NCBI RefSeq assembly: GCF_900079775.1
Contig: NZ_LT556034.1
Coordinates: forward strand, 178,324-242,323
Source: Leyella lascolaii
GTDB taxonomy: Bacteria; Bacteroidota; Bacteroidia; Bacteroidales; Bacteroidaceae
Length of the DNA: 64,000 bases
Direction: 5' to 3'
In this document: piece after piece, positions 1-64,000 of the stretch
Layout: each line of letters starts with the position of its first letter
How positions within the stretch are numbered: the stretch's first letter is position 1
The notes under the pieces: model-generated
What the model was told of the DNA's origin: nothing
Seen by the model: the letters and a program-made list of their open reading frames with translations, nothing else
Databases searched by the model: none
Translations under genes and position numbers: made by a program

Positions 1-201
1 TTCCACTCATTTGATGTTATCGCAGCCACCTTCTATGAGCATTATGATGAAATCCTCAACTTCTACAACAACCGTTCATCAAATGCGCTCGCTGAATCAT
101 TCAACGCTAAAATCAAACTCTTCAGAGCGAATCTCAGGGGAGTTGTTGACAAGAAGTTTTTCTTATTCCGTATTGCTAAACTGTATGCCTATCCCCACTA
201 A
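1..201 (+). CDS. ISAon1/ISL3-like transposase, C-terminal end (partial)
   Basis: The reading frame is open from the first base of the window and stops at TAA 199-201, giving the last 66 residues of a DDE transposase. The stretch FYNNRSSNALAESFNAK followed by a FFLFRIAKLYA-type ending is the C-terminal signature I associate with Bacteroidetes ISAon1/ISL3-type transposases. The third acidic catalytic residue would be the E of AESFN. The rest of the element lies outside the window on the left. The stop is followed almost at once by an alkylation-repair gene fragment in another frame, leaving little room for a terminal inverted repeat. The family assignment rests on recalled motifs, not a search. 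Confidence 0.8.
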   Translation, partial: FHSFDVIAATFYEHYDEILNFYNNRSSNALAESFNAKIKLFRANLRGVVDKKFFLFRIAKLYAYPH

Positions 202-205
202 AAAT

Positions 206-451
206 CTACTGACCCGCGACTTCAGATATGTGCTGCGCTATGCGGAGAGACTGAAAAAACATCCCCACGACCTTATGCACAAAGCCGTGGGGTGGATGCT
301 CAGGGAAATGGGAAAGCGCGACATGAACATGCTGCGCGCTTTTCTGAAAGAGAATTATGACGGAATGAGCCGCACCACCCTGCGCTATGCCATAGAGCGT
401 ATGGACGAAAGAGAGCGCAAGCAGTGGCTTGCCATGTGTCCGCAGCCTTGA
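206..451 (+). pseudogene. DNA alkylation repair enzyme (AlkD-like), C-terminal fragment
   Basis: About 80 residues match the C-terminal HEAT-like helices of AlkD-family DNA glycosylases, which excise N3- and N7-alkylated purines. The recognisable part runs from DFRYVLRYAERL through DLMHKAVGWMLREMGKRD and TLRYAIERMDE to the stop. The frame differs from that of the transposase ending at 201, and no start codon with homologous sequence precedes it. The gene therefore appears 5'-truncated by the neighbouring insertion element. The exact junction is uncertain; homology is convincing from about base 212. Open sequence further upstream in this frame is the out-of-frame transposase and is not part of the protein. 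Confidence 0.75.
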
Positions 452-479
452 CGTGACTCAGGGCATGTGGCTTTCACGC

Positions 480-506
480 CCGGAGACACCTGTGCGCAGG
501 CTCCGG
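480..506. other. Short inverted repeat between alkD fragment and next gene
   Basis: CCGGAG (480-485 region) and CTCCGG (about 501-506) can form a 6-bp stem in the gap between two convergent genes. There is no clear T-tract on either strand, so I do not call it an intrinsic terminator. Confidence 0.3.
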
Positions 507-533
507 AAAAAGTGCTTATGCCGACGCAGACTG

Positions 534-1955
534 TCAGCGTTTCAGCACCTTTGCCGAACCGTTGGCAGCCTTCACCACATACAATCCAGCCGGAAGCGAC
601 GCCACTGACAGCTCCGCACTGCCGTCAGCCGACACCGCAGTCTCACACACCTTGTCGCCTGCCACACTGTACAGTTCCACCTTGCCGGCTGCGGCTCCGC
701 TCACAATTACGGCAGTGCCGTCCGCGCCAAGGCTTGCCGCGAGTGCGTCGGAAGCGTCTGCGTCAACGCCGCCTATGCCTGTACCGACAGACTCTATCTT
801 CATAGAGCACACACGGTCGTTCCACTCAGTACCTATCCATGAGCTGCTTTCGGTGAACGTGACTGACGCTCCGTCGAAGTTGTCGCCCGAATACATCGTC
901 ACCTTATAGCCTGACAGAAGCTTGAAGGAAGTGATGTCGTTGGCGCGTATGCCGTAAAGCGCCATCTCCGTCCGGCTGAAAGAGCCTTCCGGCAGCGTAA
1001 CCGAGTATCCTCCGTAGTTAATGTCCTGATAGAAGCGCGCGGCAGCCTTGTCTACCGTCTTTGTGGGGAATATGCGGTTGATTGCCGTCGCCCACTCATT
1101 GACATTGCGCGCCTCGCTGTTATAGTTCCACAGGAATCCGCCCTGAACACCGTCCGCGTCGCGCCAGTTCTTGAAGCGGCTCTCCATCTCGGAGAGGTTT
1201 CCGCTTGCCTCACAGTCGTAACCTATGTACATGGGAATGTCTCCGAACACCTTCCAGTCGGACGGATCGTTGCCCGCACCGCCGCCGTATGTCTGCAGAT
1301 AAACGAGGTCGCAGGTGCCCGGCACTTCGTTAAGGCGTCTGACAAGCACCTGCCAGTAGCTTCTGTTCATGTAGGGAGCGACAGTTGTCTTGTATCCTAT
1401 ATCGGCGAGCATGCGGTGGAACTTCACGGCAGTCTCGACGTCGTAGTCCTGCTCCTGGTCGTTGTTCACAGCCTCAATCTCCGGTATCATTTCCTTCAGA
1501 GCCTTGAAGTTCCTGTAGAGCACGGTCTCCTCGCCCGTCCCGTAACGGTTGATAAAGTCGCGGATGTTGCCGTATGAGCCGTTGCCCCAGCCTCCGATGC
1601 ATATCTCCAGACGGCTTATGGTGGTGGGTTGTGTGACGAGCGACTTGATGTCGTCCACATAGTGGGGCTGGTATCTGTCGAACACATACTCGCCGTTCTG
1701 GCATATTATGCCTCCCGCCTCGGCGGCAGTCTGTGTGTCCCAACTGAAGTCTGTAGTGAGCGAACCGTCTTTCTCGACGTTCACATTGAAGAGGATTGCC
1801 GTGGTGTAGCCCGAGTTCTTCAGATTGGTTATTGCTGTCTCGCGTGTGCGTCGTATGTGTCCGCATGCGTAGATTGCCGACTGTGCGTAGAGGTCTGCGG
1901 CTCCGGCAACGAGCAGCGACAGCATGATTGCAGTCTTGGTAATGGTTTTCTTCAT
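534..1955 (-). CDS. Secreted TIM-barrel-like protein with beta/gamma-crystallin module and T9SS sorting domain
   Basis: This is a 473-residue exported protein. Residues 1-25 are a signal peptide ending in an AQ-type cleavage site. Residues about 27-295 look like a glycosidase-like TIM barrel, with the strand-like runs TAILFNV, RLEICIGGWG, DLVYLQTYGG and GGFLWNY. The acidic stretch EAVNNDQEQDYD sits where a GH18-like barrel would carry its active site, but the canonical DxxDxDxE is not present. Residues about 303-390 resemble a beta/gamma-crystallin module (RFYQDINYGGYSVTLPEG and VTMYSGDNFDGASVTF). The last 60 residues, ending GLYVVKAANGSAKVLKR, look like a type A sorting domain. It starts 24 bp after the methyltransferase stop and may be co-transcribed with it. 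Enzymatic function is unproven; a glycan-binding or chitinase-like role is a guess. Confidence 0.75.
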   Translation of the reverse strand: MKKTITKTAIMLSLLVAGAADLYAQSAIYACGHIRRTRETAITNLKNSGYTTAILFNVNVEKDGSLTTDFSWDTQTAAEAGGIICQNGEYVFDRYQPHYVDDIKSLVTQPTTISRLEICIGGWGNGSYGNIRDFINRYGTGEETVLYRNFKALKEMIPEIEAVNNDQEQDYDVETAVKFHRMLADIGYKTTVAPYMNRSYWQVLVRRLNEVPGTCDLVYLQTYGGGAGNDPSDWKVFGDIPMYIGYDCEASGNLSEMESRFKNWRDADGVQGGFLWNYNSEARNVNEWATAINRIFPTKTVDKAAARFYQDINYGGYSVTLPEGSFSRTEMALYGIRANDITSFKLLSGYKVTMYSGDNFDGASVTFTESSSWIGTEWNDRVCSMKIESVGTGIGGVDADASDALAASLGADGTAVIVSGAAAGKVELYSVAGDKVCETAVSADGSAELSVASLPAGLYVVKAANGSAKVLKR

Positions 1956-1979
1956 AATGATATAATAGTATGGTTTCTG

Positions 1980-2642
1980 TTATTCGCTTATTTTCCTTAT
2001 TATGGTAAGTCCGTCGCGCAACGGAAGTATCACCTTCTCCACACGCGGGTCGGCTGCGACATGGTCGTTGAAACGGCGTATGCCTGCCGTCTGACTGTCG
2101 CGGTCGTAGGCGTGGTCGGTCACATGACCGTCCCAGAGAGTATTGTCGGCGATGATGTATCCGCCCCGCCGCAGGACAGACATCGCCATCTCGTAAGTCT
2201 CGACGTACGTGCGCTTGTCGCCGTCGACAAACGCCATGTCGAACACAACGCCCAGACTGGGAGCCATGGTTATGGCATCGCCGATGATGAACTTTATCTT
2301 GTCTGACACGGGCGAGCCTTCTATCCACGGGCGGGTGAAGTCTTCCTGTTCGTCGTTTATCTCGAACGTCCACACCTTGCCGCCTTCCTCAAGTCCCTCC
2401 GCCATGCAGATGGCACTGTAGCCGCTGAACGTGCCCACCTCAAGAATGTTGCGCGGACGTATCATTGTGACAAGCATCTTGAGCAGACGCCCCTGCAGAT
2501 GTCCGCTCGCCATGCGTCCGTGGATGGTGTGGATGTTGGTGGCACGGTAGAGACGGTGCAGGTAGTCGCCCTCCGGGTCGATGTGGCTGAGTATGTATGA
2601 TTCGAGTGTGGTGTCCATTTCCTTATTGTCTGATATCTGCAT
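1980..2642 (-). CDS. SAM-dependent O-methyltransferase (class I, family 3)
   Basis: This 220-residue cytosolic protein has a Rossmann-type methyltransferase fold. Motif I (NILEVGTFSGYSA) lies near residues 65-77, an acidic ribose-binding position (WTFEIND) follows, and the metal-binding DMAFVDGDKRTY region and DNTLWDGHV complete the pattern of catechol/caffeoyl-CoA-type O-methyltransferases. The physiological acceptor is unknown. A second in-frame ATG eight codons in (2618) gives MDTTLESYIL, closer to the usual family start. The gene begins 16 bp after the aroQ stop, so the two are probably one transcript. Confidence 0.88.
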   Translation of the reverse strand: MQISDNKEMDTTLESYILSHIDPEGDYLHRLYRATNIHTIHGRMASGHLQGRLLKMLVTMIRPRNILEVGTFSGYSAICMAEGLEEGGKVWTFEINDEQEDFTRPWIEGSPVSDKIKFIIGDAITMAPSLGVVFDMAFVDGDKRTYVETYEMAMSVLRRGGYIIADNTLWDGHVTDHAYDRDSQTAGIRRFNDHVAADPRVEKVILPLRDGLTIIRKISE

Positions 2643-2658
2643 AAAAGCCGTTCCGAGC

Positions 2659-3096
2659 CTACGTTCCTTTCTGACGGGCGATGCCTATCAACGCTTCCAC
2701 TGCAAGACGGTAGGAGTCGAGACCGAAGCCGCAGATGACTCCGGCACACGCGCACGAAATCATGGAACGGTGACGGAACTCCTCCCGCTTGTGGACATTG
2801 GATATATGCACCTCGATGACGGGTGCGTCGAGCGAGCGTATGCAGTCCTGCAGGGCTATGCTTGTGTGGGTGTAGGCTCCGGCGTTGAGCACTATGCCGT
2901 CGCAGGAGAAGCCTGTCTGCTGCATCATGTCGATGAGCTTGCCCTCTATGTTGCTCTGAAAATAGCCGAACTCCACATCGGGATAAGCCGCGCGGAGCGT
3001 CTGTAGCCAGTCCTCGAACGCGCGGTTGCCGTATATGCCGGGCTCGCGTCTGCCGAGCAGATTGAGGTTGGGACCGTTTATAATCTGTATTTTCAT
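2659..3096 (-). CDS. aroQ: Type II 3-dehydroquinate dehydratase
   Basis: The protein dehydrates 3-dehydroquinate to 3-dehydroshikimate, the third step of the shikimate pathway, as a cytosolic dodecamer. The start at 3096 gives 145 residues, the normal family size. Visible hallmarks are the N-terminal INGPNLNLLGRREPGIYG with R17 and Y22 of the active site, the loop NAGAYTHTSIA, and EVHISNVHKREEFRHRS carrying the catalytic His. Upstream in-frame sequence to 3360 has no homology and contains promoter-like elements, so the longer reading is rejected. It is followed closely by the O-methyltransferase. Confidence 0.95.
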   Translation of the reverse strand: MKIQIINGPNLNLLGRREPGIYGNRAFEDWLQTLRAAYPDVEFGYFQSNIEGKLIDMMQQTGFSCDGIVLNAGAYTHTSIALQDCIRSLDAPVIEVHISNVHKREEFRHRSMISCACAGVICGFGLDSYRLAVEALIGIARQKGT

Positions 3097-3183
3097 AATG
3101 TCGTTTTTTGGGTCAGAGTGTCGTCGGGATGTGAATAAAGGCATGCAAAAAGGCATGATGCACACGGCGACAGTTATGATAAT

Positions 3184-3254
3184 GCAAAAATAAGGAAAAT
3201 AATTCTGAATATCACAGGCACAGTATGCCTTTTTAGGATTATAATGCAAATATA
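3184..3254 (-). promoter_or_regulatory. Candidate -7 boxes upstream of aroQ
   Basis: On the minus strand TATTTTTGC (3192-3184) and TATATTTGC (3254-3246) both fit the Bacteroidetes -7 consensus TAnnTTTGC. Either would give a leader of roughly 80-145 nt for aroQ. No convincing -33 box was identified, so which one is used is uncertain. Confidence 0.45.
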
Positions 3255-3300
3255 TCCGTAAAGTATATGATAAAAGACAAGCCTGACGGCATGTGAGACA

Positions 3301-3340
3301 AAGAAAAGCTCCGGCACCGCGTGACAGCGACCGGAGCTTG
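3301..3340 (-). terminator. Rho-independent terminator after yqeY (end of dcw cluster)
   Basis: AAGCTCCGG (3306-3314) pairs perfectly with CCGGAGCTT (3331-3339). Read on the minus strand, the stem is followed by TTTCTTTG. It lies about 20 bp past the yqeY stop at 3361 and separates the cell-wall cluster from aroQ. Confidence 0.8.
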
Positions 3341-3360
3341 CATTCTGTTGCGTAAGACAA

Positions 3361-3810
3361 TCAGGCGAGCAGACGCTTCACCACAGCCGAGATGGCTCTG
3401 CCGTCAGCGCGTCCGGCAAGCTGCTTAGAGACAATGCCCATGACCTTGCCCATGTCTTTCATGCTCTGGGCACCGGTATCGGCGATGACTTTCCTCACCT
3501 CAGCCTCTATCTCGTCCTCGCCGAGCTGCTTCGGCAGATACTCCTCTATGACTGCCGCCTGCGCGAGTTCGGCGTCGGCAAGATCCTGACGGCCGTTGTC
3601 TGTATAAGTGCGGGCTGACTCCCGTCCCTGCTTGGCAAGCTTCTGGAGTATCTTGAACGCATCGGCGTCCTCGAGAGTGTCGTTGGCTCCCGGAGCTGTC
3701 TTTGCCTCGAGGAATACCTTCTTTATGTTGCGCAGCGTCTCAAGACGCACCTTGTCGCGGGCTTTCATAGCCTCTTTTATGTCTTCGCTTACTTTATCGA
3801 AAAGTGTCAT
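3361..3810 (-). CDS. GatB/YqeY domain protein
   Basis: This 149-residue cytosolic protein has the YqeY family pattern: the N-terminal helix FDKVSEDIKEAMKARDKVRLETLRNIK, the central EEYLPKQLGEDEIEAEV, and the C-terminal GKVMGIVSKQLAGRADG. The fold is shared with the C-terminal tRNA-binding domain of the GatB amidotransferase subunit. The role of the stand-alone protein is not settled, and a link to tRNA or amidotransferase activity is only inferred. It starts 12 bp after the ftsZ stop and is the last gene of the cluster transcript, before a terminator. Confidence 0.92.
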   Translation of the reverse strand: MTLFDKVSEDIKEAMKARDKVRLETLRNIKKVFLEAKTAPGANDTLEDADAFKILQKLAKQGRESARTYTDNGRQDLADAELAQAAVIEEYLPKQLGEDEIEAEVRKVIADTGAQSMKDMGKVMGIVSKQLAGRADGRAISAVVKRLLA

Positions 3811-3822
3811 AATATGTTGTTT

Positions 3823-5154
3823 TTAAGTAAAACTTATCAATCCCTGTATGGGTTCGCCGCTGTCCTTCTCGTCGCGCACGGGAGCCTTTGCCACCAAAAG
3901 CTGGCGTATCTCGTCGAGTTTCTGGCGGGTGCGCTTGTATGTAGGCGTGTTCTCGACGGCAAGGATGATGTCTTCGTTGTCGAGACTCTCCGGTGAGAAG
4001 AGGAAGATATGTGGTCTGCGCTTGTTCTGCATGTTGCCTCCGTCACGTCCGTAATAGCGGTCGCGCCGGTTGGCAAGCGCGATTTTGTTGTCTTCCTCAC
4101 GTGCGAGGCGGTCCACTTCTTCCTGAGTGTGTTTCTTCAGATGTTTGTTCATGCCGTCCACATTCTCTATTCCGAATCCGGTGGCAAGAATGGTCACCTT
4201 CACCTTTTTACCCAGTTCGGAGTCTATGCCCACACCCCACTTTATCTCAAAATCGCTGCCGAAACGCTCCATGAAGTCGTTGACATCATTCATCTCCTCC
4301 ATCATAAGACCGGAGTTGTCACCGTTCTCGTTGCAGAAATTGATGCTGAGCAGTATCTTCTTCGAGTTGAACACATCGTTGTCGTTGAGCAATGGCGAGT
4401 TGAGGGCGTCCTGAATGGCTTTGCGCACACGTCCTTCGCCTTCACCGTAACCCATACTCATGATTGCCACTCCGCCGTCTTTAAGGACAGTCTTCACGTC
4501 GTTGAAGTCGAGGTTTATCAGTCCGTGGTTGGTGATTATCTCGGCTATGCTGCGCGCCGCTACGCTCAACGTGTCGTCAGCCTTGCCGAACGCCTCGAGC
4601 ACAGGCAGTTCGGGATATATCTCGCGCAGCCTTTCGTTGTTGATGACAAGCAGCGCGTCGACATGCTTTGCCATCTCCTCGACACCGTCAAGAGCCTGGT
4701 CTATCTTGCGCGCGCCCTCGAAACGGAACGGGATGGTTACGATTCCGACAGTGAGGATGCCGAGTTCTTTTGATATACGCGCTATCACCGGAGCGGCGCC
4801 GGTGCCTGTTCCACCGCCCATACCGGCAGTGATGAACACCATCTTGGTGCCGTCGCTGAGCATGTTCTTCACGCTCTCTATGCTCTCTTCGGCTGCCTGG
4901 CGTGCCTTTTCCGGTTTGTTGCCTGCTCCGAGTCCCTCCTTGCCGAGCTGCAGACGCACCGGAACGGGAGAGTCGTTAAGAGCCTGATTGTCGGTATTAC
5001 AGAGCACAAACGACACATCGTGAATGCCCTGGCGGTACATATGATTGACAGCATTGCCGCCGCCTCCGCCTACACCGATTACCTTTATAATCGTATTTTC
5101 CTTCGTGGGGAGTCCGAAATCCACCATCGGGGAGCTTGTATTATTGTGATCCAT
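3823..5154 (-). CDS. ftsZ: Cell division GTPase FtsZ
   Basis: FtsZ is the tubulin homologue that polymerises at mid-cell to form the Z-ring. In this 443-residue protein the G-box GGGTGTG is at residues 113-119, after the glycine-rich IGVGGGGGNAV (26-36), and the T7 loop region (NLDFNDVKTVL) is present. The conserved C-terminal FtsA-binding-type segment appears to be ENTPTYKR, but it is followed by about 35 further residues (RQLLVAKAPVRDE...), so the peptide is not at the extreme C-terminus as in Escherichia coli. The gene lies 20 bp downstream of ftsA and 12 bp upstream of yqeY. Confidence 0.98.
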   Translation of the reverse strand: MDHNNTSSPMVDFGLPTKENTIIKVIGVGGGGGNAVNHMYRQGIHDVSFVLCNTDNQALNDSPVPVRLQLGKEGLGAGNKPEKARQAAEESIESVKNMLSDGTKMVFITAGMGGGTGTGAAPVIARISKELGILTVGIVTIPFRFEGARKIDQALDGVEEMAKHVDALLVINNERLREIYPELPVLEAFGKADDTLSVAARSIAEIITNHGLINLDFNDVKTVLKDGGVAIMSMGYGEGEGRVRKAIQDALNSPLLNDNDVFNSKKILLSINFCNENGDNSGLMMEEMNDVNDFMERFGSDFEIKWGVGIDSELGKKVKVTILATGFGIENVDGMNKHLKKHTQEEVDRLAREEDNKIALANRRDRYYGRDGGNMQNKRRPHIFLFSPESLDNEDIILAVENTPTYKRTRQKLDEIRQLLVAKAPVRDEKDSGEPIQGLISFT

Positions 5155-5174
5155 AATATTTTGTTTTATCCGGT

Positions 5175-6620
5175 TTACTGATCTTCAGGAGCCACAAGCG
5201 ACTTGAAGAACTTCTTCATTGACTCCTTGAACTTATTGGTTGACGAGTTTTTCTTCTGCTCCTCGCGCTCGAGCCGTTCCTGCTCAGCCTTCTCTTCCTG
5301 AGCCTTACGTTCCTCTTCCTCCTTGCGGCGGCGTTCTTCCTCCTCCTTGCGGCGACGCTCCTCCTCTTCCTTACGGTTGATGACACCACCGCCGGGAGCG
5401 GAAGGCTGACGCTGCGCACTGTTGCTTTGGGCATTCTGCTGCGCGCTTCCGAATATGTCGTCTGATATTGCCTCGCCTGCACAGTTCATGTCTCCTTTAA
5501 GAAGAAGTCCGCATATGGTGTTCATCGTTCCGTCGTGCGGTATGACCGTCTTGGGCGATGAAGGCGTTATGCTTGCATGCACGAACTTGGCGACACGCAC
5601 TTTCTCGATGTGTGTTGTCTGCCTGAAGACAACGTCGATGTTGGTCATATTGGAGCCTCCTCCTGTGAGGATGATACCTCCCAAAAGCTTGTCGGAATAT
5701 TCGTTTGGCACCTGCGCCCATACGTTTTCCACTATTTCCTTGACCCGCGCCTCGACAATCTCGACGAAGGTGCGGTTGTCTACAGAACGCTCCGCGTCGA
5801 TAGGAAGCATCAGGGTGTTGTCTATGTCGGCGTTGTCGGTGTATGCGCTGCCGTATTTAAGCTTCATCCTTTCCGCCTCAGCCTCATCCATCTGCAACGA
5901 CTCGATGTCTTTCGTGATGTTGCCGCTGCCGAGAGGAATGACCGCAATGTGACGGAGTATGTCGCGATAGTATACAGATACGGTGGTCGTGTCGGCTCCA
6001 ATGTCAACGAGCATGCACCCTGAGCGTTTCTCGGTCTCTGTAAGCACAGCGTCAGCCATGGCAAGAGGCGAGAGATACATTTCAGCTATCGCGATGCCGG
6101 CATTGTCGAAGCATTTGTTCAGACTGCGGTAGAACGACTTCCGCCACAGTATATTGAGGAAGTTGCCCTCAATGTGTGAGGACTGTATGCCTACGGGGTC
6201 AATCTGGTATTGGGAATCAACCTTGTATTCGAGCGTTATGGCATCGAGTATCTCATAGTCGGGATAAGTCACTCCACGGTTGATGTCCATTATCTCATTG
6301 ACAAGATCCTGCGACACAATGGTGTCTGAAGGCAGGTCTTTCTGTATTATATTACGCACGCTGTGGATGCTCCTTCCTCCCACTCCGACATATACCTGAG
6401 CCACTTCCGTCTTGAGAATCATCTTCAGCTTGTTGATGATATTGGTCAGGCATAGGGCTGTTTTGTCAATATTATAAACGACACCTTTGCGTATGCAAGA
6501 GGCGGCATCCTCCTTCACGGCAGCAATAACGGATATGCTACCGTCGGAGTTTTTCCTTCCTGCCATGCCGGTCATCTTGGATGATCCAAGCTCTATTGCT
6601 ACTATAAATTCATTTGCCAT
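5175..6620 (-). CDS. ftsA: Cell division protein FtsA with extended charged C-terminus
   Basis: FtsA is the actin-like ATPase that tethers FtsZ to the membrane and recruits later division proteins. In this 481-residue protein the phosphate-1 motif IELGSSKMTG is near the N-terminus, CMLVDIGADTTTVSVY is phosphate-2, and GGIILTGGGSNM is the adenosine motif. After the actin fold (about residue 400) comes a lysine-, arginine- and glutamate-rich segment with three copies of EEEERRRK. It ends in a probable amphipathic membrane helix (FKESMKKFFKSLV). This extension is longer and far more repetitive than in well-known FtsA proteins. The gene is between ftsQ (30 bp) and ftsZ (20 bp). Confidence 0.97.
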   Translation of the reverse strand: MANEFIVAIELGSSKMTGMAGRKNSDGSISVIAAVKEDAASCIRKGVVYNIDKTALCLTNIINKLKMILKTEVAQVYVGVGGRSIHSVRNIIQKDLPSDTIVSQDLVNEIMDINRGVTYPDYEILDAITLEYKVDSQYQIDPVGIQSSHIEGNFLNILWRKSFYRSLNKCFDNAGIAIAEMYLSPLAMADAVLTETEKRSGCMLVDIGADTTTVSVYYRDILRHIAVIPLGSGNITKDIESLQMDEAEAERMKLKYGSAYTDNADIDNTLMLPIDAERSVDNRTFVEIVEARVKEIVENVWAQVPNEYSDKLLGGIILTGGGSNMTNIDVVFRQTTHIEKVRVAKFVHASITPSSPKTVIPHDGTMNTICGLLLKGDMNCAGEAISDDIFGSAQQNAQSNSAQRQPSAPGGGVINRKEEEERRRKEEEERRRKEEEERKAQEEKAEQERLEREEQKKNSSTNKFKESMKKFFKSLVAPEDQ

Positions 6621-6650
6621 ACGTTATAATGTTTTTTTCTTGTGTTCGGT

Positions 6651-7553
6651 TTATTGCTGTTTCTGAGTCCTCTCCTGCCGTCCGGCAGCCGGCTTGACGG
6701 TTGTTTCCGAAGGATGGGCATTGACGGTCTGAGGTGCCGGATGGGGCTTGTAGACTACCGTCCTGTGCGGACGTTTCTTGCAGATTATCTGATTGTCGAA
6801 CTCGAGATTGACGTAAGAGTACCTGTTCCAACCGGCATGTGAGAGTCCGTACTTGTAGAACTTGACCAGCCGTGTCATCTTGTTCGAGACGTAGTCGGAT
6901 ATAAGTTTCTCATGACTTACGCCTTTCTGAAAATCCGGAAGACGTCCGATGTATACGATATGGTCGCCGACGCGCGGGACGAGTTCGACACCGCCTCCAG
7001 GAAGAACATGTATCTGTTCGACGAGATTACGCCACACATCGTTCGCCATAAGCGTCTTTCCCATAGGGGATATGTAGTTTGTCGCAAAACCGGGAGTGAT
7101 ACTTCCGCTTGCGATAATAAGGTTGCTGACGTACGATGAGTTTGGCATGACGCTGTTCTTGTCGTCAACATAATAATCATCACCGTTGTCCGCCTTTATC
7201 CGTATGACCGGCAACAGCTGCGTGATGTTGATGAACACCTGCCCGTCCTGAGTCTTGTAGCACTCGGCTGTCTTCACAAACGGACTCATCTTCAGGCGTT
7301 CCTCTATCTTGCGGGCGTCGACATAGCGCAATGGTTGTCCCTTTGGATAAATGCCACCGGCGACAAGACGCTTCTTTATTTCGGCGACAGTTATAAAGCC
7401 GTTGTTGCTCTCATCGGCTATTGAAATGTTCACACGGGTGCATTTCTTAGCCGTTTCATCGGGCTTGTTGAACGCGGTGAAAGCGAGAACGATATAAATG
7501 CCAAGCACTACATCGGTCAGAATGATGAATGTTCTTTTCCAGTTCAGCTTCAC
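6651..7553 (-). CDS. ftsQ: Cell division protein FtsQ
   Basis: This bitopic inner-membrane protein links early and late divisome components. The 300-residue protein has a short cytoplasmic tail, one membrane segment (about 8-27, FIILTDVVLGIYIVLAFTA), a POTRA-like region (about 53-100, ITVAEIKKRLVAGG...VDARKIEERLKMSPFV) and a beta domain. The C-terminal 30 residues are rich in Pro, Thr and Lys. The start codon is GTG at 7553 and overlaps the murC stop by four bases (GTGA), which indicates translational coupling. Confidence 0.92.
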   Translation of the reverse strand: MKLNWKRTFIILTDVVLGIYIVLAFTAFNKPDETAKKCTRVNISIADESNNGFITVAEIKKRLVAGGIYPKGQPLRYVDARKIEERLKMSPFVKTAECYKTQDGQVFINITQLLPVIRIKADNGDDYYVDDKNSVMPNSSYVSNLIIASGSITPGFATNYISPMGKTLMANDVWRNLVEQIHVLPGGGVELVPRVGDHIVYIGRLPDFQKGVSHEKLISDYVSNKMTRLVKFYKYGLSHAGWNRYSYVNLEFDNQIICKKRPHRTVVYKPHPAPQTVNAHPSETTVKPAAGRQERTQKQQ

Positions 7554-8926
7554 TTGGACTCAAGTATCTTTGTGATTTGCGGCACGTAATTGTCCAGATC
7601 TCCGGCTCCGAGAACAACCAGCACATCGAAGTCACGGCTTTTGACAAGGTCAAGCACGTCCTCCTTGTGTATCATGCTCTTTTGCACTCCGGGCTTCAGA
7701 TTGTCGTAGATAAGCTTGCTCGTGACTCCGGGTATGGGTTGTTCGCGCGCCGGATAGATGTCACAGAGTATCACTTCATCAAGCTGGCTCAGCGCATCAG
7801 CAAAGTCTTTGTAGAAATCACGGGTACGTGTGTAAAGATGCGGTTGGAATATCGCCGTTATCTTACGGTCGGAATACAACTGCCGTATGCTGCGCGCGCT
7901 CTGATAGATTTCCTTCGGATGATGTGCGTAATCGGAAAGGAAGACAAGCTTGTCGGTCTTTATCTTGAAATCGAAACGCCTTTCCACACCACGATAGGTC
8001 TTCAGTCCGTACTTCAGTTCCTCTGCCGTGCATCCGCAAAGCTGCGCCATCGCCATTGCGGCTATACTGTTTTCAATATTTATCGGTACAGGCTGTCCAA
8101 GCCCGATATTACTCACATTCTCTATCGGAGATACGAAATCGAACGTTATCTCTCCGTTGCCGATTCTTACATTCTCGGCATGAAAGTCTCCGGAATCAAG
8201 GCTGTATTCGTACACTCTCACACCTTCCTGCACCTGCTGCCGCATCTCAAGACCCTTATGTATGATAAGGGCGCCGCCCTGCTGTATAAGAGTCGTATAA
8301 TGTCTGAAACTCTCGAGATACGCCTCTTTGGTTCCGTAAATATCGAGATGGTCAGGGTCGGTGGCAGTGATGACGCTTATCCATGGACGCAGCCAATGGA
8401 AAGAGCGGTCGAACTCGTCTGCCTCTATCACTACATAATCGCTGTTGCGTGAAAGAATATAGTTTGTTCCGTAGTTTTTCAGAATGCCTCCGAGGAACGC
8501 GTTGCTGTCAAGATGGCTCTGATGCATGATGTGCGCACATATTGCAGACGTCGTTGTCTTGCCGTGAGTTCCGGCTACACACAATCCCTTATGGGTTCTT
8601 GTAAGTGTGCCGAGGACCTGTGCGCGCTTTTCAATCTCAAAACCATGCTCGCTGAAAAACACCAGCTCTTTATGCGTGGAAGGTATTGCCGGAGTATAAA
8701 CGACAAGGCATGACGAAGCATTGCGGCACGCCTGAGGTATTGAGTCGACATCTTCCTCATAATGAAGAAGCATGCCTTCCTTCTCAAGTTGGGCTGTAAG
8801 CGCGGACGGTGTCTTGTCATAGCCAGCCACGACAACACCCTTGTGCATAAAGTAACGTGCCAAGGCACTCATGCCAATGCCTCCGGCTCCGATGAAATAT
8901 ACAGATTTTATATCCTTAAGTTCCAT
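7550..8926 (-). CDS. murC: UDP-N-acetylmuramate--L-alanine ligase
   Basis: MurC adds L-Ala to UDP-MurNAc with ATP, the first peptide step of cytosolic peptidoglycan precursor synthesis. This 458-residue protein has the N-terminal Rossmann motif FIGAGGIGMSALA (11-23), the ATP-binding GTHGKTTT (119-126), the central EADEFDRSF metal and substrate region, and the C-terminal FQPHLYTRTRDF typical of MurC. Its stop overlaps the GTG start of ftsQ. Confidence 0.97.
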   Translation of the reverse strand: MELKDIKSVYFIGAGGIGMSALARYFMHKGVVVAGYDKTPSALTAQLEKEGMLLHYEEDVDSIPQACRNASSCLVVYTPAIPSTHKELVFFSEHGFEIEKRAQVLGTLTRTHKGLCVAGTHGKTTTSAICAHIMHQSHLDSNAFLGGILKNYGTNYILSRNSDYVVIEADEFDRSFHWLRPWISVITATDPDHLDIYGTKEAYLESFRHYTTLIQQGGALIIHKGLEMRQQVQEGVRVYEYSLDSGDFHAENVRIGNGEITFDFVSPIENVSNIGLGQPVPINIENSIAAMAMAQLCGCTAEELKYGLKTYRGVERRFDFKIKTDKLVFLSDYAHHPKEIYQSARSIRQLYSDRKITAIFQPHLYTRTRDFYKDFADALSQLDEVILCDIYPAREQPIPGVTSKLIYDNLKPGVQKSMIHKEDVLDLVKSRDFDVLVVLGAGDLDNYVPQITKILESK

Positions 8927-8951
8927 ATTCTTTTATGTTAAAAGACAGTGT

Positions 8952-10070
8952 TCAGCTTTCCGCAAGCCTTATCACCTCATCAGCGATGACTTCCGCCGAG
9001 TTCTCCTTTCCGAGTTTGCGGATGTTCGCACTCAGCCTTGAAAGGAGGTCGGAATCCTTGACCGTGTCGACAGCCAATGCCAACAAGGAATGCGGAGCGT
9101 CGGCATCCTTCACATAAAGAGCCGCATCTTTGTTTACAAGAGCCATCGCATTCTTTGTCTGATGGTCCTCCGCCACATTGGGGGAAGGCACAAGGATGAC
9201 CGGTTTTCCTATAAGGCAGAACTCACTGATGGAGCTTGCTCCCGCACGGCTTATCACCAGGTCGGCAGCCTTGTAAGCCGCACCCATGTCGCTGATGAAG
9301 TCTGTCACCTTCAGCATAGGCATCTCTTTATGCGCGCCAAGCTGCTCCATAATGGCGGCGTTATAATACTTTCCGGTCTGCCATATGAACTGCACGCCAC
9401 TGCTCTCCACCAAGTCAAGATGCTGCATGATGCTTTCGTTCACCGTACGTGCGCCGAGACTGCCTCCCACAAGAAGTATTGTCTTCTTCTGAGGATCGAG
9501 TCCGAACGACCTGACAGCGTCCTCCCGGCTCATGCTGTTCTCTATAAGCGACTGCCTGACAGGGTTGCCGGTGATTACTATTCTGTCTGCCGGAAAGAAG
9601 CGGTCCATGCCTTCATAAGCCACACAAATACGCTTTGCCTTTTTCGCGAGAAGCTTGTTTGTGACACCGGCATAAGAGTTCTGTTCCTGAATGAGGCACG
9701 GAATACCCATTGAGGCACACTGGTTTAATGTCGGACCGCTTGCATATCCGCCGACACCCACAGCCGCCATAGGTCTGAACTCCTTTATTATCTTACGCGC
9801 CATGCGCTGACTTTTCCATATGCGATAGAGCACAATGACGTTGCGCAACATGTTCTTGCGGTCGAAACCGCATATCGGCAAACCTTTAATATCGTATCCT
9901 GCCGCCGGCACGCGCTGCATTTCCATCCTGCCCAAAGCACCGACAAACAGTATCTTCGCATCCGGACGCTTTGCCTTTATGGCGTTGGCAATAGACACAG
10001 CCGGAAATATATGTCCGCCTGTTCCGCCTCCGCTTATTATTATTCTAAGTTCTTTCTGCTCTCTGTCCAT
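8952..10070 (-). CDS. murG: Lipid II synthase MurG
   Basis: MurG is the peripheral inner-membrane glycosyltransferase (GT28) that moves GlcNAc from UDP-GlcNAc onto lipid I. The 372-residue protein shows the N-terminal glycine loop SGGGTGGHIFPAVSIA (about 13-28), GVGGYASGP, and the C-terminal donor-binding region LVISRAGASSISEFCLIGKP with a following VPSPNVAEDHQTKNA. It sits 25 bp upstream of murC. Confidence 0.97.
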   Translation of the reverse strand: MDREQKELRIIISGGGTGGHIFPAVSIANAIKAKRPDAKILFVGALGRMEMQRVPAAGYDIKGLPICGFDRKNMLRNVIVLYRIWKSQRMARKIIKEFRPMAAVGVGGYASGPTLNQCASMGIPCLIQEQNSYAGVTNKLLAKKAKRICVAYEGMDRFFPADRIVITGNPVRQSLIENSMSREDAVRSFGLDPQKKTILLVGGSLGARTVNESIMQHLDLVESSGVQFIWQTGKYYNAAIMEQLGAHKEMPMLKVTDFISDMGAAYKAADLVISRAGASSISEFCLIGKPVILVPSPNVAEDHQTKNAMALVNKDAALYVKDADAPHSLLALAVDTVKDSDLLSRLSANIRKLGKENSAEVIADEVIRLAES

Positions 10071-10128
10071 TTTGATTCACCTCTTTCAAATGACAAAATT
10101 AATCATTTTCTCACAATAATAGAATTCA

Positions 10129-11433
10129 TCACGCGGTTTTTATTCCGCGCCGCATCACATCGTCCACCATCGCACCGGCTGCTTCCGGTTTCTCTTCCTG
10201 TTGCCCTCTGCGCTTTGCAGAACGGCTGATGCTCAGAATGGCTCCTATGTATACACAATTTATAATAGTAGAAGTACCGCCCTTGCTTATAAGCGGAAGC
10301 GGCTGGCCAGTCACCGGAGCGAGTCCCACGGCAACACACATGTTGAAAAGAGCCTGCGTCACAAGCAGGAGCGCAAGCCCCATGGCGAGGAACGCCGGGA
10401 AGTTGTTCTCACACCGGTTGGCTATCCGTCCAGTCCTGAACAATAATATAATGTATAGCATCGCCACGAACACCGCACCGAAAATACCCGTTTCCTCTAT
10501 TATGATGGCATAGATAAAATCAGAGAACGCCTGCGAAAGGAAATCGCATTCCTCAGAGTTTCCCGGTCCCTTACCGGTAATGTTGGATGACGCTATCGCT
10601 ATATTGGCATGTGCCCACTGCCCGTCTTTGTCAAGATCCACCTCCTCCGCTTTAAGCGGTTTGTTGTATATGAAATCATCTATACGTGCCTTCCACGTGT
10701 CGAAACGGTGGAACACCTTCTCCACCACTGACTCCTCCTTATCGTTTTCGGCGACAACCTGCGTCGTGTCAACGTCGGACACGGAATTCTCCCTTTGCCT
10801 GTCCGTGCCGAAAAACATGACCATTGCGAAGACACCGGATATGAAAAGAGTAGTTATTCCGAGCAGTTTCCCGAGCTGTGTAGCAGGCACACGTCCTATG
10901 AGCATCATCATGAAAACCACTATACAAAGCAATGCCGCCGTGGAAAGATTCTCAAGCATGATGAGCGGAATGAAGAACATGCATACTGTCAATATATATC
11001 TGAAAGCCTGCTTGTCGGCTCCTTTCTCGGTCTGCATCGCACTCAGAATCTGCGACACAGCCAGTACAAGTGTGCCCTTGGCTATCTCAGACGGCTGGAA
11101 CTGAATGCCCATCACCGTCACCCACCGGTGTGCCCCGTTGGTCATCTGCCCCACTATATAGACGCTTATGAGCGCCACGAATGACAGACCGAGCATGAGC
11201 GGCAGGACGATTCTGAAATACTTGCACTTTATATTAAGCGTCACCACCATGAAGAAGATGCCCATCAGCAGAATGCTTATGTGCTTCAGGACAGGCGCGA
11301 CATAGTTTCCGCCTTTGTATGTCAGCTGCGAAGAGGCAGAATAAACCTCTATTATGCTGATGATACAAAGGAAAAAGAAGACCATCCATATCACCTTGTC
11401 GCCTTTGAATATGTTTCCAAAAGTCTTGTTCAT
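10129..11433 (-). CDS. ftsW: SEDS lipid II polymerase FtsW
   Basis: This polytopic SEDS glycosyltransferase works with the transpeptidase FtsI to make septal peptidoglycan. The 434-residue protein has about ten hydrophobic segments. The SEDS motifs HRWVTVMGIQFQPSEIAK (central) and GLAPVTGQPLPLISKGGTS (C-terminal) are present. About residues 210-275 form a charged insert (NSVSDVDTTQVVAENDKEE...YNKPLKAEEVD), an enlarged extracytoplasmic loop; my recollection is that Bacteroidetes FtsW proteins carry such a loop. It lies between murD and murG with gaps of 40 and 58 bp. Confidence 0.95.
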   Translation of the reverse strand: MNKTFGNIFKGDKVIWMVFFFLCIISIIEVYSASSQLTYKGGNYVAPVLKHISILLMGIFFMVVTLNIKCKYFRIVLPLMLGLSFVALISVYIVGQMTNGAHRWVTVMGIQFQPSEIAKGTLVLAVSQILSAMQTEKGADKQAFRYILTVCMFFIPLIMLENLSTAALLCIVVFMMMLIGRVPATQLGKLLGITTLFISGVFAMVMFFGTDRQRENSVSDVDTTQVVAENDKEESVVEKVFHRFDTWKARIDDFIYNKPLKAEEVDLDKDGQWAHANIAIASSNITGKGPGNSEECDFLSQAFSDFIYAIIIEETGIFGAVFVAMLYIILLFRTGRIANRCENNFPAFLAMGLALLLVTQALFNMCVAVGLAPVTGQPLPLISKGGTSTIINCVYIGAILSISRSAKRRGQQEEKPEAAGAMVDDVMRRGIKTA

Positions 11434-11473
11434 AGCCGATTTCTTTTGTTTGTTTCAATCCTATAACGCCCGC

Positions 11474-12805
11474 CTACAGTGCCCGTACAAGAGCCTTGAA
11501 CTGCTCGCCGCGGTCTTCCATGTTCCTGAACAGGTCAAAACTTGCGCAACACGGACTCAGCAGGACAGTGTCTCCGGTATGTGCCAGCTCACGGCACGCC
11601 TTCACACAATCACTCATGTTGTCGGTGTCGCGTACCGGAAGACCCAGTCCGTCGAAGAATTTGTGAAGCTTGGTGTTGTCCGCTCCGAGATACACCAACG
11701 CCCTGCACTTCCTCAACACCATGTCCTTTATCTCGTTGTAGTCATTGCCCTTGTCCTTTCCACCGATGATAAGAACCGTCGGAGCGGTCATGCTTTCAAG
11801 CGCATACCAGCATGCGTCCACGTTGGTTGCCTTTGAGTCGTTGATATACTGCACACCGTCTACAACTGCAACCTTCTCCAAACGGTGCTCCACTCCGGGG
11901 AAGTCACCCAGACACTTGCGCAGTGTCGCGCCGTCGATTCCCGCCGCCATGGAGGCAATACCGGCAGCCATGGAGTTGTACATGTTGTGTTTGCCTCTGA
12001 GCGACAGCTCTTCCTGCGGCATGGCGAAATGCCCCGGACTCACTATCTCGTATGTCCCGTTGTCTATGAATGCGGCACATGCGTCGTTCCTTGTCTCTGA
12101 GAAAGCATATTTTGCAGCCTTGACGTCATACTTGGGCAGTTCCTTCGTCACCACAGGATCGTCGTTCCAGTATATGAAACAGTCGTCTTCTGTCTGGTTG
12201 CGCAGTATGCGCATCTTGGCGTCAATATAATTCTGCATGCAATTGTCATAACGGTCGAGATGATCGGGCGTTATGTTCAGCAATATGGCGATGTTGGCAC
12301 GGAAGTCGTACATGTCGTCCAGCTGGAACGAGCTAAGCTCTATCACGTAGCAGTCGTGCGGATCCTCAGCCACCTGCAAGGCAAGCGAGTTGCCTATGTT
12401 TCCTGCCAGTCCCACGTCCAGTCCGGCTGTCTTGAAGATATGATAAATCAAAGACGTTGTAGTGGTCTTGCCGTTGCTGCCCGTTATGCACACCATCTTC
12501 GACGACGTGTAACGTCCTGCGAACTCAATCTCACTTATTATTCCGATGCCCTTCTCCACGGCTTTTCTCACCATCGGAGCCTCTTTAGGTATGCCGGGAC
12601 TCTTTATTATCTCGTCGGCATTCAGAATCCTGTCCTCCGAATGCTGCTTTTCCTCCCATTCTATGCCATGGTCGTCGAGCATCTTCTTATACTTGTCCTT
12701 TATGGCGGACATGTCACTTACAAACACGTCGAACCCCTCTTTTTTCGCCAATACGGCTGCGCCGGCTCCACTCTCTCCGGCTCCCAGAACTACGATTCTA
12801 CTCAT
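11474..12805 (-). CDS. murD: UDP-N-acetylmuramoylalanine--D-glutamate ligase
   Basis: MurD adds D-Glu to UDP-MurNAc-L-Ala in the cytosol using ATP. This 443-residue protein shows the Rossmann-like VVLGAGESGAGAAVLA at the N-terminus, the ATP loop CITGSNGKTTTTSL (106-119), the NITPDHLDRYDN motif, and the C-terminal substrate region LLSPCCASFDLFRNMEDRG characteristic of MurD. Confidence 0.97.
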   Translation of the reverse strand: MSRIVVLGAGESGAGAAVLAKKEGFDVFVSDMSAIKDKYKKMLDDHGIEWEEKQHSEDRILNADEIIKSPGIPKEAPMVRKAVEKGIGIISEIEFAGRYTSSKMVCITGSNGKTTTTSLIYHIFKTAGLDVGLAGNIGNSLALQVAEDPHDCYVIELSSFQLDDMYDFRANIAILLNITPDHLDRYDNCMQNYIDAKMRILRNQTEDDCFIYWNDDPVVTKELPKYDVKAAKYAFSETRNDACAAFIDNGTYEIVSPGHFAMPQEELSLRGKHNMYNSMAAGIASMAAGIDGATLRKCLGDFPGVEHRLEKVAVVDGVQYINDSKATNVDACWYALESMTAPTVLIIGGKDKGNDYNEIKDMVLRKCRALVYLGADNTKLHKFFDGLGLPVRDTDNMSDCVKACRELAHTGDTVLLSPCCASFDLFRNMEDRGEQFKALVRAL

Positions 12806-12835
12806 ATCATGATGGTTGAGACGTCAACCGCGTTT

Positions 12836-14104
12836 TTATCTTATTTTCAGTGTTATTATAGTCATTGCCGCCAGGATTATCGATATAATCCAGAAGCGTA
12901 TTGTTATCTTTGATTCATGAATGGCACCTTTGGGCTTTTTCATGAGATACTTGCAGTCCGGGTCGAGCATTTCCTGCTGTGTACGGAAGTTGTCATGGAT
13001 GGGTGTGCGCTTGAATATGCGCTGTTTCACCCCGTGACGTTTTCCGAGTTTATAGTAATAAACCTGCAGGATGACACTCAGGCTCTCCACAAAGAATATG
13101 CCGCAGAGTATGGGCAGCATGAGCTCCTTATGTATTATGATCGCCGATACGGCTATTATGCCTCCGATGGTGAGCGACCCCGTGTCTCCCATGAACACCT
13201 GTGCCGGATATGCGTTATACCATAAGAATCCGATGAGCGAGCCCACAAAGGCACACATGAAGACCACAAGCTCCTGCGAACCGGGGATATACATTATGTT
13301 AAGATAGTTCGCGAACTCCATGTGACTGCTCACATAGGCGAGTATTCCTATCGTGACGCCGATGATGGCAGAGTTCCCCGCGCACATGCCATCCATCCCG
13401 TCGTTAAGGTTCGCACCGTTAGACACAGCCGTGACGACAAATATCGTCATGATGACAAAGAGTATCCACCCCGCCGCGGTCTTGTATTTTCCGCAGAAAC
13501 CCATGATGTGCGAGTAGTCAAGATTATGTCCCTTCACGAACGGTATGGTGGTCTTGAGCGACTTGCGGGCTTCAGTCCGGTGTTTCACCACTATCTCGCT
13601 GCCCTGTTTCTCGATGGCGAGATTCTCGTTCATCTTCACGTCCGGCGACATCCACAGCACCAGTCCGACAATCAGTCCGATGCTCACCTGCCCCACAATC
13701 TTGTACCGTCCCTTCAGTCCTTCCTTGTTACGGCGGAATATCTTGATATAGTCGTCAAGTCCGCCGAGCAGTCCGAGCCACACCGTTGTCACTATCATGA
13801 GAATGAGATAAATGTTGCGCAGCCTGCCGAGCAGCAGCACCGGCACGAGAATGGCTACTATTATTATCACTCCTCCCATCGACGGCACGCCTATCTTCTG
13901 CACTCCGAACGGGTCCACATCAGCCGCGCGCTGCGTCTCGGTAATCTGTTTCGAGCGCAGATATTTTATGAATCTCTCGCCGAACCATGCCGAAATAACA
14001 AGCGACAGCATCAGTGCCAGAAGCGACCTGAACGATATGTATCCCCAGAGATGGGCTCCGGAAATGCCATATTCTTCAAGAAATCTGAACAAATAATATA
14101 ACAT
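12836..14104 (-). CDS. mraY: Phospho-N-acetylmuramoyl-pentapeptide transferase
   Basis: MraY transfers phospho-MurNAc-pentapeptide to undecaprenyl phosphate, forming lipid I at the inner membrane. Key motifs are GVPSMGGVIII, LGGLDDYIKI, NGANLNDGMDGMCAGNSAI, GDTGSLTIGGIIA and the C-terminal QRIFKRTPIHDNF. At 422 residues it is about 60 longer than the E. coli enzyme. The extra length is a hydrophilic insert around residues 160-215 (KMNENLAIEKQGSEIVVKH...), probably a periplasmic loop. The gene is 64 bp after murE and 30 bp before murD. Confidence 0.97.
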   Translation of the reverse strand: MLYYLFRFLEEYGISGAHLWGYISFRSLLALMLSLVISAWFGERFIKYLRSKQITETQRAADVDPFGVQKIGVPSMGGVIIIVAILVPVLLLGRLRNIYLILMIVTTVWLGLLGGLDDYIKIFRRNKEGLKGRYKIVGQVSIGLIVGLVLWMSPDVKMNENLAIEKQGSEIVVKHRTEARKSLKTTIPFVKGHNLDYSHIMGFCGKYKTAAGWILFVIMTIFVVTAVSNGANLNDGMDGMCAGNSAIIGVTIGILAYVSSHMEFANYLNIMYIPGSQELVVFMCAFVGSLIGFLWYNAYPAQVFMGDTGSLTIGGIIAVSAIIIHKELMLPILCGIFFVESLSVILQVYYYKLGKRHGVKQRIFKRTPIHDNFRTQQEMLDPDCKYLMKKPKGAIHESKITIRFWIISIILAAMTIITLKIR

Positions 14105-14168
14105 TTGCTTTTCGTTTTATTGTTTTTTCGCTTTTACTTTGATTATCTCCCCAACGCACAGGAGTCTG

Positions 14169-15635
14169 TCAGGATTTCTTCTCTTCCGTCCCGATGAACT
14201 CCCTCACAACCTCGTGGTCGTCGAAATGATGCTTTACGCCCTTTATCTCCTGATAGTCCTCATGTCCCTTTCCGGCTATAAGGACCACGTCGCCCTTGCC
14301 TGCCATCATGCAAGCCGTGCGTATAGCCTCCCTCCTGTCGGCTATGCTTATCACCTTCTTCATCTGTTGCGCGTTCAGTCCGGCAAGCATGTCGTTGATG
14401 ATATCCTGCGGTTCCTCAAACCGCGGGTTGTCGCTTGTGATGATAACCTTGTCGCTCTGAGCCACAGCTTCCTGCGCCATGAGCGGGCGTTTGCCCTTGT
14501 CGCGGTTGCCACCGGCGCCGCATACGGTAATCAGATGTCCTCGTCCGTCCAGCACCTCATGTATCGCGCCGAGCACGTTTTTAAGGGCATCGGGCGTGTG
14601 GGCATAGTCCACAATAGCCGTAAAGCCCTCCGGCGAGTGTATTGGTTCGAGCCTTCCGTTCACGCTGTGCAGTGTGCTGAGCACCAGCAGTACGTCCTCC
14701 GGTTTCTGTCCGAGCATCACCGCCGCGCCGTAAACGGCGAGCAGGTTGCTCAGATTGAACTTCCCGATGAACTGCACTCCCACTTCCCTGCCGTCTATCT
14801 CGAGATACATACCCTCGAAATGACACTCCAGCAGCCTGCCTTTGAAGTCTGCCATGGAGCGCGTGGAGTATGTCTTCACCACAGCCTTGGTGTTCTGCAC
14901 CATCACCATTCCGTTCTTGTCGTCGGCGTTGGTTATGGCGAAAGCCGTCTTGGGCAGCCCGTCGAAGAACGCCTTCTTGGCATTGCGGTAGTTCTCGAAC
15001 GTCTTGTGGTAGTCCAGATGGTCGCGCGTGAGGTTGGTGAACACTCCTCCCGCGAAGTGCAGACCGCCTATGCGCTTCTGCGCGATGGCATGCGAGCTGC
15101 ATTCCATGAACGCATACTCACATCCTGCCTCCACCATGCGTGCCAGCAGGGCGTTGAGTTCTATCGGGTCGGGCGTGGTGTGGTCGGCTGGAACCTTCTC
15201 GTCCACGATATAGTTGCACACCGTAGAGAGCAGTCCGCACTTGTAGCCCAGCTTTGTGAACATATTATATAATAAGGTGGCGATGGTGGTCTTTCCGTTC
15301 GTCCCTGTCACTCCCACGAGCTTCAGCTTTTTTGAAGGCTCGCCGTAGAACACTGTCGCCACCTTGCCCGCGGCGTCTTCCGTAGACTCCACCTGTACGT
15401 AGGTCACACCGTTGTCAAGCTCAGACGGCAGTTCCTCACACATCACAGCGACGGCTCCGGCTTCAACGGCACCGCCGATGAACCGGTGTCCGTCCACCTG
15501 CGTTCCCTTCATCGCGATGAACAGGTTGCCCTTGCCTATAAGGCGCGAGTTGATGTTCACGCCTGTCACGTCTATGTCCTCGTTACCCTTTATGGCAACA
15601 GGCTTTATGTTTTTCAGAAGTTTTCTCAGTTCCAT
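14169..15635 (-). CDS. murE: UDP-MurNAc-tripeptide synthetase (meso-DAP-adding)
   Basis: MurE adds the third amino acid of the peptidoglycan stem peptide. This 488-residue protein has the ATP loop [13 protein letters not shown] (109-121), the [11 protein letters not shown] region, and DNPR at 402-405. DNPR is the motif that marks meso-diaminopimelate rather than lysine specificity, so the cell wall is predicted to be DAP-type. It lies 34 bp after ftsI and 64 bp before mraY. Confidence 0.97.
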
Positions 15636-15669
15636 ATATTATTGTTTTTGTCGTTTTCTTCACTATACG

Positions 15670-17823
15670 CTAACTCAGCACGAGCTCGCACACCATGCCC
15701 TTGCGCGTGGAATGACCTGCGGGAATGCTCTGCTGCACCACCTTGCCGCGTCCTTTGAGCCTCACTTTCAGCCCCCGGCTTTCGAGGATGTACACCGCAT
15801 CGCGCGCGCCCATGCCCTTCACGTCGGGCATTCCCGGCAGGTTGCCCACCTTCTCGCGTGTAAGGCTTACGCCGGCTTTGCCTTTTTCGGCTTTTCCCCA
15901 TATGGGATTTCCGTCGGCATAAGAACCGCTCCAGTCAGCCCTCGGCTTGAAACCGAGATACTTGAGCACATAGTCGGCGGCAAGGATATTGCCGTTTTTC
16001 ACGTCGGGCACAAGCACAGAGGTGGAGTCGCGTGCGTCCCGCACATCCAGCTTGATGTCCTGCGCCATTATGCCTTCGGCTATGTTGTGGAACACCAGTC
16101 CGCTCATTCCGCCTCCGGAAGCAGGAAGTCCCGACTTCTGTATGCACACTATGCAACTGTAGCGAGGGTTGTCGGCTGGGAAATATCCTGCGAAACTGAG
16201 CAGATAGTTCACCGTTCCGCTCTTATATCCTGCCGCTCCCTGCGATATCTGGGCAGTCCCCGTCTTTCCAGCCACCTTGAAAGAGCGCGAGCCCGCCTTC
16301 TTTCCGAGTCCCTGGCTCACCACCTTTTCCAGTATGGTCTGTATCTTGCCGAGCGTCGACGGCTTGCATATTCTCTCTCTCATCACCTGCGGCGGATACT
16401 CGGCTATCACCTTTCCGTCCTTCACCACCGCCTTCACGAAGCGCGGCCTCATCATACGTCCGCCGTTGGCTATGGCGTTATAGAAAGTCAGGGTCGATAT
16501 GGGCGGTATCTGGGTCTCGTATCCTATGCTCATCCACGGCAGTGCCGTCTTGCTCCAGTTCACATACTGCCGTCCTTCCTTCCGTGGCATTCTTATGCGT
16601 GCCGGAGACGCTCCCGCAAGCGGAATCTTCAGGTCGTCGGCAAGTCCGAGACGGTATATGCCCTCCACAAACTTCTCCGGATTGTTCCTGTAATGGTCGT
16701 CTATGATGCGGCTCACTCCCACATTAGAGCTCACCATGAGCGTCTGCGGCAGCGTGAGCATGCCGTAGCCTCCGCGTCTCCAGTTGTGGTCGCGCATCTC
16801 CCTTCCGTACATGGGCCACACGCCTCCGCCTGTCTCCACACGCGCCGTGGTGTCCACCACTCCGTCGTCGAGTGCCACCATTATCGAGGCGGTCTTGAAC
16901 ACGGAGCCCGGTTCGAGCAGATCGCTCACGGCATGGTTCTTCCTCTCTCGGTACTCTCCGTCTCCGCACTTCTCCATGTTCACTATCGCCTTGATGTCGC
17001 CCGTGGCTACCTCCATGACGAGAGCCACTCCCACATTGCCGTTTATCTTCTTCAGCTCGTCGATGACCGACCTCTCCGCAAGGTCCTGCATGGACACGTC
17101 TATCGTCGTCACGATGTCCGCGCCGTCGACAGGCGGGGTGTCCATGATGCTGAGAAACTTGTTGAGCACCTTCCGGCGGTGGGTTATGCCGTCCACGCCG
17201 CGCAGCACCGAGTCGTAAGAAAGCTCCAGTCCGTAGCGCGCCGAGTCCTTCGCCCCGTAAAGCTCACCGAGCGTACGTCCGGCGAGTGAGCCGTAGGCAC
17301 GTTTGCGGGCGTTGTATTCCTCGACGTGGAAGCCGCTCCTGTACTTCAGCTTCATGTTGAACACAGGCAGCGACCTCACCTCCACATAGGTGTTATAATT
17401 GATGCGCGAGGGCCATATCGCCCAGTGGCGGCTCTGCTTCTCCCTGCCTTTCTCCAGATGAGCCCTGAACTCCGACGCCTTTTTCTCCGGGAAGATGGCG
17501 TTCAGACCTGCCGATATGGAGTCGAGCTTGCTTTCCCAGAGCGAGTCGTTGCCTGCCTCGCGCAGAGCCCTGAAGTCCATGAACACCTTATATTCGGGCA
17601 GCGACGACGCCATGAGCAGTCCGTCGCAGCTGAGTATGTTGCCTCTCGTAGGCTTCACCGTCACGCTGTCAGCCTTCACCCTGTCAGCCACATCGAGCCA
17701 GAAGTCGCGCTTGGCGGTCATGATGAACATCGCCCTGCCCACCACCGACACTGCCACAAACATGAGTACGATGGCTATGAAACTGTAACGTGGGGTTATC
17801 TTCTTCGAATCAAACTTACTCAT
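15670..17823 (-). CDS. ftsI: Septal peptidoglycan transpeptidase FtsI (class B PBP) with PASTA region
   Basis: This 717-residue class B penicillin-binding protein cross-links septal peptidoglycan. It has one N-terminal membrane anchor (about 13-36) and a non-catalytic dimerisation module (PTRGNILSCDG, GRTLGELYG). The transpeptidase triad is complete: S307-V-F-K310, S365-S-N367 and K520-T-G. Residues about 590-717 contain one or two PASTA-like repeats (VLVPDVKNGNILAADYVLKY and LPGMPDVKGMGARDAVYILE). These beta-lactam-like modules are common in Bacteroidetes and Gram-positive PBPs but absent from E. coli FtsI. Its ATG overlaps the end of the preceding ftsL-like gene by eight bases. Confidence 0.97.
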   Translation of the reverse strand: MSKFDSKKITPRYSFIAIVLMFVAVSVVGRAMFIMTAKRDFWLDVADRVKADSVTVKPTRGNILSCDGLLMASSLPEYKVFMDFRALREAGNDSLWESKLDSISAGLNAIFPEKKASEFRAHLEKGREKQSRHWAIWPSRINYNTYVEVRSLPVFNMKLKYRSGFHVEEYNARKRAYGSLAGRTLGELYGAKDSARYGLELSYDSVLRGVDGITHRRKVLNKFLSIMDTPPVDGADIVTTIDVSMQDLAERSVIDELKKINGNVGVALVMEVATGDIKAIVNMEKCGDGEYRERKNHAVSDLLEPGSVFKTASIMVALDDGVVDTTARVETGGGVWPMYGREMRDHNWRRGGYGMLTLPQTLMVSSNVGVSRIIDDHYRNNPEKFVEGIYRLGLADDLKIPLAGASPARIRMPRKEGRQYVNWSKTALPWMSIGYETQIPPISTLTFYNAIANGGRMMRPRFVKAVVKDGKVIAEYPPQVMRERICKPSTLGKIQTILEKVVSQGLGKKAGSRSFKVAGKTGTAQISQGAAGYKSGTVNYLLSFAGYFPADNPRYSCIVCIQKSGLPASGGGMSGLVFHNIAEGIMAQDIKLDVRDARDSTSVLVPDVKNGNILAADYVLKYLGFKPRADWSGSYADGNPIWGKAEKGKAGVSLTREKVGNLPGMPDVKGMGARDAVYILESRGLKVRLKGRGKVVQQSIPAGHSTRKGMVCELVLS

Positions 17824-18328
17824 TTTCCGGAACGTTTATTATGTATGGAGGTTGTTTGGATATATGCAACGTGCTGTCCTTGCTCACCCTGAGCTGTTCG
17901 AGCACCCTGCTCTCGCGGCACATCTCGGTAAGCAGACTGGTGCTCGAGAGTGCCTTGTATTTGGCGTCCTTCAGTTCTTTGTCCAGATTGTCTATCTGTA
18001 TGAGATACTGCTGGCAGCTGTATCTGTTGGATATATATATCACCGCAAAAAGCGTTATGAGCAGAAACACTCCTATCTGCCGCCTTATCGGGGCGGTGTT
18101 GAGGATGTCGCCGCCGAGTATTTTTCCCAAGGTGAAACTGCGTGAGAGCGGTTCCTCTCCTTCGATGGCATGCTCTCTGATGACATCGGCGAGAGTCTCC
18201 GGCTTCGCCTCGTCCTCCTTCACGGCGCCGCTGTCCTGTTCAGTCTTGTCTGACTCGGGCTTACGCTCCTTCAGGTTCATCAAGACCTCCACGGGGTCTG
18301 TCTCTTTTTTCTTCTCTTCTTCGCTCAT
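17816..18328 (-). CDS. FtsL-like divisome protein
   Basis: This 170-residue protein occupies the ftsL position between rsmH and ftsI. It has an acidic, low-complexity cytoplasmic N-terminus of about 95 residues (EEEKKKETDPVEV...), one membrane span (about 99-117, IGVFLLITLFAVIYISNRY) and a short extracytoplasmic coiled coil (QQYLIQIDNLDKELKDAKYKAL). That topology fits the FtsL/DivIC group, although sequence similarity to E. coli FtsL is weak. Bacteroidetes annotations often call it a FtsL-like hypothetical protein. It overlaps rsmH by four bases (ATGA) and ftsI by eight, so translation is probably coupled. Confidence 0.85.
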   Translation of the reverse strand: MSEEEKKKETDPVEVLMNLKERKPESDKTEQDSGAVKEDEAKPETLADVIREHAIEGEEPLSRSFTLGKILGGDILNTAPIRRQIGVFLLITLFAVIYISNRYSCQQYLIQIDNLDKELKDAKYKALSSTSLLTEMCRESRVLEQLRVSKDSTLHISKQPPYIINVPENE

Positions 18329-19278
18329 ATCTTCTCTGCTACTCTCAGTTTTGCACTACGGCTGCGTGGGTTGGCAGCCTGCTCCACGTCAGAAGGCACC
18401 GTCATACGGCAGCCTGCCGGACGGAACGGCGTGAGCCTGCGGCCGAAGAAGTCCTGCTCCACACGGCCCTCGGCGTTGCCCGATTTCATCATGTTCTTCA
18501 CAATGCGGTCTTCTATCGAGTGATAGGTTATGACCGACAGCCTGCCGCCCGGACGCAGCAGACGTGCCGCCGAGACGAGCATCTCACGCAGGGCGTCAGT
18601 CTCGTGGTTCACCTCTATGCGCAACGCCTGGAACAGACGTGCCATGTCTTTCTTCTCCCTTCCGCGGGTCATGAACGGCTCTGCCACCTTCAGAAGGTCG
18701 CCCGTGGTGACCAGCGGAGCCTCTCTGCGCGCCTTGACGACGGCTGCTGCTATGCGCCTCGACTGCCGCAGCTCGCCGTACATGTATATCACATCGGCGA
18801 GACGTGCCTCGTCGTAAGAGTCAAGAATGTCGGCGGCGGTAGTGCCCGAACGCTTGTTCATGCGCATGTCGAGCGGCGAGTCGAACCTGAAAGAGAATCC
18901 GCGGCTCCCGTCGTCAAGGTGATGCGACGACACTCCGAGGTCGGCAAGCAGTCCGTCTATATGTTCCACACCGTAATAGCGCATCCAGTTCTCGAGATAG
19001 CGGAAATTGCTCCGCACGAAAGTGAAACGGCTTCCGGTGTCCGTGATGTTGCGTTCGGCGTCGGCGTCCTGGTCGAAGCTGAACAGCCTGCCGCCCTCGC
19101 CGAGGCGCGAGAGTATCTCTCTCGAATGGCCGCCACCGCCGAACGTCACGTCCACATACGTGCCGTCAGGGCGTATGGCGAGTCCGTCCACGCTCTCCTT
19201 CAGCAGCACCGGCACATGGTATGTGCCCGCCACAACGGGCTTGCCGTCCTCATCTGTTATCTGTCGTATTGCTTTCAT
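18325..19278 (-). CDS. rsmH: 16S rRNA (cytosine(1402)-N4)-methyltransferase
   Basis: RsmH (MraW) methylates N4 of C1402 in the ribosomal decoding site. I place the start at 19278, giving MKAIRQITDEDGKPVVAGTYHVPVLLKESVDGL and 317 residues. The upstream 16 codons to 19326 lie inside mraZ and have no family support. Hallmarks are YHVPVLLKESVDGL, VDVTFGGGGHSREIL for SAM binding, LADLGVSSHHLDDGSRGFSFRFDSPLDMRM, and the C-terminal VITYHSIEDRIVKNMM. The gene overlaps the end of mraZ by 29 bases. Confidence 0.96.
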   Translation of the reverse strand: MKAIRQITDEDGKPVVAGTYHVPVLLKESVDGLAIRPDGTYVDVTFGGGGHSREILSRLGEGGRLFSFDQDADAERNITDTGSRFTFVRSNFRYLENWMRYYGVEHIDGLLADLGVSSHHLDDGSRGFSFRFDSPLDMRMNKRSGTTAADILDSYDEARLADVIYMYGELRQSRRIAAAVVKARREAPLVTTGDLLKVAEPFMTRGREKKDMARLFQALRIEVNHETDALREMLVSAARLLRPGGRLSVITYHSIEDRIVKNMMKSGNAEGRVEQDFFGRRLTPFRPAGCRMTVPSDVEQAANPRSRSAKLRVAEKI

Positions 19279-19741
19279 CTGTACTGATTGACCCGCCGTG
19301 CATAAGTGTCTCGAGCGCGGCGCCAAACTCGGTGCTGTCCATGAACGGTGTCTGAAGGCTCTCGCTGCTCCATATCTCGATGGTGTCGCCCATGCCGATG
19401 AACCTCACCGACTGGCTTATGCCTGCCATCGCAAGATAGCGGCGCGGCAGAAGTATGCGTCCGCTGGCGTCTATGGTGAGTATCTCGGCGTCCGACACGA
19501 ACTGGCGGAATATCTGCTGGTGGGCGGCGTTCCAGCGGTTGAGTCGCGAGCGCAGCACGTCCATCTGCTCGTTCCACACCGATGCGGGATAGAGCACAAG
19601 GCATGGCTGGAATACGTCCTTGCGCAGCACAAGTCCGTCGTCCGACACCGGCTGCAGCTCCTTACGGAATACCGCAGGCAGGAAAACGCGCCCTTTGGCG
19701 TCGGTTCTGGCTTCTATGTTACCGATAAAACGCACTTTCAC
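19250..19741 (-). CDS. mraZ: Transcriptional regulator MraZ
   Basis: MraZ is an AbrB/SpoVT-fold DNA-binding protein that binds repeats in front of its own gene and usually represses the dcw operon. The 163-residue protein contains the two expected half-domains, DAKGRVFLPAVFRKEL (about 15-30) and DASGRILLPRRYLAMAGI (about 90-107). It is the first gene of the cluster; a candidate operator and promoter lie immediately upstream. Confidence 0.95.
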   Translation of the reverse strand: MKVRFIGNIEARTDAKGRVFLPAVFRKELQPVSDDGLVLRKDVFQPCLVLYPASVWNEQMDVLRSRLNRWNAAHQQIFRQFVSDAEILTIDASGRILLPRRYLAMAGISQSVRFIGMGDTIEIWSSESLQTPFMDSTEFGAALETLMHGGSISTDESNTTDNR

Positions 19742-19763
19742 CTAATTAAACGTTATCAGGCTT

Positions 19764-19771
19764 CAAAGATA
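19764..19771 (-). promoter_or_regulatory. -7 promoter box for mraZ/dcw cluster
   Basis: TATCTTTG on the minus strand (CAAAGATA at 19764-19771) matches the Bacteroidetes -7 consensus. It predicts a transcription start about 16 bp before the mraZ ATG at 19741. Confidence 0.7.
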
Positions 19772-19780
19772 CACAAATTA

Positions 19781-19807
19781 CTCCACATTCACCCACTATT
19801 CTCCACA
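19781..19807 (-). promoter_or_regulatory. Probable MraZ operator: three repeats at 10-bp spacing
   Basis: On the minus strand TGTGGAG, AGTGGGT and TGTGGAG start at exactly 10-bp intervals (19807, 19797, 19787). They lie just upstream of the -7 box of mraZ. Known MraZ sites are GTGGG-type direct repeats at 10-bp spacing in front of mraZ, so autoregulation of the cluster is the natural reading. Confidence 0.75.
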
Positions 19808-20078
19808 AAAGTTTAAATAAATTTTTACAATCTCCCCGCAGGCTCGTCCGCGCGCCATTCCGGACGCCCAGCCGGGGCGGCTGACGGTGATTTTATAATT
19901 GACATATTGTAACTACAGAAACGCTTCTGTTAAACGACAGACCCGGCATAGCCGCGAATCCGCGCACGAAGAGGGGTTTTCTCTCAAAAAGAGCGGAAAA
20001 TCCGTGCATATCCGTTAGTCATTGTATGTCAGCCCAATACACACCGTCGTGCGGTTCTCTTCAGAAAAACAGTGTCGC

Positions 20079-20340
20079 GGGAAAGCCTGTTCCGGCTCGC
20101 GGAAGAGCCTCTTTCGCACTGCCGGAAAGGCTTTTCAGCACTGCCATAAAGGCTTTCTGGCAAGCCCGAAGAGGCTTTTTCATGCTGCAAAATCCGTTTT
20201 CCGGTCCGTCAGACAGCACCATCCTGCACCACAACACCGATGAAATGGACAAAAACAGCATATTCTTCCGCCTGCACGCATATGCTTTACCAACATGCGA
20301 CAAAGGCTTTTCCGCGCAACAATTAACTTAAAATTGTTAA
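20079..20340. repeat. 22-bp phased palindromic repeat array 1, with AT-rich end unit
   Basis: Twelve consecutive 22-bp steps can be laid out from 20079 to about 20342. Clear 15-bp cores are GGGAAAGCCTGTTCC (20079), GGAAGAGCCTCTTTC (20101), CGGAAAGGCTTTTCA (20123), CATAAAGGCTTTCTG (20145), CGAAGAGGCTTTTTC (20167) and, after four decayed steps still in phase, GACAAAGGCTTTTCC (20299). Spacers are 7 bp, several of the form GCACTGC. The last step holds TTAACTTAAAATTGTTAA (20323-20340). Because 22 is not a multiple of three, the array is not coding. Arrays of the same unit occur at 32907 and 63621. Confidence 0.85.
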
Positions 20341-20526
20341 ACAGAACAATCGGAATCAGCCTGTCCGTAACTCTCCCGTGCGTATCAGCACACCCGCGTG
20401 CCGTACCCGTCACGGTGTTTTTCAAAATGAAGTCATAACCCATCAGCCGTTTTACATTGTCATGTCAAAAACACATCAAAGTGAACTTTTTTATACAAAA
20501 ATATGAGTATATTAAAAAACTTATAA

Positions 20527-20535
20527 TAACTTTGC
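20527..20535 (+). promoter_or_regulatory. -7 promoter box for the acyltransferase pair
   Basis: TAACTTTGC at 20527-20535 is a perfect TAnnTTTGC match and lies 25 bp before the ATG at 20560. Confidence 0.7.
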
Positions 20536-20559
20536 ACCACATTAATGTAATTTATACGC

Positions 20560-21387
20560 ATGCTCGAAACAACAGAGAGAACCATAGATCTTGACAGAAT
20601 CATCCGCGAGAAGATGGGCACGAAAGCCAGATATGTGCCGTCGGTCGCCGTGAGATGGCTGAAGCACATCATACATCAGGACGAGGTGAACAGGTTTCTG
20701 TGGGAGAGCCGCGACAAGAAGGGCACGGAATGGCTCGAGGAATGCACCAGATATCTCGACATGACGCTCGACATCGAAGGGCTGGAGAACCTGCCCGACA
20801 AGAACGACGGGCGGCTTTACACGTTCGTCTCCAACCATCCGCTCGGAGGAGTAGACGGTGTCGCGCTCGGCGCAATCATCGGACGACACTACGACGGACG
20901 CTTCAGATATCTCGTGAACGACCTTCTAATGAATCTGCCCGGGCTCGCGCCGCTATGCATCCCCATCAACAAGACGGGGAAACAAAGCCGGAGCTTCCCC
21001 GAGATGGTGGAGGCGGGATTCTCCGGAGACAACCATATACTGATGTTTCCGGCAGGCATCTGCTCACGCAAGATTGACGGACAGATACACGACCTGCCCT
21101 GGAAGAAGACGTTCATAACGAAAAGCGTGGAGACGAAACGCGACATAGTGCCCATACACTTCGGCGGGCGCAACTCCGACTTTTTCTACGGTCTTGCCAA
21201 CGTATGCAAGGCTCTGCACATCAAGTTCAATATTGCCATGCTCTTTCTCGTAGACGAAATGTACAAGAACGTGCACAAGTCGTTCCGCGTGGCGATAGGA
21301 AAACCGATACCGTGGCAGACATTCGACAAGTCGAAAACAGCGATGGAATGGGCGAAATATGTGCAGGACATGGTCTACAGACTATGA
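20560..21387 (+). CDS. Lysophospholipid-type O-acyltransferase (GlsA-like)
   Basis: This 275-residue membrane-associated protein belongs to the PlsC/LPLAT acyltransferase family. The acyl-transfer motif is SNHPLGGVDG (H...D form, about residues 91-100), and ILMFPAGICSRK supplies the second conserved block. The next gene is a GNAT-type N-acyltransferase. That order matches the glsB/glsA pair, in which the N-acyltransferase makes N-acyl glycine and this O-acyltransferase adds a second acyl chain to give glycine lipids. The assignment is by motif and context. It might instead act on ornithine or other lyso-aminolipids. Confidence 0.78.
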   Translation: MLETTERTIDLDRIIREKMGTKARYVPSVAVRWLKHIIHQDEVNRFLWESRDKKGTEWLEECTRYLDMTLDIEGLENLPDKNDGRLYTFVSNHPLGGVDGVALGAIIGRHYDGRFRYLVNDLLMNLPGLAPLCIPINKTGKQSRSFPEMVEAGFSGDNHILMFPAGICSRKIDGQIHDLPWKKTFITKSVETKRDIVPIHFGGRNSDFFYGLANVCKALHIKFNIAMLFLVDEMYKNVHKSFRVAIGKPIPWQTFDKSKTAMEWAKYVQDMVYRL

Positions 21388-21448
21388 CGTGCGACTGCCG
21401 CGAAGCGTATAAACATGAAAAGAAAAATCCATATAATAAACTAACAAA

Positions 21449-22441
21449 ATGGAAGAAGCCATAATCCAACCTATCAGCAAGGAACTCATCAAAAGCGAGC
21501 TCACACCTGAGAAACAGCTGCGCATGACGAACAAAAGCCACAACGAGATATACGTCATCACAGCGAACAACTCGCCGAACGTGATGAAGGAAATAGGAAG
21601 ACTGCGCGAAATAGCGTTCCGCGAGGCGGGAGGCGGTACGGGAAAATCAATGGATATTGACGAATTCGACGTTGGTGAGAACTGCTACAAACAGCTTATC
21701 GTATGGAATCCGGAGGCGGAGGAGATAATAGGAGGCTACCGCTACATGCTCGGAACAGACTGGAAACTGAACGCGGACAGGCAGCCCATACTCGCCACCA
21801 GCCACATGTTCCACTTCTCCGACAAGTTCATCGACGAGTATATGCCTTACACCGTGGAGCTGGGACGCTCGTTCGTGTCGCTCGAGTATCAGAGTTCGAG
21901 GATGGGTTCGAAGAGTCTTTTCGCCCTCGACAACCTCTGGGACGGACTCGGGGCACTGACCGTGATAAGGCCGAACATAAAATATTTCTTCGGAAAAATG
22001 ACCATGTACCCGTCGTACATCAGACGCGGAAGGGACATGATTCTCTATTTCCTGAAAAAGCATTTCGACGATAAGGAGAACCTCATCATACCGATGAAAC
22101 CGCTGAAAATAGAGACTGACGAGAGCGAACTGAAGGAACTTTTCTGCGAGGATGACTTCAAGAAGGACTACAGAATACTGAATCGGGAAATCAGGAAACT
22201 GGGATACAACATCCCGCCGCTCGTGAACGCGTACATGGGACTGAGCCCGACGATGAAGCTCTTCGGCACTGCCATCAACTACGGATTTGGAGATGTGGAG
22301 GAGACGGGCATTCTGATAACCGTCGACGAGATTCTGGAAGAGAAGCGCATACGCCACATCGACTCTTTCATAAAGGAGCACCCGGAGGCTCTGAAGATAA
22401 CAAGCGGCGCGAGTCCTGTGATATACAGGGAAAAGGAATGA
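21449..22441 (+). CDS. GNAT-type N-acyltransferase (GlsB-like)
   Basis: This 330-residue protein resembles the hemolysin/OlsB-like acyltransferases that N-acylate an amino acid with an acyl-ACP. Features seen are IGRLREIAFREAGGGTGKSMDIDEFD near residues 49-75, IGGYRYMLG (strand of the GNAT core) and VELGRSFVSLEYQ. In Bacteroides the homologue GlsB starts glycine-lipid synthesis. It follows the O-acyltransferase by 61 bp in the same direction, and both are probably expressed from the promoter at 20527. Confidence 0.78.
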   Translation: MEEAIIQPISKELIKSELTPEKQLRMTNKSHNEIYVITANNSPNVMKEIGRLREIAFREAGGGTGKSMDIDEFDVGENCYKQLIVWNPEAEEIIGGYRYMLGTDWKLNADRQPILATSHMFHFSDKFIDEYMPYTVELGRSFVSLEYQSSRMGSKSLFALDNLWDGLGALTVIRPNIKYFFGKMTMYPSYIRRGRDMILYFLKKHFDDKENLIIPMKPLKIETDESELKELFCEDDFKKDYRILNREIRKLGYNIPPLVNAYMGLSPTMKLFGTAINYGFGDVEETGILITVDEILEEKRIRHIDSFIKEHPEALKITSGASPVIYREKE

Positions 22442-22742
22442 CTCCCGCACCGCCGCAAGAGCCTGCCCAGGGACTGCGGGAAGGGCGCGTCACACCGGCT
22501 CGCCAATGAGCGACAACCTGACTGTCCTGGCACTTCCGTGCCGGGGCGGATGCCGCAATGCCGAACAATACCATATCCGAGATACAAAGAGAAAGCGCGC
22601 ACGGCGCGCATATGTCCGTAAAAGACGGAGACGCCTCGTCACACGCCGCAGGCAGACAGCCGTACTCCGGATTCTGCGGACACACCTGAATGATTCATTC
22701 AAACAACCTATATTATCAACTAAACAGTAAATACAATTTATC
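22442..22742. other. Intergenic region before GH2 gene
   Basis: This is 301 bp without a convincing gene. A short hairpin GGCACTTCCGTGCC occurs near 22538, and the last 60 bp before the GH2 start are AT-rich. I found no clear terminator T-tract and no -7 box that fits the consensus well. Confidence 0.5.
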
Positions 22743-24581
22743 ATGAACATCAAAAAGCTTGTATCTGCTTTTGCATTGGCTGCGACAATGTTGTCTGCCG
22801 GCACTACCGCAGAAGCACAGACACCGAGACCGGAGTACCCGCGCCCGCAGTTCGAGCGCAGCACATGGATCAACCTGAACGGAACATGGACCTACGCGTT
22901 CGACTTCGGAAGGACCGGTATGGATAAGGGATGGAACAAGACAGAGGGCTTCGACGGAAAGATAACCGTGCCGTTCTGTCCGGAAAGCTCGCTCTCGGGA
23001 GTGCAACACACCGACTTCATCAACTCAATGTGGTATCATCGCAAAATCAGCATACCGGCAGACTGGGACGGAAAGAAAATACTCCTCAACTTCGGAGCAG
23101 TGGACTATGAGGCGCACGTATTCATCGACGGAACTGTCATCGGACGCCACTACGGCGCCGGATCGTCGTTCTCCATGGACATAACAAAATATGTGAAGGC
23201 TGGTCATCAGCACAACCTCGTACTGATGGTGAACGACGATCTGCGCGGACGCAAGCAGCTCGGAGGAAAGCAGAGCCTCGGTTTCTACTCGGGCGGATGC
23301 AACTACACTCGCGTGACGGGCATCTGGCAGACTGTCTGGATGGAGGCTGTGGCAAAGGAAGGACTGAAGTCTGTATTCGCCACTCCGGACATCGACCAGA
23401 AGCAACTCGTCATCTATCCGCAGTTCTATAATGAGAGCAACACCAACAAACTGGTTGTCACAATGTACGACGGAAAGAAGGCTGTGGCATCAAAGACAGT
23501 CAACTGCACCAACAACTCGGTCATCGTGCTGCCTGTGAAGAACATGAAGCTGTGGAGCCCGGAGTCTCCTTTCCTCTACGACATCACATACAAGGTGGTG
23601 AAGGACGGCAAGACGATAGACGAGGTGAAGTCGTATGCCGGCATGAGAAAGGTGCACACGGCTAACGGATACTTCTATCTGAACAACAAGCCTTACTTCC
23701 AGCGTCTCGTGCTCGACCAGGGTTATTATCCTGACGGAATATGGACAGCACCATCGGACGAGGCTCTCAAGAAGGACATCCAGCTTGGAAAAGAAGCCGG
23801 TTTCAACGGCGCGCGCCTGCACCAGAAGAGCTTCGAGGAGCGTTATTACTACTGGGCTGACAAGCTGGGATACCTTACATGGGGCGAATCGGCAAGCTGG
23901 GGACTCGACGTGAACAACGAACTGGCAGCGCGCAACTTCCTCTCTGAATGGACAGAGCTCGTGGAGCGCGACCGCAACCACCCGTCTCTCGTCACATGGA
24001 CTCCGCTCAACGAGACATGGGACGCCAACAACTCGGGCGTATACACACACTTCGTTGAGAACATATACAACATCACAAAGGCTATGGACAGCACACGTCC
24101 GGTGAACGACGCCAGCGGTGACTGCCACGTGAAGACCGACATCTGGAGCGTGCACAACTACGAGCGCGACCCGCAGAAACTCAGAGAGGCATTCACATTC
24201 GAGCACGGCAAGGAGCCTTACCGCAACACTTGGGGCGGCAAAGAGTGGCTCGCACACTACGACGGACAGCCCTACATGGTCGATGAATTCGGCGGTCTCG
24301 CATGGATACGCGAGTCTGAGCGCAAGGGCAACTCATGGGGTTACGGCTCTGAGATAAAGTCGATGGAGGATTTCTACAAGATTCTTCAGGACGAGGTGGA
24401 CGCTCTGAAAGACAGCAAGCATGTGGTGGGCTTCTGCTACACCCAGCTCACCGACGTGGAGCAGGAGCAGAACGGAATCTACTATTACGACCGTACGCCG
24501 AAGTTCGACATGAAGCGCATCAAGGCGATATTCGAAAGAATACCTTCCATAATAGAGAATCCGCAGGATCTGAGCTATTGA
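22743..24581 (+). CDS. Secreted glycoside hydrolase family 2 protein
   Basis: This is a 612-residue exported enzyme. A signal peptide (1-25) is cleaved after AEA/AQ. It is followed by a jelly-roll sugar-binding domain (about 40-205, WINLNGTWTYAFDFG...), an immunoglobulin-like domain (about 206-305) and a TIM barrel (about 306-590). The acid/base is E424 in PLNETW and the nucleophile E515 in MVDEFGG, as in GH2 beta-galactosidases, glucuronidases and mannosidases. The substrate cannot be fixed from sequence. It is short for GH2 and lacks C-terminal domains. No SusC/D partner is adjacent. It is convergent with dgt and shares a terminator. Confidence 0.88.
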   Translation: MNIKKLVSAFALAATMLSAGTTAEAQTPRPEYPRPQFERSTWINLNGTWTYAFDFGRTGMDKGWNKTEGFDGKITVPFCPESSLSGVQHTDFINSMWYHRKISIPADWDGKKILLNFGAVDYEAHVFIDGTVIGRHYGAGSSFSMDITKYVKAGHQHNLVLMVNDDLRGRKQLGGKQSLGFYSGGCNYTRVTGIWQTVWMEAVAKEGLKSVFATPDIDQKQLVIYPQFYNESNTNKLVVTMYDGKKAVASKTVNCTNNSVIVLPVKNMKLWSPESPFLYDITYKVVKDGKTIDEVKSYAGMRKVHTANGYFYLNNKPYFQRLVLDQGYYPDGIWTAPSDEALKKDIQLGKEAGFNGARLHQKSFEERYYYWADKLGYLTWGESASWGLDVNNELAARNFLSEWTELVERDRNHPSLVTWTPLNETWDANNSGVYTHFVENIYNITKAMDSTRPVNDASGDCHVKTDIWSVHNYERDPQKLREAFTFEHGKEPYRNTWGGKEWLAHYDGQPYMVDEFGGLAWIRESERKGNSWGYGSEIKSMEDFYKILQDEVDALKDSKHVVGFCYTQLTDVEQEQNGIYYYDRTPKFDMKRIKAIFERIPSIIENPQDLSY

Positions 24582-24602
24582 TATAGCATCACCATAAAGA
24601 AA

Positions 24603-24634
24603 AACCGGAGTCGCCCGACGCGCTCCGGTTTTTT
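24603..24634. terminator. Bidirectional terminator between GH2 gene and dgt
   Basis: AACCGGAG (24603-24610) pairs with CTCCGGTT (24623-24630). T-runs follow on the plus strand (to 24634), and on the minus strand the stem is followed by TTTTCTTT. It can serve both convergent genes. Confidence 0.85.
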
Positions 24635-24745
24635 GTGTCTGTATATGTTCGGGGTTGGAACTCGTTCTGTGCCGGAAGTCCTAACATGCGTTTTTCCGCC
24701 ATTTCATCGGCATTTTCACGCAACGGCTCACATGCTGCCGACACG

Positions 24746-26089
24746 TCAGACAATCGGCAGCGACGTGCCGTTTATCTTCTGATAGATGTCGAGAGCGAAC
24801 ACGTCGGTCATCCCGCTGACGAAATCTATCACCGCCATGACACGTGTCTCAAGGTCGTCGCTGTTGATGTCGTACTGGCTGCTGAACCGTTTGCGCAGCT
24901 GACCGGAATGGAACTTCTCCGGACTGAGAGCCGCCTCGATGAGCGTTTCCATCAATGTCTCTATTATCCTGTAGCCGCTCAGCTCCACGTCAAGCACCGG
25001 TTTGCTGTTGTAAATCCTGTCGCTGCTCAGTCGGGCACAGGATCTGTAAGCGTCGCGCACAAGCGGATCGGTATGGTCGATAAGGCTTCCTTTTAGCGTA
25101 CCCGACATTATCTCGTCCTCGTGCTCCACAAAAGCGCGGGTGCACTCTGCCACAAGTTTCCCTATCACACGGGCACGCATATACACCACTTTCTCGTTAT
25201 CGTCGGTCACATCCTCGTCCACTATGCGCCTGAGAATGTATTTTCTGGTGTCCTCATCGAAGAATCCGAGCAGCAGACTCTCGGTCTCGCCGTATGTGAG
25301 AATCTTCAGTTTGTGAGCGTCCTCGATGTCCATTATCTCATAACATATGTCGTCAGCCGCCTCAACGAGGTACACCAGCGGATGGCGGGCGTACCTTATC
25401 GGCTCGCCGGGTGCCGACAGCCGTATTATGCCCAATTCATCGGCTATACGGCAATAAGCGTCTGCCTCAGAACAGAAGAAGCCGTACTTGCCGTGAGAAC
25501 CGGCGCAGCTGCTCGAGAACGGATACTTCACCACACTCGCAAGAAGTGTGTATGTCATGACAAAACCGCCTATGCGGCGTCCCCGGAAACGGTGGGTGAG
25601 CAGACGGAACACGTTGGCGTTGCCCTCAAAACGTATGATGTCGTTCCACATCCCGGGACTCACAAGATCTTTCACACGCTGTCCCGCACCGTCGGTAAAG
25701 AACGCCTGGATAGCTTTCTCGCCGCTATGGCCGAACGGAGGGTTGCCCATGTCGTGGGCGAGACATGCCGTGCTGACGATGGTTCCTATCTCCTCAAACA
25801 GCGTTCCGGCAAGTGTCGGGTCGCGCCTGATTATCTCCTGCGCCACATCATTGCCCAGCGACATTCCCACACTCGCCACCTCAAGGCTGTGGGTGAGCCT
25901 GTTGTGCACGAAGATGCTGCCCGGAAGCGGAAACACCTGTGTCTTGTTCTGCATGCGGCGGAACGGTGCGGAGAATATCAGACGGTCGTAGTCGCGCTTG
26001 AACTCCGACCTGTCGTCATGCCGCCGGGCGTGCCGCTCCTCCTGCCCGAAGCGTTTGTTGGAAATCAGTTTGTGCCAGTCCATTCTCAT
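24746..26089 (-). CDS. dgt: Deoxyguanosinetriphosphate triphosphohydrolase (dGTPase)
   Basis: This cytosolic HD-domain enzyme hydrolyses dGTP to deoxyguanosine and triphosphate. The 447-residue protein has NRLTHSLEVASVG (first metal His), AHDMGNPPFGHSGE (HD motif), and LVEAADDICYEIMDIEDAHK (third metal position). These are the hallmarks of the dGTPase family. The start at 26089 gives MRMDWHKL; MDWHKL at 26083 is an equally good start. It is divergent from dut, another nucleotide-pool enzyme, with about 240 bp between them. Confidence 0.93.
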   Translation of the reverse strand: MRMDWHKLISNKRFGQEERHARRHDDRSEFKRDYDRLIFSAPFRRMQNKTQVFPLPGSIFVHNRLTHSLEVASVGMSLGNDVAQEIIRRDPTLAGTLFEEIGTIVSTACLAHDMGNPPFGHSGEKAIQAFFTDGAGQRVKDLVSPGMWNDIIRFEGNANVFRLLTHRFRGRRIGGFVMTYTLLASVVKYPFSSSCAGSHGKYGFFCSEADAYCRIADELGIIRLSAPGEPIRYARHPLVYLVEAADDICYEIMDIEDAHKLKILTYGETESLLLGFFDEDTRKYILRRIVDEDVTDDNEKVVYMRARVIGKLVAECTRAFVEHEDEIMSGTLKGSLIDHTDPLVRDAYRSCARLSSDRIYNSKPVLDVELSGYRIIETLMETLIEAALSPEKFHSGQLRKRFSSQYDINSDDLETRVMAVIDFVSGMTDVFALDIYQKINGTSLPIV

Positions 26090-26132
26090 ATATAGTGCTT
26101 TTGATGTCTTTATATAGTACTTTTTACGTCTT
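26089..26132. repeat. Tandem 22-bp duplication at the dgt start
   Basis: The sequence from 26089-26110 (TATATAGTGCTTTTGATGTC...) is repeated at 26111-26132 with three differences in 22 positions. The copies sit between the probable -7 box at 26139-26147 and the dgt start, that is, in the 5' leader. Confidence 0.7.
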
Positions 26133-26138
26133 TACGGC

Positions 26139-26147
26139 ACAAAATTA
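26139..26147 (-). promoter_or_regulatory. Candidate -7 box for dgt
   Basis: TAATTTTGT on the minus strand (26147-26139) fits TAnnTTTG. The leader would be about 43 nt and would contain the 22-bp duplication. Confidence 0.5.
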
Positions 26148-26304
26148 GGCTATTTTATTTCCCCTTCCAAAAATATCATTGCTTTTTTGTCACACAGCGC
26201 GGACACGTGTGTCATCATGTGATAAAATGTCCGTCATACAGCCGTCCTGCCTGTCCGGAAGTATTATTTAATGCTAAAAATTAAGTTATGTGAATATAAT
26301 TAGT

Positions 26305-26313
26305 TATTTTTGC
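26305..26313 (+). promoter_or_regulatory. -7 box for dut operon
   Basis: TATTTTTGC at 26305-26313 fits TAnnTTTGC. It puts the transcription start near 26320, which rules out a TTG start at 26310 and favours ATG 26325 or 26334. Confidence 0.65.
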
Positions 26314-26333
26314 AGACTAAAACAATGACAGAG

Positions 26334-26771
26334 ATGATTAAAATCAAAGTAGTGAACAAGGGTAACCAGAAGTTGCCGGAGTACGCCACACCGCTCAGCG
26401 CAGGCATGGACCTGAGGGCAGACATCGCTGAAGACATCGTGCTGAAGCCCATGCAACGGCGCATAGTGCCCACAGGACTCCACATAGCCCTGCCTGCCGG
26501 ATATGAGGCACAGGTAAGACCGCGCAGCGGACTCGCCCTGAAACACGGGATAACCGTACTCAACAGCCCCGGAACAATAGACGCCGACTACCGCGGCGAA
26601 ATAGGTGTGCTGCTTGTGAATCTGTCAGACAAGGACTTTACAATCACCTCCGGAGAACGCATAGCACAGATGGTGATAGCACGCCACGAGCAGGCTGAGT
26701 TCGAGACAGTGGACGAGCTGGACGCCACCTCGCGCGGTGAAGGAGGATACGGACACACAGGAGTCAAGTAA
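26334..26771 (+). CDS. dut: dUTP diphosphatase
   Basis: This trimeric cytosolic enzyme converts dUTP to dUMP and pyrophosphate, keeping uracil out of DNA. All five dUTPase motifs are visible: [43 protein letters not shown] and the C-terminal [10 protein letters not shown]. The start at 26334 gives [10 protein letters not shown] and 145 residues, the family norm. ATG at 26325 (MTEMIKIK) is possible. It is followed 5 bp later by a TPR protein gene, so it heads a four-gene cluster. Confidence 0.95.
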
Positions 26772-26776
26772 GAAAA

Positions 26777-28555
26777 ATGTCTAAAACACCGATAAACAAA
26801 CTTCCGCTCATCATAATATCGGCAATATTGCTCGGCGCGATATTGCCCATGACGGTGCGCGGCAACAGCGACGCCGGTACGCCGGCGGCTTCAGGCGACA
26901 GTCTCTCATACAACGACAGACGCCGATACGACTACTTTTTCATCGAAGCGATACGCAAACAGAATGCCGGAGACTATGCCGCGGCGTTCGACCTGCTCAA
27001 CCATTGTCTTGAGATAAAGCCCGACGCAGCCGAGGCTTACTACGCCAGAGCATCCTATTTCTCAGAGATGCAGAACGACTCTCTGGCTCTGCGCGACATA
27101 GAGAAAGCCGCAACGCTCAGTCCGGGAAACGACACCTATCAGGAACGGGTGGCACAATATTACATCGGCTCCGGCAACTACGACAAGGCAATAACGGCAT
27201 ATGAAAACCTGTTTGAGCACCACAAGGACCGCAGCGACGTGCTCAACATTCTTGTACAGCTGTATAATCAGAAGAAAGACTATAAGAACATGCTCGGCGC
27301 GATAGAACGCATCGAGCAGATAGAAGGAAGCAGCGACGAGCTCACTCTTGCCAAGATGAACGTCTACGAGATGAAAGGCGACACGAAAATGGCTGAAAAG
27401 ACGCTCAGATCTCTGACCGAGACGCACCCCAACGACGCCATATACAAGGTGATGTACGGCAACTGGCTGCTGCAGAAAGGCAAGAAGGAGGAAGCCTACG
27501 GCATGCTGTCCGCAGCACTGAAAGACGATCCTGACAACGAGGCGGCGCAGAGCTCGATGTACGACTACTACCGTTCCGCCGGACAGGACTCGCTCGCCAT
27601 AATAGCGCGCGACGGCATTCTTATGAACAGAAAGACCTCTTCCACGACCAAGATATCGATGCTCAACCAGCTGATAAAGGAGAGCGAGAGCTCCGGAGGA
27701 GACAGCACAGCCATACTTGCACTGCTCGACAAGGTGATAACATCAGACAAGCCCGACGCCGACATAGCCTCACTCAAAGCGGCATACATGGAGCTAAAGA
27801 AGATGCCGGAGGACTCGGTGAACAACGCTTTCAGGTATGTGCTAAGCATAGCACCCGAAAACACATACGCCACAAAGAAGCTCATAGAGTCTTACTGGAA
27901 CAGACAGAGGTGGGACGACATAGTGAGTCTGTGCTCGCAGTCGGTTCTATACAACCCTGAGGACATGACTCTCTATTACTTCATGGGGCTCGCCTACTTC
28001 CAGAAAGACGACGATGACAACGCCCTCGACGCGCTTAAAAGAGGCGTGAGCGAGATAAACGACGAAAGCGACCCTGCCATTGTGTCAGACTTCTACGCCA
28101 TTATGGGCGACATACTATATAAGAAAGGAAAGCCGGAAGAGGCTTTCGCAGCCTACGACAGCTGCCTTCACTGGAAGGAGGACAACATCTCCTGCCTCAA
28201 CAACTACGCCTACTACCTCAGCGAACTCAACCGCGATCTCGACAAAGCTGAGCAGATGAGCTACAAGACAGTGAACGCCGAGCCGAACAACGCCACCTAT
28301 CTCGACACCTACGCATGGATTCTTTTCATGAAAGGACAGTACAGTCAGGCAAAGAGTTTCATTGACCAGGCACTGGAGGCGGAGTCTGACAGCACCCTCG
28401 GAGCAGTCGTCATAGAGCATGCCGGAGACATCTACGCGATGAACGGGGACATCACCAAAGCCGTGGAATTCTGGGAAAAGGCTCTCAAACTGGGCGGAGA
28501 GAAGGCCATACTCAACAAGAAGATAAAGCAAAGAAAATACATAAAGAAGAGGTGA
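26777..28555 (+). CDS. Exported tetratricopeptide-repeat protein
   Basis: This 592-residue protein has an N-terminal hydrophobic export or anchor segment (about 9-29, LPLIIISAILLGAILPMTV) and then many degenerate TPR units from about residue 50 to the end. Examples are AAFDLLNHCLEIKPDAAEAYYARA, YDKAITAYENLF, ALDALKRGVSEIN and EEAFAAYDSCLHW. It probably faces the periplasm and acts as a protein-interaction scaffold. Its gene lies between dut, 5 bp upstream, and a lipoprotein and EnvC-like gene downstream. I recall this arrangement as conserved in Bacteroidetes, which hints at an envelope role. No catalytic motif is seen. Confidence 0.85.
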   Translation: MSKTPINKLPLIIISAILLGAILPMTVRGNSDAGTPAASGDSLSYNDRRRYDYFFIEAIRKQNAGDYAAAFDLLNHCLEIKPDAAEAYYARASYFSEMQNDSLALRDIEKAATLSPGNDTYQERVAQYYIGSGNYDKAITAYENLFEHHKDRSDVLNILVQLYNQKKDYKNMLGAIERIEQIEGSSDELTLAKMNVYEMKGDTKMAEKTLRSLTETHPNDAIYKVMYGNWLLQKGKKEEAYGMLSAALKDDPDNEAAQSSMYDYYRSAGQDSLAIIARDGILMNRKTSSTTKISMLNQLIKESESSGGDSTAILALLDKVITSDKPDADIASLKAAYMELKKMPEDSVNNAFRYVLSIAPENTYATKKLIESYWNRQRWDDIVSLCSQSVLYNPEDMTLYYFMGLAYFQKDDDDNALDALKRGVSEINDESDPAIVSDFYAIMGDILYKKGKPEEAFAAYDSCLHWKEDNISCLNNYAYYLSELNRDLDKAEQMSYKTVNAEPNNATYLDTYAWILFMKGQYSQAKSFIDQALEAESDSTLGAVVIEHAGDIYAMNGDITKAVEFWEKALKLGGEKAILNKKIKQRKYIKKR

Positions 28556-28635
28556 CCGGTGCACGGCATGCCGCCCTACCGCGCAGAATGCCGTGCACGA
28601 CAGCACGCACCGCACAACAACAAACCACTCACAAT

Positions 28636-29520
28636 ATGAAAGCATTCAGACTGATACTTCCTCTTCTGCTCCTTCTCGCGTCGTGCGCAAGCAAGAAATC
28701 CGTAGTGAAGGAGAACATGCCGGAGATCGCCGGAGCCGGAACCGAAAAGCGGCAAGCCACAGTTGTGGAAAAGCTCACATTCATGCAGAAAGTAGCCGAC
28801 ACCCGTGTCTACACAAAGAACATCGTGGGCGACATGACGTTCAGCGTCCGCACACAAGGCGACGACATCTCCGTGCCGGGGTCGGTGCACATGCGCGAGA
28901 ACGAGATAATCAGACTACAGATATTCATACCGTTGCTCGGCAGCGAGATAGGACGCATAGAATTCACTCCCGACCACGTGCTCATAATGGACCGCATGCA
29001 CAAGGAGTACATACAGGCAGGCTACGACCAGGTGTCGTTCCTCAAAAACAACGGCATCAACTTCTACACTCTTCAGGCACTGTTCTGGAACAGTCTGTTC
29101 CTGCCGGGGCAGGAGAAGGTGAGCGAGTCGGCACTGCGCAGCTTCGAGGTGGACACCGACACCGCAGGAGAGACGCTGCCCATAACATTCACCAACGGCG
29201 ACATGACCTTCACATGGCATGCCGGCAAGAGCGACGGACTGATAACCGAAGCCGACGTCAACTACCGCAGCGCGGCGCACGGGACATCATCGCTCAACTG
29301 GAAATATGCCGACTTCAGGAGCGTGGGAGTGAAACTCTTCCCCGCACAGCAGACATTCACGTTCACCACAACAGCCACCGGACGCCGCCGGCAAGTCACC
29401 GTGACCATCGGGATGAACGAGGTGAAGAACGACTCAAAGTGGGATACGGAGACAAAAATATCGTCCAAATACAAGAAAGTGGACACCGACGAAATAATAA
29501 AAAAACTATTGAGCCTTTAA
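28636..29520 (+). CDS. DUF4292-type lipoprotein
   Basis: The start at 28636 gives MKAFRLILPLLLLLASCASKK, a lipoprotein signal with lipobox LASC. The mature protein of about 275 residues is beta-rich, with segments such as DMTFSVRTQGDDISVPGSVHM and LFIPLLGSEIGRIEFTPDHVL-like text, resembling the LolA/LolB-like fold that DUF4292 is thought to adopt. It would sit on an envelope membrane and could bind lipid or lipoprotein; that is inference. Its stop (TAA ending 29520) directly abuts the ATG of the EnvC-like gene at 29521, so the two are almost certainly coupled. Confidence 0.85.
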   Translation: MKAFRLILPLLLLLASCASKKSVVKENMPEIAGAGTEKRQATVVEKLTFMQKVADTRVYTKNIVGDMTFSVRTQGDDISVPGSVHMRENEIIRLQIFIPLLGSEIGRIEFTPDHVLIMDRMHKEYIQAGYDQVSFLKNNGINFYTLQALFWNSLFLPGQEKVSESALRSFEVDTDTAGETLPITFTNGDMTFTWHAGKSDGLITEADVNYRSAAHGTSSLNWKYADFRSVGVKLFPAQQTFTFTTTATGRRRQVTVTIGMNEVKNDSKWDTETKISSKYKKVDTDEIIKKLLSL

Positions 29521-31128
29521 ATGAAACGACTTTTCTCCATCATTCTCGTCATAGTGCTGGCGTCAACAATGTCGGCACAGACCAAGCGCACCACCCAGAC
29601 GAAGAAGACAACGACCACCGCCACAAGAAAGAAGTCGTCGTCCAGGGCGTCGTCACGGAGCAAGAAGAAAACCACGGCAGCCAAGAAGACCGCGCAATAC
29701 AGCAACGCCTCGATAAAGGGACTGCAGTCCAAACGCTCCAAACTGCAGAAAGACATCAGGCAACAGGAGAAAGCCCTGCGCAACAACAAGGCGGATGTGC
29801 AGAAGCGTCTGAAGAACCTGATGACCATAAACAGCGAGATTGACAAACACGAGAAGAACATACGGCAGATTGAAAGCGAGATAAAGACGCTCGACAACAA
29901 TATCAGAATACTCAACGCACAGCTCAAGACGCTCGAAAGCCAACTCAAGGAGCGCAAGGCAAAATACATCAAGTCCATGCGCTACATCACACGCCGGCAC
30001 ACCGTGCAGGACCGTCTGATGTTCATATTCTCGGCAGAAAGCTTCACACAGATGTACCGCCGCCTGCGCTTCATACGCGAATATGCCGAATATCAGAAGG
30101 CACAGGGCGAGATGGTGAAGGCAAAACAGGAGCAGGTGAGAGAGAAGCAGACACAGCTGCAACAGGCGAAGAACCAGAAGAACAGCCTCCTTGGAAAGGG
30201 ACGGAGAGAGCGCGAGGCACTCGAAGGACAGAAGGAAGAGCAGCAGAACATAGTGAAAACGCTACAGAAACAGCAGCGCACCATACAGCAGCTCATAGAC
30301 AAGCAGCGCAAGGAGGACGCTGCGCTGAACGCCCAGATAGACCGTCTCATAGCCGAGGAGGTGGCAAAAGCCAAGGCGCGCGCCGAGGCTGAGGCAAGGC
30401 GAAAGGCTGAGGAGGCGGCGAGAAAGAAGCGGGCTGAGGAACTGGCACGCAAAAAGGCGGCAGCCGAAGCGGAGGCAAGGGCTAACGCCAAACGCATTGA
30501 AGAGGCGCGCAAACGTGAGGAGAAGATGAAGGCAGCGGCGGAGAAAGCCGCCAGACGCGACAACGAGCGGGCACGGGAGAAAGCCCTTCAGAAAGCGCGC
30601 GAGGCGACGGCGGAGCGTGAGGCAGCCGAGCGCAAGGCGGAAGCCGACAAACGCCGCAACCGCGAGGAAATGGAACGCGAGAGGCGACGCGCCACAGCCG
30701 ACGCCACGATAAGCAGTGTGGACAGGAAGCTGAGCGGCAGTTTCGAAGCCAACCGCGGGCGCCTTCCGATGCCGATAACCGGCACCTACCGCATAGTGAG
30801 CCACTTCGGACAGAACAATGTGGAGGGACTGAAGGGCGTGACCATCGACAACAAGGGCATCAACATCCTCGGAAGCCCGGGCTGCAAGGCACGAGCCATA
30901 TTCAACGGAGAGGTGAGCGCGGTGTTCGGATTCGGAGGCTCGATGGTCGTTATGGTGCGCCACGGCATATACATCTCCGTATACTGCAACCTCAGTTCGG
31001 TCAGCGTGCACCGCGGACAGAGCGTATCGACAGGACAGCAGCTCGGCACCGTGGCACGCGACAACATCCTCCAGTTCCAGCTGCGCCGCAATCTCGAGAA
31101 GCTGAACCCTGAGTCGTGGCTCAGATAA
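29521..31128 (+). CDS. EnvC-like murein hydrolase activator (degenerate LytM/M23 domain)
   Basis: This 535-residue periplasmic protein has a signal peptide (1-20), a basic Lys/Thr/Ser linker (about 21-57), and a very long coiled coil (about 60-400, split by RRHTVQDRLMFIFSAESFTQMYRR). It ends in a C-terminal LytM/M23 domain (about 415-535). The coiled coil plus LytM plan is that of EnvC, which activates amidases at the division site instead of cutting peptidoglycan itself. The zinc ligands of active M23 peptidases are missing: KGVTIDNKGINI replaces the HxxxxxxxD region and LQFQLRR replaces HxH. An activator role is therefore favoured. Confidence 0.88.
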   Translation: MKRLFSIILVIVLASTMSAQTKRTTQTKKTTTTATRKKSSSRASSRSKKKTTAAKKTAQYSNASIKGLQSKRSKLQKDIRQQEKALRNNKADVQKRLKNLMTINSEIDKHEKNIRQIESEIKTLDNNIRILNAQLKTLESQLKERKAKYIKSMRYITRRHTVQDRLMFIFSAESFTQMYRRLRFIREYAEYQKAQGEMVKAKQEQVREKQTQLQQAKNQKNSLLGKGRREREALEGQKEEQQNIVKTLQKQQRTIQQLIDKQRKEDAALNAQIDRLIAEEVAKAKARAEAEARRKAEEAARKKRAEELARKKAAAEAEARANAKRIEEARKREEKMKAAAEKAARRDNERAREKALQKAREATAEREAAERKAEADKRRNREEMERERRRATADATISSVDRKLSGSFEANRGRLPMPITGTYRIVSHFGQNNVEGLKGVTIDNKGINILGSPGCKARAIFNGEVSAVFGFGGSMVVMVRHGIYISVYCNLSSVSVHRGQSVSTGQQLGTVARDNILQFQLRRNLEKLNPESWLR

Positions 31129-31210
31129 TGGCAGGAACAGAGTGGCAGGACAGCACGGAGTGTTCTTACGGCAAGAGCCAAATATTACGTGATACATTCA
31201 TAGACACAAG

Positions 31211-31243
31211 AATCCCCACACCATGCGGTATGGGGATTTTTTC
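31211..31243 (+). terminator. Terminator after the dut-to-EnvC cluster
   Basis: AATCCCCA (31211-31218) pairs with TGGGGATT (31231-31238), followed by TTTTTTC. It lies 80 bp after the EnvC-like stop, before the convergent deacylase gene. Confidence 0.85.
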
Positions 31244-31272
31244 ATACTTATATACCTGACGGCACAGTTACG

Positions 31273-32349
31273 TCAGACGTCAGAAGCCCTGAGGTCGAGC
31301 CCGTCGAGCATTCTGACATACGTGTCTATGGCTTCCTCTATCTCACTCAGGCATATATACTCATCCGCGGAGTGCGATCTTGCCGAGTCACCCGGTCCGA
31401 TCTTCAGCGAGTCGAAGGGCATGAGAGCCTGGTCGCTGAGCGTAGGCGAGCCGAAAGGCGTCAAGCCCAGCTCCACGCAACGGCGCACGAGAGGATGGCT
31501 CTCGCTGATACCGGAGGAATGGAGACGGAACGACCGCGCCGTCACATCGCTCTTCAGATGGCTGCGCACAATGTCGTACACCTCCTCGTTGGTGTAAAGC
31601 TCGTTGGTGCGCACGTCCACAACCATAGTGCAACGGTCGGGAACGACATTGTGCTGCGTGCCCGCGTTTATCACCGTGACGTTCATCTGCGTAGGTCCGA
31701 GAAAGCGGCTCACCTTCTCAAACCTGTATCCGCGCATCCAGCACAGGTCGTCCAGAGCCTCGTATATGGCGTTCACACCCTCACCGCGTGCGGCATGTCC
31801 CGACTTGCCACGTGCCGTGACGTCGAGCACCATCAGCCCTTTCTCAGCCACGGCGGGCTGCATCCGCGTAGGCTCTCCCACTATCGCCACATCTATCCGG
31901 GGCAGCATAGGCAGCACCATGGATATGCCCGAGGCGCCGGACACCTCTTCCTCCGCCGACGCCAGATACACCATGTTATAGCTTCTGTGCCTTCCCGCCA
32001 TGATGCGGAACACCTGCAAAAGCGTCACCAGTCCGCCTCCGCAGTCGTTGCTGCCCAGTCCGTAGAGTCTGTCGCCCTCCACCTGCGGGTCGAACGGGTT
32101 GCGCGTCCACGAGTCCACCGGCTTCACCGTGTCGATGTGTGCATTGAGCAGCAGTGTTGGTCTGCCGTCATCAAACGCCTCATCGGTCACCCACACGTTG
32201 TTGCCCTCGCGCCGGCATGCCATGCCCCACTCTTTCAGCGCGTCCTCCATCACGTCCGCCGCCCTGTCCTCCGAGCGGCTCAGCGACGGCACTTCAATCA
32301 GTCTTTTGAGCAATCCGACAGCATCACCGGAATAATCAGTATAGTTCAT
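31273..32349 (-). CDS. M20 family deacylase (ArgE/DapE-like)
   Basis: This cytosolic dizinc hydrolase is of the ArgE/DapE group. The start at 32349 gives MNYTDYSGDAVGLLKRLIEVPSLS and 358 residues; 29 upstream codons are leader sequence. Metal-site motifs are NAHIDTVKP, YGLGSNDCGGGLVTLL and ASAEEEVSGASG, with the C-terminal HSADEY. In Bacteroidetes this type is the arginine-pathway deacylase and may act on an N-succinyl or N-acetyl intermediate (citrulline or ornithine); which one cannot be told here. The gene is preceded by tandem promoter-like elements, one inside a dispersed repeat. Confidence 0.87.
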   Translation of the reverse strand: MNYTDYSGDAVGLLKRLIEVPSLSRSEDRAADVMEDALKEWGMACRREGNNVWVTDEAFDDGRPTLLLNAHIDTVKPVDSWTRNPFDPQVEGDRLYGLGSNDCGGGLVTLLQVFRIMAGRHRSYNMVYLASAEEEVSGASGISMVLPMLPRIDVAIVGEPTRMQPAVAEKGLMVLDVTARGKSGHAARGEGVNAIYEALDDLCWMRGYRFEKVSRFLGPTQMNVTVINAGTQHNVVPDRCTMVVDVRTNELYTNEEVYDIVRSHLKSDVTARSFRLHSSGISESHPLVRRCVELGLTPFGSPTLSDQALMPFDSLKIGPGDSARSHSADEYICLSEIEEAIDTYVRMLDGLDLRASDV

Positions 32350-32567
32350 AATTATAAAAATAAGTCGCAGCCGTCGCGGCATAATGTAAGTCAGCATACG
32401 GCAGACTGCGATGTGATATATAAAAGAGTCATGCAAACGAGAGGAAAGAGAGCTTGTCCCGATTTCCCTGAGTGCAGTTTATCCTGTGCACAAAGATAAC
32501 GCAAGGCGAGTGCAGAAGCAAGTTGGGAAAACGGAGTTTTAACAGACTTGATACTGCCGAGCCGAAG
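32350..32567 (-). promoter_or_regulatory. Leader and proximal promoter of the M20 deacylase gene
   Basis: On the minus strand a -7 box TTATCTTTG (CAAAGATAA at 32491-32499) is followed by GGATAAACTGCACTCAGGGA and then AAGCTCTC. The same leader pattern (AAGATATGCTGCACTCGGGA ... AAGCTCTC) follows the -7 box at 39195. This gives a leader of about 135 nt for the deacylase. Confidence 0.6.
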
Positions 32568-32681
32568 CTTATCTTATACAAAGATAAGACAAAATGATGG
32601 AATAATGAAATGACGGGGCGGATATTGCCGTGTATTCGACGGGAGACGCAATATTTTGCATACATATAAGGCTTGCGCCAT
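32568..32681 (-). repeat. Promoter-bearing REP-like repeat, copy A
   Basis: Read on the minus strand: ATGGCGCAAGCC, a degenerate hairpin around AAAATATTGCGTCTC, then GTCGAATACACGGCAATATC, CCGTCATTTCATTATTCC and the -7 box TATCTTTGTATAAGA (CAAAGATA at 32579-32586). It matches the copy at 44951 with about nine mismatches in about 86 bases, and points toward the deacylase gene. Confidence 0.85.
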
Positions 32682-32906
32682 ATTCCCTAAAACGGTATGC
32701 AGGATCCGTCTTACCGCCTTTGCGTGATGCGAAATGCTGAAAGCGTATATTTCATAGGATAACGTATAAATATTCATTCTCATAATACCGTTTATGCATA
32801 TTTATGTTGCCTGAACTCGCTGAGAATCGTCCGGAGACAAGGCGGAGCACCTTTCGTGTGAAATACGCGGATTTTCGGCACTTTGTATAATACATTGACT
32901 AACAGT

Positions 32907-33060
32907 CATATAGGCTTTCCCGTGACACATTATGACTTTTACGGCTATGCGGAACGGGCTTTCCTGCCTTCCCGAAAAGGCTTTTCCGTAAGGCGGAACG
33001 CCCTTTTCCGACATATGATAAGGCATGTATGGTGAGACGGAACAGCCTTTTTCGTAATGT
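32907..33060. repeat. 22-bp phased palindromic repeat array 2
   Basis: Seven 22-bp steps. The cores at 32951 (GGAACGGGCTTTCCT), 32973 (CGAAAAGGCTTTTCC), 32995 (GGAACGCCCTTTTCC) and 33039 (GGAACAGCCTTTTTC) are clear. 32907, 32929 and 33017 are decayed but in phase. Spacers are 7 bp. Unlike arrays 1 and 3 it has no TTAACTTAAAA end unit. Confidence 0.85.
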
Positions 33061-33223
33061 ACATTATGCGTAACCACGTTACAGATGTATATATATGATG
33101 TTTTTATACGCATTCATCAGGACTCCCGATTCCATTTTACAAAAATCAGTTGTCAATATTTTTTACTGCCGGAATTGTATTTTTATGCAACGGATTATAA
33201 TGTAATGAGACTGCGCCTTTTGC

Positions 33224-33340
33224 TTTGTATCGCAATGGCGCAAGCCCTGTATGGTTGTAAAATCTTGCGTCCCACGTCGAATACATGGCATTATCCGCAC
33301 CGTCATTTCATTATTTCATCACCTTTCATTACTTTTGTAC
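33224..33340 (+). repeat. Promoter-bearing REP-like repeat, copy B
   Basis: TATCGCAATGGCGCAAGCCC, then AAAATCTTGCGTCCC, GTCGAATACATGGCATTATC, CCGTCATTTCATTATTTC and the -7 box TACTTTTG (33330-33337). The hairpin arm is eroded (GTATGGTTGTAAAATC). The box lies about 27 bp before the ogt ATG at 33364. Confidence 0.85.
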
Positions 33341-33363
33341 CCAAACACAAAAAACTATCCTAT

Positions 33364-33882
33364 ATGAAAATAATAACCTCCATCTACCACGCCCCGTGCT
33401 CAACCATAATGCTGGGCTCGTATGACGGGCGGCTGTGCCTGTGCGACTGGACGGGCGGCTGGCACAGCGACTCCAACTACCGCCGCCTCTTCCACATGCT
33501 CGGCACAACGTTCGAGGAAGGCGCGTGCGACGTGAACAGTAAGGCGGCGGCGCAACTCGACGAGTATTTCGGGGGCGTGCGGCGGCAGTTCGACCTCCCG
33601 CTGCTTCTCTGCGGCACACCGTTCCAGAAAGAGGTGTGGACAGCCCTGCGGCATGTAGGCTACGGTTCCACCATGAGCTACGCACGTCTGGCTGCCACGA
33701 TAGACCGTAGCAAGGCGGTAAGGGCGGTGGCTAACGCTGTCGGGGCAAACCCCATGTCTGTCATCATACCGTGCCACCGCATCACCGGAAGCGACAACAG
33801 TCTTACGGGATATGGCGGCGGACTCGACGTGAAGCGTTACCTGCTCGCGCTCGAGCAGGGCTGCCGTGCGGAGCCGTTCTGA
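33364..33882 (+). CDS. ogt: Methylated-DNA--[protein]-cysteine S-methyltransferase
   Basis: This suicide repair protein removes O6-alkyl groups from guanine onto its own cysteine. The start at 33364 gives 172 residues, the usual single-domain length. The active site is C137 in IIPCHRITG. It is preceded by the DNA-binding helix region GYGSTMSYARLAATIDRSKAVRAVANAVGANP. The C-terminal GYGGGLDVKRYLLALE is also typical. Longer upstream reading is repeat sequence. It has no Ada regulatory domain. The promoter appears to come from repeat copy B. Confidence 0.95.
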   Translation: MKIITSIYHAPCSTIMLGSYDGRLCLCDWTGGWHSDSNYRRLFHMLGTTFEEGACDVNSKAAAQLDEYFGGVRRQFDLPLLLCGTPFQKEVWTALRHVGYGSTMSYARLAATIDRSKAVRAVANAVGANPMSVIIPCHRITGSDNSLTGYGGGLDVKRYLLALEQGCRAEPF

Positions 33883-34044
33883 CAATGGCGGAGCGCGCAA
33901 AACACCGGCAAGCGACGCCATTGCACCCCACAGCCGGCGCCAATGTCAGCCGGCGGTAAGGCAGAAGCCAGAAAACACACGCGGCGGAAGCCCGAAAGTA
34001 GGTTATTTTAAGATTAAAAATTTCTCCCGACAAGTTTTTTTTAC

Positions 34045-34053
34045 TAAATTTGC
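34045..34053 (+). promoter_or_regulatory. -7 box for gyrB
   Basis: TAAATTTGC at 34045-34053 is a perfect TAnnTTTGC match, 26 bp before the ATG at 34079. Confidence 0.7.
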
Positions 34054-34078
34054 ATGTTATATTTTTTCATGCAAGAAA

Positions 34079-36052
34079 ATGACTGATACACAAAACAACG
34101 CAAGCAATTACTCCGCCAGTAACATTCAAGTGCTCGAAGGACTTGAAGCCGTGCGCAAGCGACCGGCGATGTATATCGGCGACATAAGCGAGAAAGGATT
34201 GCACCATCTGGTGAATGAGACCGTGGACAACTCCATCGACGAGGCGATGGCAGGATATTGCACCGACATAGAAGTGACCATCAATGAAGACGAATCCATA
34301 ACCGTCCAGGACAACGGACGTGGCATCCCGGTGGACGAACACAAGAAACTCCACAAGTCGGCACTTGAAGTCGTGATGACAGTATTGCACGCAGGAGGAA
34401 AGTTCGACAAAGGTTCATACAAGGTGAGCGGCGGTCTTCACGGTGTGGGTGTGAGCTGCGTGAACGCCCTATCGTCACATATGAAGTCGCAGGTGTTCCG
34501 CGACGGCAAGATATATCAGCAGGAATATGAGAAGGGAAAGCCACTCTATCCGGTAAAGGTTGTCGGCGAGACCACCCTGAGAGGCACACGCCAGCAGTTC
34601 TGGCCCGACCCCACCATCTTCACCACCACACACTACCAGTGGGACATCGTGGCACGGCGCATGCGCGAGCTCGCCTACCTGAACGCCGGCATACGCATAA
34701 CGCTGCGCGACCTGCGCCCGGATGAGGACGGCAAAACGCGCGAGGAAGTGTTCCATGCCAAGGACGGACTGAAGGAGTTCGTGCGTTATGTCGACCGTCA
34801 CCGCACTCCGCTGTTCGACGACGTGATATATCTGAAGACAGAGAAACAGGGCGTTCCCATCGAGGTAGCCGTGATGTACAACACCGACTACAGCGAGAAC
34901 ATCCACTCCTACGTCAACAACATCAACACTATAGAGGGAGGAACGCACCTCACAGGATTCCGCGCCGCGCTCACACGTACGCTGAAAAGCTATGCCGACG
35001 CCGACCCCGTAATATCAAAGAACATCGAGAAAGCGAAGATAGAAATAGCCGGAGAGGACTTCCGCGAGGGTCTCACGGCTGTCATATCAATAAAGGTGGC
35101 AGAGCCGCAGTTTGAGGGACAGACCAAGACAAAGCTCGGAAACAGCGAGGTGGCAGGTGCTGTCCAGCAGGCGGTAGGTGAGGCTCTGACCGACTATCTG
35201 GAGGAACATCCGAAGGAAGCGAAGCTCATCTGCGACAAGGTGATACTCGCCGCTACCGCACGAATAGCAGCACGCAAGGCACGGGAGAGCATACAGCGCA
35301 AGAACCCCATGACCGGAGGAGGACTCCCCGGCAAGCTTGCCGACTGCTCGAACAAAGACCCGAAGGAGTGCGAGATATTCCTCGTGGAGGGCGACTCCGC
35401 CGGTGGCTCCGCCAAACAGGGACGCGACCGCTACACACAAGCCATACTGCCGCTGCGCGGAAAGATTCTGAATGTGGAGAAGGTGATGTGGCACAAGGTG
35501 TTTGAAAGCGAGTCGGTGATGAACATCATTCAGAGCATCGGCGTGCGTTTCGGCGTTGACGGCGAGGACGACAAGGAAGCCAACATCGACAAACTGCGCT
35601 ATGACAAGATAATAATCATGACCGATGCCGACGTCGACGGTTCTCACATCGACACGCTCATCATGACTCTGTTCTACCGATTCATGCCTAAGATAATACA
35701 GGAGGGGCATCTCTACATCGCCACTCCGCCGCTCTATCTCTGCACATATAAGAATAAGGTGAAGGAATATTGCTACACCGAGCAGCAGAGACAGGCGTTC
35801 ATAGACCGCTACGCGGAAGGAAAGGAGGACAACAAGAGCCTGCACACGCAACGCTACAAAGGTCTTGGCGAGATGAATCCGGAGCAACTCTGGGAGACCA
35901 CAATGGACCCCAAGCGGCGTCTGCTCAAACAGGTGACCATAGAGAACGCCGCCGAGGCTGACGAGATATTCTCAATGCTGATGGGCGACGACGTGGAACC
36001 GCGCCGCCAGTTCATAGAGAAGAACGCCACCTACGCAAACATCGACGCATGA
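34079..36052 (+). CDS. gyrB: DNA gyrase subunit B
   Basis: GyrB is the ATPase subunit of gyrase, which introduces negative supercoils with GyrA. The start at 34079 gives MTDTQNNASNYSASNIQVLEGLEAVRKRPAMYIG and 657 residues; earlier in-frame sequence lies upstream of the promoter. GHKL ATPase motifs are ETVDNSIDEAMAGY, DNGRGIPVD and GGLHGVGVSCVNALS. The TOPRIM domain has VEGDSAGGSAKQGRDR and MTDADVDGSHID. The C-terminal QRYKGLGEMNPEQLWETTMDP is the GyrB signature. GyrB is preferred over ParE on length and this signature. Confidence 0.97.
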   Translation: MTDTQNNASNYSASNIQVLEGLEAVRKRPAMYIGDISEKGLHHLVNETVDNSIDEAMAGYCTDIEVTINEDESITVQDNGRGIPVDEHKKLHKSALEVVMTVLHAGGKFDKGSYKVSGGLHGVGVSCVNALSSHMKSQVFRDGKIYQQEYEKGKPLYPVKVVGETTLRGTRQQFWPDPTIFTTTHYQWDIVARRMRELAYLNAGIRITLRDLRPDEDGKTREEVFHAKDGLKEFVRYVDRHRTPLFDDVIYLKTEKQGVPIEVAVMYNTDYSENIHSYVNNINTIEGGTHLTGFRAALTRTLKSYADADPVISKNIEKAKIEIAGEDFREGLTAVISIKVAEPQFEGQTKTKLGNSEVAGAVQQAVGEALTDYLEEHPKEAKLICDKVILAATARIAARKARESIQRKNPMTGGGLPGKLADCSNKDPKECEIFLVEGDSAGGSAKQGRDRYTQAILPLRGKILNVEKVMWHKVFESESVMNIIQSIGVRFGVDGEDDKEANIDKLRYDKIIIMTDADVDGSHIDTLIMTLFYRFMPKIIQEGHLYIATPPLYLCTYKNKVKEYCYTEQQRQAFIDRYAEGKEDNKSLHTQRYKGLGEMNPEQLWETTMDPKRRLLKQVTIENAAEADEIFSMLMGDDVEPRRQFIEKNATYANIDA

Positions 36053-36075
36053 GAAAACGACATGACATACCACTC

Positions 36076-36111
36076 TCAAGGCTGTGCCGCAACACCACGT
36101 CACAGCCTTGA
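36076..36111. terminator. Perfect 11-bp stem after gyrB
   Basis: TCAAGGCTGTG (36076-36086) pairs with CACAGCCTTGA (36101-36111) 24 bp past the gyrB stop. There is no T-tract, so it may be a 3'-end stabilising hairpin rather than an intrinsic terminator. Confidence 0.5.
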
Positions 36112-36288
36112 ACATTATGACAGCAGCCGTCTCATGACATCATCAGGACAATATGCACGGGCGCGGAAAGACGAACGGAAAACACATCTTTATAATAATA
36201 CGGCTCCATTTAAGTGAAAAAAGCCCGGAATGGACAATATTCACCTGAATCGTGAACAATCTTACCCGACGCATCCACGCTCTTTGCA

Positions 36289-36297
36289 TAAATTTGC
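36289..36297 (+). promoter_or_regulatory. -7 box upstream of small sorting-domain protein
   Basis: TAAATTTGC at 36289-36297 matches TAnnTTTGC. It gives a leader of about 120 nt before the ATG at 36424. The rest of the 371-bp gap after gyrB shows nothing else recognisable. Confidence 0.6.
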
Positions 36298-36423
36298 CGC
36301 ATAAGAACAACCAAGGAAACACAAATGACCTGAACAACGGACAAACGTAGAATCCTTATATGTTCCATGTAAATGCGCATTACACAACAACCAAATAAAC
36401 AAACAATCAAACCGGATAATGTA

Positions 36424-36909
36424 ATGAAAAAAACACGAAAATTACTCATGACTCTGCTGTCAGCCATGCCGATAGCAGCGATGTACGGTGCAGACGTACG
36501 TTTCATCAACAACACAGACGGTGTCACCGCCGCACGCTTAAGCAACGTAGTGAAGATTGTCCTCAACCAGAGCGCAGCCGAAGTGACGGCATCCGACGGC
36601 AAGACAACCCGTGTGGAAAACTCCGCATTCAACTGTTTCACAATAAACAAGAATGCAGGCACCACATCTATCGACACGGCTCACGGTGACGGAATGACAC
36701 TCTCCATAAACGGGAACATCCTTACCGCCACATCAGCGCAGGGCGTGGACCGCATGGAGCTCATCACTCCTGACGGACGGACAGTGGCTGCATACAGCGG
36801 CAGAAGCAGGCAGGCGGCGATTGACGTAGGCAGCTGCCGCGCAGGCATATATATTGTAAAGGCAAGCTCAGGCAAACATACAACAACAAAAAAGATAATT
36901 ATAAAATAA
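36424..36909 (+). CDS. Small secreted protein with T9SS-type C-terminal domain
   Basis: The start at 36424 gives MKKTRKLLMTLLSAMPIAAM and 161 residues: a signal peptide, about 60 residues of unknown beta-rich sequence, and a C-terminal sorting-like domain. That domain runs from MELITPDGRTVAAYSG to GIYIVKASSGKHTTTKKIII. Most of the protein is the export and sorting apparatus, so the passenger is tiny. The next gene starts 6 bp later. It might be a small surface subunit working with the LamG-GDPD protein, but no function is evident. Confidence 0.7.
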   Translation: MKKTRKLLMTLLSAMPIAAMYGADVRFINNTDGVTAARLSNVVKIVLNQSAAEVTASDGKTTRVENSAFNCFTINKNAGTTSIDTAHGDGMTLSINGNILTATSAQGVDRMELITPDGRTVAAYSGRSRQAAIDVGSCRAGIYIVKASSGKHTTTKKIIIK

Positions 36910-36915
36910 CCGGAA

Positions 36916-38916
36916 ATGAAAACCACACAATCTATCAAGGCGGTCATCATGACTGTCATGGCATCGGTTGCCATGTCCGCAGCAGCGCAGACAGACAAAC
37001 AGGAAAGCATTATTCTCTATAGTTACGGACAAGTTGTATTCTCCGACCTGTCTGAAAACATAGACAGTGTCGCCCTCGAGAACTCGAGGAAGCAGGTGAG
37101 TCTGTACGACAAACAGAAAAACAAGGTGTTCAGCATAGGAGCCAACTTGCTCGACAGCATAAAATTCCACAGCGCGCCGAAAGCCGACATGTTCGACGTG
37201 GAATTCAGAAACGACGGCTCGGCTGCCGACATCTCACCGATGAAGAACGCCATACAGGCAGGCAGTCAGGCACCGGAGACATACTATGACGCGGCTTTAG
37301 GGCGCTTTGTGGGCAGGTTCTCGAATGCCTGGGGCGGCGGCAACAGCTACTGTTATTACAGGATGGACTATGGCGACAACCAGACCTTCATGGACAATCT
37401 TGCCGACGGACACACACTCGAAGCACTTGTCAGACCTGAGTATGAGGGCGGGATAAAAGACGTGGAGTGCAAGTTCTTCGCCTCACACGAGGCTGGCGGA
37501 ACCGGACTGATGGTGTGCAAGAAGGACAGAGGACTCAACGGCGGCAACGAGCTGACCTTTCTTCCCAACGTGTCGGAGAACGGACGGAGCTCCTGGCAGT
37601 GGGGAGTGAGCGGCGTGACTCCCGAGAGCGGCAAGTGGTATCACGTTGTCGGAGTGTACGACAAGGCTAACGGAAAGATTCACGTATACGTAAACGGCAT
37701 ACTGAGAAACTCGGTTTCAGTCAGGGGTTCCTACGTATTCCAAAAGCCGGAGTACAGATGGTTCTGCATAGGAGCTGACGCCGGTCCCACCGGACAGATA
37801 GGTTGGAGAGGCGAAGTAGCCTTGGCAAGGATATACAACGCACCACTCACCGCATCGGACGTGAGCGCACTGTGGAACAACGTGAAAGACAAGGTGAGCA
37901 AGGAAAGGCACGACCTTGTGAGCGGAGTGTCCTATCTGAACGCTTTCCCCGTAAAGGGCAGCGCGCAACTGAGCATCAGCGGCAAAGGCTTCGAGCAAGG
38001 CGACAAGGTGAGAATAAGCAATGTGAGCAACGACGGAGGCATTGACGAGACCCTCACCGCCACCATCACATCCGACGGCATAAGCGTTAGACTGCCGGAA
38101 GGGATGACAGACGGACGCTACAGACTCATGCTCATACGCGGCGAAGAGATGCAGGATCTCGGGACAATCACCGTGAACGCAGTGCAGACAATGCCTCATC
38201 CGGCACATACCGTGGCTCACCGCGGATACTGGAACACTGAAGGCGCGGCGCAGAACTCGCGCACGGCACTGCGCAAGGCGATAGAAGCAGGCATGTATGG
38301 TGTTGAGACCGACATATGGCTTAACGCCGACGGAGAGCTCTTCATCAACCATGACCCGTCGTTCAACGGTGTCACCATAAAGAACGCGACATCCTATCAA
38401 TGTGAGAACCTGACTCTTGGCAACGGTGAGAAGATGCCGCGTCTGAGCGATTTCTTCAACATAATGAAGGAAAAAGGAGGCAAGACAATACTCGTAATCG
38501 AAATAAAGGACCACGGCAGTGACGCTCTCAACAAGGCTGCCGCAAGCGCAGCGGTAAAGGCGGTAAGAGAATCCGGACTGCGCGACAGGTGTGAGTACAT
38601 CTCCTTCAGCAGCGTGGCTTGCGAACAGGTGGTGAAGGACGACCCCGAGGCAAAGGTGGCTTACCTCAGCGGAGACAAGTCGCCTGCAGAGCTTCACGAG
38701 AAGGGCTACACCGGCATAGACTATCACCAGAATGTCATCACCTCACATCCGGAATGGGTGGAGGAGGCTCACCGCCTCGGCATGACGGTGAACGTATGGA
38801 CCGTCAACGGGACGGAGGACATGATGAAGCTGTGTTCCATGGGAGTGGATCTGATAACGACAGACAATCCTGTGGCTGCTTCTCTTCTTGAGAAATATCT
38901 CGAGGACAACAAATAG
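36916..38916 (+). CDS. Secreted LamG/IPT-like/glycerophosphodiester phosphodiesterase fusion
   Basis: This is a 666-residue exported protein. After a signal peptide (1-24) and about 70 unassigned residues comes a LamG/concanavalin-like domain (about 95-300, with WYHVVGVYDKANGKIHVYVNG). An IPT/Ig-like module follows (about 325-425). The GDPD domain (about 430-660) begins HTVAHRGYWNTEGAAQNSR, has GVETDIWLNADGELFINHDP with the second catalytic His, and VIEIKDH. GDPDs cleave glycerophosphodiesters to glycerol-3-phosphate and an alcohol. With a glycan-binding LamG module the target might be teichoic-acid-like or phosphoglycerol-decorated glycans; that is inference. It has no C-terminal sorting domain. 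Confidence 0.87.
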   Translation: MKTTQSIKAVIMTVMASVAMSAAAQTDKQESIILYSYGQVVFSDLSENIDSVALENSRKQVSLYDKQKNKVFSIGANLLDSIKFHSAPKADMFDVEFRNDGSAADISPMKNAIQAGSQAPETYYDAALGRFVGRFSNAWGGGNSYCYYRMDYGDNQTFMDNLADGHTLEALVRPEYEGGIKDVECKFFASHEAGGTGLMVCKKDRGLNGGNELTFLPNVSENGRSSWQWGVSGVTPESGKWYHVVGVYDKANGKIHVYVNGILRNSVSVRGSYVFQKPEYRWFCIGADAGPTGQIGWRGEVALARIYNAPLTASDVSALWNNVKDKVSKERHDLVSGVSYLNAFPVKGSAQLSISGKGFEQGDKVRISNVSNDGGIDETLTATITSDGISVRLPEGMTDGRYRLMLIRGEEMQDLGTITVNAVQTMPHPAHTVAHRGYWNTEGAAQNSRTALRKAIEAGMYGVETDIWLNADGELFINHDPSFNGVTIKNATSYQCENLTLGNGEKMPRLSDFFNIMKEKGGKTILVIEIKDHGSDALNKAAASAAVKAVRESGLRDRCEYISFSSVACEQVVKDDPEAKVAYLSGDKSPAELHEKGYTGIDYHQNVITSHPEWVEEAHRLGMTVNVWTVNGTEDMMKLCSMGVDLITTDNPVAASLLEKYLEDNK

Positions 38917-38920
38917 ACTT

Positions 38921-38962
38921 ACATCTCCGCATGCGCACGACGGCATGCGGAGATGTTTTTCT
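38921..38962 (+). terminator. Strong terminator after the LamG-GDPD gene
   Basis: ACATCTCCGCATGC (38921-38934) pairs over 14 bases with GCATGCGGAGATGT (38943-38956), followed by TTTTCTC. Confidence 0.92.
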
Positions 38963-39194
38963 CATGCCATCGGCTTACAGCACAAGCCATTCCGGCAGCC
39001 GGAGGATAAAAAACGGGACAAGGCACCGCTTTCTTTCCATGATTAAAACAAGCTTACTTAAGGACTTACTTTAATCTTCTTACATATTATTCAGTGCAAG
39101 AGCACACTGCCACTGACAAACCTCACATCACCCGCCACATACATAACAACCGATAAAAAAGACAATCATCGTTGCCGTTATTCGTTTTTTTATT

Positions 39195-39424
39195 TATCTT
39201 TGCATAAGATATGCTGCACTCGGGAAACCAATATAAAGCTCTCATTGCATCCCCTTGCGGCATCATCACAAACAGGATGAGCGGCACATGTGCAAAAGAC
39301 CGGCAAGTGTCCAGACACATGTGATGACGCATCTTTAACTGAAAAGCGTGGACGTCAGGTGCCTGTCAGCCACGGAAAAATATGATTCACACGACCTAAG
39401 CCTGCAACTATCAATATACAGATT
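39195..39424 (+). promoter_or_regulatory. Promoter and long structured leader of the rhamnosidase-N-like gene
   Basis: The -7 box TATCTTTGC (39195-39203) is followed by ATAAGATATGCTGCACTCGG and AAGCTCTC, a leader pattern shared with the region before the M20 deacylase gene. The leader is about 210 nt and contains inverted repeats: CACATGTG twice (about 39285 and 39315), and GTGG...CAGG-TG-CCTG...CCAC near 39350-39376. The upstream part of the gap (38963-39190) shows nothing recognisable. Confidence 0.55.
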
Positions 39425-40354
39425 ATGTCTGTCGGCAAATATCTTACCATAATCGCACTGATTGTCATATATATATCAGAGACCAAGGCAAATCCTTACC
39501 AGATGCAGTGGATGGCATACCCGCACCCCGACGACACCGCCCAGGTATGGTTCAGAAACTCTTACGAAATAGCCGAGAGACCGGTAACCGCCCGGATAAC
39601 CATCGCATCGACAGGATATTTTGAGCTTTACGTCAACGAGCGCAACGTCACAGGCGACGTCCTCACGCCTCTGAGGGAACGGTGTTCTGCCAATGCCATA
39701 GCGGTGACATACGATGTGACAAGGTTCATGCGTGTCGGAACAAACACCGTGGCGGTGTGGTACTCACCGTCGTTTCCGCACCCGGAGAGCAGGCAGATAG
39801 CCCTGTCGTTCTACGGAAGAGCCGGGGACGGCTCACCGCAAGTATTCGACAACGACAGCAGCTGGCTGTGCAGGAAAGCCGTGAACACCCTCAGCTCGGA
39901 GGGACATGAACTGCTCGGAATGGAAGAGAAAGAGCCGAGATGGAACGCGGAAGACATTGACGTGGCGCGCTGGCTTCCCGCCCGCATCGTCGGGGACAAT
40001 GAGTGCGTGCCCATAGAACACCGCTCAAGGATGTACGAGGCTACAAGAATAAGCCGGATAAGGCAGCAGAAATACTTCGACATAGAGGGCGACAGCGTGG
40101 TGTACGACTTCGGTGAGGCTTTCGTAGGACTCGTAAGGGTGACGCTGCGCGACGCAGTGAAAGGACAGAACATGCGGATAGGCGACATGCGTTATGTGTG
40201 TTCGGGCGAGGCTGACGAACAGGCTATACAGCGATTCACCACGACAGACTGCCGCAGGCTGCTCATATCGGGCGACGAAAATTTCGACAACGCGCAGATA
40301 CAGAAGGTGGAGGCTCTCGAGACAGAGACCTACACAAGGGATATGAAAGAATAG
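39425..40354 (+). CDS. Orphan alpha-L-rhamnosidase N-terminal-type carbohydrate module
   Basis: This 309-residue exported protein has a signal peptide (about 1-22) and two beta-sandwich regions like those N-terminal to GH78 rhamnosidase catalytic domains. The first (about 25-165) contains ITIASTGYFELYVNERNVTGDVLTP and NTVAVWYSPSF. The second (about 210-300) contains VVYDFGEAFVGLVRVTLRDA, matching the DFGQ-type block of bacterial rhamnosidases. The (alpha/alpha)6 catalytic domain that normally follows is absent; the stop at 40354 is followed by unrelated sequence. It may be a stand-alone glycan-binding protein or a decayed enzyme. It lies just ahead of the GH76 gene. Confidence 0.7.
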   Translation: MSVGKYLTIIALIVIYISETKANPYQMQWMAYPHPDDTAQVWFRNSYEIAERPVTARITIASTGYFELYVNERNVTGDVLTPLRERCSANAIAVTYDVTRFMRVGTNTVAVWYSPSFPHPESRQIALSFYGRAGDGSPQVFDNDSSWLCRKAVNTLSSEGHELLGMEEKEPRWNAEDIDVARWLPARIVGDNECVPIEHRSRMYEATRISRIRQQKYFDIEGDSVVYDFGEAFVGLVRVTLRDAVKGQNMRIGDMRYVCSGEADEQAIQRFTTTDCRRLLISGDENFDNAQIQKVEALETETYTRDMKE

Positions 40355-40579
40355 GACAGCGCAAAGGAAAATAACTGTCACACGTGCCAGACATAAATAT
40401 ATACATATAACATAACGTCAACAAACGCTGCGCAAGGAGCATCCGCGCAGCACACAGCGAAGTTTTGACAAGACACCCGGCGCAATGACGCGCACACGAT
40501 GAGACCGGTGTCTTCATACGATGAGTACGGATCGTTCCTTTCTTACGTGTATATTACTTAACTACATATAAAACCGCAA

Positions 40580-43500
40580 ATGAAGAAACTATTACTTACT
40601 GTGCTCATGTCCGGCATCACCGGCATGGCATCTGCCGACATCGTTCCGGGAAAAACCTACCGGATAGCGTCCGCAGCCAACGAAGAGAGAGTGATGTTTG
40701 TGGACAACTCGTCGCTCGCAAACAACACGTCAGTCGTAGTATGGACCGACACTGAGGTGCCGGCACAGCAATGGGAGGCAATAGCCAACGGTGACGGGAC
40801 ATTCTCTTTCATGAATGTCTTCACAGGAAAATATCTCGCAAGGAACTCGGCACTTATATCCGCATCGTCCAAAGTGCTGCAGACAGCCAAAGCAAGCAAC
40901 ATGGGACAATGGAGCGTGGACGCCGTGAGTGGACGCGACGGATACTATGTCATAAAACAGTCGTCGGCATCAAACACCTTCATACTCCAGACAACGGCAT
41001 CCGGCGACGGTCAGACAATGACGTTCCAGGCATGGAGCGACGGCGGCACACCGACAAAGGAGCAGATGTGGAAGTTTGAGGAGGTGGAGCCGATAAGCAG
41101 TTTCACCGACACACAACGCACACAGATGATGGACGCATGGCTCGCGCAGCACCTGCGCGACCGCGGGAGCAACGGCAAGACCTTCGGCAACGGAGGAGGA
41201 TGGGGCGATGCCGAAATGCTGGAAACAATACTCGATGCCTACGAGACAACAGGCAGGGAGGAATATCTGGACGTGTTCAGAAGCGTGTTCAACTATTTCA
41301 AATGGGCTGTCGGAACAGACTGGCTCAAACTGAAATATGATAATGACTACAAATGGTACGGGCACGATTTCAACGATGATGTGATGTGGATGATAATAGC
41401 GTCGGCACGCGCCTACCACCTCACGGGCAACACCATGTACCGCAGCTACGCCAAATCAAACTTCGACAGGATATACGACCGCGCCTACAACCAGTGGGGA
41501 ATGATGCGATGGGCTGAGCAGAGCGGAAACAAGAACGGAACAAACTCATGCATAAACGGACCGACGGAAGTGGCTGCATGCTACATCGCCATGGCGCAGA
41601 CCGACGAGAACGAAAGGGAGCAATACTACGAGGTGGCGCGCAGCCTTTACGAGAAACAGAGGTTATACCTTTTCAATCCGCAGACGGGAGAGGTGTACGA
41701 CAGTTTCACATGGGACGAGAGCACCAACCTGCCCGGCGGATACAACTACTGGGTATCCACCTACAACCAGGGCACTATGCTCGGAGCCGCACTCATGCTC
41801 TACAAGCACTACGGTGACGAGATGTACAAGCGCGACGCCGAGAAAATAGTGGAGCGCACGAAAGAGAGCCTCTGCAACAGCGACGGAATAATAAACGTAT
41901 GCCAGACAGTGGACGGAGACCTGTGCGGATTCAAGGGTGTCCTCATGCGCTATCTGCGCCGTTACGTGGTAGAGATGCGAAAGACCGAGGACGTGGAATG
42001 GATGAAAGACAACGCCTTCATGGCATTCAACAACCGCAACTCATATGGCATCACATCGTCGGCATGGCTCACCAAGTCGAACGAAAACTGGCTGTCGGAC
42101 ACCGAGAAAGACGGGAACGGCAACTTCAAGAGCTTCCAGAACCAGCCGTTCGGCAACTCCACCGCCATCTCGGCTGCCTTCAACGCTCCTCTGAGCACCT
42201 CCTTCATCGGGAGAGACGCCTACTCCACCATCGAGGCTGAGAACTTCAACACCCTGCGCGGAGTATATGTCACGACGGGCACAGGAGGCAACGCCGCCGA
42301 GATAACCAACATAAGAAACGGTTTCTACACATGTTACGCCAACGTGGACTTCGGCACCCGACCTGCAAGGACGGTAGAGATAAGAGTGTCCGACTCGTCT
42401 ACGGCAAACGCAAAAATAGAAATAAGGCTCGACAGAGCGGACGGAACGCTCATCGGAACGGCTGACGTTCCGCAGGACGGCGGATGGAAAACCGTGACAG
42501 CCGACATCGCTCCGACAGACGGAACGCACGACATCTACCTCGTATACCAGCCGGGCAGCTCGTCGGCAGGATGCTTCAACGTGGACTGGCTGAAGTTCAC
42601 CACCGACGCGATGGAGCTCCCGGGCGACATAACAAAGAACGGAGGCGTGCTCACATCGTCTGTAGACGGAACGCAGACAGGGGCTCTCACCGACAACAGT
42701 CTCACATCGGCGGTAAGCGTTCAGGCAACAGCCGCACAGTTCACATACCGTTCTCCGGTAGCCGTTACGCTCAAAGGCTACTCCATAGGCAGCTCCGCAG
42801 CCGACGCTTCATCCGACGCAAGAAGCTGGACTCTGTCCGCATCGAACGACGGTTCCACATGGACCGTGCTCGACGAACAGACCGACCAGACATTCGCCAC
42901 ACGCTGCACACTGCGCCGTTATGACGCCGCAGCCGACAAGGCATACACAATGTTCCGCCTCGACGTGACGAAGAACAACGGCGGCTCAGCACTGGCGGTT
43001 AGCGAGTGGCAGCTCCACGGACTGGCAATATCGGCTACAGACATCACCGCCGACGGCGGCGCGCTCAACGAGGGTGACAAGTCTGCCACCGACAAGAACG
43101 CCTCTACAACAGCCGTAATCGACGGAGAGACAAACTCCATATTCCGCTACAACAGCAAGGCTCTCTACAGACTGACATCCTACAGCATCACTTCCTCAGC
43201 CGCAGGAAACGCTCCCAAGAGCTGGACTCTGTACGGATATGAGAACGCTGAATGGATACCGATAGACTCAAGGAGCAACCAGCAGACAGCCTACAACGGA
43301 TGCACACAGTTCTACAAGGTGACGACGGACAAGACATACCAGAACTTCCGCCTCGTGATAAACGACACGGAAGCACGCGCGGAACTGGCTGAGCTGCAGC
43401 TGTTCGGTGACATCGCTCCCAACGGAGAGCTTTACAACGACATCACCGACAACGGAGGCACGCTGCTCGCATCCGACAACGCCGGTGAGACCGCGCTCCG

Positions 43501-44542
43501 TCCGCTCATCGACAACGACGCCAACACCACATACACCCTGCCGTTCGACGGCGAGGCTTGGGTTGAGTACCGTTCCGAGATACCCGTAAGGATAACCACA
43601 CTGCGCGTCTGCGCGGGATATGACACCGACCGCAGCCCGAAGAACTATACTCTTCAGGCGTCTGACGACGGCTCGTCATGGACAACGCTTGCCAACGTAT
43701 CGAACGCACGCTTCAACACCAAAGGGTCGTTCAAGAATACAAGCGTATCCAACAGCAACACCTTCAAACGCTTCCGCATCACCTTCACACAGGCGTCTGA
43801 CAATGCCGCCGACGCTATCGTGATGGGCGACATACAGATACACGGCATCTGTCTGTCGGACAATGACATATTCTCCAAAGGAGGCGTAATGACATCGCAG
43901 ATAAGCAACGACAACGCCAAAGAGAATCTCGACAAACTGTATGACGGCACGGCGGACACCAAGTTCGTGTTCGACTATCTCGGTAATCCGTGGATAGAGT
44001 TCCAGGCTGACGAACCGGCGGCGGCAAACCTGTACAGCATAACGTCGGCAAACGACGAGGCATCGCGCGACCCGATGGGCTGGGAATTGCAGGGCTCGGA
44101 CAACGGAAGACGCTGGACGACAATAGACACACGCACCGGACAGAGCTTCTACGCACGCAAGAACACCCAGTTCTACAGCTTCGACAACGACCACAGCTAC
44201 CGCTTCTACCGGCTCGTACTTACCGAGAACGGAGGCGCGCGTCTGGCTCAGATGAGCGAATGGCAGCTGTTCTACAGCGAGAAGATAGCCACCGGCATCG
44301 ATGACATCACTACGGGCGAGATACGGCTCAACGTATATCCCAACCCGGTAAGCGACGTCCTGCACATAGACATGCCTGCCGACGGAACAGTGACCATATA
44401 CAACACAGGAGGTCAGGCAGTGGCTGCGCTAAGCCTGAACGCAGGAGTGAACAGCATACCTTTCGCACAATACGGTGCAGGTATGTACATCGTGAAAGCC
44501 AAGGCGGGCAACAGCACGCTCACGGCAAAGGTTGTGAAATAA
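40580..44542 (+). CDS. Secreted multidomain GH76 endo-alpha-1,6-mannanase with CBMs and T9SS domain
   Basis: This is a 1320-residue surface or secreted enzyme. After a signal peptide (1-19) comes a ricin-type beta-trefoil-like region (about 22-168). The GH76 (alpha/alpha)6 domain (about 175-540) has the catalytic aspartate pair D266-D267 in FNDDVMW. A CBM6-like domain follows (about 555-675, YSTIEAENFNTLRG ... VDWLKFTTDA). Four F5/8C (CBM32-like) domains follow (about 680-820, 822-960, 965-1105 and 1108-1235), each ending in an xExQLxG/FxL-type strand. A type A sorting domain closes the protein (about 1245-1320, VYPNPVSDVLHIDMP to GMYIVKAKAG). GH76 enzymes cut alpha-1,6-mannan backbones. Together with GH92 and SusC/D nearby this points to yeast-type mannan or mannoprotein as substrate. 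Confidence 0.9.
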   Translation: MKKLLLTVLMSGITGMASADIVPGKTYRIASAANEERVMFVDNSSLANNTSVVVWTDTEVPAQQWEAIANGDGTFSFMNVFTGKYLARNSALISASSKVLQTAKASNMGQWSVDAVSGRDGYYVIKQSSASNTFILQTTASGDGQTMTFQAWSDGGTPTKEQMWKFEEVEPISSFTDTQRTQMMDAWLAQHLRDRGSNGKTFGNGGGWGDAEMLETILDAYETTGREEYLDVFRSVFNYFKWAVGTDWLKLKYDNDYKWYGHDFNDDVMWMIIASARAYHLTGNTMYRSYAKSNFDRIYDRAYNQWGMMRWAEQSGNKNGTNSCINGPTEVAACYIAMAQTDENEREQYYEVARSLYEKQRLYLFNPQTGEVYDSFTWDESTNLPGGYNYWVSTYNQGTMLGAALMLYKHYGDEMYKRDAEKIVERTKESLCNSDGIINVCQTVDGDLCGFKGVLMRYLRRYVVEMRKTEDVEWMKDNAFMAFNNRNSYGITSSAWLTKSNENWLSDTEKDGNGNFKSFQNQPFGNSTAISAAFNAPLSTSFIGRDAYSTIEAENFNTLRGVYVTTGTGGNAAEITNIRNGFYTCYANVDFGTRPARTVEIRVSDSSTANAKIEIRLDRADGTLIGTADVPQDGGWKTVTADIAPTDGTHDIYLVYQPGSSSAGCFNVDWLKFTTDAMELPGDITKNGGVLTSSVDGTQTGALTDNSLTSAVSVQATAAQFTYRSPVAVTLKGYSIGSSAADASSDARSWTLSASNDGSTWTVLDEQTDQTFATRCTLRRYDAAADKAYTMFRLDVTKNNGGSALAVSEWQLHGLAISATDITADGGALNEGDKSATDKNASTTAVIDGETNSIFRYNSKALYRLTSYSITSSAAGNAPKSWTLYGYENAEWIPIDSRSNQQTAYNGCTQFYKVTTDKTYQNFRLVINDTEARAELAELQLFGDIAPNGELYNDITDNGGTLLASDNAGETALRPLIDNDANTTYTLPFDGEAWVEYRSEIPVRITTLRVCAGYDTDRSPKNYTLQASDDGSSWTTLANVSNARFNTKGSFKNTSVSNSNTFKRFRITFTQASDNAADAIVMGDIQIHGICLSDNDIFSKGGVMTSQISNDNAKENLDKLYDGTADTKFVFDYLGNPWIEFQADEPAAANLYSITSANDEASRDPMGWELQGSDNGRRWTTIDTRTGQSFYARKNTQFYSFDNDHSYRFYRLVLTENGGARLAQMSEWQLFYSEKIATGIDDITTGEIRLNVYPNPVSDVLHIDMPADGTVTIYNTGGQAVAALSLNAGVNSIPFAQYGAGMYIVKAKAGNSTLTAKVVK

Positions 44543-44562
44543 ACAGAATACACATGTCATAG

Positions 44563-44602
44563 GAAATAGCGGAGACTGTATGTTGCCTCCGCTATTTCTT
44601 TT
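44563..44602 (+). terminator. Terminator after GH76 gene
   Basis: GAAATAGCGGAG (44563-44574) pairs perfectly with CTCCGCTATTTC (44587-44598), followed by TTTTAT. Confidence 0.92.
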
Positions 44603-44780
44603 ATATCCGCCCATTTCATCGGGCTTTTCGCATGTTCCATGTTATTTATCAAGAGCTAAGATGCGGCGGCACCAATCATATTTAAACAAATAACGCCTGC
44701 GGCAGGGTGATTATCCCGACCAGGTAATATGCCACTCAAAGATTTCCTTTTACCTGACAGTCCGCCCTTTTTCACCCTAT

Positions 44781-44916
44781 ATCGCAATGGCGACAGCCCT
44801 GTAGAGACGCAAAATCTTGCGTCTCACGTCCTGCACACAGCAACAAACACATACAAATAAGGTATTGACGATATTGGCCTTACCCACTTGTGAGACGCAA
44901 GATTTTGCGTCTCTAC
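44781..44916. repeat. Inverted pair of REP-like hairpin elements
   Basis: A 27-bp element starting GTAGAGACGCAAAATC at 44801-44827 recurs as its exact reverse complement at 44890-44916, 62 bp away. Each copy is itself an imperfect palindrome (GAGACGCAA ... TTGCGTCTC). The left copy is preceded by TATCGCAATGGCG and GCCCT, as in repeat copy B. The pair could fold as one long cruciform or two hairpins. Confidence 0.85.
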
Positions 44917-44950
44917 TTTTTAGACAGCGAAATAATGCAGAGCCTTTTGC

Positions 44951-45052
44951 CCTGTAGAGACGCAAAATCTTGCGTCTCACGTCGAATCCATGGCAATATC
45001 CGCGCCGTCATTTCAATATTCCGTCATTTTATTTTATCTTTGTATAAGACAA
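44951..45052 (+). repeat. Promoter-bearing REP-like repeat, copy C
   Basis: The hairpin (44954-44980, same 27 bp as at 44801) is followed by GTCGAATCCATGGCAATATC, CCGTCATTTCAATATTCC and the -7 box TATCTTTGT (45035-45043), then ATAAGAC. The box lies about 109 bp before the start of the clan GH-D gene at 45152. Confidence 0.88.
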
Positions 45053-45151
45053 ACCGGCACACTCTGGGAAGTAAGGACCGCACTTTCTTTTGTCTCGAAC
45101 TATAATAAACTATAAACAGAAAATAATCATATAAAAACCTGAATAAAAACT

Positions 45152-47113
45152 ATGCAATGGAGGAATTTCATTTTTCTCGCCGCGATGGCGGCATGCGCGT
45201 GCAGCCGTCAACACACGGTGAGCACGGCAGGATGGCAGTTGAGCTTCGGCGATGGTGTGGATATAGTATACCGAGGTGACACCATAGCGGAAGGCACTTG
45301 GGCGGAATACGCGTTGGACGGAGACACGATGAAATCGGGGAATTATGAGCATACCGCATTCAGGAAGGAGCACATAGCCGACCGATACGGACGCGGCGTG
45401 CGCTGGACGCTTAGAATGAGCGGTGACTGTATGCCGCAGCTCGTGAGGACATTCAGACTGTATGACGGGTTCATGCTTACAGACATCGCTCTGGAGTCAG
45501 ACTCCGCCATAAGCACATCATACATGGCTCCGCTTGTGACGCGGAACACCGGAAAGATTATAAAAGATACGATGAAAAGGGCGATTTTCGTACCTTACGA
45601 TAACGATGCATGGATAAGATACGGTTCTTCAACACGTGCGGAAGACTCACTGAGAAGTTATGAGGTGACATGCGTGTACAACCCGGAAGGAAGGAAGGGA
45701 ATAGTGGCAGGAGCGATAGAGCACGACACATGGAAAAACGCGGTGGAACTGACAGACGGACGCAGGTCGATGAAACTCTTCAGCGGTGTAGCCGACCCTC
45801 TCACGCGCGACATGAAAGGTCACGGGGCGGTGGAATCGGCTCATCCGCACTCCGCAACGATGATGCTGGGATGCTTCGACGACTGGCGCGAAGGTATGGA
45901 GACGTATGCCGGACTGAACGCAAAGACGGCTCCGCCACGAAGATGGGACGGTGCGGTGCCTGTGGGATGGAACAGTTGGGGCGCGCTTCAGTTCAGTGTG
46001 AACCACGACAACGCCACCGAGGTGGCATGTTTTCTTGCCGACTCACTTATGCCCCGCTCGTTCCATAACGCTGACGGTCTGGTGTACACCGGGCTCGACT
46101 CGGGCTGGGACAGTTTCAAGGAGGCAGAGCTGAAGGACTTTGCCGACCGGTGCAAGTCCATGAGGCAGGTGCCGTGCATATACTGGACACCGTTCACAGA
46201 CTGGGCAAAGAACCCGGAAAGAAAGGTGGACGCCATGCCCGAATACAGATATAAGGACATATACCTCTATGCTGACGGCAAGCCGCAGGAGCTCGACGGA
46301 GCGTATGCCATCGACCCTACGCATCCGGCGGTGAGAGCGATGATGGAAAAGACGGCAAGCCTGTTCAGACGCTGCGGCTACAGGTATGTGAAGATGGACT
46401 TCATGACACACGGACGCATGGAGGCAGACTCATGGCACCGAAAAGACATAACCACCGGCACACAGGCGTACAACTACGGCATGCATCTGCTCGACAGCAT
46501 ATTCAGCGACATGTATATCAATCTGTCCATTTCACCGCTCTTTCCAGCGCAATACGCACAGTCGAGACGCATAGCGTGCGACGCGTGGAACAAGATAAAG
46601 GATACGGAATACACGATGAACGCCCTGACGTGGGGCTGGTGGCTCGACAAGGTGTACAGCTACAATGACGCCGACCACGTGGTGATGCGCGACGCCACAG
46701 AGGGAGAGAACCGCGCGAGGGTGACGTCTGCCGTAATCACGGGCATGTTCATCACCGGCGACGATTTCAGCAGCAAAGGAGACAGTACGGCAAAGGCTCG
46801 CGCCGTGAGGATGCTCGCCAACGAACGGGTGAACGCTCTCATAGACGGCAGAGCATTCCGACCGCTCAACGCTGATGACGACAGGAGCGAACATATGTTC
46901 GTACGCACAGAAGCGGACGGCAGGATATGTCTGGCGGTGTTCAACTATGGCGACAATCAGGCATCATTCACTCTTCCCACAGAACGCATGCCGATGCGCA
47001 AAGGCACGGAATACAGTGTGGACGAGCTGTGGAGCGGAGCACGCATAGACAGCACGTCGAGTCTAACACTTCCGCCCAAGGACGCGATGATATTCATGTT
47101 CAGTCCGGAATGA
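45152..47113 (+). CDS. Clan GH-D glycoside hydrolase lipoprotein (GH27/GH36-like)
   Basis: This 653-residue protein has a lipoprotein signal, CAC at residues 15-17 in MAACACSRQ. A beta-sandwich N-terminal domain (about 25-260) precedes a TIM barrel (about 265-560) and a small C-terminal beta domain. Clan D hallmarks are PVGWNSWGAL at the barrel entry, VYTGLDSGWD, the nucleophile D416 in YVKMDFMTHG and a probable acid/base D477 in SRRIACDAWN. Family members are mostly alpha-galactosidases or alpha-N-acetylgalactosaminidases; substrate here is undetermined. The promoter appears to come from repeat copy C. It is convergent with the C10 protease gene. Confidence 0.82.
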   Translation: MQWRNFIFLAAMAACACSRQHTVSTAGWQLSFGDGVDIVYRGDTIAEGTWAEYALDGDTMKSGNYEHTAFRKEHIADRYGRGVRWTLRMSGDCMPQLVRTFRLYDGFMLTDIALESDSAISTSYMAPLVTRNTGKIIKDTMKRAIFVPYDNDAWIRYGSSTRAEDSLRSYEVTCVYNPEGRKGIVAGAIEHDTWKNAVELTDGRRSMKLFSGVADPLTRDMKGHGAVESAHPHSATMMLGCFDDWREGMETYAGLNAKTAPPRRWDGAVPVGWNSWGALQFSVNHDNATEVACFLADSLMPRSFHNADGLVYTGLDSGWDSFKEAELKDFADRCKSMRQVPCIYWTPFTDWAKNPERKVDAMPEYRYKDIYLYADGKPQELDGAYAIDPTHPAVRAMMEKTASLFRRCGYRYVKMDFMTHGRMEADSWHRKDITTGTQAYNYGMHLLDSIFSDMYINLSISPLFPAQYAQSRRIACDAWNKIKDTEYTMNALTWGWWLDKVYSYNDADHVVMRDATEGENRARVTSAVITGMFITGDDFSSKGDSTAKARAVRMLANERVNALIDGRAFRPLNADDDRSEHMFVRTEADGRICLAVFNYGDNQASFTLPTERMPMRKGTEYSVDELWSGARIDSTSSLTLPPKDAMIFMFSPE

Positions 47114-47246
47114 GCACAAGGCAAGGATTTCCGCATCCGCAGGACTCCTGCGGATGGTTTGCTTCATACGGTGAAGGAGGTTTGCCTGGAGGTGCCCCAT
47201 GGACATCAGAGAAGAGAAAACGGTTATACGGACATGCGGAACGAAT

Positions 47247-47280
47247 AAAGGCGGGCACATGATGATGCCAGCCTTTTTCA
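47247..47280 (+). terminator. Terminator after the clan GH-D gene
   Basis: AAAGGC-GGGC and GCC-A-GCCTTT (47247-47277) form an imperfect stem followed by TTTTT. Confidence 0.7.
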
Positions 47281-47307
47281 GATAAATTTATTATTGGAAG
47301 AATACCG

Positions 47308-48972
47308 TTATCTCATGAATTTCTTACCATTCATGATGTATATGCCCTCTTTCAGCGCGCCAGCGTCGGTACCGACACAGCGTCCGTCGATGCTGTAGAT
47401 GCGGTTGTCGGCAGGTTTGTCGACAACCGGTTCAGTAATAACACCGTCAATGCCCGTGGTTATTGTAGCCTTGCCACCGGAAACACTAAGCAGATAAGCA
47501 CCGTCAATTGTCTCGTTGAAATGCACCGGTTGCCAGTCGGTCTCCGTATATGCCTTTGACGCGAGATATATCCTGTATGTGCCGTCACCCAGCCTTGACA
47601 CATCAACCATGACACTATAATCGGAGGCGTTTGCCGGATACACCTGATTATAAGCGAAGTTGTTGAGATTCTCCGACCTCAGAGTAACCACACTTCCGCC
47701 TTCCACCGGTTCCGCCATCAGTGCCAGATTGCCGCTGAAGCCCTCCACTCCACAATTGATGAGATTGGAGCACACGCACATAAGCTTGGTGCCAAGAAGG
47801 CGTGCCTCGAACTTTCCCTTCGTCTCAAAAGTCTGTCCGCTGCCAGATACCCACGTTATTGAAGGCATTATGCCCCACTGTGACACATACGGTAAAGCAG
47901 GCGCGTCGGCTGTATGCATCAGAATCATGTCCTGCCCGTATGAATAGCTTCCGGTGTTGGAATTGAGCAGAGCCACCTCAAAATATCCGTTGCCACTGCC
48001 ACTCCATCCCCAGTTGACGTGCACAAGACCCTCCGCGTCGTAACCGTCGAACACAAACGCATGACCGGCATTCTGCGCCGTAACTCCGCCATAGAGAATC
48101 GGGCGTCCGTTGCTTATCTAGTCGAAAATGATGTCCATCCACTCAGCCTTGGTGTAAATGTCGCGCGAGTAAAGTCTGGAGTCATATTTGAAATACTCGC
48201 TAAGCGCAAGAGTGGCGTCGTTGCTATAAGAGCCGCTGCCGCTGAGACCATAGGTCATGTCGACGGCAACACCGCAATGCAGCATAAGCTTTGCCACAGC
48301 GTCAGCCTGCTCTTCGGTGTAGTTGTTGCCTGAATAGACATCAAGCATCCTGTCATATCTGTATGTAGTGTTCTCAAAGTCGTAGTTGCCGTTCTTGCCG
48401 TCAATGGCATATCCCTTGTAACCCTGTCCTGTCGAAGGGTAAGAATGATACTTCATAATCTGCGCCATGGCAGTAGCCATACATCCGGTGGGATAGCTCT
48501 TGCCGGTGATTCTCACAAGCTCCTTGTTGAAAGGCATTGACTGGTCCCATCTCGTTGTAAGGAGCTCGTCGACAGACTCAGGATATTTTCCATCCCTGAG
48601 TTCGGCAGTCGGTGTCACCTCATATCCGTTGTCGAGAGCCGTCTGAAGCGCATGCTCAGCCATGTCCATCCACCACTGCATGGCGGGCGGCATGCCGTCT
48701 GCCGTGAACTGTGTGTCGGAATAGCCCAGCACCGGCGCGAACTTGTCGTCAGAAGCAATGACAGCGAAGCCTCCGTCCCTATAACCGATGACGTTAAGCA
48801 TCTGTCCTTTCTTCAACACCTCAAGGCTGCGGTTCTCCTTTACGGCGTGTGACGAAGGACGATGTCCTATTACCTTACGTGCCGCCTCCATCATATCCTC
48901 CACGCTGCGAGGACCTCCAAACACGGAGACTGTCATCAAAGACAGCACAAACAATGATAAAAATTTCCTCAT
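47308..48972 (-). pseudogene. C10 (streptopain-like) cysteine protease interrupted by an in-frame TAG
   Basis: The 555-codon frame is continuous except for TAG at 48118-48120 (codon 285). Before it are a signal peptide, an inhibitory prodomain (SLEVLKKGQMLNVIGYRDGGFAVIASDD) and the catalytic Cys C164 in SYPTGCMATAMAQIMKYH. After it, in the same frame, come ISNGRPILYGGVTAQ and the catalytic His H304 in GHAFVFDGYD, a beta-rich region and a C-terminal sorting-like end (GALKEGIYIMNGKKFMR). Family members normally have an acidic residue at the stop position (EIxxGRP), so GAG to TAG is the simplest change. Without readthrough the enzyme lacks its His. The next in-frame GTG (48054) lies past H304 and cannot restore activity. 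Confidence 0.9.
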
Positions 48973-49008
48973 AATATATCCGATTCAGTTTTTAAAGATT
49001 CGTGTTTA

Positions 49009-49057
49009 AAAAAGAAAAAGACAGGGCATATCCGTCAGAGAATATGCCTTGTCTTCG
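49009..49057 (-). terminator. Terminator after the SusC/SusD/lipoprotein operon
   Basis: On the minus strand AAGACAAGGCATAT pairs with ATATGCCCTGTCTT (one bulge or mismatch). It is followed by TTTCTTTTTT. It lies within 60 bp of the lipoprotein stop at 49074. Confidence 0.85.
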
Positions 49058-49073
49058 TATATGCACATGAATG

Positions 49074-49988
49074 TCAGTTTCTTGTCAGAGTGACGTTGCT
49101 GTAGATGTCCATGTATCCGCCCATGCCGTCGTCGGTCTGCACATACAGCCAGATGTCGAAAGCAGGATCGAGAGTAAGCGTGTCGGGAATGGTTCCTTCC
49201 TCTGTAAGTTTCCAGTCTATCGGGAACACGCCCTGATACACATTCTGTCTGTTGCCTGCCTCGCTGAAGAGCCACATCAGGTGATAGCCGTAATCAGGCA
49301 TGTAGCAGATTTCCTCTCCGCATACAAGTCCAAGCTGTCCAGACAATGTCTGCTGGTCGAACATGTATTCAAGTTTCCACGAATAAGTCTCTCCGGCACC
49401 GAGAATGCTTGCAGCCTCACACGTGAGAACCTTCTCGTAGTCGGAGCTGCCCTCGGCTGCGGCTTTTATCGTAACCGGGAACGAAGTCTTCATACCGTCT
49501 GCGTTTATCGCGGAGAAGGTCCATTCTCCGGCAAATGCCTTATAGAAGTTGCCGTCGTTGTCTGAGATGGTGACGGTTGTCTGCTTTCCTGTTATCTCCG
49601 CACCGTCGGCAGACACTATGGTCAGTGTGAACTGACGGTCGTTGTTTATCTCACTGTCGTCGATTATCCTCAACTCCACATTTATCGTTCCGGCACTGAG
49701 AGTGTCGCTGTTGAGATTCAGAGTCTTGTCGGTGACGGCATAGTTCTCGCCATCTACGGCTCCATCCTCGCCTACGGCAGCCGACTCTATCTTCACGCGC
49801 ACAGGTCCGTTGCGGTGTCCGCTGACTGTTATAGGAATCTGGACATAACCTGCCGTTTCGTCTACGGTAATGGCATCGCTTGAAAATCCGACCGTGCATT
49901 CCCTTGTATTCACGTCATCATCATCAGAGCACGAAGCGAAGAATGGCAGGGCTGCCAACATAAGCATTAATAATTTTATATTCTTCAT
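49074..49988 (-). CDS. Surface lipoprotein with Calx-beta-like domain (putative glycan-binding)
   Basis: This 304-residue lipoprotein has lipobox FASC followed by SDDDD. An acidic stretch right after the lipid-anchored Cys resembles the lipoprotein export signal for surface exposure in Bacteroidetes. Residues about 32-145 look like a Calx-beta domain (ITVDETAGYVQIPITVSG ... TISDNDG). The C-terminal 150 residues are a separate beta-rich domain with FAGEWTFSAINADG. It follows the SusD-like gene by 28 bp, the position of SusE or other surface glycan-binding proteins, so glycan binding is inferred from context only. Confidence 0.75.
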   Translation of the reverse strand: MKNIKLLMLMLAALPFFASCSDDDDVNTRECTVGFSSDAITVDETAGYVQIPITVSGHRNGPVRVKIESAAVGEDGAVDGENYAVTDKTLNLNSDTLSAGTINVELRIIDDSEINNDRQFTLTIVSADGAEITGKQTTVTISDNDGNFYKAFAGEWTFSAINADGMKTSFPVTIKAAAEGSSDYEKVLTCEAASILGAGETYSWKLEYMFDQQTLSGQLGLVCGEEICYMPDYGYHLMWLFSEAGNRQNVYQGVFPIDWKLTEEGTIPDTLTLDPAFDIWLYVQTDDGMGGYMDIYSNVTLTRN

Positions 49989-50016
49989 AATCGTATTTTT
50001 TCTTTAAATAGTTGAA

Positions 50017-51540
50017 TTAATAACCCGGATTCTGAACCATCTTGGGATTGGTGTCCATCTCATGAGTAGGTATAGGCCATACGAAGTGGTAATCGCCGGC
50101 AGGTACGCTCAGTCCTGTGGAATAGTCGGCACCTGGCATGGCGCAAATGTCTTCCTGCTGGGGAGTACCTCGTGTGACGCCCAGATTCCAGCGTTTGAGG
50201 TCGAGCAGACGCATACCTTCACCGATAAACTCACGATGACGCTCGTTCTGTATCTCCGTCATTATTCTGTCAACTGAAGAGAAACTCTGTGTCTGATAAC
50301 CTGCAATACGCTTTGCCTTGAAATCATTGAGATACTGTGAGGCGTTTCTCAGGTCACCTGACATGGCGTAAGCCTCAGCTGCGATGAGATACATCTCGGA
50401 GATGCGGATGAGCTTAGGCTCGATGGTGAAGCGCGCATAGTCGTATGAGCCACCGGTAGCCTGATATGGATAAGCCTTCTCCGGATACTTGTTGAATGCA
50501 AGCACATTGCCTACAACACCGGTGCTTGTCTGGAATGTAACAGGGGTGAAAAAGACACTCTTGCGATAGTCATTGTCAGAATAAAGGTCTATTGCTGTCT
50601 GGGTAGGAACATAGCTTGGTATGCCGCCGGAGGTATAGGGCAGATACTGCAGACCAGTCTGTGAAGCCAGCTGGTCGGTTTTGCTCGCTGAGAGCTTGAA
50701 TATACTTTCCGTGTCAAAGTTGCCAGCCCACATCTGGTTGAGTCTGTCGGCAGAACCGGCGAGTGTGTAAGTGCCTGTCCCGATAATCTCGGCAGCCAGT
50801 TCAGCCGCAGTGGGATAATCGTCCATGGCGAGAGCCACACGTGCCTTAACAGCCTTCACAGCATCAATTGTTATGTAATAGCTCGACTGTTCTCCTGACA
50901 CATTGACATAGAGAAGCGCGCTGTCAAGATCGTCGGTTATCTGCTTGTAAGTCTCGCGCAGAGTCTTGCGTCCTGGATAGGTGGAGGCGTCTGACGACGG
51001 ATAATAGTCGGTGCGGTATGACACTCCGCTGTTTTTCTCGTCGGCATTGCTCTCGTCATAATCCGCACAGAAGAACTGGACCAGATTAAACAGGAAGTAA
51101 GCGCGTGTGAAGAAAGCCTCACCCTTAACGTTTCTCACTGTAGCCATTACCTCATCAGTGAAGAGAGTTTTGTTGGACATGTCGCACTTGTTATAGCCGT
51201 CGATGATGAAGTTGGCGCTTGCTATCATGCTCTGGCAGCTTGAATAGAGGGCATCTCCCGAGCGCAGACTTGCGTTGAAGTCCCAGCGGTGAAGGTCGCT
51301 TATGCCTGCGCCGGTGGTGGCGTTGAAGTCGTCGCTCTGCTCGTCAGGACCGGTGCAGAAATAGCTGCTGCCGACAAAAGAGCGCATGCCGGTATAGAGC
51401 GGAACACTCATGTTCTTAAAATCAGTAGGCGTCATAAGAGCCTCATCCTCGGGAATTGCATTATAAGGATTCTTGTCCATGTCGCAGGATGCGAGTGTAA
51501 GCGTTAATGCAAGAACCGGTAATAATATATATCTGTTCAT
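50017..51540 (-). CDS. SusD/RagB-like outer-membrane lipoprotein
   Basis: This 507-residue lipoprotein has lipobox LASC in MNRYILLPVLALTLTLASCD. It belongs to the SusD/RagB family, with an N-terminal helical region containing YNAIPEDEALMTPTDFKNM and AFFTRAYFLFNLVQFF (TPR-like ligand face). Towards the C-terminus are RISEMYLIAAEAYAMSGD and IQNERHREFIGEGMRLLDLKRWN. SusD proteins cap SusC and deliver glycan or peptide ligand to it at the cell surface. It lies 39 bp downstream of the SusC gene. Confidence 0.95.
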   Translation of the reverse strand: MNRYILLPVLALTLTLASCDMDKNPYNAIPEDEALMTPTDFKNMSVPLYTGMRSFVGSSYFCTGPDEQSDDFNATTGAGISDLHRWDFNASLRSGDALYSSCQSMIASANFIIDGYNKCDMSNKTLFTDEVMATVRNVKGEAFFTRAYFLFNLVQFFCADYDESNADEKNSGVSYRTDYYPSSDASTYPGRKTLRETYKQITDDLDSALLYVNVSGEQSSYYITIDAVKAVKARVALAMDDYPTAAELAAEIIGTGTYTLAGSADRLNQMWAGNFDTESIFKLSASKTDQLASQTGLQYLPYTSGGIPSYVPTQTAIDLYSDNDYRKSVFFTPVTFQTSTGVVGNVLAFNKYPEKAYPYQATGGSYDYARFTIEPKLIRISEMYLIAAEAYAMSGDLRNASQYLNDFKAKRIAGYQTQSFSSVDRIMTEIQNERHREFIGEGMRLLDLKRWNLGVTRGTPQQEDICAMPGADYSTGLSVPAGDYHFVWPIPTHEMDTNPKMVQNPGY

Positions 51541-51579
51541 TTTTATGTTTCCTTTATTTTGTTTGTTTACGCCTTATTA

Positions 51580-54500
51580 TCAGAATGTAAGCTGTGCACC
51601 GATAGAGTACTGGCGCGTGTTGGGATAGTTACCGAATGTCTTTGTGCTGTTGACCTCAGGATCGTAGCCTTTGTATCCGGTGAAGGTGAGAAGGTTGCGG
51701 CCTACGAGGAACACTTTGGCACCCTTGATGAATCCGGTCTGGTCGAGCCAGTTCTTCGGAAGAGTGTAAGATAGCTGCAGGTATTTCAGACGTACGAACG
51801 ACGCGTCCTCAAGCCACATTGTGTCTGCCTGACGCACGGCATTGGCTGCGGGTATGGCAGTCTTGTCGCCCGGCTTCATCCACATGTCAAGCATGGAAGA
51901 TGCGAGATTGTATGTTCCGTTTGCCTGCGGGTCTTCAAGCCACATGCGCTCGTTGTTGAACATGTAGCGGTCGAACATTCCTGTGAACTGCACGTCGAGC
52001 TGCAAACCCTTCCATGCAACAGTTGTAGAAAGTCCGCCAGACCAAGGAGCCACCCAGCTCTTGCCTGTCTGCACACGGTTGGCTTCCGAATATATCTTTG
52101 TGTAGTTGCCGTCCTTGTCGAGCCATACGCTCTGACCGTCAGCCGGATCGACGTGGCTCCAGCGCACCATGTAGTATTCTCCCATATCGTGACCGACCTC
52201 AAGCATCTGGAAATCGCCGAGAACGTAAGAGTCAAGTCCCTGGAATAGTTTCGTAACCTTGTTCTTGTTGTAGTTTCCGTTGACCTTCACATTCCAGTAC
52301 CAGTCTTTGTTCTTTATTATGTCCACACCTATTGTGAAGTCGAAACCGCGGTTGTACATCTCTGCGACGTTTCCGTAACCGGCACTGAAACCTGTCGTAT
52401 AAGAATAAGGTATGGACATAAGCATGTCTGAGGTAACCTTATCGTAATACTGCAGGTCGAAGTCTACGCGGTCGAACAGACGGCCGGACAGTCCGATGTT
52501 GAATGTCTTTACCTTCTCCCATGTGAGATCGGCGTTGGAAGCATTGGCTATGACCGTTCCTGAAGCATCGACATACATAGAGCCAGATGCTCCTACAAGA
52601 CCGAGTGCGAGATAAGGATCTATACCCGAGTTACCTGTAGAACCGTAGCTCACGCGGAACTGAAGGTCCTTGAGCCAGTCTTTGGTGACATCCATAAAGC
52701 TTTCATTTGAAACATTCCACATCAATGCTGCGGCACCGAACGTACCCCAACGGTGGTCTTTTGCGAAAAGTGACGAGCCGTCGCGACGGATACTCAGGTC
52801 AAGGAAATACTTGTCTGCGTATGAGTAGTTGAGCATTCCGAACCATGAATTACGCACTTCTTCTGTGATGGAATGCGATGGGACAAGCGGACTATGTTCA
52901 GATGTTGAGCTGAGAAGCATAAGACGGTTGTCCACAAGACCCGTACGCATAACACCGAAAGACTCAGTCTTGTTTGTCATCGACTCCTGACCGAGAAGAA
53001 CTGTGACGTCATGGTCGTCAAGGAAGTTGAACTTATACTCTGCTGTATTTGTAACTGTCCAACGGTAGAAGTTGGAGAACTGCTCCGAAGCCTGACCTGT
53101 AGGCATCTTATCGCCAAAACCGTCGTCAACAAGGTTATAGCATTTATAAGATACACGCAGGTCGTTCCAGTCAAGTCCGACAGAAGAACGGAGGTTCAGT
53201 CCTTTTATCGGGCTGATATTAACGTACGCATTCTCGTTTATGCGGACCCGACGCTGTATCTCAGGCTGTTTGCTTGCGAGATAGTCAGGATCAAAAGATC
53301 CGCGACCGCCAAGATTCAATGAATACCACTTAAGTTTCTCACCGTATCCGTTGAACGCACTGTTGGCATAGTCTATCGTTCCGTCGGGATTATAGGCAAG
53401 ACCGAGTATCTCATGTGTGGTCTGTGTAGGGAAATAAGCATGGGCTGCCCACGGTTTGTTATAAACACTTGTTGTCTCACCATTGATGACAAGAGTAGTA
53501 TGTGTCTTGTTATAAGCAAGGTTGGAGTTTGTTCCCACCTTCAGCCACGGAGTGATGTTGAACTCGAGGTTGGCACGCAAGGTCTCGCGGCGCATGTTGG
53601 AGTCGTCATACAGACCGTCCGCATCGTAATGTGAGAATGAAACAAGATAAGCTGTGTTCTGAGAACCACCGCGCACGCTTGCGTCAATCTGGGATATCGG
53701 AGAAGTATTTCCGAGGAAGCGGTCTACCCAGTCTGTACCGATGTTGTATTTCTGATAATAGTTCTTCATAGCCTGAAAAGACTCGTTTGTCAGGTTTGAA
53801 GGATTTATCATCTCCTGGAATTTAAACCACTGGTTGGCATCCATCACCTCAGTTCCGTCGTGAGCAACCTCAGAAACAGAATACTGTGCGGACACAAGCA
53901 CCGTAGGAGCCTCGCCGAACTTGCCTTTCTTCGATGTGACGATAACGACACCGTTGGCGGCGCGCGAACCGTAGATGGCTGTTGAAGAGGCGTCCTTCAA
54001 TACCGTTATGTTCTCTATGTCGTTCGGGTTGAGCGAAACGAATGTATTTGCTGAAATCTCACTTCCGTCCAATATGTAAAGCGGTTCTGTAGATGCATTT
54101 ATTGATGTGACACCGCGGATGGTCATTGAGGAGACTGCGGAAGGCTCACCTGAAGACGTGAACACCTGCAGACCGGCAACCTGTCCCTGCAATGCGTCGC
54201 TGACACTGGCGGACGGACGAAGCGAAAGGGCGTCACCTGATACCGATGACACCGAGCCAGCAATGGTTCCAAGCTTACGCGCCGAACCGTAACCTGTCAC
54301 TACGACACCCTCAAGCGTATGGCTGTCTGATTCGAGCACGATGCGCATGTTGTTGGCTGCCTTTACAGTCTTTGGCACCATGCCCAGATATGTAATCTCG
54401 AGTTCTGTGCCCACCGGCACGTTGATTGTAAATTCTCCGTCGACATTTGTCACTGCGCCTGCATTCAGGCCCTTTGCCTTGACGGATGCCCCAACAACAG

Positions 54501-54609
54501 GCTGTCCATCCTCTGCCGATGTGACCGTACCTGTTAGGCGCGACTGTGCCAGAGCCATTCCTATGCTCAGGAACAGGCAGGCAAAAAACATTGTCAGTCT
54601 TTGTTTCAT
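51580..54609 (-). CDS. SusC/RagA-like TonB-dependent transporter
   Basis: This is a 1009-residue outer-membrane beta-barrel importer. A signal peptide (1-21) is followed by a carboxypeptidase-regulatory-like domain (about 22-95, SRLTGTVTSAEDGQPVVGASVKA). A TonB-box-like stretch (LEGVVVTGYGSARK) and the plug (GDALSLRPSASVSDALQGQVAGLQV ... IRGVTSINASTEPLYILDG) come next, then the 22-strand barrel. The ending is F-terminated (SIGAQLTF), as usual for such porins. No N-terminal FecR-interacting extension is present. With the SusD partner it should take up oligosaccharides, plausibly mannosides given GH92 upstream and GH76 nearby. Confidence 0.96.
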   Translation of the reverse strand: MKQRLTMFFACLFLSIGMALAQSRLTGTVTSAEDGQPVVGASVKAKGLNAGAVTNVDGEFTINVPVGTELEITYLGMVPKTVKAANNMRIVLESDSHTLEGVVVTGYGSARKLGTIAGSVSSVSGDALSLRPSASVSDALQGQVAGLQVFTSSGEPSAVSSMTIRGVTSINASTEPLYILDGSEISANTFVSLNPNDIENITVLKDASSTAIYGSRAANGVVIVTSKKGKFGEAPTVLVSAQYSVSEVAHDGTEVMDANQWFKFQEMINPSNLTNESFQAMKNYYQKYNIGTDWVDRFLGNTSPISQIDASVRGGSQNTAYLVSFSHYDADGLYDDSNMRRETLRANLEFNITPWLKVGTNSNLAYNKTHTTLVINGETTSVYNKPWAAHAYFPTQTTHEILGLAYNPDGTIDYANSAFNGYGEKLKWYSLNLGGRGSFDPDYLASKQPEIQRRVRINENAYVNISPIKGLNLRSSVGLDWNDLRVSYKCYNLVDDGFGDKMPTGQASEQFSNFYRWTVTNTAEYKFNFLDDHDVTVLLGQESMTNKTESFGVMRTGLVDNRLMLLSSTSEHSPLVPSHSITEEVRNSWFGMLNYSYADKYFLDLSIRRDGSSLFAKDHRWGTFGAAALMWNVSNESFMDVTKDWLKDLQFRVSYGSTGNSGIDPYLALGLVGASGSMYVDASGTVIANASNADLTWEKVKTFNIGLSGRLFDRVDFDLQYYDKVTSDMLMSIPYSYTTGFSAGYGNVAEMYNRGFDFTIGVDIIKNKDWYWNVKVNGNYNKNKVTKLFQGLDSYVLGDFQMLEVGHDMGEYYMVRWSHVDPADGQSVWLDKDGNYTKIYSEANRVQTGKSWVAPWSGGLSTTVAWKGLQLDVQFTGMFDRYMFNNERMWLEDPQANGTYNLASSMLDMWMKPGDKTAIPAANAVRQADTMWLEDASFVRLKYLQLSYTLPKNWLDQTGFIKGAKVFLVGRNLLTFTGYKGYDPEVNSTKTFGNYPNTRQYSIGAQLTF

Positions 54610-54640
54610 AAAAATCTCTCTCCTGATTTGATTTAAATAA

Positions 54641-54739
54641 TTAAAAAATGTTTATTCTTTTGTTTCGTGATGTACCTGTGTGTAGCGTAGTGTTATCCCT
54701 CCGCTTCGTCTTTGTAGGGCGTCCGTTGTTCTTTTTCAT
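54641..54739 (-). pseudogene. Possible remnant of a mobilisation gene (MobC-like N-terminus)
   Basis: A 32-codon frame begins ATG at 54739 with MKKNNGRPTKTKRRDN, resembling the start of Bacteroidetes MobC-type relaxosome proteins (KK-GRP-basic). After about residue 18 it loses resemblance and stops at 54641. Upstream (minus strand) are two TTGTTACTC repeats and TTGACTRTGRTTGAC. It may be a relic of an integrated mobilisable element; the resemblance is short and could be chance. Confidence 0.3.
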
Positions 54740-54870
54740 CGTCAATCATAGTCAACCACAGTCAACTTTCTCCACGACCTTTCCGACCTAAAATCGGAGA
54801 GTAACAAGCGAGTAACAAATACGGTACAAAAATGAGCTGAAAAAGCCCTATAAACGATAACCATCGCTTA
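54740..54870 (-). other. Non-coding segment upstream of susC with short repeats
   Basis: It contains GAGTAACAAGCGAGTAACAA (plus strand, direct repeats about 54800-54818) and the TTGAC-type repeats before 54739. No convincing -7 box for the SusC gene was found here. Confidence 0.4.
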
Positions 54871-54877
54871 TAAGGCT

Positions 54878-54912
54878 AAAAAGAAAGGCGCTCAAAATGA
54901 ACGCCTTAATAA
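54878..54912 (-). terminator. Terminator downstream of GH92 gene
   Basis: On the minus strand AAGGCGTTCA pairs with TGAGCGCCTT (one mismatch, loop TTT). It is followed by TCTTTTTAG. It lies about 165 bp past the GH92 stop at 55076. Confidence 0.65.
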
Positions 54913-55075
54913 TCATTGATGATATATGCTAATCGCTGGTAATCACTACCTACTTACCGATGCATTATGAATAAGTATGTCTGCTCCCGTGAAGATGTCC
55001 ACGTTCTTTCTTCTCACGCTTTTTGTGAGCTGCAAGAGCGTTTCCCGCCATGTGCGTGAGCATATTCACATGTGT

Positions 55076-57331
55076 TCATTTCTCTATGTCTGCCGACGGT
55101 GGAGCCGCTTTCTTGTCGGCACCCCATGCTTTGTTAGGATGGCGACCCATGACAAGAACCAGCTTTCCGCCGTTCTTTATGTCGTCGTGGGTGAACCATG
55201 GCTGGTCCAAAGGCTTGCCGTTGAGGGTCGCGCTCTGTATGTATTTGTTCTCGTCAGAACAGTTTTCTGCGTCTATCTCGAATATCCTGCCGTTCGGAAG
55301 GGTCACTTTCACATTGCTGAACAGCGGACTTCCGATGTTGTATGACGGAAATCCGGGAGTCACGGGATAGAATCCTATGGATGAGAACACCACGAACGAA
55401 GTCAGTCCTCCGCCGTCCTCATCGCCCGGAATGCCCATCACATCGTTGCGGAACCATGTCTTCAGCACCTGTCTCACGCGCTTCTGGGTTTTCCAGGGCT
55501 GCCCTGCGTAGTTATATAAATAAGGTATGTGCAGTGAAGGCTCGTTCGCCATGGTGAACTGCCCGATGTTTCCGGTCTGGTCGGGCAGCTGTGTGTAGAA
55601 CTCGCGTTTGCCTCTTCCCATCGGCTCGGCGAACGTCTGGTCGAGGTTTCTCGCAAAGTTCTCGCGTCCTCCCATGAGGTTTATAAGGTCCGCCATGTTG
55701 TGTTGCACGTCCCAACGGTATGTCCATCCGTTGTTCTCATCGTATGCGTCGCGTGCTCCTATTCCTCCTGAAAAGCGGTAATCGAATGGTTCTATGAAGT
55801 TGCCATCCTTGTCTTTGGGATGGAAGAAAGCCGTCTTGCTGTTGAATATCGTGCGGTAGTTGCGTCCGAGCCGTGCGTAATGGGAAGCCTTGGCGGTGTC
55901 GCCCATGAACGCTGCGATGCGCGACAGACACCACATGTCGTATGCCGTGCCGAGCGTAACAGCCACCGGCTGTCTCTTCTCGAATCCCGATACGTTCGGG
56001 TCGGTCTCTTTTTCACCTTCGCGCAGTGCGGGTATGTATCCGTTCTTCTTGTAGAAATCGTCTATCCATCCGGCTTTGTTGCCCGACCACGGAGCCAGAG
56101 TCTTCTCCTCGATTCCCTTCCGGCAGTATTCGAAGGCGCGCTCCGCGTCCACCTTGACACCTTTATAAAGAGCGTCGGCTACCATTGCCACGCCGTGGTT
56201 TGAGTTCATGCGCCTTGAGTCACCGGTTATTTCGGGGAATGTGGGCATCCATTCCGTCCCCATCTGTTCAGCCATACGCAGGTATGACTCGATGATATGG
56301 CTCTGCTTCTCGGGCTCGATGAGAGTGCGCAATGGATGAGCCGCGCGGTAAGTGTCCCATATCCAGTCGTCGGTGTAGAACGGTGTGCCACCGTCATCAT
56401 GCACCTGTCCGTCGTAGGCACTGAAGTATCTGCCGTCCTCGCTAAGGCATACCGGACGCTCGAACGTGCGGTAATAAGATGTGTAGAGCACCGTCTTCTG
56501 GTCTTCCGTGCCCCCTGTGACCCTTATTTTAGACAGAGCCTCATTCCACACCTTGCGTCCTCTTGCCGCCACCTTGTCCACATCGTAGCCGTCCTGTTCG
56601 CGCATCAGGTTCTTGCGAGCCTGTTCCTCGCTTATGAAAGACACTCCGTAGCGCAGTCTCACCTTCTGTGTGCCGTCCTTGTATCTCAGCACCGCGCATG
56701 CGTTGTTGCCCTGTGCCATTGACGTTCTGCCGTCAAAGCCGTCGGCTGCGAGTATTCCCGTTGACGCCGGAGCGGTTTCGGTCTCCACATAAACATACAC
56801 CCTTGTCCTGTCGTTGAGCTGCTGGTAACCGCTCACATAGTTCTTTCCTATTCTCATCATTCCGTTTGCGGAGTTGATGATGACATACACCGGCTTGTCC
56901 TTCCTGTAGAACTGAAGCTCATACACGGCACTCTGTCTGTCCACGGCATAGCGTGCCCTCATGGTGTTGTCGTCGAGTTCGATGTCGAACGAGTATGGGG
57001 TTATGCGCTCATGGTCGTAGTTCACCGGAACCACCGGGCTCAGTTCGCTCCTCTGACTCGGGCTTATGCTGAATGCCGAACGTTCGCGGTGGTTGGTCAC
57101 AATCATAGGAAGCCCGTTCACATATTCCGACGTATAGTCAGCCCTTGCGGGGTAAACTCTAAGCATGCTGTTGGGAAGCTGCACCGTAGCGAAGGTAGGT
57201 ACGAGCAGGTGACTGATGTTTCCGATGTACGGATTGACATAGTCCACCGGTTCCTTTGTCTGTGCTCCGGCAGTTCCGCACAGCGTAATGCACATGGCGG
57301 CAGCCACAAGTGCGATGATTCTTTTCCTCAT
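55076..57331 (-). CDS. GH92 exo-alpha-mannosidase, secreted
   Basis: The start at 57331 gives MRKRIIALVAAAMCITLCG, a signal peptide cleaved after GAQ, and 751 residues; 31 upstream codons are leader. GH92 has an N-terminal beta-sandwich (DYVNPYIGNISHLLVPTFATVQLPNSMLRVYP) and an (alpha/alpha)6 domain (DDWIWDTYRAAHPL, MGTEWMPTFPEITGDS, MNSNHGVAMVADALYKG). The catalytic-base block is GDEDGGGLTSFVVFSSIGFYPVTPG. GH92 enzymes are calcium-dependent inverting exo-mannosidases acting on N-glycans or fungal mannan. The block usually reads GNEDxGQMS, so this is a divergent subfamily, though both acidic residues remain. Together with SusC/D and GH76 it suggests mannan use. Confidence 0.92.
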   Translation of the reverse strand: MRKRIIALVAAAMCITLCGTAGAQTKEPVDYVNPYIGNISHLLVPTFATVQLPNSMLRVYPARADYTSEYVNGLPMIVTNHRERSAFSISPSQRSELSPVVPVNYDHERITPYSFDIELDDNTMRARYAVDRQSAVYELQFYRKDKPVYVIINSANGMMRIGKNYVSGYQQLNDRTRVYVYVETETAPASTGILAADGFDGRTSMAQGNNACAVLRYKDGTQKVRLRYGVSFISEEQARKNLMREQDGYDVDKVAARGRKVWNEALSKIRVTGGTEDQKTVLYTSYYRTFERPVCLSEDGRYFSAYDGQVHDDGGTPFYTDDWIWDTYRAAHPLRTLIEPEKQSHIIESYLRMAEQMGTEWMPTFPEITGDSRRMNSNHGVAMVADALYKGVKVDAERAFEYCRKGIEEKTLAPWSGNKAGWIDDFYKKNGYIPALREGEKETDPNVSGFEKRQPVAVTLGTAYDMWCLSRIAAFMGDTAKASHYARLGRNYRTIFNSKTAFFHPKDKDGNFIEPFDYRFSGGIGARDAYDENNGWTYRWDVQHNMADLINLMGGRENFARNLDQTFAEPMGRGKREFYTQLPDQTGNIGQFTMANEPSLHIPYLYNYAGQPWKTQKRVRQVLKTWFRNDVMGIPGDEDGGGLTSFVVFSSIGFYPVTPGFPSYNIGSPLFSNVKVTLPNGRIFEIDAENCSDENKYIQSATLNGKPLDQPWFTHDDIKNGGKLVLVMGRHPNKAWGADKKAAPPSADIEK

Positions 57332-57402
57332 GTAATAATTACGGTTTTTTAATATAATGGTAAAGTAAAAGGACTGTTTCTGTCTCAGATTTGTATTGTT
57401 GA

Positions 57403-57443
57403 ATGAAAATCCCCGCACAGACACGTGTCTGCACAGGGATTTT
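57403..57443 (-). terminator. Terminator after pnp
   Basis: AATCCC and GGGATT flank a perfect inner palindrome CAGACACGTGTCTG (about 57413-57433). The minus-strand side is followed by ATTTTCATT. It lies 20 bp past the pnp stop. Confidence 0.7.
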
Positions 57444-57459
57444 TATGTCATAAGCCCGT

Positions 57460-59778
57460 TCAGTCTATGTCGCTGTTGTGGTCAAGACTGTCGTTGAACG
57501 GTTTCGGTTCGTGTCTGTCGTTGCCGTCTGCCGGCTTGTGCTCGAAGCGGCGCTGTGCTCTGCGCTCGCCGTTCTCGCGTCCCGGTCTTGGGCGACGCTC
57601 TCCGCGCTCCGGTCTCTGTCTGCGCTCATGCTCGGCATAACCTTCCGGTTTCGGAATGAGTACGCGGTGAGAGAGCTTGTATTTTCCGGTCTTCGGGTCA
57701 ATCTCCATGAGCTTCACCTTAATCTTGTCGCCTTCCTTTATACCGGCGTCCTCGACTGTCTCAAGGCGTTTCCAGTCTATCTCAGATATGTGGAGCAGAC
57801 CGTCCTTGCCCGGCATTATCTCTACGAAACATCCGTAAGGCATGATTGAGCGTACCGTTCCCTCGTAGGTCTCGCCCACTTCGGGTATTGCCACGATGGC
57901 TTTTATCTTGCTCATTGCGGCTTCTATGCAGTCCTTGTTTGCCGCGCTCACCTGCACCTTGCCCACACCGTCGATCTCGTCGATGGTTATTATGGCGCCG
58001 GTGTCTTCCTGTATCTGCTGTATGATCTTGCCGCCCGGACCTATCACCGCACCGATGAACTCCTTGGGAATCTCAATCTGTACGATGCGCGGAACCTGCG
58101 GTTTGAGTTCAGGTCTCGGCTCGGCTATTGTCTCGGTGAGCTTGCCGAGGATGTACTCCCGTCCGGCTTTTGCCTGCATGAGAGCCTTCTCCAGAATCTC
58201 GAAGCTCAGTCCGTCGCACTTGATGTCCATCTGTGTGGCAGTCAGACCGTCCTTTGTTCCTGTTGTCTTGAAGTCCATGTCGCCGAGGTGGTCCTCATCG
58301 CCGAGGATGTCGCTCAGCACGGCATACTTGTCCTCTCCGGGGTTCTTGATGAGTCCCATGGCAATTCCGCTCACCGGTTTCTTCATCGGAACGCCTGCGT
58401 CCATCAGCGCGAGTGTGCCCGCGCAGACTGTCGCCATGGATGACGAACCGTTGCTCTCGAGAATCTGCGATACGAGACGCACGGTGTAGGGGAAGTCCTC
58501 CGGTATCTGCCCTTTGAGCCCGCGCCATGCCAGATGTCCGTGTCCTATCTCGCGGCGACCCACACCCCGCTGTGCCTTAGCCTCTCCTGTGCAGAACGGC
58601 GGGAAGTTGTAGTGCAGCAGGAAACGCTGGTATCCGCGGTCGAGCACGTCATCAACGAGTTTCTCGTCGAGCTTCGTTCCCAGTGTACAGGTGGTGAGGC
58701 TCTGTGTCTCTCCACGTGTGAAGATGGAGCTTCCGTGCGGCATCGGCAGCGGTGACACCTCACACCAGATGGGGCGTATCTCGTCTGTCTTGCGTCCGTC
58801 GAGGCGTTTGCCCTCGTCGAGAATGCAGCGGCGCATAGAGTCGCGCATCACATCGTCGTAGTAGCGGCTTATCATTCCGTGCTTCTCTTCGAGCTCCTCG
58901 GGTGTCAGGTCAGCGTGTGCGGCGTCATATTCTGTAGTGAAGTCCTCTATGATCTGTGCGAAAGCCTCCTCGCGTTTCTTCTTGTCGTGGTCGCCAGCCT
59001 CGGCAATAGCGTAGCACTTGTCGTATGTCTTGCGGCGCACATCCTCGCGCAGTTCGTCGTCGTTCACCTCATGGCAGTACTCGCGCTTCACGTCGGTGCC
59101 GAGTTCTTTCGACAGTTCTGTCTGCAGCTCGCACATCGGTTTGATGGCGTCCATGGCAGCCTTGAGCGCTCCGATCATGTCCTGTTCGGACACTTCTTTC
59201 ATCTCGCCTTCCACCATCATGATGTTTTCTGCGGAGGCACCCACCATGATGTCCATGTCGGCACTCTTCATCTGCTCGTATGTAGGGTTTATTACATACT
59301 GTCCGTCTACGCGAGCCACGCGCACTTCAGAGATGGGGCATTCAAACGGAATATCTGAACAAGCCAGAGCGGCTGATGCTGCAAATCCTGCCAGAGCGTC
59401 GGGCTGGTCAACGCCGTCGGCGCTGAGGAGCATGACGTTCACATAAACCTCTGCGTGGTAGTTGGAGGGGAAGAGGGGCCGTAACACACGGTCGACAAGG
59501 CGGGACGTGAGTATCTCGTTGTCGCCGGCTTTTCCCTCGCGCTTTGTGAATCCGCCCGGGAATCGTCCGGCAGCGGCATACTGCTCTCTGTAGTCTACCT
59601 GGAGAGGCATGAAGTCTGTTCCGGGAACTGCATCCTTTGCGGCACAAACAGTGGCGAGGAGCACTGTGTTGCCCATGCGGAGCACACATGATCCGTCGGC
59701 TTGCTTTGCCACTTTCCCGGTCTCAATGCTGATGGTTCTTCCATCAGGCAGTGATACTGTTTTCGTAATTACGTTCAT
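57460..59778 (-). CDS. pnp: Polyribonucleotide nucleotidyltransferase (PNPase)
   Basis: This trimeric 3'-5' phosphorolytic exoribonuclease degrades mRNA. The 772-residue protein has two RNase PH domains (about 1-220 and 320-545; [52 protein letters not shown]), a KH domain ([26 protein letters not shown]) and an S1 domain ([30 protein letters not shown]). The last 55 residues form an Arg/Glu/Pro-rich tail ([19 protein letters not shown]) that may bind RNA. Confidence 0.97.
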
Positions 59779-59809
59779 CTAATATTACATCTAATAAAAT
59801 AAAATCGGA

Positions 59810-59817
59810 CAAAGATA
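59810..59817 (-). promoter_or_regulatory. -7 box for pnp
   Basis: TATCTTTG on the minus strand (CAAAGATA at 59810-59817) is 32 bp before the ATG. The rest of the 384-bp gap to the LRR gene shows only AT-rich sequence and the promoter at 60080. Confidence 0.65.
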
Positions 59818-60079
59818 ACCAAATAATGTGGAATGTGCTACAAATCAGCCTTTTTATTATTATTTTTTATGAAAAGAAAACCGCGTGTTACGATGGTCTG
59901 TATGTCATGTCTGCTTGCCTCGGCATGATGCCGTGGCGGTGTCTCTGTTTTAATGCCGTTTAGTGGAATGCGCGATGTGATGTTTTACTGTTTGTCGGAT
60001 GGAGTTTTATAAATATTACATTTTGAAATTAATTTCAAACAAATTGTTTCATTATGAATGCTTGTTAACGGTTTTTATA

Positions 60080-60088
60080 TATCTTTGT
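60080..60088 (+). promoter_or_regulatory. -7 box for the LRR protein gene
   Basis: TATCTTTGT at 60080-60088 fits TAnnTTTG and lies 75 bp before the ATG at 60163. Confidence 0.65.
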
Positions 60089-60162
60089 GACCGTTACGTA
60101 GGGCTGATGCGGACAGATTGTATCAGCTGTACGGACGTTGTTTCTTTAAAAAATTAAAGCGT

Positions 60163-62088
60163 ATGAGAAAACTTTTACTTTCGTCGTTTGTGCTTTTCAG
60201 TGTCATGCTGAACGCACAGACAAGTTTCAAGAGCGGTCTGCTCACCTATACTGTAACGGGTGAGGGGACAGTTGAAGTGTCGGGTGCCGACAGCAAGGAC
60301 GCCTCCGGTGAGCCCGTGACCGACTATGTTATACCCGAAAAGGTTGAGAACGGAGGAGTGTCGTACAGTGTCACAGCCATAGGCGAGGAAGCCTTCCATT
60401 GGAGCGACCTCAAGTCGGTGACTCTTCCTCAGACCATCGAATCAATCAAGCGTTCGGCTTTCAATACGGCGCGGAACCTCACTTCCATAACGCTTCCTGC
60501 CGGACTGAAGCATATAGGAGAATATGCTTTCGACTATGCCGGACTCACATCCATAAAGATTCCCGACTCGGTTGAGGATATAGGGGGCAACGCTTTCTTC
60601 GCCTGCGGTTCGCTTGCCACGGTGGAGCTGGGCAGCGGTCTGAAGTCAATAGGTGAGGCGGCGTTCTACAAGTGCGCGTTCTCTGAGATAGAGTTGCCTG
60701 AAGGTGTGACGAGCATTCCCACCGCCCTGTTCTACAACTGTGCCAATCTGAAGTCGGTGAAGCTGCCTTCCGGTCTGAATACCATCGGCAAGCGTGCGTT
60801 CCGCGAGTGCACCTCCCTCGCCTCGATAGACCTTCCTTCAAGCGTGAGCTACATAGGTGAGGACGCGTTCCTCATGTGCACCGCGCTCACGAGCCTGCAA
60901 CTTCCGGCGTCGCTCGAGGAAGTGGGAGTGAACTTTATAGCCAACACCGGCATCACCACTCTCACCGTGGAGAGCGGCAACGAGAACTTCGTGGCAGACG
61001 GAGGAGTGATATACAGCACCAACAGGAAAGTGCTCTACGCCGCACCGACAAAAGGACTCTACGAGCTTACTCTTCCGAAATCGTGCATCGGCATATACGG
61101 CGGCGCGTTCTCCGGCAGTGAGATAAAGAAGGTGACCCTTCCCGAAGGATTCCTCGCGGTGGACAACTACGCTTTCTGCGAGTCGGCTCTCGAGAGCATA
61201 AACCTGCCGTCGTCGATGGTGATGATAGGCGAGCAGGCTTTCGCAGCCACGCAGCTCACGGAGGTGACACTGCCCGAACGCACGGAGACACTATACAGCG
61301 CGGCTTTCGCGGGATGTGAGAAGCTGACCACAGTAACAATCCCCTCTGGACTCAGATACATCAGCAACCGCGTGTTCTTGGGCTGCACCGCGCTGAAGAC
61401 AATCAACTGTCTGGGTGCCACCCCGCCCGAACTTGAAGAGATATACGAACCGTATGAGGACCAGTTCTACGGCGTAAGCGGAGCCACACTCTACGTGCCG
61501 AAGGGCTGTGCGGCATCCTACCGCGACGCAGGATACGGCACGTCGCTCACAATAGAGGAGACAGACAAGGGCGTGTTCACGCACGTGTCTACCACTCCCG
61601 CTGCCGGAGCCAAGGTGGAGCCGGGCTGGATGCCGATGTCGGTTGAGGTGGAGTTTGCCGAGCCTGTCACCGTTGTCAACGTCTCGCCTTACGCAAGTCT
61701 GTTCGACGGTCAGCTTGCGGGAGGCAGGGAGATACTGCCCGACGACGGATGGAAAGCCACTGTGAGCGACAAGAGCAAGAACACGCTCGTGGTCTGGGGC
61801 TCCGACTACGACGGATTCACAAACGCCTTCAAGGCTGAGAAAGGACACGGCTACACTGCCGTAATACCTGCCGGAGTGGTGAAGAACGCTGCTGGCGAGC
61901 TCAACGGACAGATAGTCATCAGGTTTGTCTGCGACGAGTCGACGGGCATAGTAAGCACGGACGCTCCGGCAGACGTGAAGGTCACGGCACGCTACGACCT
62001 CAACGGGCGCAAGCTTGACAAGGCAGTCAGGGGCATCAACATCGAGAGACTGTCTGACGGCACTGTGCGCAAGGTTGTCGTGAAATGA
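60163..62088 (+). CDS. BspA-like leucine-rich-repeat surface protein with T9SS-type end
   Basis: The start at 60163 gives MRKLLLSSFVLFSVMLNAQ and 641 residues; 15 upstream codons are not conserved-looking. After the signal peptide about 15 LRR_5 (BspA/TpLRR) units run from about residue 55 to 430, with the recurring pattern LTSITLPxxLKxIGxxAF. They include an interruption with GVIYSTNRKVLYAAP typical of BspA proteins. An Ig-like/SbsA-like region (about 460-590) follows, and the end ARYDLNGRKLDKAVRGINIERLSDGTVRKVVV is sorting-domain-like. BspA proteins of oral Bacteroidetes bind fibronectin or other bacteria. Adhesion is inferred, not shown. Confidence 0.88.
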   Translation: MRKLLLSSFVLFSVMLNAQTSFKSGLLTYTVTGEGTVEVSGADSKDASGEPVTDYVIPEKVENGGVSYSVTAIGEEAFHWSDLKSVTLPQTIESIKRSAFNTARNLTSITLPAGLKHIGEYAFDYAGLTSIKIPDSVEDIGGNAFFACGSLATVELGSGLKSIGEAAFYKCAFSEIELPEGVTSIPTALFYNCANLKSVKLPSGLNTIGKRAFRECTSLASIDLPSSVSYIGEDAFLMCTALTSLQLPASLEEVGVNFIANTGITTLTVESGNENFVADGGVIYSTNRKVLYAAPTKGLYELTLPKSCIGIYGGAFSGSEIKKVTLPEGFLAVDNYAFCESALESINLPSSMVMIGEQAFAATQLTEVTLPERTETLYSAAFAGCEKLTTVTIPSGLRYISNRVFLGCTALKTINCLGATPPELEEIYEPYEDQFYGVSGATLYVPKGCAASYRDAGYGTSLTIEETDKGVFTHVSTTPAAGAKVEPGWMPMSVEVEFAEPVTVVNVSPYASLFDGQLAGGREILPDDGWKATVSDKSKNTLVVWGSDYDGFTNAFKAEKGHGYTAVIPAGVVKNAAGELNGQIVIRFVCDESTGIVSTDAPADVKVTARYDLNGRKLDKAVRGINIERLSDGTVRKVVVK

Positions 62089-62147
62089 CATGCCTGACGG
62101 CTGGAGGCGTGCCTGCGCGACGGCACGATAAGGCATATGAATGAAAG

Positions 62148-62196
62148 GAGACAGACGTATGGGAACATATCTTCCTGACGTCTGTCTCTCTTTTTT
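62148..62196 (+). terminator. Terminator after LRR gene
   Basis: GAGACAGACGT (62148-62158) pairs with ACGTCTGTCTC (62178-62188), followed by TCTTTTTT. Confidence 0.9.
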
Positions 62197-62424
62197 GTCC
62201 GGAGAGTTCATTGCGGACGCGCTTGCAATGAACCGTCATCCGTTCCTTTCTGTCTGGAAAAACGCCACGCGACGCGCCGGCAGTGCGACGTCCGCCGCCG
62301 CACACAGCCGTCTTTCCGTGCATTATAAGTCATTTTCTGCAAATAAATACATCCGTGTTGTGCTGCGGACGAAAATAATCGCTAACTTTGTGTGCTATAT
62401 ACAGACTCATAAAAAACACGACTT
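62197..62424 (+). promoter_or_regulatory. Intergenic region with -7 box for SGNH hydrolase gene
   Basis: The box TAACTTTGT at 62383-62391 fits TAnnTTTG. A TTG at 62358-62360 could be part of a -33 element. The leader is about 28 nt. Nothing else recognisable is in this gap. Confidence 0.6.
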
Positions 62425-63285
62425 ATGATTATGAAAAACATCCTACGCAGGTCAGCGGCTTATCTCATGGCGACGCTCATACTGCTCGCACAACTCATAC
62501 CTGTGCCTGCATTTGCCTTGCGCGGTGCCGGTTCTGACGGCGCAAACCTTTCTGACAGCCGGTGGCGTGGACGCCGCGTGGCATTCCTTGGAGACTCCAT
62601 CACCGACCCGCATCACGTGGGCACCACCCGCTGCTACTGGGAGTTTCTTGCCGACATGCTCGGTATAGTGCCGCTGGTGTATGGCGTCAACGGCCATCAG
62701 ATGAGCGACCTGTACGGTCAGGCACAACGTCTGCTCGCCGAGCAGGGCGACAGTGTGGACGCCATAGTGGTGTTCGCCGGAACAAACGACTATAACGGCG
62801 GCGTGCCACTTGGCGAATGGTATGATACGGGCGAGCGCGAGACCGTTGTGGGCGGAGGCGTGAAGACAGTGCGTAAATACCGCACGCCCGTGATGAGCGG
62901 AGCCACGTTCAGAGGCAGGATAAACATGCTGATGGACTTTCTGAAGACCCATTATCCCGACAAACAGATAATGATGCTCACTCCGATACACCGCGCCTAC
63001 GCATGTTTCGGACCGGACAACGTCCAGCCTGACGAGCGGTTTGCCAACAGCGTCGGCGCTTTCTTCGACGAATATGTGGATGCCGTGAGGGAGGCGGCTG
63101 GTGTGTGGGCAGTGCCCGTGATAGACCTCAACAGCCTGAGCGGACTCTATCCGCTCAACGACTCGTTCGTCCACTGTTTCAGCAACGGCAAGACCGACCG
63201 CCTGCACCCCAACGCCGAAGGGCACAGACGCATGGCTCTGACCATCGCCTGCCAGATGATGGCGTTGCCTGCGACGTTCGACTGA
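62425..63285 (+). CDS. Secreted SGNH/GDSL hydrolase
   Basis: This 286-residue exported esterase-type protein has a signal peptide (about 1-32) and the four SGNH blocks: AFLGDSITD with nucleophile S58, GVNGHQ (oxyanion Gly about 87-90), GTNDY with N121, and DRLHPNAEGH with D258 and H261. Family members deacetylate polysaccharides or hydrolyse lipids and thioesters; the substrate here is unknown. A second ATG two codons in (62431, MKNILRR) is an equally likely start. Confidence 0.87.
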   Translation: MIMKNILRRSAAYLMATLILLAQLIPVPAFALRGAGSDGANLSDSRWRGRRVAFLGDSITDPHHVGTTRCYWEFLADMLGIVPLVYGVNGHQMSDLYGQAQRLLAEQGDSVDAIVVFAGTNDYNGGVPLGEWYDTGERETVVGGGVKTVRKYRTPVMSGATFRGRINMLMDFLKTHYPDKQIMMLTPIHRAYACFGPDNVQPDERFANSVGAFFDEYVDAVREAAGVWAVPVIDLNSLSGLYPLNDSFVHCFSNGKTDRLHPNAEGHRRMALTIACQMMALPATFD

Positions 63286-63620
63286 CCGGCGGCGGAGCGG
63301 CAGGCATGTCACCGGACGCCTTGTCCTTGCTGCCCGTGCAGCCGTGACAGCATTCCCGTTTTGACGGTTTTTCCGGCGTAAAGACACATCTATGCCAGAT
63401 ATGATTTATAATATCGTTTTATATTTTATATCTGATTATGATTGAATATTCTTAATCATACTACGGCTGAATGTTAAAACAATGCCGTGAATGCGCGTGT
63501 TTCTCCGCACCGAATGCTTTTCCGCACGTTATACCGCGTGTTTTTCAGCTTTTCCGCAATGTGCTGACCGCCAGACGGTTGGGCGGAAAGAACGCGTCCT
63601 CATGATATTTTTCTTTTTAC
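63286..63620. other. Intergenic region after SGNH gene, before array 3
   Basis: This stretch of 335 bp has no convincing gene. AT-rich sequence (63395-63480) is followed by GCTTTTCC-containing stretches (63517 and 63548) that resemble array units but do not keep the 22-bp phase. Confidence 0.45.
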
Positions 63621-63861
63621 GGAACGGGCTTTTCCATGATGCGGAAAAGCCCGTTCCGCAGTGTTACAAAGCCTCTTCCGGACGATGGAACGGTCTTTTA
63701 CGTGAGACGGAACGGGCTTTCCGGCACACCGGATACCTCCGGAAGGCATGACGGCAAAGTGCTTTCGGTGCGTCTGAATGCGTTTTCCTGCCCCGTCATC
63801 ATGTTTCCGCAGCATCGCGGCATGGCTTTTACTGGCATGTGTTTTAACTTAAAACTGTTAA
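63621..63861. repeat. 22-bp phased palindromic repeat array 3, with AT-rich end unit
   Basis: Eleven exact 22-bp steps. Cores include GGAACGGGCTTTTCC (63621), GGAAAAGCCCGTTCC (63643), TACAAAGCCTCTTCC (63665), GGAACGGTCTTTTAC (63687), GGAACGGGCTTTCCG (63709) and GGCATGGCTTTTACT (63819), with decayed but in-phase steps at 63731-63818. The final step (63841) carries TTAACTTAAAACTGTTAA (63844-63861), which differs from the array 1 end unit at one position. Confidence 0.88.
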
Positions 63862-64000
63862 TTGCGGGGACGCTTACACAGTTGAGTGGGAGTGGGGCGG
63901 ATGGCGCATAAACGCGCCGGGATTTTCTTGCATGGCTCTCTGGGCGGTGTGGGACATGAATCCGTAAAACTGGTATATATGTCCGTCAAAGAGGTATTGT
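63862..64000. other. Right edge of window
   Basis: The last 139 bases contain no gene I can support. A short inverted repeat GGCGCATAAACGCGCC lies near 63903. Confidence 0.4.

Follow-up and report, generated by a model that had tools for sequence, protein, structure and literature searches.

Small hairpin elements in the promoters of Leyella lascolaii and related bacteria that appear to insert beside the -7 box and rebuild it

The window analysed here, the whole 64,000-nucleotide stretch of a Leyella lascolaii contig, contains three related segments of about 100 bp, which we call copies A, B, and C. Copy C (44949-45052, + strand) lies upstream of a glycosidase-like gene (45152-47113, +) with a Melibiase_C domain (alpha-galactosidase C-terminal domain), and it includes the last of three REP-like hairpins: hairpin 1 (GTAGAGACGC...GCGTCTCAC) at 44801-44827 (+), hairpin 2 at 44890-44916, in the opposite orientation (-) and 100% complementary to the other two, and hairpin 3 at 44954-44980 (+). 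This last hairpin is followed by a tail, the first part of which (44981-45003, +) also follows some REP copies elsewhere and the remainder of which (45004-45033, +) was found only in A, B, and C, and then by a -7 box, TATCTTTG (45035-45042, +). Beyond the box there may be a decayed unit of the promoter element described below (45043-45091, +), with a weak match to our model R1 (45034-45091, 20.5 bits, E 0.079); this is the weakest of our claims, and it is doubtful whether the unit is real. Between 36373 and 44542, the window encodes putative secreted enzymes (GDPD, a rhamnosidase N-terminal domain, GH76 with CBM6, and two Por secretion tails).

Copy A (32569-32672, minus strand) is 85% complementary to copy C across 104 nt, with 89% identity within positions 12-102 of a 112-nt query, and copy B (33235-33339, +) is 82% identical to A (105 nt) and 80% identical to C (96 nt). 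These alignments bear out the claim of a first-pass annotation of this DNA that the three copies share a hairpin, a tail, and a box, and in each copy the box does face the next gene, as had also been noted: an M20 peptidase/deacylase gene for A, a 6-O-methylguanine DNA methyltransferase gene for B, and the glycosidase-like gene for C. The further claim that the box is conserved holds for two of the copies. TATCTTTGTATAAGA occurs exactly in copies A (32572-32586, -) and C (45035-45049, +), whereas copy B carries TTACTTTTGTACCC at the box position, so the full box is present in only two of the three. At up to 3 mismatches, TATCTTTGTATAAGA had five matches in the window against 0.72 expected, and none of 100 shuffles reached five.

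The first-pass annotation missed that the repeat runs past the box. All three copies align as far as TTTGTA, after which A continues into an element and B into its own leader. Copy A comprises a degenerate REP with its tail (32588-32681, -) and a -7 box, TATCTTTG (32579-32586, -), that lies outside the element and upstream of an array, which copy A heads, of one 88-nt and one 66-nt-type unit. The 88-nt promoter element (32491-32578, -; R2 match 32491-32587, 109 bits, E 7.7e-24) has a left arm, an inner hairpin, and a right arm that carries a second TATCTTTG (32491-32498), with a TTG (32519-32521) 20 nt ahead of this new -7 box. The 66-nt-type element that follows (32423-32490, -; R1 match 32423-32499, 49 bits, E 9.4e-8) is partly decayed and has lost its last box. 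Downstream lies the M20 gene (longest ORF 31273-32436, -), the true start of which is probably further in, near MLTYIM. In copy B, the box TACTTTTG (33330-33337) has no element after it, and the methyltransferase gene (longest ORF 33085-33882, +) has, from our reading of the sequence, its ATG at 33364; copy B thus reads as a paralogue of A and C that no element has occupied. A single, partly decayed unit also lies at 39194-39268 (+; R1 match of 45.7 bits, E 4.6e-7), ahead of an ORF at 39425-40354, and a very weak R1 match (20466-20504, -; 16.2 bits, E 0.6) around TATTTTTGTATAAAA may be a remnant or chance. The E-values from R1, the model of the 66-nt unit, and R2 are rough owing to a short calibration.

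The first-pass annotation had proposed that the REP, about 55 bp of tail, and the box move or are copied as a whole, spreading promoters. The 100 bp or so common to A, B, and C, with REP, tail, and box all included, do fit such a cassette. When the assembly (3,765,112 bases in 27 contigs) was searched with the 112-nt query, however, every match listed (E 3e-5 or better) included the REP, and among these matches A, B, and C alone extended past position 53. The whole query had 217 matches at E of at most 1, a figure that is not a count of REPs, as the matches beyond those listed may include the box. The tail by itself matched A, B, and C (E 4e-8 or better), and its remaining matches were short, most of them to the box end. 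The full unit of REP, tail, and box was thus found in three copies in the genome, all inside 12.5 kb, which argues that it is neither a genome-wide cassette nor the mobile part. With, in addition, no standard box in copy B and, by eye, a REP in the printed flank of only 3 of the 44 arrays described below (L039, L093, and L188), we regard a mobile cassette of this composition as very unlikely. Copies A, B, and C are instead best read, from their sequences, as one promoter segment that was duplicated locally and dispersed. What survives of the proposal is its more general part: a promoter-bearing, gene-facing repeat does exist and appears to spread, and it was the box end of the tail, matching periodic arrays elsewhere, that led to it.

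The REP forms a separate family. Its hairpin, GTAGAGACGCAAAATCTTGCGTCTCAC, is abundant, and apart from A, B, and C every listed match is confined to the REP part. In 32 stretches selected because they contain REPs (the window and 31 fetched ones), a count allowing up to 5 mismatches gave 175 copies in 41 clusters, which mostly alternate between + and - at about 88 nt; of 40 clusters placed in gene context, 24 lie between tandem genes, 11 between convergent genes, and 5 between divergent genes. This GAGACGC hairpin has a GTAG tag, a palindrome, and clusters of alternating orientation, and fits the REP description better than the promoter element does. The hairpin resembles a REP in its tag, but the assembly, which is 99.88% complete in its 27 contigs, lacks a RAYT gene (PF01797). 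The available text of the paper that defined the tags assigns GTAG repeats to other phyla and, within Bacteroidetes, gives CGTC repeats alone (PMC3733652). The alternation of the REPs at 87-90 nt (L031-L061, and 44801-44980 in the window) equals the length of the 88-nt promoter unit, though the two sequences look unrelated.

The periodic arrays are numerous. TTATCTTTGTATAAGATAA, at up to 2 mismatches, occurs at 156 places in the genome, and the reversed control occurs at none. Because 100 of the 156 places were listed and stretches were fetched around matches so listed, our array counts describe a sample: in the fetched stretches and the window (omitting L091, which overlaps L032), boxes with at most 5 mismatches formed 44 arrays with 158 boxes, plus 17 single boxes. 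This count assumed spacings near multiples of 22. When we repeated it without assuming a period, the spacings between same-strand boxes within 400 nt were 66 (57 cases), 67 (4), 87 (1), and 88 (42), with no others, and the two kinds of unit were mixed inside arrays. Units that adjoin one another in an array often have nearly the same sequence. Ahead of the first box the sequence is unique, and this box is itself variable (GTAAC, GTACC, TTAAA, ATAAT, and others), and the inner boxes are mostly TTATCTTTG (87 of 131); past the last TTTG comes either a unique leader or a decayed unit.

The arrays point at genes. Of the 61 arrays and single boxes, 60 had a downstream ORF in the stretch, and for 55 of these the ORF ran the same way as the box (5 opposite; sign test 1e-11), as compared to 28 same and 33 opposite for the gene on the upstream side (n = 61). 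This result, obtained with simple ATG ORFs after removing those of <200 aa that overlapped arrays, agrees with the first-pass expectation that the promoter end faces gene starts. Only 3 of the 61 lay inside an ORF of this crude call, and a median of 128 nt separated the ATG from the last box counted. Among the proteins encoded downstream, which we named by eye on the basis of their N-termini, are apparent LeuRS, DnaX, AroB, Sua5, TsaB, Asd, and Nth, together with secreted and unknown proteins. Such a mixture, several of its members housekeeping-like, gives no support to the common regulon that had also been suggested.

Each unit is a hairpin built around the boxes. When units from the own genome were folded, the stretch after a box (AAGATAAGC) paired with the next box downstream. 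To examine this pairing across genomes, we used an alignment (A3) of 32 units, 31 from 29 other genomes and 1 from the own genome, for which a motif filter picked a single unit from each of 33 loci that had been fetched for their good R1 matches (L297 and L223 gave none); the selection therefore leans towards good matches and the 66-nt length, and some rows are not independent of one another, such as those from orthologous loci of G131 and G347. In A3, 97.0% of the cells of the element hairpin were paired (97.6% for the arms). Changes on both sides were seen at 13 of 19 pairs, with 80 double-change cells compared to 23.2 after shuffling (reached in 0 of 500 shuffles), as in the arms AAGACAG/CTGTCTT, AAAATAA/TTATTTT, and AAAGCAA/TTGCCTT. 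One of five covariation measures, the number of further pair types, was not above the shuffles (18 compared to 18.0; 310 of 500). When the left arm was paired with the upstream box instead, there were 5 double-change cells compared to 2.6 (56 of 500), and column pair 1/19 was unpaired in 17 of the 32 units. Covariation with the downstream box and not the upstream one points to the downstream box as belonging to the element and the upstream box as belonging to the host. (Two further alignments comprised 33 of 35 units in A1, excluding L195 and L197, and 28 of 29 in A2, excluding one L085 unit.)

These observations also bear on the idea that the palindrome is the operator of a dimeric regulator and the arrays a regulon. 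TTATCTT-N5-AAGATAA is indeed palindromic and highly repeated. A fixed operator would not have sides that covary between loci and genomes, though, as these do (TTGTC/GACAA, ATATC/GATAT, CTGTC/GACAG, and TTATTTT/AAAATAA), and the covariation partner is the box one unit downstream rather than the adjacent one, which together make an operator highly improbable.

Promoters of Bacteroidota have the consensus -33 TTG / -7 TAnnTTTG, and the first boxes of the arrays look native and host-promoter-like by this standard. TAnnTTTG fitted 35 of 42 first boxes, and some of the 7 that did not fit are probably chance boxes of a loose scan. A TTG lay 19-20 nt upstream in 13 of 42, compared to about 2 expected from base composition only (P about 6e-8). 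As 26 of the 42 first boxes read TATC, a native box cannot in every case be told from an element box. The units differ in this respect: a TTG stands 19-20 nt before the unit's own new box in 43 of 46 88-nt units and in 0 of 65 66-nt units.

The units share several features with MITEs: they are short (66 or 88 nt), non-coding, ended by inverted repeats, and present in many copies. We consider it probable, at about 0.75, that they are mobile elements of a REP/MITE-like kind, which target promoters and regenerate their own target. The element would insert immediately 3' of TTTG in a Bacteroidota -7 box (TAnnTTTG), with its left arm (YATAAGATAAGC in the own genome) beginning at that point, its inner hairpin next, and its right arm (GC-A-TTATCTTTG) ending in a fresh -7 box. 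Such an insertion would leave the native -33/-7 pair intact upstream, and the new -7 box would stand as far from the gene start as the old one had. Since the element ends in another target (TATCTTTG), tandem arrays could be built by repeated insertion or by unequal recombination of one box with another. The 88-nt unit, with its TTG at 20 nt, in the -33 position, could add a whole promoter, and the 66-nt unit would add a -7 box only, lengthening the leader of transcripts that start upstream by one hairpin. New sites would then arise by transposition, with an enzyme presumably acting in trans, and the boxes would be expected to act as promoters and to affect expression of the genes they face. 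TTTG stands on both sides of a unit, and a box carried by the element or a target-site duplication would look alike. A more specific version of this mechanism, in which the element integrates as a single-stranded hairpin at the -7 region opened by polymerase, regenerates the box, and multiplies promoters across the family, is one that we put forward tentatively, as a minority possibility.

Elements of this kind extend far beyond L. lascolaii. R1 matched 148 of 200 genomes of the genus, the own genome included (E 1e-3), and 74 of the 86 good-quality ones. In a family-wide draw of 151 genomes, it matched 52 (E 1e-4), and these came from 18 of 30 genera. In other species, units recur at steps of 66-67, 73, or 84 nt. 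Judged from these sequences, the units make up a large family of small hairpin elements in Prevotella-like bacteria, a label based on one protein's best named relatives. Several hairpin kinds occur together in G010, and G045, G042, and G012 have one hairpin sequence in common. Two hairpin subfamilies, with matches of 81 nt and of 85-88 nt that include both boxes, occur in G024 (L280-L285 and L250), comparable to the 66/88 pair of the own genome. None of 80 named loci around the glycosidase gene had an R1 match at E 0.05, and a scan of 20 kb of G124 (L298) for units found none. Comparing 11 sources (44,461 bases) with Rfam gave 6 matches at E of at most 1, all below the gathering score. We found no published description of the element in the literature covered, outside of which fall most subscription journals and bioRxiv preprints.

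Looking for empty sites, as the first-pass annotation had advised, we found that promoters without the unit are present in related genomes. The leuS promoter carries an array in the own genome. A leuS gene was matched in 101 of 120 genomes (own included), and of the 29 orthologues we fetched, 2 (in G024 and G019) have units, 22 have a TAnnTTTG box but no unit in the 330 nt that we read (150 nt for one of them), 4 have no box, and 1 is cut by a contig end. The leuS unit of G024 has the hairpin of other G024 units and not that of the own-genome leuS array; because hairpin kinds are mixed within genomes and some are shared elsewhere, this genome-specific hairpin is one example and not a rule.

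A second comparison concerned the promoter of a gene starting MQNQFSRTQLLLGK, for which we read 12 loci of 35 genomes matched. In G131 the promoter reads GTACTTTTG, one unit, and CACTCTAAATAAAGG; in G145 two units stand at the same point; and in G347, with flanks 95-96% identical, the promoter reads GTATCTTTGCAGTATAAATAAAG, without a unit. The last TTTG lies 29 nt from the ATG in G131 and 28 nt in G347, such that the box-to-start distance is kept. Nine further species had no R1 match at this promoter, and of the 10 unit-free loci, only 5 (G347, G378, G210, G307, and G305) have TAnnTTTG at the aligned place. Unit number also differs at loci shared by G131 and G347, with 2 versus 4 at one and 2 versus 1 at another, as seen both in alignments and in the sequences. 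These differences do not polarise gain and loss, since a clean empty site would also be expected wherever two boxes had recombined.

The principal alternative is that the units do not move but are structured modules of the 5' leader or promoter, such as RNA stability hairpins, which selection has maintained and multiplied, and that arrays grow solely by local unequal crossing-over. Compensatory changes that keep the hairpin, near-identical neighbours within arrays, variation of array length between close species, and hairpin sequences common to several genomes would all be expected of such modules. Less easily accommodated are the leuS unit of G024, which resembles other units of that genome and not the own-genome leuS units, the orthologous promoters that mostly lack units, and the functional mixture of the downstream genes; moreover, local duplication cannot seed new promoters. 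We therefore judge non-mobile modules unlikely, and favour insertion of a mobile element at the -7 box.

A RAYT was the candidate considered as mobiliser, and it was rejected: there is no Y1_Tnp in the own genome and no positive association in the 200 genomes. Y1_Tnp was found in 14 of the 33 genomes with at least 15 R1 matches, compared to 111 of 200 overall (Fisher P 0.13, towards fewer), where the 33 element-rich genomes were picked by eye and the per-genome counts are lower bounds because covariance-model searches score 24-32 candidates per genome. In 20 tnpA loci, mostly from element-rich genomes, none had the element on both sides of tnpA, and two had R1 matches nearby on one side only: L348, with two same-side matches, the nearer within 0.2 kb, and L353, with a match at about 1.5 kb. 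The L348 match (2628-2697, in G093; 40.5 bits) is <0.2 kb from a Y1_Tnp gene that is flanked by other short repeats.

Elements of the IS200/IS605 family insert on a set side of their target tetranucleotide. Their ends are described as having subterminal hairpins, with insertion beside a short fixed target tetranucleotide (in the available text of PMC6006769), which resembles what we propose for the promoter element; in contrast, the element here has no transposase gene inside it, and its target would be a promoter box. REP/RAYT systems, with GTAG- or CGTC-tagged palindromes and the TnpAREP subclass 2.6 of Bacteroidetes, are likewise short palindromes with covarying stems that are often clustered, as far as the accounts available to us go. 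The promoter element differs from them in that the unit sequences we read had no GTAG or CGTC tag at the foot of the hairpin, and in the Y1_Tnp results above. Among MITEs, the Correia elements (CREE) of Neisseria are also short and non-coding, lie upstream of genes, and carry sigma70-type promoters; insertion at a -7 box with a rebuilt box, and fixed arrays of 66/88 nt, are absent from the part of that description available to us (PMC10969869). BrickBuilt of Porphyromonas gingivalis is another Bacteroidales MITE, intergenic and with tandem repeat units, which had promoter activity in reporter assays and is present in 19 copies in strain ATCC 33277. According to the accessible part of the source, its repeat is a 23-nt minisatellite between a non-repeated leader and tail, with IS5-type TIRs (GAGACC...) (PMC4596501), whereas here each 66/88-nt unit is itself a hairpin, one arm of which contains the box, and members of the family occur in many genera.

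Repeats that bear promoters are thus already known, and what appears to set this one apart is that its insertion inside a promoter preserves the promoter, which would explain its presence on ordinary, probably essential genes. The element would be a natural and widespread source of promoter boxes in tandem and of hairpins in leaders, and the 5' ends of genes would vary accordingly among related Prevotella-like bacteria. It could serve as a system for studying promoter evolution and possibly as a portable promoter part. A caution for users of draft genomes is that repeat-rich promoters of this kind may be mis-assembled.

Smaller duplications occur as well. Near 2299 of L179 (own genome, +), about 22 nt, comprising the -7 box and start region only, are directly duplicated without a hairpin unit, and the promoter of the MQNQFSRTQ gene in G378 (L325) likewise has a direct duplication of about 22 nt that spans the -7 box and start region without a hairpin unit. 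Both 66 and 88 are multiples of 22.
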